Assembly: GCF_000002425.4 (NCBI RefSeq)
Contig: NC_037275.1
Span: 4,825,482-4,889,481 of the forward strand
Length of the DNA: 64,000 bases
Direction: 5' to 3'
Source of the DNA: Physcomitrium patens
Taxonomy: Eukaryota; Streptophyta; Bryopsida; Funariales; Funariaceae
The notes beneath the pieces are model-generated. The model was not told the origin of the DNA. It did not search any database and saw nothing but the letters and a program-made list of their open reading frames with translations. This document shows, piece by piece, positions 1 through 64,000 of this stretch. The position numbers and the translations under genes are program-made. Positions within the stretch are counted from its first letter, which is position 1. The number at the start of each line of letters is the position of its first letter.

Positions 1-1230
1 GGTCATTCACTGAGACACTTGACGCGGAGGATCTGAGTTTCCATCCGTTGTCTGCTCGCGCTGCCACCATCAGCTTGTCGTCGTTCGGAGCAGGGGGGCC
101 ATTCGGATTTGATGGGTTCATGGCAAGGCAGAATGCGAAGAAGCCGAAGGAGAAGAAGCCAAAGAAGGAGACGGAGCCTGAGAAGAAGCGTCGGTCGAAA
201 TTGGAGTCTCATGTATGGGAGGGATCTTAGCTTGATTTGCTTTACCTTGCCTTGTCTGGGTGGTGATGACGCGTGCAGAACAGAGGAGTGTGGATGTTTG
301 GATGGGATTTGGAAACATGGCGTGTCTCTGACGACAGGGCGTTGTGATGTGCAGATGCACGAGGCGATGGGGAGCGAATGGCTAGCGACGGGGCAGTGCC
401 CGATCGCAAAGTCGTTCCGCGCCGTGAGTGGCGTGTTACCGCTGGTGTCAAAGCTGTTGCCAAAGCTGCCGCAAGGAATGAAGTACAGGTGCCCGCCAGC
501 GATAGTGGCAGCGAGAGCGGCGCTGGCTCGAACGGAAGCAGTGAAAGCACTGAGACCGCAAGCGCTGCCAACAAAGGTGTTAGCAATCGGGATGGTAGGA
601 ATGGCACTGAACGTGCCGCTGGGAGTGTGGCGAGAGCACACGAAGAAGTTTTCTCCGCAATGGTTTCTGGCTGTGCATGCGACGATCCCGTTCATCGCAA
701 TGCTGAGGAAAGCGGTGGTGATGCCGAAATATGCGATAGCGTTCACAATAGGGTCTGCAATACTGGGTCAGGCAGTGGGAGCTCGTGCTGAGAGGATTCG
801 TTTAGCCAAGCTCAAATCCTCAATCACTCCTGACCAAACTGAGCAACTTGAGCCCTTTAAAGAAGCCCTGGCTGTGGAGCTTGGTCCCCAGTGTATCAGC
901 CCGGCAACAATCAACGTCACTGCTGTGAATGCAGATGTAGTGGGAAAGGTGGCCATCCGAGATGAAGCATCTTCTCAACTACAGACGGAGTTGTTGCCCT
1001 GCGACTCAGTGTCATCAGTGATAGAGAGAGGTATTCACTCCAGCATTACACATCAGAGACAAGACTTCCCAGTTGTGGAACAAATTGACGAACTGTGCAT
1101 TGAAGTGCCGTCGAAGATGGGTGCCACCCACAAGAGACTCACAGCGTTACCAGGTACTTTGCACTGTGGCTCCGAGGCACTTGTGACTTGCTCAATGAGC
1201 CCTGTTTCTCAGCCAGTATTGGTCAATTGA
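1..1230 (+). CDS. Gene A (partial): conserved plant membrane protein, paralog of gene B
   Basis: The 3' part of a spliced gene; the window opens inside its second exon. Proposed exons are 1-212 (codon frame starts at base 3) and 355-1230, with a 142-bp GT-AG intron (213-354, phase 0). The first exon has a Lys/Glu-rich stretch (KKPKEKKPKKE). The last exon encodes three hydrophobic segments, near LPTKVLAIGMVGMALNVPLG, WFLAVHATIPFIAML and YAIAFTIGSAILGQAVG, suggesting an integral membrane protein. I recognise it as a conserved uncharacterised plant family but know no function. Bases 1-820 equal 19534-20353 of gene B except for one base (244), intron included. After 820 the tail (about 136 residues) is only distantly similar to that of B. 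The stop is TGA at 1228-1230. The long ORFs on the opposite strand and in the other frame are shadows. Confidence 0.75.
213..354 (+). other. Intron of gene A
   Basis: It starts GTATGG and ends TGTGCAG, phase 0. It carries an in-frame TAG (228-230), so reading through would end the protein 5 codons past the splice site. Removing it joins the Lys-rich exon to an exon starting MHEAMGSEW. The sequence is identical to the gene B intron (19746-19887) apart from one base. Confidence 0.7.
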
Positions 1231-1895
1231 TCCTGAAGATGAATTTGCCAGCTCTCATTTCGCATCATCTCTGTTTCTTTGTTGCTCTTTTAGCTCATCA
1301 GTAGAATGCAGGAAGAATTGGGGGTGATGTAGAAAACGTTAAGTTGGTGAGGTAATGGTCCTTTTCTTTGGTCCGTTTTTTTCTTTTTCTCCCTTTTTTT
1401 TCCTGGATGTGACAGACGAACATTGTATCTGTCCCTGAATAAATGAGTACCCAACTGGGTGTGTATTGGGCAAGTGTACACACTTGCAAAGGCAGGAGAC
1501 GACTCCACTATTCCCCTCTGCCGTTTTATACAGAAGACTCATTTGTTGATGTTTTCTCATCAACAGAAATATTTGAAATCTGAAGGAATAAGTACCACTT
1601 GGGCTTAAAACAAAAGAAAAATAATCTTCAAAAATTCATTGAGGATGTGATTTTTCTTTTTCTTTTTGCTGTACTGAGGGTTCAAAACATCACTTCTCAA
1701 TGGGTGAAATTAGTCCCAAAGGCTTCGTATAAAGGGTGGAAGTTGATTGTTTGAAAAGCTAATTTATGACACTGTTAAGAAGGTTTTGACTTAATCTTAA
1801 AGCTTTAGATTTTGAGGCCTAACCTGAATGGTTCACCATTAAAAAAATCTCTTTTTGTTTTATTTTTGGCTTGTGTATTTTCATTGCATTATATG

Positions 1896-1901
<6 letters not shown>

Positions 1902-1926
<25 letters not shown>

Positions 1927-1927
1927 A
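1902..1927. repeat. (AT)n microsatellite
   Basis: Uninterrupted TA/AT dinucleotide tract of about 26 bp. Confidence 0.95.
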
Positions 1928-4900
1928 GCTTCTGAGCAAAATAATCTTCAATGTTCAATTCAATGAAAGTTAAAAGAAGTCTTCAAGTCCTAAAATTGTA
2001 AGTGGTTTTATATGAGGGTTTTTGGCTTCAATTGTAATCGTATTATATTAGTTATTTTGGGTTAATCTTCTAATCTATTGTATTGATATTTGTACCATTG
2101 TAATTTCTAGATTATCAAGTGTCAATTTTTTCTACCAAACAAGTTAGATATAAAGTATATTATAATAAATTCTTTTAACTTCATAAAGCCTTATAATAAA
2201 ATTATTTATAATATTATTACAATAAAAAAATTGTAATAGACATGTTTATCAATGTTCATTTTTATTTTTTATTTTTATTTTTTTAATTAAAAATAAAAGC
2301 CTTTTTTAAAAAATATTCTATAGTATTGATATACCATAAAATTGAGAATTCAATAATATGATATAATGCAAATAATTTAACAAAGAATCATTTAAATATG
2401 TATTATGAATACTATAAAAAAAATAAATAATCAATTTATACATGATTAGTTCCTATTTGAATATTTCTCTTTTGAAAAAGGATATTTTTTAATCAATTTT
2501 TAACTTTCATGTTTTTTTATGAAATTTCATTTGTAAAAATATAAATGCTAGTAAATTGTAGTGAAGCAAATAGAGAAGAGAAGACACCTAAAAAATCCTT
2601 CTTAAATAAAACAAAGTAGCATTCTTACAATTAGTAGATTAAAGACTTATAATAATACAAATATTGGCCGAATTGTGCATCATAGCATCTAAAGGATTAG
2701 ATTCCTTTACTATCAAGGATGTGATATTTTTTGGTTTTTGTTGTGACCCATTGGAGTTATGAAGAAAAATGTGCATGATATATTTCAAAAGTTTTAATAT
2801 TTATCAAAACATATTTGTTATTCAAGGTAGAAGTGAACCTTTATAACAAAAGTAGTAGCATGTCATTAATTTATTCTACTTGCTTCATTTATTACCATTG
2901 CAAATAACTTCATTCATTAGCACTATAAACTAAATAAGTAATCAACTTAGTTTATTAAAATATCACATTAAGCTCTAATTTTATGCAAATCAACTTTGAT
3001 AGATTAATACAATAAATTAGATTGTATTTATGATCCACTTGTACATAATTGTGAGAAAAAAGTCATTCTTGTAGGAAATGTGCAAACATTATGTCTAAAA
3101 CTTTTGTAGTTTTTGCAAAGTTATATTATTGTTGCTACTTGAATAGTTTCAAATTATGCAATAGAATGTTGGATGGATGCTTTAGTATGTTTATCACTTT
3201 TCAATCTATTTGTTGCTTCATATAGTTTGTCCTTTAGATGACTGACACTTGGATTTTTCAACCTCACCATAACTATTCGAAGCTCCAATAATTGATCATA
3301 TACTTTCTATTATTGATGGAGAGGTAATAGATGAAATGTATGATTGTTAACATTATAGACAAGGTATAGATCTTTAGAAGTAGTAAACTAAATTTGTGGC
3401 ATAGTAATAATTAATAATTTAAAATTATTTTTAAATAATAGTAATGTCAAAAATTAGTAATTGTAAAAACACCACCATTTTAAAGTAAACTTTGAATCTA
3501 ATGCTTATATGGAAGGCCTAATATGTTTGTCATTGTCCTTATGTAAGAGGAAGTGTTATCATCAAGTATTATTCTTGCATATTTATATTGTTTAAAAAAA
3601 AAGGTTTAAATCATATAAAGAGACATATTTCATAACATTGGCAAAGAAACCAATATTATGTAGACAACATATATAGATTTTTTTTGAATTTTCTTGAGCC
3701 TTGATTTCTCTTGTTGTATTCTCAAAAAAGTGAAAGAAAGAAATTTGAACTTCTTAAAGGTCTTTGATAGACATTTTCAAATGTGATTTTAATATTGAAT
3801 GTTAGTCTTTTATTCATCATATAATAACACTTTCAAAGTAAAGTAAATTATTTGTCTTAGCTTTAACAAATTATTTTTTATTTGATATCCAAGTATTTTA
3901 TAAGTACACAATAATTGCATAAACAAAAATAGAGATATACTTGTTGCATAGATTATACCATTTTATATTGTAAAGCTTTTTGAAAGAAGCACTAAATAAA
4001 ATGATTTAATTTTCAAGAAATAAAGACCAACATGTTTCCACCTAGTTCAAAAAATACTTCTTATAATTTGCTAAATTTATTTTTTTGAATATACCAAATG
4101 TAGAATAATAAAAATGAAGTGAAGCACTAATGTAATGGCATAAATTTATGTCAAATCCCTATTAGTAACAATGGATATGGATCAAATATCTTTATATATT
4201 ATATAATTGAAAAAATTAGGTTGACGTCCAAAAAAATATATATATTTTTTCTTAGAAAAAAACAACAATAATGGTTAAAGAAGTATTAATTTTTTTATTC
4301 CTACAATATGCAATATAGACATTCTAAACTTATTTTTTTTGTATGTATAATCCACAACAATCAAAGAAGTATATCATTTTATAAATTTAACACAGCTAGA
4401 ATGTACAAAAAATAGAGAAGTTATCTTGTTGTCTTCATGACATCAATAAGTAAATTAATAATTAGTGGCAAGTAAATTTTTCACAAAGCAAACAATAGGT
4501 GAACGACCAAGAAGCATAATATGATGAAATCTTTGACTTTCATTGTAAATAATAAAAGTAATAACTTTGCTATTAGAATCTCTTTCTTGTAAGGCAATCA
4601 CGAAATGCTTTGGTGCCACTTCTATATTAAGAAACCATGGTAGGCATCTAGTCAATTAACTTATAGTATTTTTTTGGCAAATATAATTATTTTTCTCACA
4701 ATGAACTCTTCTTTTGTCACACTTTAAATCAATGTCATCCTTATCAAAGAATGTTTGCAAATAACATATCTTTGACTATATGCAAATGTATCTCTTCTAT
4801 CTTTTAAAATACTTCTTTGATAGAACAAACATGTATGCTTTATTTTCTATTGCAAAATATAAATAATTATAGAATATATAATTTTCTCTCCTCTCTATAC

Positions 4901-5561
4901 ACTAGATATAGTATCAAAAATAAGAACATTATAGTATAGCATGAACATGAAGAAGATTAAGTAAATGAGAACTTGTAGATATGAAAAGCAAGGCAAAGAA
5001 AAATATTTGTTATTTGTAGCTATTGATATTAGTCATATTTTCATGATTGTATAAACTATAATTATAAAAAACCATGATTTTTTTCATCCAAATGATGATG
5101 ATGGTTTTAATGATGAAGAAGATCTAAACAATTTATGTATTGATTTGTTATGATGAATGGATCAATTTGATAAAAGACTATATCTATTTAATATTTTTCT
5201 TTTATAATTATTTATATTAATTTTCAATCTTTAATTTTTTTTCAAATATATATTTTTAGAATACTAGTATAATATATAATTTATAAAAATAATATTAAAA
5301 AAAAGTAATCAAAATTTTCTAAACATATTTTGTAAAAGTGGAAAAAAATTAGTTTTGTTGAGGAGAGAAAAAAAAAATTACTTTTGTATGTAAGTTAATT
5401 TAAAAGATCTTTGATGAATTAACTAAAATTTAAATTTTAAAAAATATATTACAAAATAAAAAATATTTTATATTTCAAAAATAATTACTTTTTTGAATTA
5501 AAACATTAATATGCATATTAAGATTAAATATTTGTTGTTGGAATTCATATTAAAAATTAGT

Positions 5562-5568
<7 letters not shown>

Positions 5569-5599
<31 letters not shown>
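5569..5599. repeat. (AT)n microsatellite
   Basis: Uninterrupted AT tract of about 31 bp in the AT-rich spacer. Confidence 0.95.
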
Positions 5600-5604
<5 letters not shown>

Positions 5605-6263
5605 ATAGAAGTACATTACCATATAAAAAATCAGTAACATATTATATCTATTAATCAAAAATCTACATGCAATAATAATAGTTTTAGTACAAAAATTAAC
5701 AAACATTAAAAATTTTAGTAATTAATTACTTATCCTTTTAAATACGTATTTAAAATTTTTAAAAATTATATTTTATTTTTATTCTTTTTACTATTTTTTA
5801 ATATATAACCAAATAAATCAAAAAAATATGAAAATAACATAAAAATATAATTTTATTGAAAGAATTGGATTTATATATATATATATATATAGAATTAAAA
5901 CTAATAATTTTAATCAATAATAAATTATGTTATCAAAATTTATTTTTTTATTTTTTAAACTCAATTTTATGAAATATAAAGTAATATTTACATATATCAA
6001 ACATATGACTTCTATTTTTTCTAAAACAATTATATAAGTCATTAATTTTAATTGATAATTTAACTTTGGCATGTTTTGACAAACTAGTTTCAAAATCTTG
6101 CACTGTCTAGAAGTCATGTAGATTTTAGCCTTCAATACATTCTATTAAGCTCCAATTAAATTTGGAGAATCAATGCATCACAAAGATTATAGATCACAAT
6201 CAAACTTGACGAGAACTTAATGTGAATTTCAAGAAGCATGTTCAATATCTAAAATGGGACAAG

Positions 6264-6521
6264 ACTATTTCAAAAATCTAAGATCCTTCTAATCCACACC
6301 AACATAAATTCCATCACAATGTAGTATAGAGTAGGCTACAATAAAAGAAAATAGAATATAACTAAACATGAAGATACAAAACCAAATTTTACTAAGAGAA
6401 AGGATTTGAAGCCATACCTGATCAAATACCTAAAAAGCCTTGGCTAGTCCTATTTATACTTTGTCCAACCATCCTCAAGCTTTTAGAACATTCGTAATAG
6501 TGGATTCGACCTAAATAACTC
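6264..6521 (-). repeat. E0 3' LTR, part 1 (left of the E1 insertion)
   Basis: It matches the left 260 bp of the E0 LTR at 17620 onward. It stops exactly at the AACTC target site where E1 begins, and the match resumes at 12858 after E1. Confidence 0.75.
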
Positions 6522-6539
6522 TGTTAGGGACATATTCCT

Positions 6540-6842
6540 TAGAACTTTCTAGAGAGAAGTTTCTAGAACCTTCTAAAAAACAAGCCTCTGGAACCTTCTA
6601 GAAGAGAAGCCTCTGAAACCTTTTAGAGAGAAGTTTCTAAAAGCTTCTAGAAAGGAAGTCTCTGGAACCTTCTAGAAGAGAAGCTTCTAGAAGCTTCTAG
6701 AAAGGAATCCCCTGGAACTTTCTAGAAGCTTCCTAGTTAATAGAAGTAGCTCGAGAAGTTTCTAGAACCTTCTAGAAAGGAAGCCTCTGGAACCTTCTAG
6801 AAGCTTTCTAGTTAATAGAAGTAGCTCGAGAAGCTTCCTAAG
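6540..6842 (+). promoter_or_regulatory. Heat-shock-element-like array in E1 U3
   Basis: The heat shock factor site is built of alternating GAA and TTC units separated by two bases. This stretch is dominated by them: five perfect units at 6680-6702 and repeated three-unit runs such as GAAccTTCtaGAA elsewhere. They lie upstream of the TATA box at 6849. The 3' LTR has the same array, and its substitution at the best run falls in a spacer. Heat response is inferred from the motif only. Confidence 0.6.
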
Positions 6843-6848
6843 TAGGAG

Positions 6849-6857
6849 TATATATAG
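6849..6857 (+). promoter_or_regulatory. E1 TATA box
   Basis: TATATATAG. Counting 32 nt from its first base gives position 6881, the first base of the 11-nt sequence complementary to the primer site. Confidence 0.7.
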
Positions 6858-7018
6858 GGATCGAGGCTGAAGAGTTCTTCAGTCTCGACAACACATCTCT
6901 TGGAGTTCTAACTCACCTTTCTGGTATTGTTCTTGTACTCATCTGTTTAATCTAGTTCTGCCACTTTTTCTTGAACTTCTTGTTAGATTTCAAGTCTGTA
7001 TTTTGTGTCCGTGACAGT

Positions 7019-7029
7019 TTGTCGAGACT
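7019..7029 (+). promoter_or_regulatory. E1 candidate primer-binding site (self-priming type)
   Basis: TTGTCGAGACT starts 2 nt after the 5' LTR. Its reverse complement AGTCTCGACAA lies at 6881-6891, where the mRNA is predicted to start. A tRNA-iMet-like ATATCAGAGC occurs at 7043-7052, 26 nt beyond the LTR, which is unusually far for a tRNA primer site, so it is the competing explanation. Confidence 0.55.
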
Positions 7030-7064
7030 ACACTAACTTGAGATATCAGAGCTAGTTTTTTCTT

Positions 7065-7300
7065 AGTAGAGTGTGGATTACCCCTCTACTTGAAGGTATA
7101 CTAGCATTTTTTAGAGGTTGCGGATTACCCCTCTACTTGAAGGTATACTAGCATTTTTTAGAGGTTGCGGATTACCCTCCTCTAAACTGATACTTCTTCT
7201 GTTACAATATTGGAGTCTTATTCTTCTTAGAGAGAGTGGATTACCCCTCTTCTTGAAATTCTTAAGGCATTTTATAGGTTGTGGATTACCCTCCTATAAA
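7065..7300 (+). promoter_or_regulatory. E1 leader: five hairpins with GGATTACC loops
   Basis: GGATTACCC occurs at 7075, 7122, 7169, 7238 and 7283. Each copy sits in the loop of a short stem: AGTAGAG/CTCTACT (7065-7090), TAGAGG/CCTCTA (7112-7135), TTTAGAGG/CCTCTAAA (7157-7186), GAGAG/CTCTT with one G-U (7232-7251), TTTATAGG/CCTATAAA (7271-7300). The loop is constant while stems change in a base-pair-preserving way. Part of the leader is a tandem duplication of about 47 bp. Confidence 0.65.
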
Positions 7301-7343
7301 CCAATATTACCTCTTATAGGGTCATTTTTGTCCTTCTTTTAGA

Positions 7344-8369
7344 ATGGCTGGAGGTCAAGACATTAGTATGACAAAAAGTTCGAAGTCTAAGTTAGATGCT
7401 ATTATGAATGCCCTTGCTACGTTATCACAAAGAACTGCAGAGACTGAAGGAGTGGTGGCAAGGCTTCATAATGATGGAGTATCTAGGATAGCACAATCTA
7501 AACTACTCCAGCCTCAAATTTCGACACTTAGAGAAACAATTTTACCTCAGGTTCGACAAGAACCACTAGTTCTACAACATAAGGAGCTTCGAGTTAGCCT
7601 TTCAGATAAGTTTGATGGAACACGTTCCAAGTTTTGAGGATTCGTCAATCAAATCAGGTTGATAACAGTTTTACAGCCCGAATGATATCCAACGGAGGAG
7701 TCATGTGTTGGGCTTGTTGGAACCTTACTTACGGGACAAGCTCTATCATGGTTTGCTCCTTTGTTTGAGAAACGATCATCCATATTAAACAACTTCGAAA
7801 CCTTTTTGGAAGCATTTGCGGAAGCATTTGGTGAACACGATAAGGTTGGATGGGCTACAACAAAGATCCGATCGCTACGACAAGGGATGCGTTCTACATC
7901 AGTCTATGCTTCGGATTTCACGCAATTAGTATGCGACATCAATTGGGATGAAGAAGCGTTGATGAGTCAATTCTATTGGGGTTTAAGAGATGATGTGAAG
8001 GATTTGCTGTTAACTCTTCCTGATCCACGAACGCTCAATGAAGCCATTAGCCAAGCTGTGAAGTGCGATAATCGCCTATTCCAACGTCGCCAAGACCAAC
8101 GCTCAAGACAACATACAATTCGCCATGCTCCAACTATGTCGGCAAGCGTTGTGAATTTGCATTCAGAGGTGGAAGACATGCAAATTGATGCGGTACATAT
8201 CAAATCTCTTACTATAGAAGAAAAAAAGCGACGTATGGAGGAAAATTTATGCTTGTATTGCGGTAGAGAAGGCCACAAAGTTGGAAACTGCCCCAAAAAG
8301 TAAAATCGAGGCATAGTCAAGACTAGGGGAGTATTTATTCAGGAAAACGAGGATGCCCAGCCACAGTAG
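7344..8369 (+). pseudogene. gag: E1 gag, three premature stops
   Basis: Retrotransposon capsid/nucleocapsid gene. One frame runs from ATG 7344 to TAG 8367-8369, parallel to the intact gag of E2. It is interrupted by TGA at 7635 (where E2 has an Arg codon), TGA at 7683 and TAA at 8301. A capsid-like region (gag residues about 90-235) shares the KFDGTRSKF and LPDP.TL..AI blocks with E2. Near the end is a CCHC knuckle, CLYCGREGHKVGNC (about 8250-8291). The ATG is close to the last leader hairpin. As it stands the gene cannot make full-length Gag. Confidence 0.85.
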
Positions 8370-8374
8370 GAACC

Positions 8375-11300
8375 ATGCGGCTGGACAATGAAATATCCCA
8401 ACAACAATCAAGTTCCTTTCTTTCTGCCCAATTTGCACTTTATTTTACAATCCCTTTGTTTATCAGCCCTCAAAAACTGAGAACCTTAGCACTACTAGAC
8501 TCAGGAGCATCTGCTTGTTTTTTAGACGAAGAATTTGCAAAGTGTCATAAGATCCCTTTAGTACAAAAATCAAAACCTGTTCATGTTGAGGTCATAGATG
8601 GACGACCTTTATTGTCTGGTAGCATCACCCATGAATCAAAACCTATAGAAGTAACGTTTAAAGACCATAGTAGTCATATTATTTTTAATATTATTAGAAC
8701 CCCATCAAATCCTATTATTCTTGGTCTTTCTTGGTTGGAAAAACATAATCCATTGATAGATTGGAGGTTGCGGAAGATGACTTTTCGCACAAAACCACCC
8801 AAGAAAAAACCTAGTAAAAAACCTCGAAAAAAGAAATCCTTATTCATTGGAGCAAGAGCGTTTATAAGATCATCTAAAGAAGGCACTCCATTTGTCATTT
8901 ATGCGACTCCAACTACCGAGGAGAAGATCTCAACAGCAAGTATACCGGAGCAATATAAAGATTTTGAAGACGTGTTTCAAAAGAAGAACGCCGACATACT
9001 ACCGGAACACCGACCATATGATTGTGCCATAGACTTGCAAGAAAGAGCACAACCACCTTTTGGCCCAATCTACAATCTATCGCAAACGGAGTTGGCAGAG
9101 TTACAAAAGTACATCGACGAGAATCTAGCCAAGAACTTCATTCGTCATTCAAAATCATCAGCTGGAGCACCCATCTTATTTGTGAAGAAGAAAGATAGAT
9201 CATTACGGATGTGTGTGGACTATCGAGGCCTCAACAAGGTAACAAAGAAAAATCGTTATCCATTACCCTTGATTTCTAGTCTCTTAGAACAACTTGGACG
9301 TGCGAAGATCTTTACAAAAATTGATCTAAGGGGAGCTTATAATCTTGTACGAATCAAGGAAGGAGATGAGTGAAAGACAGCATTCCGTACAAGGTATGGT
9401 CATTTCGAATATAATGTCATGCCTTTTGGTCTTACCAATGCTCCAGCGGTTTTTCAACATATGATGAATGACATCTTTCGAGAACACCTCGATGATTTTT
9501 TTGTCATCTACTTGGACGATATTCTAATATTCTCTAAAAATGAGGAAGAGCATGAGGAGCATGTTCGTTTGGTCTTGAAGAAACTACGCAAGCGAGGACT
9601 ATATGCCAAATTAAAAAAGTGTTTATTTCACCAGACGGAGATGGAATTTTTGGGGTTCATTGCGACTACAGAAGGTTTGAAGATGGACCCCAAGAAAGTA
9701 GAAGCAATCATGTCTTAGGAGGTTCCGAAGACGATTAGAGACGTACAATGTTTTCTTGGTTTTGCTAACTTCTATTGGATCTTCATCAAGAATTATTCTC
9801 AAGTTGCTGCTCCTCTCACTCGATTAACATGCAAGGATAAGTTGGAATGGGGACCTTTGGCGGAGAAGGCGTTTCAAGATTTGAAGACAGCATTTACTAC
9901 AGCTCTAATTTTGGTACATCCAGACTTTACAAAGGCCTTCTATTTAGAAACTGATGCTTCAGATTTTGCTTTGGGAGCTGTGCTTTCACAAATGAGTGAA
10001 GATAAGAAGCTCCATCTAGTTGCATTCTATTCTCGGAAGTTCTCTGCTGCTGAAATCAATTATGAGATCTACGATAAGAAACTTCTTGCTATAGTGGATT
10101 CTTTCGAAGAATGGCGTCACTTTCTTGAAGGAGCTGCACATCCAGTAACCGTATATATGGATCACAAGAATTTGGAGTATTTCATGACGGCTCGAGTTTT
10201 AAATCGGCGTCAAGCTCGGTGGAATATGTCGCTATCTAGATTCGATTTTGTTATCACTTATCGATCTAGAAGGCAGCAAGGACTATCCGATGCTTTATCA
10301 AGGAGATCGTATCTTGCACCAAAGGCTGGAGAAGCAGCGTTTGATCAACAATGTACAACGTTATTGAAGCCAGAGAGATTTCAACTTTGTGCTACTATTG
10401 TATCATTTGATGCTGACTTCCTAAACCAGGTACGTGCTATGACCATTAAAGATTCAGTAGCCATTGATATCAAGCAACGTACCAATGACGACAAGTTCAA
10501 GGTGGAGGGAGATCTTTTATACTTTGAAGAGCGATTGTACATTCCAAAAGGACTAGCACGACTCCGAGTTCTTCAATCTTGCCATGATTTTCTAGCTGCG
10601 GGACATTTTGGATTCAACAAGACCTTGGAGCTTATTTCCCGAGATTTTTGGTGGCCCCAAATGTGGAAGGATGTGAAAGATTTTGTCCTCTCTTGTGACA
10701 TCTATTCAAGATCTAAGAATCCTCGGCATTGCCCTTATGGACTTCTACATCCATTGCCAATTCCACGTCGACCATGGTCTTCAATTTCTATGGACTTCAT
10801 CACGGACTTGCCATCATCAAACTCATTTGATATCATCTTTGTCGTGGTAGATCGGCTTACGAAGATGGCTCACTTTGTTCCTTGTAAGAAGACATCGTCC
10901 AGTGAAGTCACAGCAAGACTCTTTCTCGATAATGTGTATCGATATCATGGACTACCAGATGATATCATATCAGATCGAGGTACCCATTTCGTGTCAAAGT
11001 TTTGGAGATCTCTCTTTGGGATATTGAAGGTGGATATCAAGCTTTCTTCAGCTTTTCATCCTCAAACTGATGGCCAAACGGAACGGGTGAACCAAGTCTT
11101 GGAGCAGTACTTACGATGCAGCATCAACTATCAGCAAGACGATTGGACTGCATATCTACCACTAGCCGAGTTTGCATATAACAACATCCTCCATGCGTCG
11201 ACTCAACAAACACCATTCTTTTCCAACTATGGGTATCATCCGAAGCTTGATTTATTGAGTCCGTCAACAAATAACAATCCAGCAGCTGAAGGATTTGCGA

Positions 11301-11845
11301 AGCAACTATCAGAGCTTCAAACTATGTTGAAGCTTCAATTACAATCCGCTCAAGAATCCTATAAGACGTCTGCAGATAGATTTCGGAATCTAGCACCTAC
11401 TTTCAAAGTTGGAGACAAAGCCTAGCTTCTTCGACGAAATATCAAGACCAAGCGACCATGTGATAAGTTGGACTATCGAAGATTGGGACCATTTATCATC
11501 TAGAAGCAAATTAATCCAGTGGCATACCGGCTGGAGTTACCGGCTTCTATGAAGGTACATCCAGTCTTTTATGTTTCTCTGTTGGAACCTTATCGAGAGT
11601 CATCTTTTCCTGGAAGAGTGCAATGTCCGCCACCTAGTATTGAAATCGAGAACCACGAAGAATACGAGATTGAAAAGGTATTGGATTCATGGTGAAGGTA
11701 GAAAAAGTTAGAATATCTTGTTCATTGGTGCGGCTATGACATTAATGAGCGAACGTGGGAGCCAGCTGAAAATCTTACGAATGCGCCACAAAAGGTACAG
11801 GAGTTTCATCAACGACATCCTGATAAATCTAAATCAATTCGATGA
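8375..11845 (+). pseudogene. pol: E1 pol (PR-RT-RNase H-INT-chromodomain), several stops
   Basis: One frame, in -1 relation to gag, from ATG 8375 to TGA 11843-11845, about 1,156 codons. Domains in order: protease with DSGAS (about 8500); RT with [23 protein letters not shown] and YLDD (about 9510); RNase H starting TDASDFALGAVL (about 9950); integrase with an HHCC site, SMDFITD and ISDRG; chromodomain near 11665-11780. Premature stops include 9371 (TGA for Trp), 9716 (TAG for Trp) and 11423 (TAG for Trp), with more in the integrase tail and chromodomain (about 11501 and 11693-11703). The wording is close to fungal and vertebrate chromoviruses. Confidence 0.88.
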
Positions 11846-11976
11846 TAGCTTCTTTTTGAAGCTTGTTCTCCCAACAATATAAGAAAAGGGGAGAGCACCT
11901 GCAAAATTCACAGCTGATGTAGTTATTTTCTCCAAGATAGATCGTAGTTTGGTCTTTTGATATAGATAGCCAAGAG

Positions 11977-12315
11977 ATGGATACTATGCCAGTCAGAGTA
12001 TCGCAACCGAGTAGCTCACGAAGGCGACCCCGAGATGAAGAACTACATGTACCACGACGACGATGGAGGATACCGAGTAACCGATCACTGGTGATCGTAT
12101 TTGAGATCGAGCCTGCTTACGATGGTCAACCACAAGGCGTGTTTGCAGGACAATTTCACAATGAGGACACGGAAGTTCATGCTTGGTCAGAAGTCGAAGG
12201 CGTGGGCCACTACCATTGGCTTTAAGGGTCGATGAACCACTTACCTCGTGAACAACAGTTGGAGTTCATAGCAGAAGTTATGCGACAGATCTTTATTTTC
12301 TTGCGTTGGTACTGA
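11977..12315 (+). pseudogene. E1 ORF3, accessory ORF between pol and 3' LTR
   Basis: Starts MDTMPVRVSQPSSS and is broken by TAA at 12223-12225; the same frame continues to TGA at 12313-12315. It is homologous to the intact 140-residue ORF3 of E2: SQPS..RR.RDE near the start, LVI..EI in the middle, GHY.WL before the stop, and a REQ..E.....R.I..FL tail. It has no signal peptide or membrane segment, so it is not an envelope-type gene. The N-terminal third is Arg-rich. Function unknown. Conservation of reading frame in two diverged families supports a real coding role. Confidence 0.7.
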
Positions 12316-12362
12316 TCAACAACATTGCTTCTCAGAGACCTCGAAGCTAAAGGAGGGGGTGA

Positions 12363-12857
12363 TGTTAGGGACATATTCCTTAGAACTTTCTAGAGAGAAG
12401 TTTCTAGAACCTTCTAAAAAACAAGCCTCTGGAACCTTCTAGAAGAGAAGCCTCTGGAACCTTTTAGAGAGAAGTTTCTAAAAGCTTCTAGAAAGGAAGT
12501 CTCTGGAACCTTCTAGAAGAGAAGCTTCCAGAAGCTTCTAGAAAGGAATCCCTTGGAACTTTCTAGAAGCTTCCTAGTTAATAGAAGTAGCTCGAGAAGT
12601 TTCTAGAACCTTCTAGAAAGGAAGCCTCTGGAACCTTCTAGAAGCTTTCTAGTTAATAGAAGTAGCTCGAGAAGCTTCCTAAGTAGGAGTATATATAGGG
12701 ATCGAGGCTGAAGAGTTCTTCAGTCTCGACAACATATCTCTTGGAGTTCTAGCTCACCTTTCTAGTGTTGTTCTTTTACTCATCTGTTTAATCTAGTTCT
12801 GCCACTTCTTCTTGAACTTCTTGTTAGATTTCAAGTCTGTATTTTGTGTCCGTGACA
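12363..12857 (+). repeat. E1 3' LTR
   Basis: 495 bp, about 9 differences from the 5' LTR. Preceded by the purine tract at 12349-12362. The 11-nt sequence AGTCTCGACAA and the TATA box are intact. Confidence 0.95.
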
Positions 12858-13015
12858 AACTCTCATAAACTCTTTTAAAATGTTTCATAGTAGATCCTAT
12901 ATAATCTATTAATTTAGCTCCAATTCTAAATACTTCTATAAGCTTCTCAAATGTGGCTCTTACTATCTATCTCTATGTGCTAATAATGGAAATATCTTAT
13001 CTATAACTCATTATA
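12858..13015 (-). repeat. E0 3' LTR, part 2 (right of the E1 insertion)
   Basis: It begins with the duplicated AACTC (12858-12862) and continues the E0 LTR match (CTCTTTTAAAATGTT compared with CTCTTCTAAAATGTT at 17885-17899) to about 13015. Confidence 0.75.
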
Positions 13016-13779
13016 ATTAATTCTCTTCTATTAATATAGAACTTCCTTGCTTCACTTCCGATGGTATTTCTAAATTATTTCTTAGAAATGAATGAGGTTT
13101 TGTACACATTTCCATCTTGCATCATGGATGAAATAACCTTTTCAAAGGACTTTATATTAAAGTTGTACATGTCCACTGCCATAGCAAAGGTAGTGATGTT
13201 CCAAAATAGTATCCACTTCATACTCTTATTGGTCATCAACTATAACTAAAGGTGGTAATAGTTGATATTAGTTTGAAAAGTACCTTGATTTGGTATAAAA
13301 TTCCTTGAGTTACAAAACATAGAAGATCAGATGGATTTGAATATGTGGCAGAAGCTTAAGGCAGTATATGACATTAGAAAACACAACAAAAATATAAAAA
13401 GATGTAAGCCATTGAAGTGCTAGTTTATGGATTTGAATTGATATAATTAGTAGCAAGTTGGCATTGAAGAGTGACACTTGATCACCCTCTGAAAAGATCT
13501 TGTATTTTTGGTGGTTATCTGTATATTTTTTTTGTCAATTTTGTGCAATAAAGAGGCAATGTCGTACCTACTATAAGACTGTTATAAGTTGTTGTATAAA
13601 TTCCTCTATTATTGGATTATTAGTGACAATGGGACAATGGAGAGTTGCTAGCATAATTGGATACTAATTAATGTTAAAGAAGAATGGTGAATGACTAATA
13701 CTTTCTTAAATACTATCATTGTAAGCAAATTCTAAAGGCATCAAATATTCATCCCAATCATTATGATGAAGTGCTACGA

Positions 13780-14330
13780 TTGCTTGTAGCATATCCTCCA
13801 AGTTACAATTACCATGCTTTGTTTGTGTATCTTTTTGGAGATAGAAGGCTATAAATATGGCAAGTCATATGCCTAGTGGCTTAAATAAGGCTTGCCAAAA
13901 GTTTCTTGTGAAGTATCGATTTTGATTTGAAATGATGATACAAGATAATCCATCATGATAAAAGATAGTATTGAAGAAGATCAGTGCAAGTGTTGAGGCA
14001 TCAATATCTAAGTGTACCATAGCCAAGTGAAGTTACTTTAAGAATCAATCCACAAAGACAACAACTGCAATGTGATTGTGAAGTATCTACGGCAAACATA
14101 TAATGAGATCTATAATCACCTGCTCTCATTGTGTTATAGGTAGTGAAATTGGTTGTAATAGTCTAGGAAATGTTGTGTTGCATGCTTTATTACATTGGCA
14201 TGACTTACAAGAACCCACAAAAGCTCAAATATCATGATTCAAACTTGTTTAAATCATATTCTTAAAATCTGTTCTAGAGTCTTCTCACGGCTTAGATATC
14301 CAAATATTGAGATGTCTTGTCCCTCTTGAA
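13780..14330 (-). pseudogene. E0 integrase relic
   Basis: The minus strand reads as a Ty3 integrase: C.SCQ.NK zinc-site remains, then a LLQPISLPIT linker, a VVVFVD block, HLDIDASTLA, and YHDGLSCIIISNQN, which matches the usual HGLP..IISDRD around the second catalytic Asp. The catalytic residues are altered and stops interrupt it. Confidence 0.65.
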
Positions 14331-15049
14331 GTATGTATGTTTGAAGTATAGAATTTTCAAATACATTTATTTGCTTCTTGTAATAGAGTAAGCCATCATT
14401 AAGATTATAATTTTGATACTATACATTGCCTACCTTCAATCAATTGCTAAGCATCTCAATATGTAACTTTCTTCCGTTCTACTTCTTTAGTTAGGTTTGA
14501 AATGATAGTACTAATGGTAGCAACTTCTACCTTGTCTTTCAATTTGGCCTTCAAATCTGATCTATACAATAAGTTGTCTAGCATAATATGTTGTTGCTCT
14601 TACTTGTATTCAAGCTGAATGTCAAAAAATTACAACTATTCTTTCTAATAATAATGTCATGATGTCATATTTTTCATATGTAAATCATATAGCATAGGTC
14701 AATGGTCAGTCCAAACAATCATTGGCTTCCTCAATAAATAGTGTCATCACATCTTTGTAGCATATATAATCGCTAATTGCTCTTGATCACATATAGAGTA
14801 ATTACGCTTTATCTTTTTCAGCTTATGTGATTCATATGCCATATATTAAAGATTCTTATCAAATTTTTATTAAAAGACCACTTCAATAATAAAATCAAAA
14901 GCATTAATGTCAAGTATACAAGGAAGGTTGGAATCATATAGTTGCAATATTAAAGTAGTAATGAATGCTTCCTTCAACCTATCAAAGGCGCTTTGTTGTT
15001 CCAATTTCTATTCAAATGGAACATCCTTCTTGAATAGGCATGTCAATGA

Positions 15050-15700
15050 GGTAGCAATGTGTGCAAATTTCTGAATAAAATGGCAATAATATCTAAAAAG
15101 GCCTAAAAAAGATCAGACTTTAAAAGCATCTTTAGAAGTTGGTCAATCCTCCGTTGCTTTTATCTTATCTTGCTCCATGTGCACACCTTTGGAGGATACC
15201 ATATGACCCAAAAAAATGACCTCTGACTTCTAAAGTTCACACTTTGATTGCTTGCAATAGAAGTAACTATCTTACAACCAACGTAGCACTTTTCATAGAT
15301 ATTACACATGCTCCTAAGGGATTTTATTATATACTAAGATATTATTGATAAAGACAACTACATACTTCTTCAAAAGGTCTCAAAATAATTCTAATCATGT
15401 GATCCATGAAAGAAGCTGGAGCATTTGTAATGCCAAAAGATAAAACAAGCCATTTAAAATGCCCATAGTACATACAAAATGCCGTCTTTTCAATATCTTC
15501 TCTTGCAATAGGTATTTATCAATAATCACTGTGAAGATCAAATTTGCTAAAGATGGTCGTACTTCAAAGTTGGTCAAGAAGATCGTCCACGCATGGAAGT
15601 GGATATGTATTCTTATCAATATATTTATTGAGGCTTCAATAGTCAATGCAAAGCCAAAGTCTATCATCTTTCTTAGGTACAGAGAATATAGGTACTTTCT
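15050..15700 (-). pseudogene. E0 reverse transcriptase relic
   Basis: On the minus strand several frames together encode recognisable Ty3 RT: a YGHFKW..LSFGITNAPASF block, the expected spacing to the palm region, then a VFFLGHMVSSKG block. Stops and frameshifts break it. The wording (NAPASFM, and HLAPCHTD-like integrase further on) is that of the ordinary plant chromovirus group, unlike E1 and E2. Confidence 0.7.
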
Positions 15701-17619
15701 TTGGTAATGTGCTTTCTTAAATGAGGCCCTTTTCTAAGAGTTCATCCAATGTCTTTTGTAACTCTTTAGATTCATTTGATATTAGATGATAAATTGGCCG
15801 ACTTGCCAATTTGGTCCCAAGCAATAGTCCTATTTGAAAAGTGGCACCTCCATCTAGAGGCACACCATTAGGTAGGTCGGTTGGAAAAACATCTTGATAT
15901 TTTCATTTGAGTTTTTTGCCAATTTTACTCTTTTGCTTGTCTTTTCCACTACTAATATAAGATTTGGAACCACCATATATATTGGTTACTTATGTTATAT
16001 TTTCTTCTTTATAATGGTTATTTCTATAAATAAATCTTTAGTTACTAATCATTTTTCTTCCTCACTTAATGTAGAGGTACAAAGAATCACCTTGCAACTA
16101 CTATCTTTGAAGGAGATTGTTCTTGCTATTTAATCAACTTGCTTATTTTCCATCTCTAGCCACCACATACCAAAGATAATATCATATCTTAGCTTTGTTA
16201 CCTTGAATTTCTTTCTTAAGACGTAAGTACCACTCAACCTCAAGATTTCTATTTCTTATGTTTTATTCAATATGTTCTTTTGGTCATCCACAATGTATAT
16301 ACTCCTTCCCTTGATTACCTTAGTTTTAATCCTAAGTTGGTCAGTAATTTCAATCAAGATGTAATTTTTTGTGGAATTACAACCCATAATCACTTGACAT
16401 GGTTGTCTTTTTAGTCGTTCCATTAGGTATATCAGTTGATCTTTTTTATAGTTATCAAAGACCATGTCGTTTGTCTCTAAGAGGCAATAATTATCTCTAA
16501 TACTAATCCTCAGCCCCTTTATTAAGGAGCCTTTTTTCCTTACTCCATTTCATTAGTGATTTGGTGAATCTCGAGACTACAAACCTACCTTAATCTGTTG
16601 ATACTTGAATTTTGATATTTTGAACAACCTCTAATTTGATGGCCTAGCTCCCAAAAATAGAAATATAATCCCTTCTATGCCAATATTTGTTGTCTTTGTA
16701 GTGTCAATAATCATTATAGGACATCAATCTTCATTGGCATTGATTGTTATATCATAATATTACATAATGATATAAGACTTTGTACTATAGGTTGTGCTCC
16801 ACAATTTCTGAAATCTATAGCATTGATCTTCTCTACAATCTTAATTGGCTCTTCAAATGTTTGTAGATCCTTTAGTTCCACCTCTCACTAGACTTAAAGT
16901 TTCAACCTTCATAGAAATCAATCTATCATCTCTGCTTTTGAAACATTATCAATTTGGAGAGATATGAACTTGAATTGAAAGACATAATCTTGCACTGACC
17001 TAAATTGTGTAAGATTTGTCAATTGATCGTGTACTATTTCTTTTGTATTAATAGACCGAAATTAATTCCTAAACTCAATTTTAAACTCCTCCCAATTACA
17101 AAATCCACCCTAAGCTCTATAGCTTTGAACTCGATGTTGCCACCAAATGGCTGTCGCATCTCTCAAATAGTTAACTGCATACATAATTCTTTTGATGGTA
17201 TTTGTCCCAAATAATTGGAGGTATTGTTATATAGTGAAGAGCCATTGGCATACATCTTCTTGCCTTAAAGTCCTAGAGTATATACCAAGCTTATTCAATT
17301 TTAGCCTAATAGATGTCGACTCCTTTGTCCTAGAAGCTTCCATTTGCCTTTATAAAGTAGCTATCTCGCCTAGAAGGTGTTATATATGAGCCTCCATTCG
17401 AGATTACTTTGTCCTATCTTCCATACTGCAATTTTCTTGCTCGACTCTACTATTGTAATGCTTTCTCTCCTTCCAATTGACTTCTTTAGAGTAACTTGTG
17501 GTAGCCTCAACACAATACCAATTTGACCACAAGAACTGACTTTGAACTAGACTATGGCTATCGACATGCTACTAAACGATAGTATAACACTTGCTTTGAT
17601 ATTAATGAAATTATATCAA

Positions 17620-18032
17620 ACTATCTTGAAAATCTAAGATCCTTCTAATCCACAATAACATAAATCTCACCACAATGTAAGACAAAGTAATCTACAATAA
17701 ATGAAAATAGAATAGAACTGAACAAAAAAAATGCAAAACCAAACTTTACTAAGAGAAAGGGTCCAAAGCTATACCTAAGGAGATGCTCAAATGGCCTTGG
17801 CCAATCCTAATTATACTTTGTCCAACCATTTTGGAATTTTTTAGAATGTTCTTTGATAGGCCCTACCTAAATAATCACCATAAGCTCTTCTAAAATGTTC
17901 CATCGTGGATCTTATATAGTCTATTAACTTAGCCCTATTTTTAAAAACTTCTATAAAGTTCTCAAACATGGCTCTAACTATCTATCTCTATGTGCCAATA
18001 ATACAAATATCTTATCTATACCTCTTTATAAT
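17620..18032 (-). repeat. E0 5' LTR
   Basis: Right-hand copy of the direct repeat that flanks E0, about 413 bp. The edges are set by where similarity to the left copy stops, so they are good to about 10 bp. The terminal TG/CA is no longer clear. Confidence 0.7.
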
Positions 18033-18748
18033 ATCTTTCAATATTAATATATCTAAATGAATAAAATAAATTAATAAATATATATATATATATATATGTG
18101 TGTGTGTATATAATTTTAAAAAGAAGTAAATAACACAAAAGCCCACGCAACATAGTATGAATAAATATATATATATATATATATATATATCTCCAGTCAA
18201 CGACAAACCCCGACGTGGCATCGTTGGTCCAACCTCTACTGACGAAAGTCCACGCTACGTTACGGACCCGACGAATCGTCGTCTTCGTCGTCGTCGGCAG
18301 CTTTATGGACGTCGCAGAGGCGACGGTGGCGATGGCGGCGAGGGAAGGACCACCACCAATGGCTATGGCGTCTCACTGAGACCGTGGCCACCCTACACTC
18401 CACGTTTCTCCCTTCCTTGTCGTGTCTTCGCCCTGCCCCAGGCACCGAGCTTTTTGCCCAGCTGGGTTTGGTGCTGTTTCGAGAATTTACGGACATTTGG
18501 TAGTATTCGGGGTAGGACAGCAGAGTGTGGCGAGCACGAGAGTCTAGAGTTGATTTAGCGCTTTGGAAGCGGAGGAACAGCGTTTTTCATTTGGGTTTTT
18601 TGTGTTGTTCAGGTTGTTTTGAGGGTTGTTCAAGTGGGTTTTTATTATTTTATTTTGTTTTTATTTTATTGAGGAGGAAAAGGTTTTTGGAATTAGGGCT
18701 GATTTGAGTGGGGATTGCGTTGTGGGTTGCACTCCTGGGAGTGCGAGG
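18033..18748. other. (AT)n/(GT)n tracts and 5' region of gene B
   Basis: (AT)n at 18079-18097 running into (GT)n to 18108, and (AT)n at about 18165-18191. From about 18195 the composition becomes GC-richer, with CGT/CGTCGT runs, consistent with the promoter and 5' UTR of gene B. The open frames here have no recognisable motif. Confidence 0.6.
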
Positions 18749-20580
18749 ATGGGGTTTGATTTCGGTAGAGGAGGGAGGGTTTGTGATGACAAGATCTCCG
18801 AGGGCGTGGAGCTGTGCCCGTTCTTGAGGAACATTGGTGTGACGACTAGCTTTGCCTTCTCCAATCTGAAGTTCCCTGTTCCTGCTCCTGTAAGCCTCCG
18901 CCCAAACCCCTTTCCACTTCTCTCTTTCATCTATCGGGAGGCTCCTTGTAAAAGCGTCTAGTTTCTTAAGTATAGATTTTGGAGGGCTTTTCCAAGGAAT
19001 CAGCTGAACCCGATCCTCCTTGTATACTGATGACATCACCGTGTTTTATGGCGTGCTTGATCTTAATGGTCTCAATGGGCACGAATATCTTATGGTCCTA
19101 GCTACTATTAGAAGATCAATTTTGACACTAGGTTTTCTTATGCGTCTTGGCTTCGATCTAGAAGGAATTAGCATCACTGTCGAAGCGGTTTCTTTCTCAC
19201 GGCAACCCCTCTGTATCTTTCGCCTCTTGTGGGAATTTGATATCGTCTAGCTAGAGCTAATTATTTGAGCGTTTTTTGAGTTGGTTTTCTTTTTGCTATC
19301 ATTCTAACTCCACGCTAATTGTCTAATCTACAAATTTCTTTACCAATTTAGCCTGGGCTTGGTAGCATATTTAGATGAGTGATTAATATGTACTTGGGTA
19401 ATTCTTGTGCAGACGAGAGCAGGCCGCGGTCCAATTTTCGAGGATGGGCCAGGTTTTGAGAACTCCTTTCGCCTGTTCCACGGCAAGGATGGTGTCGTGC
19501 CTTTGAAACGGGCGTCGGGAGAGCAGAACGCGCGGTCATTCACTGAGACACTTGACGCGGAGGATCTGAGTTTCCATCCGTTGTCTGCTCGCGCTGCCAC
19601 CATCAGCTTGTCGTCGTTCGGAGCAGGGGGGCCATTCGGATTTGATGGGTTCATGGCAAGGCAGAATGCGAAGAAGCCGAAGGAGAAGAAGCCAAAGAAG
19701 GAGACGGAGCCTGAGAAGAAGCGTCGGTCGAAATTGGAGTCTCATGTATGGGAGGGATCTTAGCTTGATTTGCTTTGCCTTGCCTTGTCTGGGTGGTGAT
19801 GACGCGTGCAGAACAGAGGAGTGTGGATGTTTGGATGGGATTTGGAAACATGGCGTGTCTCTGACGACAGGGCGTTGTGATGTGCAGATGCACGAGGCGA
19901 TGGGGAGCGAATGGCTAGCGACGGGGCAGTGCCCGATCGCAAAGTCGTTCCGCGCCGTGAGTGGCGTGTTACCGCTGGTGTCAAAGCTGTTGCCAAAGCT
20001 GCCGCAAGGAATGAAGTACAGGTGCCCGCCAGCGATAGTGGCAGCGAGAGCGGCGCTGGCTCGAACGGAAGCAGTGAAAGCACTGAGACCGCAAGCGCTG
20101 CCAACAAAGGTGTTAGCAATCGGGATGGTAGGAATGGCACTGAACGTGCCGCTGGGAGTGTGGCGAGAGCACACGAAGAAGTTTTCTCCGCAATGGTTTC
20201 TGGCTGTGCATGCGACGATCCCGTTCATCGCAATGCTGAGGAAAGCGGTGGTGATGCCGAAATATGCGATAGCGTTCACAATAGGGTCTGCAATACTGGG
20301 TCAGGCAGTGGGAGCTCGTGCTGAGAGGATTCGTTTAGCCAAGCTCAAATCCTTAGATGAGCAGCCCCAAGAGACATCTATGGATTCCCAGGTGTCCGAG
20401 TCTTTACCCATGTCATCAACCATCCATTTTTCTTCTGTTGTCTCGGAATCGGCTATCGAAGATATTCCGAAAGAGAACAAGGAGAGGTTGACTCCTGTCC
20501 CTCTCACTTTGCAATGTAGTTCGGAGAGCCTTTCTGACCGCTCCATGAGTTCCTTTTCGTTACCTGTGAGCGTGAGCTGA
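18749..20580 (+). CDS. Gene B: conserved plant membrane protein, complete (3 exons)
   Basis: Proposed exons 18749-18889, 19413-19745 and 19888-20580, all phase-0 GT-AG introns, giving about 388 residues. The N-terminus begins MGFDFGRGGRVCDDK and includes NIGVTTSFAFSNLKFPVP; exon 2 has GPIFEDGPGFENSFRLFHG and a Lys/Glu-rich end; exon 3 encodes three hydrophobic segments (LPTKVLAIGMVGMALNVPLG, WFLAVHATIPFIAML, YAIAFTIGSAILGQAVG) after a Pro/Leu/Lys-rich stretch. I know it as an uncharacterised plant family; the hydrophobic segments suggest membrane location. The Ser-rich tail (about 76 residues) ends SFSLPVSVS and resembles the end of gene A only loosely. The start is the first ATG that joins in frame by splicing. 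Confidence 0.75.
18890..19412 (+). other. Gene B intron 1
   Basis: GTAAGCC ... TTGTGCAG, 523 bp, phase 0, joining PVPAP to TRAGRGPIF. Small open frames inside it look incidental. Confidence 0.7.
19534..20353 (+). repeat. 820-bp near-identical segment shared with 1-820
   Basis: Coding and intron bases match 1-820 with one substitution (A at 244, G at 19777). Identity ends abruptly after CTCAAATCCT (820 and 20353). The start of the match cannot be seen because copy A is cut by the window edge. Confidence 0.95.
19746..19887 (+). other. Gene B intron 2
   Basis: 142 bp, GTATGG ... TGTGCAG. One base different from the gene A intron, as expected if the two loci exchanged sequence recently. Confidence 0.7.
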
Positions 20581-23500
20581 TTCCTCGTAGATTTTCTAAC
20601 ATGGCCCTGTCGGTAGTCTTAGTTGTCTTCTTGACTTCTGAATGCATCGTATCGAGGTGTATAGAAGGTTAAGAGTGGGTATAGTTAGATACTGGTGGGG
20701 AGATTCATACCGTAGTTGCAAATGATGCATTTCATACGTGGCTCAGAGTCACCATCTGTGTCATCCAATAATTTTTCGACCCTTGGGGTTTGACTGGTCA
20801 TGTTTCACTGGCATTTGACCTCCGTACAACATCTGCATTTGTACCATATCTATTATAACTTCGAACTGAAGTGGTAGAATTGCTACATTTCTTTGGTCAT
20901 GTGTTTATCAAAATTTATGGATTAGTTTCATAAGCGTAGACAGAAGTATGGGTGTACCCCGCCAGCTGCCCTGTACATTCATATGAAGATTCGGAGTGCA
21001 TAATACTGTAGGGAATACTGGGGCGACGTTGGCTTTGAACGTGTTGGATACGCATCAGTGGCTCATGGTGTTGGATGCATGCAGTTCTAGTAGTAGACAA
21101 TGCATCAGACGACACGAAAACTATGGGTCATAAGTCTTCATGAGATTTTTATACTTTGAAGCTGACCAAGAAAAATCAAGAAAACACGTCGCTTCTTGTA
21201 AACTCTTGATCCGGCCCGACTGCTACACCATTCCATGAAGGTTCGTGAGTTTGTAAGGCATGACGCCTTCCCTGTATCAAAGTTCAAAGAAAGAGAGAAA
21301 CCCCTGTGCTCATTGCTAACAGAGACTAAATAGAGAGCTTAGATGATTAATATGTTGCTCTAGAAGAAGCTTTTCTTCCCTCCTATGCATTCTGCTCTTA
21401 TAGCCAGCCTTTGTGAGAGATTTCGTTGGTTCAGAATGGTTGATTTGTTGCTCTTAGTATAGTACCTAAAAGCTTTATGTCAGAATATGATGCTGGTTCG
21501 TATTTCAATATGCAGGAAAATTTGTCTTTACAGCACCGTATCCACCTTTGCAACAGATTTCATATCTTGTCATAACATTATGGGTATACTGCAAGTACAT
21601 CCTCTGTTCCGTTTCAGGAGTCGTGATGTCAGGATCTGCAGTGTTGATTCATTGTTGTTGGTATTCGTATGTCTTGTCAGTTCTTAATTCGCCAACGGTT
21701 TCTTCAGTCTCAACGTTTGATTATGCGAGCACACTTTGATGCATCGTTTTGCAGGAGATTACTACTGATGGAGATGTGTCTCAAAATATGTAATTTATTG
21801 TTGATGTATATGACTTTTTTGTTAAGAAGTCAACACGAAAGCTTTTGAAGGGTTGTTGCGTTTTTACAGATACATTTTGAACCACAAATTTTAGAGAAAA
21901 AATTGTTATACTATTGGGTGATTTGTTTGAAGTTTCTAGAACATTCCTCACTTCCGACTAATATTCGTAGTAAATGAAAGGCACTTCTATAAAAAGGTTT
22001 TGAAGTGTCTGGACACAACATCTGACCTTCGATGATTTTCCAATTGGAACTTTTTTCTGCGGTTCCGATGCCAAACACATCATATCTCAACATTTAAGCA
22101 TGAAGGTAAGAACGAGCTGTTGGAAGTAACTGTTTCATCCCTTACAGTTCTATGAACTGTGACATGCTGATGTCATTGGATTCAGCGTTGTTGAGCAGCC
22201 TGACCTGTTGACCGCAAAAATTGGCATCCCCACAAGTGCCACAGTTTAATTCTCGAGGGGCTCGTCCGCCAGATATACTTCCCTAAACTTTCGTATAACG
22301 AGACGTTAATTGGAAACTGTCTCGCTAATTCTTATTTAAAGTCTATTCCAATCTTGTTGATCGCGTTGGAATCCTAGAGAATTGCACAGACTGAGGAAGC
22401 TGAGCAGTTATTCAAGAACCTCAAATGCGGTCGAGCCAATGCTAAGGTCAGAGATCACGTTAGAAGCCTTCACAAGCTTGTTGATCAAAATCCTACCGTA
22501 CGCTGTGTTGTAATTCACTGCATGATACACTTTCTTACATCATCAAGCACAAATACGCTGCACTTCACGTCCTCACAGATATTGGCGCGGGCGCTCCTCC
22601 GATATGTCTTGCAGAAGACAGTAGTCATACATCATGTTCTGGATATTGTTTTCAAAATGTGTTCCAATTTGACTGCTTAAATTTTTGACATTACTCAACT
22701 CTTGAGTGAAGGGCATAGCATTCGAACCGGACGGTAGTACAAGCGGATAAGCGATTCCCATCTCCCAAAGTTATCATCGGAGACTAAGACCATTTTTCTA
22801 TTGCTAGGCACAATACTTTACGTTTGAATCTCTACATTCACATGATAAGGGTCCTTCTGTAAGAAAGGCCTCACAGAGAGGGGTATTAATCAGCATTTTA
22901 GACAGCGCAATAAGACGATACTTCAATCCACTCAGATGCTGTTACTTCCTGTCAGCAGACCTAGGCAAAAAGCGTTCTTAGGCTATGTAAAGTTTGATGT
23001 TTTCAAATCTTTGCAGTTGCATCTTCTTGACTTCATCAAATGGATCACTCCAGAACCTGATAAAAAAACCCATCAGATAGAACCTCTCATCAAGCTGCTA
23101 AAAAATCAAATCCTTACCTAACTCTACAATAATTGCCTAAGGATCATTTCAGGCCATATTCAAACACACCATTTGTCAAAAACCTATTATTTTAAAATCG
23201 AGGCAATCCTTGTGGATGACACCCCAACCGTCGACTAACTTCAAAACTATTGTGAGCATATTGTAAGCCTTCTAATATACATTCCATGCTAGGGAACTAC
23301 ACCCTGCTTTTGAGATAAAATTTGTTTGAACTTCAGACCTCGAAAGAGAAGATGATGCAAGGTTGCCTTGTTTTTTCATCCTTAAAATAATTCTGTCGGC
23401 TCTTAACAGGTATATGTTGACTTGTCTGTACACTGTTATCAAGCTTTTACCTCCATGGGCCTGCTAAGAGAATTATAACTGAGTTAGAGAAAAAATCTTC

Positions 23501-23694
23501 TTATTTGACTAAACTGAAATGAGAATTACATCTTTTGCTATGATTGATTAATAAGTAAATGTTACATATATACAGCAACAACCTTATTACCGATCAGCTA
23601 CGTCTTAATCATTCTAAAACTACTTTGAAGAAAATAGCTTGACCGTGGAGAGTATCTCGCCTAAGCTTGCTGGATGCCTCTCCGTTGAAAAGTT
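20581..23694. other. Spacer between gene B and FtsH
   Basis: Contains the 3' flank of gene B (to perhaps 21100) and the 3' flank of the minus-strand FtsH gene. Composition is mixed rather than AT-extreme. A 100-codon open stretch without a start codon lies at 22379-22680 (listed separately). I see no clear gene. Confidence 0.5.
22379..22680 (+). other. Open stretch of unknown nature (possible exon relic)
   Basis: After an in-frame TAG a 100-codon frame runs to TAA at 22678-22680. It starts RIAQTEEAEQLFKNLKCG and contains NAKVRDHVRSLHKLVDQNPT, which reads like a real helical protein. GTACGC directly after NPT could be a splice donor. I do not recognise the family. It may be a leftover exon or chance. 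Confidence 0.2.
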
Positions 23695-29865
<6,171 letters not shown>

Positions 29866-29976
29866 CGAATTCTCTTTCCAGCCTTGAGTGGTAACAACTA
29901 ATCTTCGTGCAAAATATTCGGGGATTACTGCATAACGACTTCCGGGTCACCACACTCAAGAAATGCCGAAATATCT

Positions 29977-30429
29977 GCACAGAACATTGAACAAAGGATA
30001 AAATTAGAGCAGCGCATATATTTCTAAAACCATGAAAAAATGCAACTCACCGCATAAAAGGAAAAACAAACGAACAAACCAAAAAAGTTCGATCATCAAA
30101 CAAGCCGTGGCGAGCAAGTTCAGACAATCGCACGAACTTTCACATCAATTGCAAGTTCAAACAGAAAATTCATACGTGGAGTAAGCCCCTAAAGTCGTAG
30201 TAAACAATCCTCAATGAATACAAAACTCCAAACCAGGCACCAAAACCAACCAGCTCAAACCACCAAACACAAGGGAATTCCCCTCCTCCTCGCACACCTA
30301 TCACACAAATTCAGTCGCACCGCAATCGAATTTCGCACCGCGAAGGTTCCAAACGGGGTGATGAAACTATCAGGACCAGATCAAACCCCGTTAAGGCGCT
30401 ATATCCTTTCTCTCAAAAACGATGTACCT
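29977..30429 (-). other. Probable 5'-UTR intron of FtsH
   Basis: On the minus strand a donor (CTGAACAG then GTACATCG at about 30429) and an acceptor (TTCTGTGCAG at about 29977) flank AT-richer sequence, with GC-rich DNA upstream to about 30690. This would place a non-coding first exon near 30430-30690 and the promoter just beyond. Confidence 0.4.
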
Positions 30430-30796
30430 GTTCAGCAACCACAGCTAGCGAGCCTTGCAACGCCGATTTGGAGGCTGAAATTGGATCTGATTCCAACAAG
30501 AAAAAGGAGCTCAATCGAACGGCCCGGGAAAGACAGGAAGCGATCCCAAGGCAAGCAGAAACGGAATAGAATGAGAGAGAGTGCGGCATGGGGAGGAGAA
30601 GAACGCGACCAATTGAGCACAGAGACACGGGCCATGCCCGCCATAGCCACAGAGCACACACCCTCCCCTCTTTGAAAACCTACTCCTCCTCAACAGAAGA
30701 TGCCGGCCACGTCATCACCATCTACCGTGGCCTTTCATCTGACGTGGCGTACAGTATTGCCAGTGCAGGGGATGATGAATCAGGATTATCTGCACA

Positions 30797-30814
30797 CCCC
30801 CCCCCCCCCCCCCC
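30797..30814. repeat. Poly-C run
   Basis: Eighteen consecutive C residues. Confidence 0.95.
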
Positions 30815-30910
30815 AACCTCGCTGAATCGTAGATTTCGTCATGCCCCTGTATCCACGCCTGGGTAGATACTTTGGGCAAGTGGCTTGCATCTTTGTTGCC
30901 ATCACTTAAC

Positions 30911-30942
30911 GGATGGATGGATGGATGGATGGATGGATGGAT
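30911..30942. repeat. (GGAT)n microsatellite
   Basis: About eight GGAT units, followed by degenerate GGATGAA/GGATGG copies to about 31080. Confidence 0.95.
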
Positions 30943-31160
30943 AAGTGGATGAACCAGAGAACGAACGGACGAAATGGATGAACAATTGAGTGTCATGGTG
31001 GATTGCTTGATGGATGAATGGGTGGTGTGGATATTTGATGAATGGTTTTGTGTGGTATTTACGGATGAACGTGTATGATGGGAATAAATAATGTCTAGAT
31101 AGAGGTATAAGACAAATTAATTAGGGTCCTATTCCGTAAAGAGCAAAAATAAAGATTGAC

Positions 31161-31250
31161 AATATGGCTGGTGGAAGTAAAAGTAATTTTAAGTTATTCT
31201 TTCTGAGACAATTATTTCTAAATAAACTTTTGGTTCCACCAGCCATAGTA
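31161..31250. repeat. Imperfect hairpin (MITE-like or small-RNA precursor-like)
   Basis: ATGGCTGGTGGAA at 31164-31176 is exactly inverted as TTCCACCAGCCAT at 31234-31246, and pairing continues imperfectly inward through TAAAAGTaATTT and AAATAAACTTTTG. The enclosed sequence is under 60 nt. It could be a remnant of a short inverted-repeat transposon or a miRNA-like precursor. Confidence 0.45.
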
Positions 31251-33700
31251 GTCACTTTTGTTTTTTGTTTTTTTATTTTTTACTTGTAATTAAATACATG
31301 GTTTGATTACTTGTAAAAATTATAAAACCACAAAATTTTAATAATTTTCCAAAAACTTGTTTATCTAATAATGTTTTTTAACTTGTATCTTGATGTTTTG
31401 ATGTTTAATATTTTTTAATTATTATATATTTTATTAATTATTTTTTGATGTTATATATTAATTATATTTTGATGTTTGATGTTTAATATTTTTAACTTAC
31501 ATTTTAATGTTATATGGGTATGAATATTTTTAATTATAAAAATCCATCGTTTTATAAATAAATAAATTAATAAATAAATCTTTTATGTAGGCTTAGATTA
31601 TATCTTTTTAAATATATATATATATATATTTTATTGATCTAAAAGAATCTATAATTTAGAATTCAAGAAAATATATAACTCTTTAAGCTCTTTATAAATT
31701 GAAAATGCTTTTCAAAGAATTATTGATGTAGGAGATTCTATATTAGTTTTTCTATCCATCTTTCTATGTTTTTCTTTATCATGGTTCTTTATTATTAAAC
31801 TTATATTTTTAAATATATCTTATTATGATTTTATTTTGTCTCAGTCTTTGAAGATGCTCTTTATAATCTTAAAAATAATGGTCATATTGTCTTTGGCTTT
31901 TCATTTTTAAATCATAAAACAAATTAAAACTCATAAATTGAGTTTCAAAACAATGTGTACAATGTACTTTCAACTACTATTAAAATAATTTCACATTTTT
32001 GTTACCATTAAATAAATCTTTTAAGATAACATAATACATTTTTTTTAACTAAAAAATAAACATGGTGATTGTAACTATCAATTGTGACTTTTTTTTTTTT
32101 GATTTTTTAATTTATAACTGTGTGGTAGATGATAGAGTTAATTATTAAGAGTTTACAGAAATAATTATAATTAAGAAGTCTAAAAACTAACAATGTAAAT
32201 GTTTTTTTGAGAGTAAACTATTTAACTTTAATTTGGTAATATTATATTAAAAACTTGATAAAATGTTAAGACCTTAGTCTAGTAACAAGTTATAATATTA
32301 AAATTTTGGACCAATTTTTATCCAATAATATATGAATCTAATTGTACATTAGTTTTAACTATCTAAATCAATAAATAGTTATTGTGCATTATATGGTTTT
32401 GGTTGTATAAAAAATTAAATAAGAGAAAAGGAAGAAATTTTTTATATATATATTTTTGTTGGAATCGATAATAATTAAAAATTTGGAGTTAAATATGTTA
32501 AATTAAAAGTAACACCAGAATAAATTATAATATATTTAAATTTTTTTTTAGGACATAATATCAATAGATGTACATGGAGGACACCTAAGAATTTTACAAA
32601 TGCATTAGACAAATAATAATGTAATTTGTTAAGTACATTTAATCAAATGAAATACAAACGTTGAACAATATGAATAAGATTACTTATATAATAAAATCTA
32701 AAAAATATATATTTTTTCCAATACCTACTTCCTTATTTCTTTCTACAATTTTTTGTTATTGCTTTATAGGTTCAACTTCAGTAAAACAAAAAGCCAACAA
32801 TCAATAGATTTTTAATAAAAATAATATTTGGAAAATAATAGAAAATTTATACATGTTAAATAAGAAATAAAAATCCAAAATAAAACTAGTTTGGATTTTT
32901 ATGACATATTTATCATAAAAAATTGTAAAAAAAAAAAAAAAAATCACTACATGAACTTGTTCAGAACAAAACAAATTGTATGCATTGATCCATGTAAAAC
33001 TTTATGAACCAGATTTAAAACCTTTAATTTTTAATTAATAAATTATAAAAAATAAAATGATTATATTATTAAAATTGATATTTCTTGAGATTGGTAAACT
33101 TTTGGTATTTTTTTGTTACTTGCTATTATTGTACAATTTTTTAATTTAATTTATGAACCAAAAGTATTTTGTTATATCTTCAAAAAATACAAAAAATAAT
33201 TACAAAGTTATAAAAAATCTAAAGAAACTAAAAAAAACTATATGAAATTGGTACAAAAATATGTTCATTCTATTACATACAAGTATTGGTTTTAAAATTT
33301 TTTAATTGATAAAAATAATATCTAAAAAAATATGTGATTTAGAATTATATTAAAATTAAGATATATATACCAAAACATACCAAATAATATTTTGAAAATT
33401 TTTTACACAAAAATTAAAATTTATTTATTTATTCAATTTATATAATAAACATTTTATACTAATTGATTGTATTGTTACTTATGCTGAAAAGATTATTCTG
33501 TTTTATCAATTAATTATATAATGTTTACAAAAAATGTATATGTTTTTTGACAATAAAATATATTGTTGTTAAAAACAAGTTTATTATATTTTGAAAAATG
33601 AAACTTAATATTATGCTTTTAAAAAATCAGAAAATAAGTACCAGACTTTGTGGTTTATTTAGATATTCTTGGTGTATCAAAATTTCCAATAGGTTGATTG

Positions 33701-33713
<13 letters not shown>

Positions 33714-33760
<47 letters not shown>
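33714..33760. repeat. (AT)n-(GT)n compound microsatellite
   Basis: About 23 bp of AT followed by about 24 bp of GT, then a short AT tail. Confidence 0.95.
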
Positions 33761-33766
<6 letters not shown>

Positions 33767-34820
33767 TTATATAACAAAAATAATTAGAAAAAAAATTAAA
33801 TAAATAAATTTTGTATTTAGTGCAATTATTCTTTTTTAAACTATAACCTTGTTCACACACCTCATAACTTGTTTCTACATTTTTTGTAAAAGATTTATAT
33901 TAGAAACATAAAAGAAGGGGAATGTAATAGAGACCTGGGTTTTTACTTAATCAACCTAACTATGATGAAGAATATGGTAATTGTGGTGAATGTAGTTGAT
34001 TTTCTTGGTTTTGGATCCAATAGTAGAAAAATGAATCTAGTGGTCATTTTATTCTTTTCCGATGGTTAGGATGAGTAGGTAAATTTAGTAAAAAACTGGG
34101 TCTATTTAATGTTCCCACAAAAGAAAATATAATGTTAAATTTAAAAATTAAAATATCTTACAAATCCAAACAATTATTTACATTTAACAAACGCTTTCAC
34201 AAATGTTAGCAAAAATCAAATCCATCTTCAAAATGATTCTTGCCATGTAAAATTCCATATCATTTTTCTTATCAACCTCCCATTTTCTTCATCATAACTA
34301 CAAGTCCACAAGCGATAGTTCTCCACGACAATATTTGAAAATATTTCAAAGAATCACTTTCCTTACTTACTATACACACTCACCATGAGTAGAATTTCGT
34401 CCTACGTGTCCAATATGATCCTACGTGGATGCCAGATGCGCAACCCCACACGCCAAGTGTCACCAACGACAAGAGAGCTGCATGCACTACTTCCCAAATT
34501 CGAATGCTCTTTCGCGCTTCCTCGTCATTTTACTCTTCGTCTTGCTTTCGCTGCTGACCCTAGACACAATTTTGCTTTGATGCGTTCGCAATTCTGTTGC
34601 AGCATATGCTCTTACGAAATCGTCTTAGGCGAGACGAGAAGATCGTCTTCAGGCTCAAGCTACAGCAGTTCCGTGATCGAATTTGGCAGAGAGCACACGG
34701 CGGTCGCGGTGAAGCGGTTCATCGTCGATTGGGGTTTGATCGGAGCGCGAAGGAGAGTTTCGTAATTAGGGGTCTCGGTTGGGCGATAATTAGACCGCAG
34801 AGTGGAGGACGGATTCGGGT

Positions 34821-36460
34821 ATGGCAGGATCTTTGCCTGTTGTCACGCTCCCGGGCGAGGATCCGGAGAGCGGGGGAGAGGGTGAGGTATGCGCGGAGGA
34901 TATTGTGGTGGTGCGGGAGGTCATCGTGGAGGAGTTGCCAATTGCGGAGGGGTTATGCCCTGAAGAGGAGTTTATCTCTTTGCCTGTTGTGACCGAACCG
35001 GAGGCTTCTGATGATGTGACTGCGGTCGGGAGTGGGAAGGAGGAGGAGGAGGAAGAGTATCCGCAAGGAGAGTCGGTGACGAGAATTGCACCTTGCCCGC
35101 CGCGGGAAGGAATTAATACTGACCCTGGAGTTCACCCTGTGACAGTGCCGCCTGTGGTGCCTGTAGAGGACGTGCCTCCGGACGAGACCATCACCCCGGA
35201 GATGGTTGGGAAATTCTATGAAGAGGGGGAAGAGGGCGTGGAGGAAATGGAGAGCGGTAGTGAAGATGGAAATGGACGTGGTGGTAGGGATGGTGCGGCG
35301 GAGACCATGGACAATGGGGATGAAGGGGGTGAGGTTGTGATCGAGGACGCCATGGTGCGAATCGTGACGGATGCCGTGAAGGTGGAAGAGGTGTTGTCGG
35401 GTAATGGATCGGTTGCCGCGGTGGAGTCTGGTGGAGAGGATGTTGATAGGAAGCGTATTCGAGGCGAAGATGAGGAGGATGCAGTGAAGAAAGTCAAATC
35501 GGACGTTGGGGAGGGGGACAGAGTGGAAGGAATGCAGGAGGATCAATCTGTAGAGCCGAAAAAGCTTGGACCGAAGGTTTTTAATACTGCCGTTGAGATG
35601 TTTATTTACTTCTACGATCTGCTCCACGAATGGACTCTCAATTTGAGCGTGAACAAGGTGGGTTTGTAACATCCTCGACTGTTTTTTCCTCTTGAATTTT
35701 TATGCAACTGAAAGGTTCTCTAAGTTGGTAACGAAGTTTTCTCGTGAGTTTGATATGTGGGTATCTGGTTATTTTCTCATTTATGTTGAGAGGAGCCTGT
35801 GTGGATTCTATTGGTCTTACGCAATCATTGAGCTCTAGGTTTGCACTGAAATATTGAGTTCCAACTGATATAGAGGTAATTTTAAAAATAATTTGAAAAA
35901 TGTTTTGACCTCGATTCAGGATTTTAGTGTTTAACACATATTCCTTACTCACGCTCTGCTGAGATATTAAACTCCTAAACTTGAATTAGATTCTTTTCCT
36001 CTTTCTTTATGATGTGGCAAAGGTAGTAGTAGACATTGACAAATGGTGGTATGTGTTCCAGTACGAATATATGGTTCTTAGTGAGCTCGTCGCTCAAGGC
36101 AATCCGCAAAAGATAGGAGACGGAATCGCTGCGTTTCAAATCCGTAATCACCCTCAATGGAAGAGCAGATGCTACTATCTGATCCGCAAAGATGGCTCTG
36201 AGGAAGACTTCAGTTATCGAAAGTGTGTTGACGCTTTGATGCCCCTGCCAGCTAGTATTTACAGGCCAAATGGCGAGTTGGATATTGAAAAACTTTTCTC
36301 AGGGCAGAAGAGTCGACACCGTGGAGAACGGAAAATACAGAAATGGGAAGGCTACAGAGATGGTAGAGAAGGTAGAGGCGGAGGCCGTGGATACGGTGGA
36401 AGAGGTGGTGGAGGCAGGGGTGGAAGAGGAGGTCGCAGAGGTGGTCGTGGAAGATGGTGA
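34821..36460 (+). CDS. DUF3223 protein (EMB514/DCL-like) with acidic N-terminus and RGG tail
   Basis: Two exons, 34821-35657 and 36062-36460, join in frame (phase-0 GT-AG intron of 404 bp) to about 411 residues. The first 250 residues are rich in Glu, Asp, Val and Gly, with a KRIRGEDEEDAVKKVK basic-acidic patch that may be a nuclear signal. The conserved domain spans the splice: LGPKVFNTAVEMFIYFYDLLHEW, then YEYMVLSELVAQGNPQKIGDG, HPQWKSRC and EEDFSYRKCVD. The tail is about 40 residues of RGG/GRG repeats, typical of RNA binding. DUF3223 proteins in plants (DCL, EMB514) are linked to rRNA processing and plastid or embryo development; that role here is inferred by family. An alternative acceptor at 36021-36022 would insert 13 residues, but the one used restores the family's NKYE motif. 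Confidence 0.85.
35658..36061 (+). other. Intron of the DUF3223 gene
   Basis: GTGGGT ... TTCCAG, phase 0. AT-rich compared with the exons. It joins NLSVNK to YEYMVL. Confidence 0.7.
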
Positions 36461-38259
36461 TTACTGACGACATGCAGTATATATGTGCCGTGAACTCAGG
36501 ACCTGCTCGCATGTGCAAAGCACTTGGTTCGAAGAAACTTGTAGTGCACAGATGGTCCTGTGAGTGAGCATCGCAAATTATGATCGATCTGCTCTAAAAT
36601 TTTATTGAGTGGTGGTCAGATGCTTGTGCCGCATTTAACACATGCCACCTGCTAAACTTCCTTGCCAGAAGTTTCTACCTACTCTTGGGTAGAGTAAATA
36701 CAGTGTTGGTGGTGCTAAAGTTTGCCTTGCGCAATCTGCTTTCAATTCTTAGTAGCAGATAATTCTACCTCATACCAGTCTCAACTTAGGATACCAAGTA
36801 TTTTGGCATTGCCAAAAGAGAATTTTTGACAACTAGACGAGTGACTGATAACTGTCGTCTTGAGGAAGAGCTCAATCCCGAAGAGTCATATTTCATAAAT
36901 GACTCATTATTACTTTGACTCCATTGTTCAAAACAACTTGTAATCGTATCTCGTTAAGCATTTGTTACGAGTACGTCTAGGTTCAGTGATTATCATGTTT
37001 GTCTGCTATCGATCGTGAATGCCAGTGCCGACTTTTAAAGCTATTATTAGGTGTTTTGCACAGAGTGTTGTCGAGTGGCGGAAGTTTTTACAGCAATGGA
37101 GAACAAACTGAACGAAATGATAGGTAATCGGACGTAACGTTGTTTACACCTGGATGGCTGGAGAAACGTGGAGCTCGAAACCCTGCGAAAGGTTTTCGCA
37201 ATTCAAGTTCATGATTTGCGGCTAACCGCACTCCAATGCCTCCTTTGTACTGCGTCGAGAGAATATTGGCGATGCACCTGTACTGATGAACTACAGGGTA
37301 AGAATCAGATGACCAGGAGGCGCCAGTTTTATCGAAAAATCAGCTACATGTCATGTGAAGTTCATTCAAATCGTTGCACGGAGTATGAGACAGCATGAAA
37401 TACATACGACATTGTTTGAAGCCATGAAGATAATGACCAATCAAATTTTATTGCAAGTACATGTATAACGAGGTGATCTCATGGTGAGCTTGTATGCTAC
37501 TGACGCAGCCTGATACTGAGGGTTACAGGAAAGCACCTGCTACGAGTAACAAAGGTTTCACGAGATTCTAATCTTGTAAAGACTCTTATTCAGATCCCAG
37601 GCACCAGGGATTCTCATTCAATCCACTAGCCAACATCACTGTCACCCACCGATAAACATCTTCTCCTGCGATGACAGAACATACCTGCACTTGAAAGCAT
37701 AATCCATTGTCTCACAGCACTTCTCAATACTGAGACCGTGCCTTGGCAGACTAATCCCATGCATACCGACAAGCGGTAGTTCCGGGGAATAACGAAGGCG
37801 ATGGATTTTTTCCTTCCTTGCTTCAATGTGGATTCTACCATCTCTCTTCTTTTCTCCAATTTGGATCTCAGCTCTTCTCTCATTCTTCCTTGCTTTGATG
37901 CAGTTTTGATCAAACTCTTAGGTTCTCATCTTTGAGGAAATAGAACAATGAATCACCAACTAGCTAGAGTCTTGGTATATTTGAACCATATACATATAAT
38001 TCAAGACTAAGTTGAGAAGATAATATCCTTAAGTTGAAGAAGTGCCCACTTGAGCCAATTGTAATGAATTGTGTAGCTATCTAGCACAATTATTTGCCAA
38101 TTTATAACATTCAAGCTTCCAATTGCATAAGGCTTTATTTAAGAGTAAACTCAATTTACAAATTGCTAACAATTGATTAAATCAAAGATTAGTTGAGCTC
38201 AAAGATAGATCTTGTGAGCTTAAAAATACTAGCCAAATACATGCAACATGCAATTTGGC

Positions 38260-38286
38260 AAAAAAAAAAAAAAAAAAAAAAAAAAA
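38260..38286. repeat. Poly-A run
   Basis: Twenty-seven consecutive A. It could be the tail of an old retroposon, but no non-LTR coding remnant is seen upstream. Confidence 0.9.
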
Positions 38287-38836
38287 CTTAAAAGCTGGTT
38301 CAAGTTGTGTCACAACATGCAGATAATAGATACCATTGACATGACCCAAAACTATCAATAAAAAGATGAATGAACTTAATGTTTCTTCTGAAGGAAGAGA
38401 TCGTCATGGAGATTATATCAAAAACTTCTTTTAGGTAATTTTTTAGATTATACACATGCTTATGGTAGCATGTGGTAGATAGCAAGTTGTAGTGGTAATA
38501 ACAAAACCTAGGGTGGTAATAGCAACATCTTACTTAAAACCTAAAAATCTAAAATATTTAAAAATTTATATCAAAAGAATTCAAAATTTAAAAATATTAA
38601 AATTAATTAGCTGTAGATATAATAAAAATTTATTTATTTTTTAAAATAATTTCATAAATATTTGTATTAAATTTCATATTTTGTTTTAAAGATAATATTT
38701 AGAAACTCACAAGTATATTGTGTTTCTAATATTTAAAATTTTATATAGGTATTTTCTTAAATATTTTTATAACAAATCAAACAAAAATTATTATTTTTTA
38801 TAAAATTTATAGCTGTTGCATTTATAATTTTTTTAA

Positions 38837-38840
<4 letters not shown>

Positions 38841-38880
<40 letters not shown>
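38841..38880. repeat. (AT)n microsatellite
   Basis: About 40 bp of pure AT. Confidence 0.95.
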
Positions 38881-38887
<7 letters not shown>

Positions 38888-38922
38888 TAAATAAGTTTTT
38901 TTCTAAATAAAACATATGTATG

Positions 38923-38928
<6 letters not shown>

Positions 38929-38972
<44 letters not shown>
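38929..38972. repeat. (AT)n microsatellite
   Basis: About 44 bp of pure TA, preceded by TATG units. Confidence 0.95.
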
Positions 38973-38974
<2 letters not shown>

Positions 38975-39425
38975 TCTTTTTATAAATCAAAATTCTATGA
39001 TTTTATCCAAAAGTTTTATATAAGATACTATACATAAAGAACGTGAATTTAAATCAAAACATTCAAAATAAATATCAAAAACTCTTTGTTGATTTTTCGA
39101 GTTTATTGTATTACATCAATTTTTGTCTATTTTTTTTTTTTTTTTCTCATTTGGAAATTGTAAGTGTAAGTATGATTGTCTTTATATGACAACAATTTCA
39201 GTATATTTTGTGATTTTTCCGGAGTATATTATAGATCAACATAAGATTCTTATATGAATTTAAAACCTTTTTTTTTATGGTAATTATAATTTATGTAAAA
39301 CTTTAAGATTGAATATGTTTATGTATATAAATATTTAAATTTTTAGATTAATAATTTAATGTTTTATTTTTATGATGTTAATGTAGTATATTATCCTAGT
39401 TATTAAATCCAAAGAATTAATGATA

Positions 39426-39426
<1 letters not shown>

Positions 39427-39462
<36 letters not shown>
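39427..39462. repeat. (AT)n microsatellite
   Basis: About 36 bp of pure TA. Confidence 0.95.
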
Positions 39463-39467
<5 letters not shown>

Positions 39468-40356
39468 TAAATATATTAGATTCATAAAAATCATTTGACT
39501 TTAAGAAAACTACATCTTTTATTTTTGTTAAATATTTTATACTTTTAAAAAATATGTAAAATTTATTAAAATAAAAATGTTATTAGCTAGTTAGACCAAA
39601 AATAATAAATGTTTTAGATGCAACTTTTTTCTTCTTAACCATGTTAGATATTATGTTTATAAAAAAAATTTTATAATTTAATCTAAAGAACATTTTGATA
39701 AAATGTGTTGAAGAAGTGTTTGAATAAATTCACAAAATGTTTTTTAGAAAGTAGATTTGATAGGTTGATATAGAATTTAAAAAATTTGATAATCACATAT
39801 TATTAATTTATAAAAAATACTTTAAATAATAATATATATTTTAAAAAAAATTAAATACAATTATCTTTATAAATTATTAAAAATTTATATTTTGTTTTTT
39901 AAAAATTAATTAATATCTAACTTTCATATATAATAGAAATTAAAATTAAAATTTTTCTTATTATATTTTCTTAAATTATAAAAATAATCTAGAATTATTC
40001 TAAAATTTATTTTTTATTTAGAAGAATAGTTGTTTGTAATATTATTAGTAAACATGACATAAAATACATTCTGTACAAAATTTAAATTATTTTTATTTAT
40101 TTATTTATTTTATTTTAGATTCTAATTTTTATTATAGAATTCTATTAAAATATCATAAAAAATAATACAAAATTTAGAAATTTAAAGATTATAATATTTT
40201 TATCTATTGATTTTATTGTGAGTAAATTAATACTTTAAAGTTTAAAGTAAATTTTTTGGTATACATCATTTTATAATGGTGTATATTATATATAAATATA
40301 ATTTTATTGTTGATAAAAATATAATTTATTTAGCTTTTATTGCATGCCTACATTTG

Positions 40357-40894
40357 TGTCACGGACATACATATAATTACCTATATGAATAGATAAAAGT
40401 ATGTAAAAGTAGATAAAAGTAAGTTAATTGTGTAATATCTTCTAGAGAAGCTTCTTAGAAGCTTCATAGACGCTGCTTTGACTTTATAGGAGTCTATAGT
40501 TGACTTTTAGGCTAGAAACTTGGTCAACAAGTTAGCCATGTGCCACACATGTTGGAAGCTTAAAGAACAAGCTAACTACGTGGTCCATCCATAGAAAACT
40601 TGCCTTGTAAGCAAAGGCATGTGGCCTAGAAAGTCAACATATATTGGAAGTCTTATAGAACATCGCCATGTGGCTTCTAGTTAGATAGTATATATAGAGG
40701 CAAGAGTGAAGCCCTCTTCACTCTTGTCAACTCCTTTCTTGCTTCTAGTCTAGTTTCAAGGGTCTCTAGTTTTCTTGTATTTTGGCAATAGCCATTCTAA
40801 TTTCTTTCTTAATATACATATTTCTATTTTGTCCTATTTCTTTGAGAAAAGTCTCACTTACTCTTTAGCTTTCATCGAGTTCTTGTCCTTGACA
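40357..40894 (+). repeat. E2 5' LTR
   Basis: 538 bp. U3 has two GAAgcTTC palindromes separated by 3 nt (40447-40465), TATATATA at 40689-40696, and an 11-bp inverted repeat CAAGAGTGAAG/CTTCACTCTTG (40701-40726) just after it. Confidence 0.95.
40689..40697 (+). promoter_or_regulatory. E2 TATA box
   Basis: TATATATAG. The 11-nt sequence complementary to the primer site starts 31 nt downstream of its first base, at 40720. Confidence 0.7.
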
Positions 40895-40896
40895 GA

Positions 40897-40907
40897 TTGA
40901 CAAGAGT
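40897..40907 (+). promoter_or_regulatory. E2 candidate primer-binding site (self-priming type)
   Basis: TTGACAAGAGT, 2 nt after the 5' LTR. Its reverse complement ACTCTTGTCAA is at 40720-40730. A weak iMet-like AATATGAGAGC follows at about 40915-40925. Confidence 0.55.
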
Positions 40908-40943
40908 ACACTTACAATATGAGAGCTTTGTCTTTTCTTGATT

Positions 40944-41012
40944 AAGAGTGGATTACCCCTTTTTCTTGATAAGACATAAGCGCATTAGAAGTTGCGGATT
41001 ACCCTCTTTTAA
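40944..41012 (+). promoter_or_regulatory. E2 leader: two hairpins with GGATTACC loops
   Basis: GGATTACCC at 40950 and 40996. Stems AAGAG/CTTTT (40944-40963, one G-U) and TTAGAAG/CTTTTAA (40985-41012, one G-U). Loops are the same as in E1 (TGGATTACCC and TTGCGGATTACCCT) although the stems differ. Confidence 0.6.
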
Positions 41013-41106
41013 ACTGATATTGTTCTTAGTATTTTCTTTGTTATCAATTCCTCTCTTCTATTTGTTTTGAGCGTTATTAGACATCTTCTCTTTTCTAAGT
41101 GCTACT

Positions 41107-42114
41107 ATGGCAGAGCTTGTTGAAATGAAGAGTGCAATGGCACAGATGCAAGAACAATTGAGGGAGTTAATGCTTGCGATGCATCAACTCAATTTACCAC
41201 CACAAGGAGCAACAAGAATGGTAGGAAGTGAAGATATAGAGATGATTGGGGCTGCTTCAACATCTGCACCAAACCATGTCCCTTCTCCCAGAATGGAACA
41301 CCCTTCGAGTGTTAGAGAACCGAGAGTGGCCTTGCCCGAGAAGTTTGATGGTACCAGATCCAAGTTTCGAGGATTCATCAATCAGGTCCAATTAGTGATT
41401 GAACTTCAACCCCAGAGCTATCCAACTCCAGGGTCACAAGTTAGATTCATTGGTACACTTCTTTCAGGTTCAGCATTGTCATGGTTTTCATCTTTTCTTG
41501 AACGACGAGATCCAATATTGGATAATCTGGAGGCTTTTTTGGCGGAGTTTCGATCCATGTTTGGAGAACATGATGCAATTCGTGTTGCAACCAACAAGAT
41601 CCGTATTTTGCGACAAGGCAATCGATCAGTAACATTATATGCTTCGCAATTTCGACAACTTGCAACTGATATCAAGTGGGATGATGTCGCACTTGTGAGT
41701 CAATTTCTCTACGGATTACAATATGAGGTAAAGAAATTGATGCTTAATTTACCTGATCCTCAAACATTGAGTCAAGCAATTGACTTTGCTGTGAAGTGCA
41801 ACAATCGACTTTTTGAATTTCGATCCGAGAGTCGCACAAGTAGGCCTCAACGTTACTACAATTCAATGGCAACACCGACGTCTCCTCAACACATACCTTC
41901 AGAAGTAGAGGATATGCAAATTGATGCGGTACGTTTCAAACCTCTTACTGAGCAAGAAAAGTCTCGTCGTCGACAAGAAGGATTGTGCTTATATTGTGGA
42001 GAACCTAAGCACACTGCTCAACATTGTCCAAAGAAGCGACGTAACTACAAAATGAGGAGTACGGCTGTCAAAGAAGACAGTATGTCGAAAAACGAGTACG
42101 TCCAGCTACAATAG
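41107..42114 (+). CDS. gag: E2 Gag
   Basis: Structural protein of the retrotransposon particle, 335 residues. The first 40 residues are Met/Gln/Leu-rich and helical. The capsid-like core (about residues 78-240) includes EKFDGTRSKFRGFINQ, GSALSWF and LPDPQTLSQAI. A CCHC zinc knuckle CLYCGEPKHTAQHC lies near residue 297, followed by a basic tail. The ATG at 41107 follows the leader hairpins and matches the E1 start. The stop is TAG 42112-42114; pol is open in the -1 frame from 42045, so the two overlap by about 70 nt. No damage seen. Confidence 0.93.
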   Translation: MAELVEMKSAMAQMQEQLRELMLAMHQLNLPPQGATRMVGSEDIEMIGAASTSAPNHVPSPRMEHPSSVREPRVALPEKFDGTRSKFRGFINQVQLVIELQPQSYPTPGSQVRFIGTLLSGSALSWFSSFLERRDPILDNLEAFLAEFRSMFGEHDAIRVATNKIRILRQGNRSVTLYASQFRQLATDIKWDDVALVSQFLYGLQYEVKKLMLNLPDPQTLSQAIDFAVKCNNRLFEFRSESRTSRPQRYYNSMATPTSPQHIPSEVEDMQIDAVRFKPLTEQEKSRRRQEGLCLYCGEPKHTAQHCPKKRRNYKMRSTAVKEDSMSKNEYVQLQ

Positions 42115-45100
42115 GGACCGTGCGGCTGGAATCTTGTACAACTTCTAATGAAGGTCCTATCCTCTCCTCAGAACCATCTCCTTGTTTTATAATAGATGTG
42201 CGTTTAGGACCTAATAATTACAAAGCCTCTGCCTTGATAGATTCAGGAGCCTCAGCTTGTTTTTTAGATGAAGAATTTGCTAGATGTCATAGAATATCAT
42301 TAATACAAAAAACTAAACCTGTACACGTAGAAGTCATAGATGGTCGTCCGTTGTCTTTTGGAGATGTAACTCACGAAACACTTCCTGTAGATGTAGTAAT
42401 AAATGGTCATAGTAGTTGCGTAATTTTTAATATAATTAGATCTCCCTCTAATCCAGTAATTTTAGGCTTATCATGGTTAGAAAAGTATAATCCTCGAATA
42501 GATTGGATTTCTCGTAAACTTGATTTTCCTCGGAGCATTAGTAACAGTTCTATTAATCAAGTAAAAAACCATGAGTCTAGTATAGTAAAACCCACACTTA
42601 TAGGTGCAAAAGCATTTATACACGCAGCAAAAGAAGGATCAACTTTTGCTATTTATACTGCACCTATTTCTGAAAGCGTAAAGACTTCAAGTGGCATTCC
42701 AAGTCAATATCAGGATTATCAAGACGTTTTTGAGAAAAAGAATGCAGATATTCTTCCTGAGCATCGCCCATACGATTGTTCAATCGATCTCAAGGAAGGA
42801 ACTCAGCCACCATTTGGACCAATTTACAGTTTATCGCAAGATGAGTTGGCTGAACTCAAGACATATATTGACGAGAATTTAGCGAAGAATTTCATACGCC
42901 ATTCAAAATCTCCAGCAGGAGCTCCAATTTTATTCGTAAAGAAAAAAGATGGATCTTTACGAATGTGTGTTGACTATCGAGGACTCAACAAGATCACAAT
43001 CAAGAACAGGTATCCATTACCTTTGATATCAGGACTCCTTGGCCAGTTAAATCAAGCTAAGATCTATACAAAAATAGATCTAAGAGGAGCATATAATCTA
43101 GTACGGATCAAAGAAGGAGATGAATGGAAGACTGCGTTTCGAACCAGGTATGGACACTTTGAATACAATGTCATGCCTTTTGGACTCACGAATGCACCAG
43201 CTGCTTTTCAACATCTCATGAATGATGTATTTCGTAAATTCTTAGACAATTTTGTCGTCTGCTACCTAGACGATATCCTGATTTATTCTAAGAATATTGA
43301 AGAACATGAAATACATGTTCGTCAAGTATTACAAAAACTTAGAGATGCAGGATTGTACGCCAAGATAGAAAAGTGTGTATTTCACACTACTCAAGTTGAC
43401 TTTTTAGGATACATCATTTCAAATGATGGTCTTATGATGGATTCTAAGAAAGTCCAAACAATCATGGATTGGAAGATTCCAAAGACTGTAAGAGATGTCC
43501 AATGTTTCCTGGGATTTGCCAATTACTATCGGATCTTCATCAAAGACTTCTCACGAGTTGCAGCTCCACTTACACGCTTGACTAGTAAAGATAAATTCCA
43601 ATGGAATCAAGAAGCGGAAGCAGCATTTGAAGCCTTGAAGACATCGTTTGTCTCTGCACCAGTCTTATATCGTGTTGACTTTTCCAAGGTATTTTTTATG
43701 GAAACAGATGCATCGGATTTTGCCTTGGGTGCAGTTTTATCACAAATGGGAACAGATGACAAACTTCATCCGATAGCTTTTCATTCAAGAAAATTCTCAG
43801 CAGCCGAGATCAATTATGAGATCCACGATAAAGAACTTCTTGCAATCGTGGATTCTTTTCAAGAATGGCGTCATTATCTAGAAGGTGCTTCTAGTCCAGT
43901 CACTGTGTATACAGATCACAAGAACCTCGAGTATTTCATGTCAACACGCGTGTTGAATCGTCGTCAAGCTCGTTGGAGTATGTCTTTGTCAAGATTCGAC
44001 TTCATTATCACTTATCGGCCAGGAAAACAACAAGGTTTGTCTGATGCCCTGTCTAGACGTTCTTATTTTGCACCAAAAGAAGGAGATGCAGCTTTTGAGC
44101 AACAAAGAACAGTCCTCTTGAAACCGGAGCAATTTCATCTCCGAGCAGTGAAATCAACACTGACTGTTGATTCAACTTTTCTCAAGCAAATCCAGTCCAG
44201 TATGTCCTCAGACCCTTTTGTTCATGATATCGAGAATAATTCTTCCAAGTCTCATGATTCTCCTAAGTTCGAGTTCAAGAATAATCTATTATATTTTGAA
44301 GGACGCCTATATGTTCCAGAAGGAAAAGCACGTTTGCGTGTTCTTCAAGCACGTCATGACTTTCCAGCAGCAAGTCACTTTGGATATAATAAGACTCTGG
44401 AACTCATATCAAGAGATTTTTGGTGGCCACAAATGTGGAAGTCAGTCAAAGACTTTGTACAATCATGTGATATTTGTTCAAGATCAAAAATTCCTCGACA
44501 TCGACCTTACGGACTTCTTCAGCCATTACCTATACCAGAACAACCATGGTCTTCTGTTTCTATGGATTTCATCACAGATCTTCCAAACTCAAGATCTTAT
44601 GATTCTATATTTGTGATAGTAGATCGTTTTACCAAGATGGCACATTTTATGCCATGTACAAAATCTATCACAGGTGAAGAAACAGCTAAGCTTTTCATTG
44701 ATAATATCTATCGCTATCATGGATTACCTAAAGATATCATATCGGATAGGGGAACTCAATTTGTGTCGAGATTCTGGAGGACTCTTTTCAAGATTTTAAA
44801 AGTGGACATAAAGCTATCTTCAGCTTTCCATCCTCGAACTGATGGACAAACAGAGCGCGTAAACCAAGTCTTGGAACAGTATTTAAGGTGTACCATCAAC
44901 TACCAACAAGATGATTGGACAATCCTTCTGCCATTAGCAGAGTTTGCTTATAATAATACAGTACATTCTTCCACGCAACAAACACCTTTCTTTGCCAATT
45001 ATGGCTATCATCCACGACTTGATACTTTTGATTTTTCAAAAGTTGATAATCCTGCAGCAGAAGATATGGCAAATCGGTTGTCAGAGTTACATGCAATAAT

Positions 45101-45608
45101 GAAGGCGCAGTTGAAGAAAGCTCAAGAACGACAAAAGATAAATGTAGATGTATATCGTAAAGAGCAACCACAACTCAACGTGGGTGATAAGGTATGGCTA
45201 CTTCGTCGCAATATCAAGACCACTCGACCTTGTGACAAATTGGACTATCGTAGGCTTGGCCCCTTTTCTGTTTCTGAACAGATCAACCCAGTTGCATATC
45301 GGTTACATCTACCGGAGTCAATGAAGATCCATCCTATATTCCACGTGTCTCTTCTTGAACCATATAAGACAGTGGATATACAAGGAAGAAGACAAATGCC
45401 ACCGCCTCCTATAGAAGTAGATAATAATGAAGAATTTGAGGTGGAAGAGATATTAGACTCAAGGCGGCGCCGAAATAAGCTAGAATATCTTGTTCATTGG
45501 CGCAGATATGATATTAGTGAGCGCACATGGGAGCCATCCAGGAATCTAGCAAATGCATCAGCTAAAGTCAAAGTTTTTCATCAACGACATCCATCAAAAC
45601 CAAGATGA
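42045..45608 (+). CDS. pol: E2 Pol polyprotein (PR-RT-RNase H-INT-chromodomain)
   Basis: Open in the -1 frame relative to gag from 42045 to TGA at 45606-45608; the part homologous to the E1 ATG start begins at 42120 with GTG, so a frameshift product is more likely than a separate start. Residues counted from 42120: protease DSGAS near 41; RT with [19 protein letters not shown] and [13 protein letters not shown] near 382; RNase H TDASDFALGAVL near 526; integrase HHCC zinc site near 745-790, catalytic D near 816, D near 875 and E near 912; chromodomain EVEEILDSRRRRNKLEYLVHW near 1105-1150. All catalytic residues are present. The chromodomain should direct integration to marked chromatin. Wording is nearest, from memory, to fungal and vertebrate chromoviruses (Tf1/sushi/Tcn1 side). 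Confidence 0.93.
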   Translation, partial: LQNEEYGCQRRQYVEKRVRPATIGTVRLESCTTSNEGPILSSEPSPCFIIDVRLGPNNYKASALIDSGASACFLDEEFARCHRISLIQKTKPVHVEVIDGRPLSFGDVTHETLPVDVVINGHSSCVIFNIIRSPSNPVILGLSWLEKYNPRIDWISRKLDFPRSISNSSINQVKNHESSIVKPTLIGAKAFIHAAKEGSTFAIYTAPISESVKTSSGIPSQYQDYQDVFEKKNADILPEHRPYDCSIDLKEGTQPPFGPIYSLSQDELAELKTYIDENLAKNFIRHSKSPAGAPILFVKKKDGSLRMCVDYRGLNKITIKNRYPLPLISGLLGQLNQAKIYTKIDLRGAYNLVRIKEGDEWKTAFRTRYGHFEYNVMPFGLTNAPAAFQHLMNDVFRKFLDNFVVCYLDDILIYSKNIEEHEIHVRQVLQKLRDAGLYAKIEKCVFHTTQVDFLGYIISNDGLMMDSKKVQTIMDWKIPKTVRDVQCFLGFANYYRIFIKDFSRVAAPLTRLTSKDKFQWNQEAEAAFEALKTSFVSAPVLYRVDFSKVFFMETDASDFALGAVLSQMGTDDKLHPIAFHSRKFSAAEINYEIHDKELLAIVDSFQEWRHYLEGASSPVTVYTDHKNLEYFMSTRVLNRRQARWSMSLSRFDFIITYRPGKQQGLSDALSRRSYFAPKEGDAAFEQQRTVLLKPEQFHLRAVKSTLTVDSTFLKQIQSSMSSDPFVHDIENNSSKSHDSPKFEFKNNLLYFEGRLYVPEGKARLRVLQARHDFPAASHFGYNKTLELISRDFWWPQMWKSVKDFVQSCDICSRSKIPRHRPYGLLQPLPIPEQPWSSVSMDFITDLPNSRSYDSIFVIVDRFTKMAHFMPCTKSITGEETAKLFIDNIYRYHGLPKDIISDRGTQFVSRFWRTLFKILKVDIKLSSAFHPRTDGQTERVNQVLEQYLRCTINYQQDDWTILLPLAEFAYNNTVHSSTQQTPFFANYGYHPRLDTFDFSKVDNPAAEDMANRLSELHAIMKAQLKKAQERQKINVDVYRKEQPQLNVGDKVWLLRRNIKTTRPCDKLDYRRLGPFSVSEQINPVAYRLHLPESMKIHPIFHVSLLEPYKTVDIQGRRQMPPPPIEVDNNEEFEVEEILDSRRRRNKLEYLVHWRRYDISERTWEPSRNLANASAKVKVFHQRHPSKPR

Positions 45609-45702
45609 AAACCTCTCTTATAAAAGAGACAAGATTGAGGCAAGATAACATTCAATTTCCTATCCTTGTTTGTAACTTCTTTGCATTTGTGACGCTAATT
45701 AG

Positions 45703-46125
45703 ATGGAGAGCCAACAACCAGCGGATTCAACTCAAGAACCTTCGTTTGCTGACTTACCGGATGAGACATTGCGATTGTCACAACCTTCAAGACGACGCAA
45801 CCGAGATGAAGATCCTCAAGAACGACATGTTCTTCCTCAAATAGATGGTGAGATACAACGCATTTGGTATCACGACCTTGGAAGAGATTCTCGATGTTTG
45901 GTGATATTATTGGAGATAGGAACGACTCCTGATGGTGTTTCAAATGTATTATTTGAAGGAAGTTATGAAGGCCTCAACAGTGATCAAATAACAGGGTGGT
46001 CTTCTCGCCCTGGAATGGGACACTATCGATGGCTAAGAGGACCCATCAACTATCTTCGAAGAGAACAAAGATCAGAGTATGTAGCAAATACAATTCGCCG
46101 CATATTAGATTTTCTCAATATATAA
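45703..46125 (+). CDS. E2 ORF3, accessory protein of unknown function
   Basis: 140 residues, starting 94 nt after the pol stop and ending 41 nt before the 3' LTR. The N-terminus is Ser/Gln/Pro-rich, then RRRNRDEDPQERHVLPQ, a hydrophobic strand-like LVILLEIG, GMGHYRWLRGP, and a helical REQRSEYVANTIRRILDFL end. It has no transmembrane or signal segment and no cysteine/histidine zinc site. The same protein, nonsense-damaged, is in E1 at the same place. I recognise no family. The position is where env or other accessory genes sit in some Ty3 elements, but the sequence is not env-like. The minus-strand relic at 56848-60224 lacks it. Confidence 0.75.
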   Translation: MESQQPADSTQEPSFADLPDETLRLSQPSRRRNRDEDPQERHVLPQIDGEIQRIWYHDLGRDSRCLVILLEIGTTPDGVSNVLFEGSYEGLNSDQITGWSSRPGMGHYRWLRGPINYLRREQRSEYVANTIRRILDFLNI

Positions 46126-46166
46126 TCACCGCTCCTCGTGGAACTCGTCCCTAGAAGGGGGGGTAA

Positions 46167-46704
46167 TGTCACGGACATACATATAATTACCTATATGAAT
46201 AGATAAAAGTATGTAAAAGTAGATAAAAGTAGGTTAATTGTGTAATATCTTCTAGAGAAGCTTCTTAGAAGCTTCATAGACACTGCTTTGACTTTATAGG
46301 AGTCTATAGTTGACTTTTAGGCTAGAAACTTGGTCAACAAGTTAGCCATGTGCCACACATGTTGGAAGCTTAAAGAACAAGCTAACTACGTGGTCCATCC
46401 ATAGAAAACTTGCCTTGTAAGCAAAGGCATGTGGCCTAGAAAGTCAACATATATTGGAGGTCTTATAGAACATCGCCATGTGGCTTCTAGTTAGATAGTA
46501 TATATAGAGGCAAGAATGAAGCCCTCTTCACTCTTGTCAACTCCTTTCTTGCTTCTAGTCTAGTTTCAAGGGTCTCTAGTTTTCTTGTATTTTGGCAATA
46601 GCCATTCTAATTTCTTTCTTAATATACATATTTCTATTTTGTCCTATTTCTTTGAGAAAAGTCTCACTTACTCTTTAGCTTTCATCGAGTTCTTGTCCTT
46701 GACA
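46167..46704 (+). repeat. E2 3' LTR
   Basis: 538 bp, four A/G differences from the 5' LTR. Preceded by the purine tract at about 46153-46166. Confidence 0.95.
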
Positions 46705-47005
46705 ATTTGTAACATTAGTGATATGAACTTTTAAGCACATAAATTAATAAAAATAAAAATAAAAATCAAATCAAATATTTTGAGATAATAATAGAATTTC
46801 ATAATATATCTATATAATTATTTATGATATAACAATATAGTCTTATATGCCAAGTATTTAAGATATACATTTTAAAATAAAAATCTTATACAATATAAAT
46901 TTAGTATATAAAAATTAAGAGATTTGATACTATTGCAAGATCATAATATAAAATTAAATAATTTATGATTTTTTTAATCTATTATATGCATATATAACTA
47001 AAACT

Positions 47006-47010
<5 letters not shown>

Positions 47011-47060
<50 letters not shown>
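47011..47060. repeat. (AT)n microsatellite
   Basis: About 50 bp of pure TA, the longest in the window with 53429-53479. Confidence 0.95.
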
Positions 47061-47062
<2 letters not shown>

Positions 47063-47639
47063 TTTTTATTAAAATAAATATTTCATAAAATAAAACATTA
47101 CATATTGTAAAAAAATATATATTGGTTATTTTTATTCTTTTTTTATTTTTTTATTATTATCTATTATTTAATATAATATATAGATTTAAAATCATGTGTC
47201 AAAATATTATATATAAAGTATTCATTTTAAATATGATATATACATTTTTAAAGAATTTAAGGAATATTATATACAAATTCTAATATTTATATATAGGAAC
47301 TTGTTAAAACTATACCTTCAAACTATATGATGATTAATTTTAGTTCAATATCAGTCTACCCTCAAATTCCATCATCCTCCATAAATGCAAAGAGCAGTCC
47401 GTCCTCTGTGTGAGGAATCAATTCTTTGCTCAAGACATTGCCCAAGAGTGTATAGGGCATCCTCTTCCTCTTTTTCCTATTATTGGAGTAAGGTTTAAGA
47501 TCAAAGCCATGCTTGTAAGTTGTTTGATGCTAACCTATATTAAATGATGTTTTGGACTTGACAATCTTACCGGATGGTCGGTAAGCACAAGAAGATGCCT
47601 TTGAGGTTTTAAAGTCTTATATAATATTATACAATAACA

Positions 47640-47930
47640 AGAGCAAAAATGTAGATCTTAGAACAAACACATACTATCCAAAAGACTTTGCTGATCTTTT
47701 GAATAAGATGTGGATAGAGAAAGATATTGCCAAGAAGTACTTTGAATTTGTAATGCGATCAAACCTACTTGACTACAAGTTGCTTTGTGAATATGCATCC
47801 TTCTCTTGAAAAATACTTTATGATGTCGAAAAAGCTAAGAAATTATACAAACAAGTGTTAGAAGTGGCGTCCAACAATCCCTATATTGTAATAAGCTTTA
47901 TTTTTGTGGCAAAGCGACTTATAAAATATT
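47640..47930 (+). pseudogene. TPR-protein relic
   Basis: One plus frame reads YYPKDFADLLNKMWIEKDIA, then KKYFEFVMRSNLLDYKLL, CEYASFS, a stop where TPR proteins of this type usually have Trp, then DVEKAKKLYKQVLEVASNNP. This is the pattern of plant tetratricopeptide proteins with SYASFLWE...A..LY..AL..APNNP units. No start or other exons identified; likely a decayed fragment. Confidence 0.5.
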
Positions 47931-48930
47931 TTGCCATATATAAAAAATTATAATTTTTTTGATTGCTGAGTTTTACTTCTACCTTTTCCTTATACTATTG
48001 ATCACATTACTTTGATTGTTGCTAAGAATTCTTCTTATCTATTCTATGTAATTTAACATTTTTAAATGTATCCAATTTTTGCACTAAAATTATCACCAAA
48101 ATTGTTTGATGTATCTTATTTGAGCTTGTTTGTGTGCAATGGTTGATGATATTATGTAATTTGAAAATACTTTTAGCAATATTAACACTAGAGACTACTT
48201 ATATTGGCATAATAATATAGATGAGTTTTAAAAGAGGAAGTTGAATATGTGCAACAATGTAGTTTCTAATGTGATATAATGAAGAACAAGACATGTCTTT
48301 ATATACACAAGAGTTGGGTTTGAGAGGAATTACTTTATTCTTAAATAAGATATAATTTGTATTATAATATTACTACTCTTTTGTGAGATATTCCAATAAT
48401 AAATTATATGCATATACTAGCATCTGCCAAAAGCTATCTGACTCCGTTTGGCATATGTTTGAAGGTGCTTTAGAAAGAACTTGTAATGTATAGATGGAAT
48501 ACAACTTCAACTAGAGTTTTTATATTTTATATTATTTTAATTTACTTTTCATATAAAAAGAATATTGGTAATTTTTGTACTCACTTAAAAAAAAAACAAT
48601 TATATATGGTTTATGGTTTGTTAAAATATTTTGGTGGTATGTATTCCATAAAAACTAAATCTTCATCTATTTGCAAGTTACATCATCATTTATAGAGTCT
48701 AGGATAGTGTATGAAGTTTTGAAAAAATAGACGTTGAAATCATATTCAAGAAAAAACCATAATACAAGTACTAATTTTTAGTCCCATACTATATTCATCA
48801 ATTAGCCATGAAAATAAAGATTTGTTATAAAAATAAATAGGATATCATTTTGTGTAATTCTAAATCTATGTATAAGATATACAAAACTACATGACGATTA
48901 GGTTTTTATAATGCATCTACTTCAAATATA

Positions 48931-49155
48931 TAGTGACTCAAAAAATTATTTTAATATTGACATATATTAGAAAAAATAGTGTATTATAGATGAGTTGTAG
49001 TAAATAATGACACGTGGTTTGTATAGCAAATAAAATACTCTTTTATAGCTATGAAATGAGTCCAAATTAATAAGAATCTATTAGGTAATTGTGGAGCTAT
49101 GACCAATCTAATTTGAAATAGTATTAAAATATTTTTTTGAGTGTGATATCTAATT
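48931..49155. repeat. Tc1 left terminal inverted repeat
   Basis: Begins TAGTGACTCAAAAAA after the TA target. Clearly the inverse of 50640-50861 with scattered substitutions, mostly transitions. Confidence 0.85.
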
Positions 49156-49160
49156 ACATA

Positions 49161-50179
49161 TTAGTACTTTATAGGACCTCCTTTGGCCTTGATAATTACT
49201 TCCAACCTCCTAAACATACTTTCTTTTAAATTTTGGCACAAAATTACTTTAATATTATTTCACTTCATAGCTATTCTTTCCTATAATTTCTAAACTCCCT
49301 TTAGTTTAATGTTCTATGTGTTGAGCTGGCATTTGAGGTACTCTTAAAGATGTTCAATGAAATTAAGATCAAGAGACTAAGCAAGCCAATCCATTACTTT
49401 AATTCCATGATGATCTAATCACTTCCATGTTAATTTTGAATTATGCTTGAGATTGTTATCTTACTGAAAAATCACATCCTTCTCAAAAATGTCAGATTCT
49501 TCAATACTAGAGAACATATTTTTTTCAAGAATTTCTATAAATTATTTGGCATCCATCCTTCCTTCAATCTCTACCATCCTTCTAATTCCATTCCATCCCA
49601 TAGAATTCTATACCATTATATTTCTACCCTCATGCTTAATTGTTTCTTGAAGCTTCTTGTGAAGCAAAGACTGATCATTTTATTTCCACACCCACTTTTT
49701 GTCATCTAATCCAAATTTGTTGATTTTTCTTTCATTTGACCAAATAATCATCGTCCAAACTTTCATAGTTCATTTCTTGTACTTCAGAGCAAAATCCAAG
49801 TGTTGTTTTTGATGGAAGGTAGATAGTAGTAGTTTTTTCTTCTTCACCATGACTTTCATATTCCACTTCTTGAGAACATTTCAAATGGTTTGAATTGACA
49901 CAAGTTTATTGATAATATTGTTAAGGTTTTTAAGAATGTCAATAGTATTTTCACCCTTCCTAGTGTTGATTTGGCAAATGATTGTTCTTTTATCTATTAC
50001 AGTGAGTTTTTTAGTCTGTTTAATTTAAGATTCTTCCTATTAAAAGTAATATTTTTTGCTAACTTAGAAATAGTAGCTTTAGTGCACCTAAGTTCAAAAG
50101 TAATTTGGCCATAAGGTTTTTGAGAATGAAGAAGAACAGAGGTGATATTGTCATGGAGAGAGTGGGAAATAGGTCTCAT
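49161..50179 (-). pseudogene. Tc1-family transposase relic (DD34E)
   Basis: A cut-and-paste transposase of about 340 residues, from ATG 50179-50177 to TAA 49163-49161. The N-terminal helix-turn-helix reads YGQITFELRCTKATISKLA. Further on are MIIWSNERKINKFG around the first Asp region (DE altered to NE), KWVWK, EGRMDA, the DNNLKHN motif with the second Asp, and LDLNFIEHL with the Glu. The second Asp to Glu spacing is 34 residues, the Tc1 class; plant mariners usually have DD39D. Most in-frame stops fall where Trp or Gln would be expected. The total length is not a multiple of 3, so at least one indel is present. Wording is closest, from memory, to fungal Tc1 elements. Confidence 0.82.
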
Positions 50180-50194
50180 AGTTGTTCTAGAAAT

Positions 50195-50500
50195 TATCAA
50201 GGATAAAAAAATCCAATAAAAAAATATGTCAAGATTAAAGACAAAGAATGAGATTGATAGCAAAAGTAGTTCCAAAGACTCCTATTTATATTATAATAAA
50301 GGTTACAAATATCTATGGTACTTTTTATGGAAGTTTTTAAAAGTCTAAAGAAGCTTCTAAAAGCATGAAGAGGCTTCTAAAAGCCTGTAGAACTTTCTAA
50401 AAGATTTTGGAAGATTCTACAAGTATCTAAAAGGTTCTAAAAATTTGAAGAAGATTCTAGAAGGTCCTTGAATGTGGTAATTTGGAATATGTCCATGTCA
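50195..50500 (-). repeat. Solo-LTR-like insert in the Tc1 element
   Basis: On the minus strand it begins TGACATGGACATATTCC (E1 LTR: TGTTAGGGACATATTCC) and ends ATCCTTGATA (E2/E3-type LTR end). It contains many GAAnnTTC-like units (50330-50470) and TATAAATAG at 50290-50282. Flanks GAAAT and AGAAT may be a decayed 5-bp duplication. It lies 16 bp upstream of the transposase ATG, in the same orientation. Confidence 0.55.
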
Positions 50501-50639
50501 AGAATTGTGATTAAGAATGGTACTTCTATGGCTGCTAGTAAGTATTAATGATGTCATTAGATTAGTTATAATATTTTCATAGTAAATTTGACGATAATAG
50601 AATATTGTAATATTGAGTAATTATTAGAATTCAAAAATT

Positions 50640-50861
50640 AGACATCACATTCAAAAAAAATAATTCAATACTACTTGAAATTAGATTGGTCATAGCTCTG
50701 CAATCATCTAATGGATTCTTTTCAACTTAAATTCATTTGGTAGTTATAAAAAAGTACTTTATTTGCTATACAAACCACATGTCATTATTCACTATAATTT
50801 ATATGTAATATATCATTCTTTTCAAAATATGTCAATATTAAAATAGTTTTTTGAGCAATTG
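50640..50861. repeat. Tc1 right terminal inverted repeat
   Basis: Ends (read inward on the minus strand) CAATTGCTCAAAAAAC; the outermost 6 bases differ from the left end, the next 200 match well. Confidence 0.85.
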
Positions 50862-51295
50862 TATTCTAAAATTAAAAACTTTGAATTTTTTGAGAGGCTT
50901 AACAAAATATGCTATTAGTCTCTTCTACTCTATCTTTGAAATCCATAACAATTTTGACATATTAAGCTAAAAACTTTTTCAACTTCTCTACCTCTTTCAT
51001 GCTTCTAATATTGTCATAATACATGAATTCTTGCTTGAAAATGCTCCAAGGACGTAATTGTGGAAGGTAGAATGGAAATTATAACAACAAAATCCTAACT
51101 CTAATAGAATACTAACTAAAATCTAATTAAACCATAATAATGCTAAGCAAGGTTTAATCAAATTTAAAAAAATCTCAAAGGAATTACAAAAAAAAAAGAA
51201 ATATTAAAGAAATTTTAGAATAATCACAAATATATCTCAAATACATCTCAATTCAATCTTAATTTAATCCTAATTAAAATACTATTGGACTTCAT

Positions 51296-51665
51296 TCAAA
51301 CTTTAGGCCAAAAATTAACTAAATCTTAAATCCTAAATAAATCCTAATAAAATCCTAAATCCTAAACCAAATCCTAACTAAATTCTAACCAAATCCTAAA
51401 ACCTAAACTAAATCCTAATCCTAAATCAAATCCTAACCAAATCCTAATCCTAAATCAAACCCTAACCAAACCCTAATTCTAAATCAAATCCTAATCAAAT
51501 CTTAAATCCTAAATCAAATCCTAATCAAATCTTAAACCCTAAACTAAATCCTAAACCTTAAACAAAATCCTAAATCCTAAACCAAATCCTAAATCCTAAA
51601 CCAAATCCTAACCAAATCCTAACCAAACCTTAAATCCTAAACCAAATCCTAACCAAATCCTAGTA
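51296..51665. repeat. Degenerate telomere-like tandem repeat
   Basis: Dozens of CCTAAAT, CCTAAACC, CCTAACCAAAT and occasional AACCCTAAA units in one orientation, related to the plant telomere unit CCCTAAA with C-to-T changes and unit-length drift. It looks like an old interstitial array or a satellite seeded from one. Confidence 0.75.
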
Positions 51666-53426
51666 ATTTCTATAACAAATTTAAACTTCAATAACTAATG
51701 AATGAACCGTTGATCTTAACTAAAATTTTACACACTTCTTAAAAACTAAGTTAAAAATAAGGACAAAAAATTTGAGAAGGATCGAAATTACCAAATAGAT
51801 GATATTTTCAAAAACGGGCTTGGGTATTGATCGACCTCCTTCTTCAACCTTGATGCCAATCTCCTAGAGCCAATATCTCTCCTTTTCACCATTCGATTGA
51901 TCTCAAAATTCTCATACACATAGAAAAAGAAGTCTAATATTCTTTTACATAAATTTCACTCCAATCCAACTAATAGATTACAAGAAATCTTAAAAATCCT
52001 CACTAGATCTAAAATTCTATTTTCTGGGACCTTGACCCACTTAAACCTCAATAATCCCCAATTCAACCGTTAGAGCAAGCTAAGATTCACAACACATATT
52101 AAGCACAATTATGACCATTAATCCACAAAATTTACTTGTAGATCTATTACAAAACTCTTGAAATCACTAGAAATGTCAACCCTATTTTATTTCACAAAAT
52201 CCAAGTCATCCAAAAACAAACTTGATTTTGTAAAGCACTTACAAATTCATAATAACTCCAAATTGCCAAAAACCAATGCTCATAGAAATCCTATCTAGTT
52301 TGCTATCAAACTCCACTCTGTAATCTGCAAAAGAACCCTGGAGTCGTCGTTGAGACTCAGTTTTGTGCCTCAAGGTCTGATGTCAATCCTAGTTCATAAC
52401 CGGCCTTCTATGAGTATCAATATCTAGTTTTTCATATACTCTTAAATTCCTTCTTAAGATGCCTATATCATTTATTTTTCCAATCTACTTTGTTTTGTCT
52501 TATTTATGGTCCTACAAAGTAAGAAGAAGTCACCTTTCTAAAAAGACAGCATTGATATCTTTTAGTTTTACTACCCTTTTGACTATTAATTATATTTCTA
52601 AGATAATTTGCTCTAATACTTTGAACTAAGATCTCCTACATTATGATAATTTCTACACTTTTTCACCTATTAGTTGTATTACATCATGACAACGTATAAT
52701 GACATTTATTAGTGAACTTGCAATTCAATAGATCAACAAACAAAAGTCATAAAAAAAACAATGTGGCAAGTGGGTTGCAAAATTATTATAAAGAAGTATG
52801 TGATTGTCTTTTGGATTTTGATTCTTACATGCTCAAGCTGGATGTCTGGAATCCTTTGGTGACCATCGGAGCTCTTCCCATCTGCTTATTTAGCTAATGA
52901 AAGGACACTCATAAAGCAACTTCAACTTTTTATACTTGCTCTTGGAATTGTTGGAATAGCCGTAGATGTCGCCATACAACATTGTTATGTAGAACTTATA
53001 TTAGGAGTTGATAGTGTCAATGTAAGAAGCATAGTAGGACTTGCCACTGGAAGTAGGGTCCTTCAAGCTATCAACATTTTTCTTGAACTTTATCATCATA
53101 TAGAACATAGTTGGTCTTGTTCAATGGATAGATCTTGCCTGACTTGGAGAATTTTGATCTTTTTGTAGAAGAGCATAAACTCTAAGTAGAGTAAATTGGA
53201 GGACAAAAGGCAATCCAAAATTGTAACAAATCAATCAATGAGGTTGTCTTTTGCACTCTTATGCAATGTCTTGGTAGAGAATTGATTCTTGAAAGGATGG
53301 ACTATCTTTCACACTTATAGAAGATGATAATGGAATGTAGAGGTAAAGTGATATTGAACTAAACTAATTATCACATAGTTTGAGAGATGTTACTTTAACA
53401 AAATTAGCATGTGGCTTTAATAAGTT

Positions 53427-53428
<2 letters not shown>

Positions 53429-53479
<51 letters not shown>
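53429..53479. repeat. (AT)n microsatellite
   Basis: About 50 bp of pure TA. Confidence 0.95.
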
Positions 53480-53484
<5 letters not shown>

Positions 53485-55236
53485 TTTATATATAATATTC
53501 TTTAAATTCTTTAGAAGTATATATGTCTTATTTAAAATGAATACTTCATATATAATACTTTGGCATATGATTTAAAAAAGATCAATTAAAATATAATTCA
53601 ATTTATAAAATTTTAATATTTATATAAGATTTTATTATAGTTTGAAATTTTTATTTAATTAATATAGTTTTAAAATATCTATTATTTAAAAATACTTATA
53701 AAATATAATTCATAATATAATTATAAATCTATTTTATAGAAGAGAAACTTATCTCAAAATCTCATGAATAATAGAATGTATGTTTGGCTTTTTTTTTAAC
53801 ACTAATTTTAAAACATCCATAAAGATGAATACAAATGATTTGACTTATATACATAATCATTTATTTTGTAGTTACATTTATTAATACATGTATAAATATA
53901 TAATATGTGTAAATAAAATGTAGATTTCTAAATCCTCCATATATACAAATATGACCAAAAAAAGGCATCCATCTACTTGACATAGATCAAATGGCTATCA
54001 TATATTCTTTTTAGCTATATCTTTTCAAATTAACAAATCGACCAAATTTTCATCCATATATTAATTTTACATCCATTATTTTGTAGATGATAGACCATAG
54101 ATTATCTTTTATTTATCCATTATATAAGAAACAAGTTCCAATAAATGCCACAAGGGTAGATGGTCACAAAGTTGAATGATTAGTTGAGATTGTGAAATAA
54201 GATGATATCAAAGGATAAAATATAGATAAATATTTTGCCAGCTAGAATTGGATTGCAGTTGCATAGAAAAGAACATCCATTTGTCCACTATAATAAATTG
54301 AACAATTATTATAAGCTCAAATTTTATGCCAGCTTATTTCTATAAGCCAAGCCAAATTTAACATTCTTCTAACTGATGAGTGAGTGACTTTTTATATGAT
54401 GATATAATGTTACTATATGAAACTCAAGAATAGAAAGGATTAATAGACTTTAGTAGCAAAAGCACAAAAAAGGTAGATTTGATAGGAGTGAGAGAGGTTT
54501 TTTTTATAAGAAAGCAAAGAAAGAAAAAGAAAAGAAAAGAAAAGAAAATAGCAGAAAAGTTTTAATTTTGAATATTTGTAGTGTATTTTTTGATGTAAGA
54601 TTAGTATAGATAAGTAGATCACAAGAGTATGTAAGTAATTAGAAAGAACCAACTAATGGACCAAAAATCTTTTGAAATTAAATTAAGAGCAATAGCAATG
54701 ATTCTTGTATGTTATTTAAAAATCCAGACACATATGGTTTTAGTTATACTACAAACAAATGTACTCATTGGATCAGTATTGAAGGCTACACATAAGCACA
54801 TATTGAATATTATGATTTGAATATCAAGAATAACTGCATGAAGTTACTGTTGTCTTTTAAGGCTTTCACGTAGAACTTTGTTAGTTATTCTCTAGAAATT
54901 TGGTAGGATTGTCTATAAGTGTCTAATACAACTAGAATATGCTATTGGTTGTGAGCCAATTCATTAATGGAGAGCCTTTAAAGTAGATAAATTTGGAATA
55001 ATAAATACTCATAATTTTTTATAAGAAATAAGGCATGAAATTTATAGAAAGGATTTTAAGGACGTTTAAAAATGGAATAAAAGTTGTACATTATTTCTTA
55101 ATTTTGAATCAAAGATATGATATCAAACTTATTAAGACAATGAATTTATTTTGCATTGTATTTTTTACAATCTTACATCTTATATTTATATATGTTAAAT
55201 AAAATTTCATACAAATTATAATTTTTATAAGTTCTA

Positions 55237-56847
55237 ATGTATAGAAAGTATTTTGTATTACAAGATGATTTAAATGTAAGAGGTATTTTTATTAAAAATT
55301 TTCAAAGCTATTTGAAAACATATAGTGGTATAAAGATTAAATTATCCTATCTTTGTTCATTGGATTTTATGGCATGTACAAATATAAACATGTTAATTTC
55401 AATTGTAGAACAATCTAATCAGCTTAAGTGATTAAAAGTTTATTTTTTGGATTAAAAAATATAATAATATTAAAATATAATGTTAAAAGTATTTTACATC
55501 TTAAACATTTTAATTATATGAAAAATCTTTTTTTATTAGAAATAATTGGCTTAATAAGTCTAATATCATTTTCATTTGATGTATCAAGTATGAAGTCTTT
55601 AAAAATTTTGAATCTACATTATTATTGTCAATTTTTAAATTTAAATATTTATGAAAGAAAAAAATATGGTTTTAGATACTCTTAATTTAAGAAGATGTTT
55701 AAAACTAAAAAATGTTACAAATATACTTTCTACTATAAAAATATTGAAGTATTTGGATTTACAAAATTATGAAGATATAGACAAAATAAGTGATAAAGTG
55801 CATTTAGAATTATCTTTGATCACAATAAATTCAAAAAATTATTTTAATTTATTAAAAAAAAAAAAAATTTCAATCTTATATCTCTTGAGATCTTATTATT
55901 TAAAGATTATATCAATTTAAAGAAGATTCATGTCACATTTGATAGTATAAAAAATTTGAAGATATTGTCATTTGAAGGATGTGAGAATTTAGAAGATATG
56001 CCCATGGAATTGAAGAATCTTTCTTCTTTGTAAGAAATATTATTTAAAAATTATAAAAAGATGAAAAATAAAATTCATAACTTTAATATATTAACATCTT
56101 TGATAGTATTCAATTTGAGTGATTTTATTAAATTAGAAATAATCCACAAGTGATTTATTAATCTTATATTTCTTAAGAAATTGAATTTTAATGATTGTAC
56201 CAATTTGAAAAAGATTCATGCCACATTTGATGGCATAACAAACTTGAAGATGTTGTTATTTTGTGGATATAAAAACTTGAAAGAGATGCATATTGAATTA
56301 AAGTATCTTTCATATTTGCAAGCAATATCATTTACAAATTATAAAAAGATGAAGATTGAAGATGATATCTTTAATGCATTAACATCTTTGATAGTATTAG
56401 ATTTGAATGATTGTCTTAAATTGGGGTTAATCCACAATAGATTTACCAATCTTATATATCTTGAAAAATTAAATTTTAATATTTGTACCAATTTGAGAAG
56501 ATTCATGCCATATTTGATGTTATAACAAACTTGAAGATGTCATTTAAAGGATGCAAGAATTTAGAAGAGATTCCTATAGAATTGAAGCATCTTTCATCTT
56601 TGTAAGCAATAACATTTACAAATTATAAAAAGATGAAGATTGAAGGTGATACCTTTAATGTATTAATATTTTTAAGAAAATTATATTTTAGTAATTATAT
56701 TAAAATTAAAATAATATATAATGGATTTTCCAATCTTGTATCTTATAATGAATTAATTTTTAATGATTGTATCAATTTAAAGAATATTCATTCTATATTT
56801 GATGGTATAACAAACTTGAAGATATTGACATTTGAAAGATGTAAAAA
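55237..56847 (+). pseudogene. Leucine-rich-repeat pseudogene, resistance-gene type
   Basis: Across frames the DNA reads as LRRs of the form L..L.F..C.NLK.I...FDGITNLK.L.F.GCKNL..M.IELK.LS.L. Four repeats of about 288 bp (96 residues, four LRRs each) start at 55925, 56213, 56500 and about 56785, and less clear copies extend upstream to about 55237. The style is that of plant NLR or LRR proteins. Stops and frameshifts are frequent, and no NB-ARC motif is visible. The array is cut at 56847, inside the FERCKN motif, by the LTR of the minus-strand element. Confidence 0.75.
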
Positions 56848-57377
56848 TATTAAGGATATAAATCTAAAAAAACTAAAATATCAATAGATCCTTATGTCAT
56901 TCAAAAAGATTGAAGAATCTCTTAAAGGTGGTATAATATTAAATAAGAATGGCTATTTTCAAAGATAAGAAGATTAAAAAAGCTTGAAACAAGACTAAAG
57001 ACTAGAAATGCATTGACAAGACTGAAAAAGAATTTACTCTTGCCTCCATACATACTATCTAATTAAGAATTATAAGATAATATTTTATAGGACCTCCAAC
57101 ACGTGTTGTCATTATAAGATACATGTCTTAACTTACAAGACAAGTTTTTTATATGTATGCTACATCATTAGCTTGTATTAAAAGCTACCAACACATGCAA
57201 CACATGGCTAGCATGTTGACTAAGTTTTTAACCTACTAATCAACTACAAACATACATAAAATCAAATATGTGTCTATAAAGTTTCTAAAAAAATTTGCTA
57301 TAAAATAATATTAAATCTATCTACATTTATCTTCTATTTAAAATTTCTTATCTAGATAAATATATATGTCCATGATA
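56848..57377 (-). repeat. Em 3' LTR
   Basis: 530 bp, AT-decayed. It keeps AGTCTTGTCAA at the place of the predicted mRNA start, intermediate between the E1 and E2 11-mers. Confidence 0.75.
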
Positions 57378-57464
57378 TTAACTTTTCTTTTGAAAATGAA
57401 TTTTAGAAGGAGCTATTATCATCTTTTAAAGATCTTATTATTTTTCATCTTAATTTTGATAGAT

Positions 57465-60222
57465 GTCATCAATAAAAAGTATCAACCTTCTTTGTTATAT
57501 TTATAAGATTCTTGACAAGTTTCTATGTGCATTCATCAATATCATATTTGTACCAATGAATAGGATCTTTCAATCTATTTTGGCTTTGCCTAGAATCTAA
57601 AACTTCTTCTACTTCAAACTCTTGATTATTATCAATTTCTATAATAAGAAGTAGTATTTGTCTTCTTTTCAAGATATTCATTTTCTTATATGATTCAAGA
57701 AGAGATAAATAGAATATAGATTAAATTTTAATAGATTTTAATAGATATAATCAATAAAAATTGGATTAACTTGTTCACAAATATAAAAATATTTGAAGCC
57801 TATGACAATCCAACTTGTCACAAAAATAGCTAGATTTGATAGTGTAATGAAGTAATTATATCTTGTCGTCAATACAAAATTCAAGTTGCTCCTTGCTATA
57901 AGCATTTGCATTGGTTTTTTGATATTTATAAATTTTTATAATTATGACTTCAGTATTGTATGTAATTCAGATGAATAATTTGTCAAATCTTTTGTTATAA
58001 GATTATTAATATTTGAGGAGACAAAAGCATCAAATTATGGATGATATTCATAATTAGTAAAAAAATATATTTATTATATAAAATAATATATTATATTATT
58101 ATAAATAAATTCTTCTAATGACAAAAGATTTTTTCAATTATCTTGTTGGTAGTTGATGGTATACCTTAAATACTATTCTAAAACTTAGTTTATGTATTTT
58201 TTTTGTCAATAAATTTAAAGATAAAAATTCAAAGATAGTTTTATATCTACCTTTAAAATCTAAAAAATGATTCTCTAAAAACTTAATACAAATTGAGTCC
58301 CCTTTTTTGATATAATATTCTTAGCCAATCCATGTTAGTGATAGATATTTTCAACAAAAAGATTAGCTATTTTTCCACTTGTGATAGATTTTGTACATAA
58401 TATAAAATATAAAATCTTAGTAAAATGATCTAATATCATGAATATAGAATCATACAAACCTGATATTAGAAGATCCATGATAAAATATATAGAAACAAAA
58501 GACTATGGTTGTTCTGGAATAAGTAATGGCTAAAGAAGTCCATAAGATTGATGACAAGGAGTTTTTGATCTTAAAAAAATGTCTCATGATTGTACAAAGT
58601 CTTCAATTGTCTTCTACATTTGAAGCTATCAAAAGTCCCTTAAAATTAGCTCTATAATCTTCTCATATTCAAAATGTTAGGCTTCTAAAAAGTCATGATG
58701 AACTTGGAGAATATGTAATTATATATATTTTTTTGAAATATATAATTATTCCTCAAAATATAGTAGATTATATTCAAATTCAAATTTAGAAGAATTATAA
58801 GACCTAAAAGAATTATTTTTAATATCATGAATAAGAAGATCAAAGGATATACTTGATTGAACTTGCTTAAAAAATATTGAATCAATATTTAATATTAATT
58901 TCATTGCTTAAAGATGAAAATGATTTGACTTTGAAAAATCATTCTTTGTTGATTAAAAGTTATATTTCTTTTTTTGATATAAGATAAAAATATCTAAAAA
59001 AAATCCAATAATATTTGTTGTTTTTTAGGTCAATAAGTAATCTTAAAATCAAATCTTAATAAAAACATGCTTCAATGGACTTAGCGACAATTCAAAACAT
59101 ATAATGACATGAAGTACTTGAGGTTCTTGTAATTTTTATATATAGTGATTGGATTTAAAGTACCTTCTAAATAATGACACTACTCTTGAAATAAATCTAC
59201 AATTGTAAGAAGCTCTTTATTGTGGATCTTATAACTAATCTTGACTATTATGTTTTTTTTAAAATGGAAAGCTATCAAATAGAATTTTTTATTTGCTCCC
59301 ACTTGTAATAAAATGGCATCTATAACTAAGTCAAATGCATCTATTTCTATAAAGAAGGCTTTGAAAAAGTTGACATAATACAAGATTGGTATAGAAATAA
59401 TAATTATTTTTTAGGCTTTAAAAGATGCTTTAGTATCTTTGCTGTACTCAAGTTTGCCTTTATATGTCATACATGTAAGAAGAACATCAATTTGAAAAAA
59501 GTTCTTAATGAAGATCCAATAATAATTAGTAAATCTTAAAAAATATTATACATCTTTAATTTTTTTTGGAATCTTTCAATCTATGATAATCTAATCTTTT
59601 TTAGGATACATTATAAGACCATTGTTTGAAATGATGTGCCTTCAGAAGTTAATTTGATTAGTATAAAATATACACTATTCTATCTTAGTATATAATCTTG
59701 CATCTCTTAGTTTTGTAATATACAAATAAATATGAACTTCATACTCTTTTATATTCTTAGAATAGATTAAAATGTCATCTAAATAACAAATAATAAAGTC
59801 ATCAAGAAGTTTATAAAAGATATCATTCATTAGATATTGAAAAGCAATTAGTATATTTGTAAGTTTAAAAGACTTGACATTATATTTAAGATGTCCATAT
59901 CTAATTCAAAATATAATTTTTCATTCATCTCCTTCTTTAATGCATACTAGATTATATGTTCTTTACAGATTTTTCTTGATAATGATCTTTGCTTCATTTA
60001 ATTGATCAAGAAGTCTTGAAATTAAAAGTAGAAGGTACCTATTCTTGATTGTAATCTTGTTGAGTCCTTAATAGTCTACATACATCCATAGAAATCTATT
60101 TTTTTCTTCACAAATGAGTTAAAAGCCCTTACTAGAGATTTAGAATAGCATTTGAAGTTCTTAGCCAAGTTTTTGTTATTGTACTCTTTAAATATAGCCA
60201 ATTCATTTTATAATAAGCTATA
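57465..60222 (-). pseudogene. pol: Em pol relic
   Basis: Many stops and frameshifts, but the order chromodomain, integrase, RNase H, RT read leftwards to rightwards on the minus strand matches E2. Recognisable: FEVEEVLDSR (chromodomain), IDAFDLVIDAILLQ (RNase H), ELAIFKEYNNKNLAKNF (before RT). Confidence 0.75.
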
Positions 60223-60224
60223 GA

Positions 60225-60440
60225 TGTTAGAGATATACATATTTATCCTAATAATTATATATATGATTAAATAGAAGTAAATAAAAATAAATTTATTTCA
60301 TAATATTTTTTAGAAAAGCTTCTTAGAAGCTTCATAGATATTACTTTGAATTTACATGTACCTATAGTTGATTGGTAGGTTAGAAATTTACTCAACAAGT
60401 TAACCACTTATTGACAGCTTATAGAATAAGCTAATTATGT

Positions 60441-60489
<49 letters not shown>

Positions 60490-60784
60490 TGCCTTATAAG
60501 TTAAAATATAATTTTTATAAAGTCAATACATTTTAGAGGTCTTGTAGAACGTCACGATGTCATTTGTAGTTAAGAGTATATATGGAGACAAAAGTGAAGC
60601 CTTCTTCACTCTTGTTAATGCCTTTCTAGTTCTTAGTCTTATTTCAAGATTTTTTAATCTTCTTATCTTTGTTAATAGCCATTTTAGTTTATTATTATAT
60701 CATCTTTGAGTGATTTTTTAGTCTTTTTGAGTGTCATAAGAGTGTATTGACATTTTAGTTCTTTGAGGTTTATATCCTTGATAG
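60225..60784 (+). repeat. E3 5' LTR
   Basis: About 560 bp, TGTTAGAGATATACAT...ATCCTTGATA. Keeps the AAAGCTTCTTAGAAGCTTC heat-shock-like palindrome (about 60315-60333) and ACTCTTGTTAA near the expected mRNA start. A 42-bp (AT)n tract (60443-60484) replaces the segment that in E2 reads CCATCCATAGAAAAC. Confidence 0.8.
60443..60484. repeat. (AT)n tract inside the E3 LTR
   Basis: Pure TA. The alignment with E2 on both sides shows it grew inside the LTR after insertion or in a parent copy. Confidence 0.95.
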
Positions 60785-60822
60785 TTTAAAAAAAATTCTA
60801 AATTATTATTTTTGTCTTGTTT

Positions 60823-60889
60823 TAGAAGTGAGTGAATTATCCTACTTCTATTGTTGTGTTTTAAAGGTTTTAAATCATCTACCTTTAAA
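60823..60889 (+). promoter_or_regulatory. E3 leader hairpins (decayed loops, intact stems)
   Basis: TAGAAGT/ACTTCTA (60823-60850) encloses GAATTATCC in place of GGATTACCC; TTTAAAGG/CCTTTAAA (60860-60889) encloses TTTTAAATCATCTA. Stems pair perfectly although their sequence differs from E1 and E2. Confidence 0.5.
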
Positions 60890-60952
60890 TAAACTATTTA
60901 ATTTTCTAACACTATTTTTTTTTTCTTAAAGAAAGAAAATTATCCCTCTTTT

Positions 60953-61890
60953 TTGAAATTTTTACTTGATATTAGAAATTATACATTACCTTCTTCAAAT
61001 TTGACTTATGGATTGATTAAGTTATTTGAAATAGAAAGAAAAATTATGGATCCTATATTTTATAGAAGTAAGAATAGATTTGCAACTATTGCACATCTTT
61101 GCAAACTTGTGAATACTTTTAGAGTGGAAATTTCATGCATCACTAGTGCCAACCACAAAAATACTAATCCTATATTTATAAAGGAAGTTCAGAACCTAGG
61201 GCAAGAAATTATACAATTGAAGAAAGTAAGTAAATTAACTTTATAACTAAATTTAGAAAGTTTTATTTTTATAAGTACAATAGAGATAAAAATTAGTATG
61301 CTTGATAAATTTGATAGAACAAGATGAAAATTTCAAGGATTTTTGCAACAAGTCAAGCTCTGTTTAAGTTTACATCCCTTCAAATACTTTGATGGATTTA
61401 CTCAAGTTGCATTCATAGGTACACTTCTATTAGGAAGTGCTTTCTTTTTATTTATATTTTAAATCAAAAAAAGATTTGTGACTCTTTTATAATTTGAATT
61501 CATTCCTAAAATTATTTATAGCTAAATTTAAAGAAAGTGATTGAAAAAGAGTAACAGATACCAAATTCTTATCTTTATAGTAAAGATCACGGTCAGCCAT
61601 CATATATGCTGCTAAATTCTAAAATATTACTTGCAATGTGGAATGGAATGATAAAACCTTTATCAATCAATTTTAATATAGATTGAAGGATAATGTCAAA
61701 GATTTGTTATTGACAATATCAAAGGCATAATCCTTGAAACAATTTATTACTCAAGCCATTGTATGCAACAATTAATTATTTCAAAGGCTTCAAGAATAAA
61801 GACTTAGCTTGAGAGGAATAAGTCAAATAATGATAACAATTTTCAAGTTTTTAAAAATTTATTCATCAAGGCTAAAATCAATGCAAATTG
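60953..61890 (+). pseudogene. gag: E3 gag relic
   Basis: The clearest part is MLDKFDRTR*KFQGFLQQVK, then FTQVAFIGTLLLGSAFF (about 61298-61450), matching EKFDGTRSKFRGFINQ and VRFIGTLLSGSALSWF of E2. The upstream 97-codon frame (60953-61246) covers the N-terminal part with little similarity. Confidence 0.7.
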
Positions 61891-61899
61891 ATCTAATAT

Positions 61900-64000
61900 A
61901 TTTTAAATATATTTAGGACCTAAAAATTACAAAGTCTTTGCATTATTAGATTCATGAGTCTCAACTTGTTTATAGATAAAGATTTTGTCAAAAAACAAGA
62001 AATAATTTTAATCAAGAAAACTAAATCCGTACATGTAGAGGTCATAAATGGTCATTTGTTGTCTTTTTGAAATGTTACTTATATGACTTTTCTTTTAAAT
62101 GTAGCAATTAAAGATGATAATAGTATAATAATATTTAATATAATAAGATCTTCTTCTAATCCAATTATTTTAGGATTATTGTAGTTAAAAAAATATAACC
62201 TTTAAATAGATTTAATTTCTGATAACTTTAATTTTTTTTGATAGTTTAATCAAAAATCTTGTAAGCCAAGTAAAAATATATAAGTATAGTACATCCAAAT
62301 TGTTACTGGTAGATGCAAGAGTTTTTATGAATGCAATGAAAAAATGATCATCTTTTGCTATAAATGCCACATCTATTTTTGATGGTGAAAAGACATCAAG
62401 TGGTATTCCTAGTTAATATCAAGATTTTCTAGGATATTTTTGAAAAAGAAATGTAGATATTTTTTTAAAGCATTGCTCTTATGATTGTTCCATAAATCTT
62501 CAAAAAGGAGCTCAATCACCATTTGAATCAAACTATAGCCTATGACAAAACGAATTGGCTACACTCAAAGAATACATTGATGAAAATTTGGCTAAAAATT
62601 TTATATGTCATTCTAAATTTCTAGCTGAGGCTCCTATCTTATTTGTGATGGATCTTTAGGGATGTATAAAGACTATTAAGGATTCAACAAGATCACCATA
62701 AAGAATAGATATCTTCTATTTTTGATTTTAGGATATTTTGATTAATTTAATCAAGCAAAGATCTATATAAAAATAGATCTACAAGGAGCATATAATCTAA
62801 TATGCATTTAAAAAGGAGATGAATAGAAAACTACATTTTGAATCAAGTATGGACATTTTGAATATAATATTATGCCTTTTGGACTCACAAATGCACCATG
62901 TATTTTTCAACATTTAATGAATGATGTCTTTTGTGAGTTTCTTGACGATTTTATTATTTATTATTTGAATGACAACTTAATCTACTCTAAGCATATAAAA
63001 GAGCATGAAGTTCATATTTGTTGTATGTTACAAAAACTTAGAAATGTAAGATTATATGCCAAATTAAAAAATTATGTATTCTACATTACTCAAGTTGACT
63101 TCCTAGGATACATAATTCTAACAAAGGACTAATGATAGATATGAAGAAGGTTTAAACTATGATGAATTGAAAGATTTCAAGAACAATAAGAGATGTGTAA
63201 TTTTTTTTGAGCTTTAAAAATTACTATTGGATCTTCATCAAGATTTTTTTTTAAGTTACAACTCCACTTATATATTCAACTTGTAAAGACAAACTTAAGT
63301 GGAGTAAAGAAGCCAAAGTATTGTTTGATGCTATAAAGAAGGAGTTTACATTTGTACCAATTTTATATTATATTGACTTCTTTAAGGAATTTTTTATAAA
63401 AATAAATACATAAATTTTTTCCTTGAATGAAGTATTATCATAAATGGGAGTAAATAAAAAATTCCATATAGTAGTTTTTATTCCAAAAACTTTTAAGCAG
63501 CTGAGATTAATTATGAGATCTTCAACAAAGAATTCTTTATAATTGTGGATTCATTTGAAGAATGGCATCATTATCTAGAGGGTATCTTGAGTCTAATTAG
63601 TAAGTATATAGATCATAAGAATCTCAAATATTTCATATTAATACATGTTTTGAATTGTTGCTAAACTTTTTAGAGCATGTCTTTATCAAGATTTAATTTT
63701 AAGATTATTTATCAATCTAAAAAATAACAAGATCTATTAGACGTCCTTTTTAAATATTCTTATCTTATACCAAAAGAAAGAAATATATATTTTGATAAAA
63801 AAAAATAATTTTCTTGGAATCAAAGCATTTTCACCTTTGAGCAATAAAATCAACATTGACTATTGATTCAACCTTTGTTAGATAAATTCAATTAAGTATA
63901 TCCTTTGATCTTCTTATTCATGATATTAAAAAAAATTCTTCTAAATTTCATGATACTTTCAAGTTCAAATTTAAAAACAATATACTCTATTTTAAGGAAT
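61900..64000 (+). pseudogene. pol: E3 pol relic, partial
   Basis: Protease region about 61905-62215 (ALLDS then VHVEVINGH and SNPIILGLL), RT about 62500-63130 with MPFGLTNAP at 62872 and IYYLNDNLIYS in place of YLDD, RNase H about 63370-63720, then the start of the linker before integrase at the window edge. Stops in every domain. Confidence 0.8.

Follow-up and report, generated by a model that had tools for sequence, protein, structure and literature searches.

The window, a 64,000-nt stretch of the Physcomitrium patens genome with a G+C content of 33%, holds the LTR retrotransposons here called E1 and E2. The features of E1 are as follows.

6517..6521 (left) and 12858-12862 (right): target-site duplication AACTC, 5 bp
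6522..7016, plus strand: 5' LTR, 495 nt, with TGT...ACA ends
6849..6856, plus strand: TATA box TATATATA
6860..6872, plus strand: U3 arm of the U3/R hairpin (alignment A1, columns 6-18)
6877..6889, plus strand: second arm of the U3/R hairpin, spanning the 4 nt at the end of U3 and nucleotides 1-9 of the 11-mer (A1, columns 23-35)
6881..6891, plus strand: putative self-primer AGTCTCGACAA and RNA 5' end, the transcription start being placed by the distance from the TATA box only
7019..7029, plus strand: predicted self-primer binding site TTGTCGAGACT, LTR end plus 2 nt
7044..7052, plus strand: conserved iMet-like motif TATCAGAGC
7066..7310, plus strand: leader with five hairpin-like GGATTACC repeats
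12363..12857, plus strand: 3' LTR
12701..12732, plus strand: U3/R hairpin of the 3' LTR with the second copy of the 11-mer

The reading frames of E1 are interrupted, and its pol matches the pol of E2 through to its end (68% identical). E1 has inserted within one LTR of an older minus-strand element (window 6260-6521 and 12863-18032). The other LTR of that element, approximately 80-85% alike, lies at about 17617-18032, and its pol remnants at 13088-15899 are 30-42% identical to E2. The U3 of E1 (6522-6880) forms an array resembling heat-shock elements, with 14 GAAnnTTC, 10 TTCnnGAA and 13 three-unit sites; 1,000 shuffles of this U3 gave on average 0.02 and at most one three-unit site. The corresponding three counts in E2 are 2, 0 and 0. 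The E1 family may be heat-responsive.

The second lineage, E2, comprises the following.

40357-46704: E2 element
40357..40894, plus strand: 5' LTR; target duplication ATTTG
40689..40696, plus strand: TATA box, 31 nt before the 11-mer
40699..40728, plus strand: U3/R hairpin, arms 40699-40711 and 40716-40728
40720..40730, plus strand: putative self-primer ACTCTTGTCAA
40897..40907, plus strand: predicted primer binding site TTGACAAGAGT, LTR end plus 2 nt
41107-42114, plus strand: gag, open frame
42120-45608, plus strand: pol, open frame
46167-46704, plus strand: 3' LTR

The gag and pol frames of E2 encode protease, reverse transcriptase, RNase H, integrase, an SH3_Tf2-1 domain and a chromodomain. 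The chromodomain (PF00385, 3.7e-14) is C-terminal in the integrase; the SH3_Tf2-1 match is PF24626 (1.4e-20). Behind pol lies a third reading frame (45703-46125; 140 aa), which has no Pfam match. The leader repeats of the two elements (7066-7310 and 40945-41015) have a common loop around GGATTACC and different stems, namely AGTAGAG/CTCTACT, TTTAGAGG/CCTCTAAA and TTTATAGG/CCTATAAA. Among the 78 distinct instances, which include some within coding sequence, six of six stem pairs form in 45%, only weakly above the 31% of a dealt control. It is possible that these hairpins are packaging signals. An Rfam scan of the window gave no hit at gathering level and weak sub-threshold matches in the LTR region, and no relatives were found among viral contigs.

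An earlier note on this DNA had proposed that E1 primes reverse transcription with the 5' end of its own mRNA, in the manner of Tf1. The sequence features on which this proposal was built are present. Specifically, the 11-mer AGTCTCGACAA starts 32 nt past the first T of TATATATA, and its exact reverse complement stands 2 nt past the 5' LTR (GACA-GT-TTGTCGAGACT). A third copy of the 11-mer lies inside the 3' LTR (12722-12732). The number of matches to the 11-mer expected in the shuffled window is 0.02 on average. Complementarity had been said to stop at both edges, which is true in E1: nucleotide 12 of the RNA is C, rarely T, and faces T, and the base 3' of the site varies among copies (A, C, G or T). 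Of the 28 distinct E2 rows, 5 happen to pair at nucleotide 12 too. When an 11-nt match was allowed to come from any LTR position and to start 0-5 nt past the LTR end, sets of 20,000 dinucleotide shuffles gave it 9 times for E1 and 40 times for E2, whose LTR was taken in this calculation from 40359, 2 nt short. The E1 11-mer begins on an A preceded by C, which is the base context of many plant transcription starts. The order LTR end CA, two nucleotides, site matches the retroviral U5/PBS layout. Among leaders with perfect complementarity, 23 of 27 pair at least 8 of the 11 nt in unconstrained folds; among all leaders, 37 of 65 do.

Comparison of E1 and E2 indicates that the two 11-nt segments have changed together. 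The 11-mers differ at nucleotides 2, 6 and 8, and the sites differ at exactly the three partner positions. Given exactly three site changes, simple arithmetic makes this one fitting outcome in 4,455 equally weighted ones. These compensated differences are the strongest single evidence for self-priming. The three compensated pairs may represent few evolutionary events, because only two diverged lineages are compared. Readable 11-mers, both in the window and in the 10-kb stretches that were fetched, came only from E1- and E2-type elements. One of these stretches (L013:172-9950) carries two E2-type copies, apparently in tandem, with a repeat spacing of 5,018 nt.

The arrangement is abundant in the genome (470 Mb, 101 contigs searched). 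Both E1 11-mers, exact and correctly spaced, occur in 1,638 copies (control 0); the search pattern is its own reverse complement and each match was counted on both strands. E2-type sites number 3,112 (control 6) with a pattern that admits variants too. Pairing was then scored in copies in which one of the partners had been left unselected. Twenty E1-type 5' LTRs were picked, among the matches listed, by an exact 22-mer, with the 11-mer fixed and the sites free except in L060, whose perfect site was known beforehand; a partner LTR lies 5.6-6.1 kb away in all of them except L060. The sites were perfect in 17 of the 20 (16 of 19 without L060), and three had one mismatch. Conversely, 20 E2 and 20 E1 copies were taken, again among the matches listed, by the exact site of their family. 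Here the 11-mers were perfect in 17 of 20 E2 copies, each of the other three having one mismatch that keeps a G-U pair, and in 14 of 20 E1 copies, the rest having one mismatch. The distance from the TATA box to the 11-mer is 31 in 20/20 E2 and 32 in 40/40 E1 copies, a figure that is not fully independent since the locator gives the TATA box a small bonus.

Perfect pairs are less frequent in the pooled sets (22 of 40 distinct E1 rows, 7 of 28 E2 rows), for which variant copies had been fetched on purpose. Mean pairing in the pooled rows is 10.28 of 11 within the same element as compared to 7.78 across families. The share of paired cells in a set of 44 distinct rows is 93.8%, as against 85.6% after shuffling (0/1,000) and 32-44% after sliding, and 42 cells have changed on both sides where shuffles give 18.7 (0/1,000). 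The number of 11-mer/site pairs with two-sided changes in these 44 rows is not above shuffles (669/1,000 as high).

The earlier note had also asked whether the two 11-mers change together across copies. They do so between the families E1 and E2; at the level of single copies we see only chance. Within families, two-sided changes are complementary in 4 of 7 E1-type copies and at 1 of 5 E2 positions changed on both sides. More specifically, the E1-type copies L014, L033, L036 and L039 have changed on both CpG sides to a complementary state and L115, L116 and L118 to a non-complementary one. Among changed-site E1-type copies, two of nine that read CA at the CpG are compensated, and so is one of seven readable copies that read TG there (8 were fetched, and R of L038 was unreadable); L014 is one more compensated copy, met by chance. 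Many of the E1 variants can be put down to CpG decay. In the young E2 copies L017 (LTRs 99.6% alike) and L029 (99.4%) the site changes are uncompensated, and L029 retains a G-U pair. Within-family compensation was thus at chance level only and we rejected it as support for self-priming. Free divergence of the two 11-mers had been named as evidence against the proposal. Single copies do diverge uncompensated, as is expected of dead insertions, and this divergence therefore decides nothing.

Which primer would fit this site can be judged from the LTR edge. The alternative named in the earlier note, an iMet-like motif 26 nt from the LTR, is real; it is partial in E1, and the distance given for it is close. 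TATCAGAGC starts 27 nt past the E1 LTR end, and a complete iMet site of 12 nt would have its first base at 7041, 24 nt past it. E1 subfamilies and many E2 copies share the motif or a close form of it, as expected if initiator tRNA-Met primes from 7044-7052 and the 11-mer match serves some other purpose. E1 and many E2 copies have TATCAGAGCT (window 7044-7053) 3' of the self-site, although much of the flank differs; copies with the recurring motif include L058, L065 and L120-L129. One E1 subfamily carries GGTATCAGAGC 3' of the exact self-site in 299 copies (control 0), and the full plant iMet primer site TGGTATCAGAGC is present at one spacing at every match listed, approximately the first 100; it sits 23 nt from the LTR end (L058). 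In all 10 copies fetched from this full-motif subfamily, with the site fixed, the E1 11-mers nevertheless form perfect self-priming pairs. In the other subfamilies seen, the bases opposite the CCA end of the tRNA vary and are wrong for pairing. A start 23-24 nt past the LTR end would moreover put those bases in the LTRs, and in E1 they are absent from there. In retroviruses and tRNA-primed elements the position of the primer sets the LTR end. The E1 LTR ends 2 nt before the self-site, which points to a start of minus-strand DNA at the self-site and not at the iMet-like site. We consider priming by initiator tRNA-Met very unlikely. The motif may belong to a pretzel arm as one of its strands, be a relic, or serve as an accessory contact for the tRNA; one pretzel-arm pairing option in E1 is CTAGTTCTG in U5 with CAGAGCTAG.

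E1 has no tRNA-type site TGGTATCAGAGC at a distance of 0-3 nt from its LTR end, and the sites of both E1 and E2 start with TTG at the LTR edge. A different tRNA or a tRNA fragment could in principle prime at 7019-7029, and plant elements that use half-tRNAs do exist, according to the accessible part of PMC6317226. The CCA end of a tRNA cannot pair with a site that begins TTG and not TGG, and the E1 and E2 sites differ while each matches its own LTR. We consider such a primer very unlikely. The 11-mer at the RNA 5' end remains the primer that we favour.

The 11-mer takes part in a second structure. A stretch made up of the final 4 nt of U3 and the 8-9 nt at the start of the 11-mer can form 12-13 bp with an arm further upstream in U3. 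Folding energies for 75 distinct U3/R segments reach −15 kcal/mol or better in 46 cases; in 8 cases, seven of them E2 rows, the fold stays short of −10 kcal/mol. Shuffled window segments never reached the observed energy (0/1,000 for both E1 and E2). Note that other segments of the E1 U3 fold better, the U3/R hairpin ranking 33 of 444, because this U3 is full of palindromic heat-shock-like repeats. In all 75 rows 90.6% of hairpin cells pair as against 81.7% in shuffles (0/1,000), and 94 cells have changed on both sides as against 39 (0/1,000). A set of 38 rows, chosen by hand from the 75 (14/39 E1, 7/7 E1c, 17/29 E2) and omitting several decayed rows and a row without the U3 arm, gives 93.1% as against 83.9% (0/500) and 38-49% when slid. 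In these 38 rows two-sided changes occur at 5 of 13 pairs, two of which are outside the 11-mer and wholly inside U3. For neither set does the number of hairpin pairs that carry two-sided changes exceed the shuffles (386/500 as high for 38 rows, 663/1,000 for 75 rows). In one E1 copy, fetched twice from the same place (L002 and L009), the U3 arm reads GAGGCAAAAAAATTCTTC and the hairpin is lost; its 11-mer and site are perfect.

The strong covariation of the hairpin, including the two pairs wholly within U3, would also be expected if the 11-mer were constrained by the hairpin or the promoter only and the site behind the LTR were a by-product that primes nothing. This leaves the third copy at LTR+2 in both families, exactly where a primer site belongs, unexplained, and we find such a reading highly improbable. 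The U3 arm would be present in the RNA at the 3' end only, where the hairpin would bury 8-9 of the 11 nt. The 3' hairpin may prevent the 11-mer copy at that end from contending for the primer site. One can picture a two-state switch in which the 5' 11-mer is free to prime and the 3' copy is locked by U3, with U3 arm, 11-mer and site co-evolving and, in view of the conserved iMet-like motif, a tRNA perhaps bound but unused as primer; this is a tentative idea that we hold to be possible, though rather less than an even chance.

Our results make it very likely, on sequence grounds, that E1 and E2 belong to the Ty3-type chromodomain retrotransposons, with an RNA that starts at base 1 of the 11-mer and primes its own minus-strand DNA. 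The proposal of the earlier note is thereby supported: E2 keeps the geometry with a different, compensated 11-mer, and the LTR end fits the self-site. The RNA 5' end would fold back onto the complementary site 2 nt past the 5' LTR, RNase H would be expected to cut behind nucleotide 11, the point of cleavage in Tf1, and so release the 11-mer as primer for minus-strand DNA. If the primer remains attached to the new DNA and plus-strand synthesis copies it, the site would be rewritten in each round from the RNA 5' end, so that both 11-mers would stay matched.

The likeness to Tf1, and also to Tf2 and Tj1, lies in the 11 nt at the presumed RNA 5' end that are complementary to a site adjoining the 5' LTR; Tf1 is, like E1 and E2, a Ty3-type chromodomain element. 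In Tf1 the primer is the first 11 bases, cut between nucleotides 11 and 12 (PMC7175516, accessible part), and the mechanism and the pretzel structure are covered in the available parts of PMC7175516 and PMC10085805. In contrast to Tf1, the two extra flanking helices of the pretzel are not consistently present in E1 and E2, where priming is proposed from sequence. Among 12 representatives, a 3' arm shows in E1, E1d and E1e, where 10-30 of 300 shuffles equal it, but not in E1b, E1c and E2, where 63-236 of 300 do; a 5' arm shows in none, at least 88 of 300 shuffles being as good.

The earlier note held that ordinary plant Ty3 elements use a tRNA. This is true, but E1 resembles the moss and clubmoss elements that are predicted to self-prime in the accessible part of a 2019 survey (PMC6317226). 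According to that part, most plant Tcn1 chromoviruses, which occur in mosses and clubmosses, lack tRNA-type sites and are predicted to self-prime, and the Tcn1 clade clusters with Tf1/Sushi. Self-priming is therefore not new for the clade. We liken E1 and E2 to plant Tcn1 by these features, the missing tRNA-type site and the predicted self-priming. What differs is that the survey, in its accessible part, has neither a test at copy level or by covariation nor a U3/R hairpin. In the parts available, self-priming is also proposed for fungal Tcn1 (PMC7175516), neither tRNA nor self-priming evidence was found for SM-Tcn1 of Selaginella (PMC2864245), Physcomitrella elements are given without a stated primer site (PMC3350952), and polymerase II promoters of such elements are said often to involve a hairpin (PMC3601003). 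The part of PMC7466625 that we could use describes RLG1 of P. patens as a very-high-copy chromodomain Ty3 family and RLG2 as a heat-induced Ty3 family. From copy number and promoter motifs alone, our guess is that E2 is RLG1 and E1 is RLG2. Literature titles and abstracts, a scope that leaves most subscription papers outside, contained no test in this moss family and no hairpins of self-priming elements.

The covarying U3/R hairpin is possibly the new part and the one most worth testing. If the lock is true, the hairpin answers how the RNA avoids the wrong copy of its primer. The comparison of E1 with E2 provides a between-family sequence test of a mechanism that, in the accessible parts of the literature examined, has so far only been predicted for plant elements, and the family tested here has more than 1,000 well-preserved copies.
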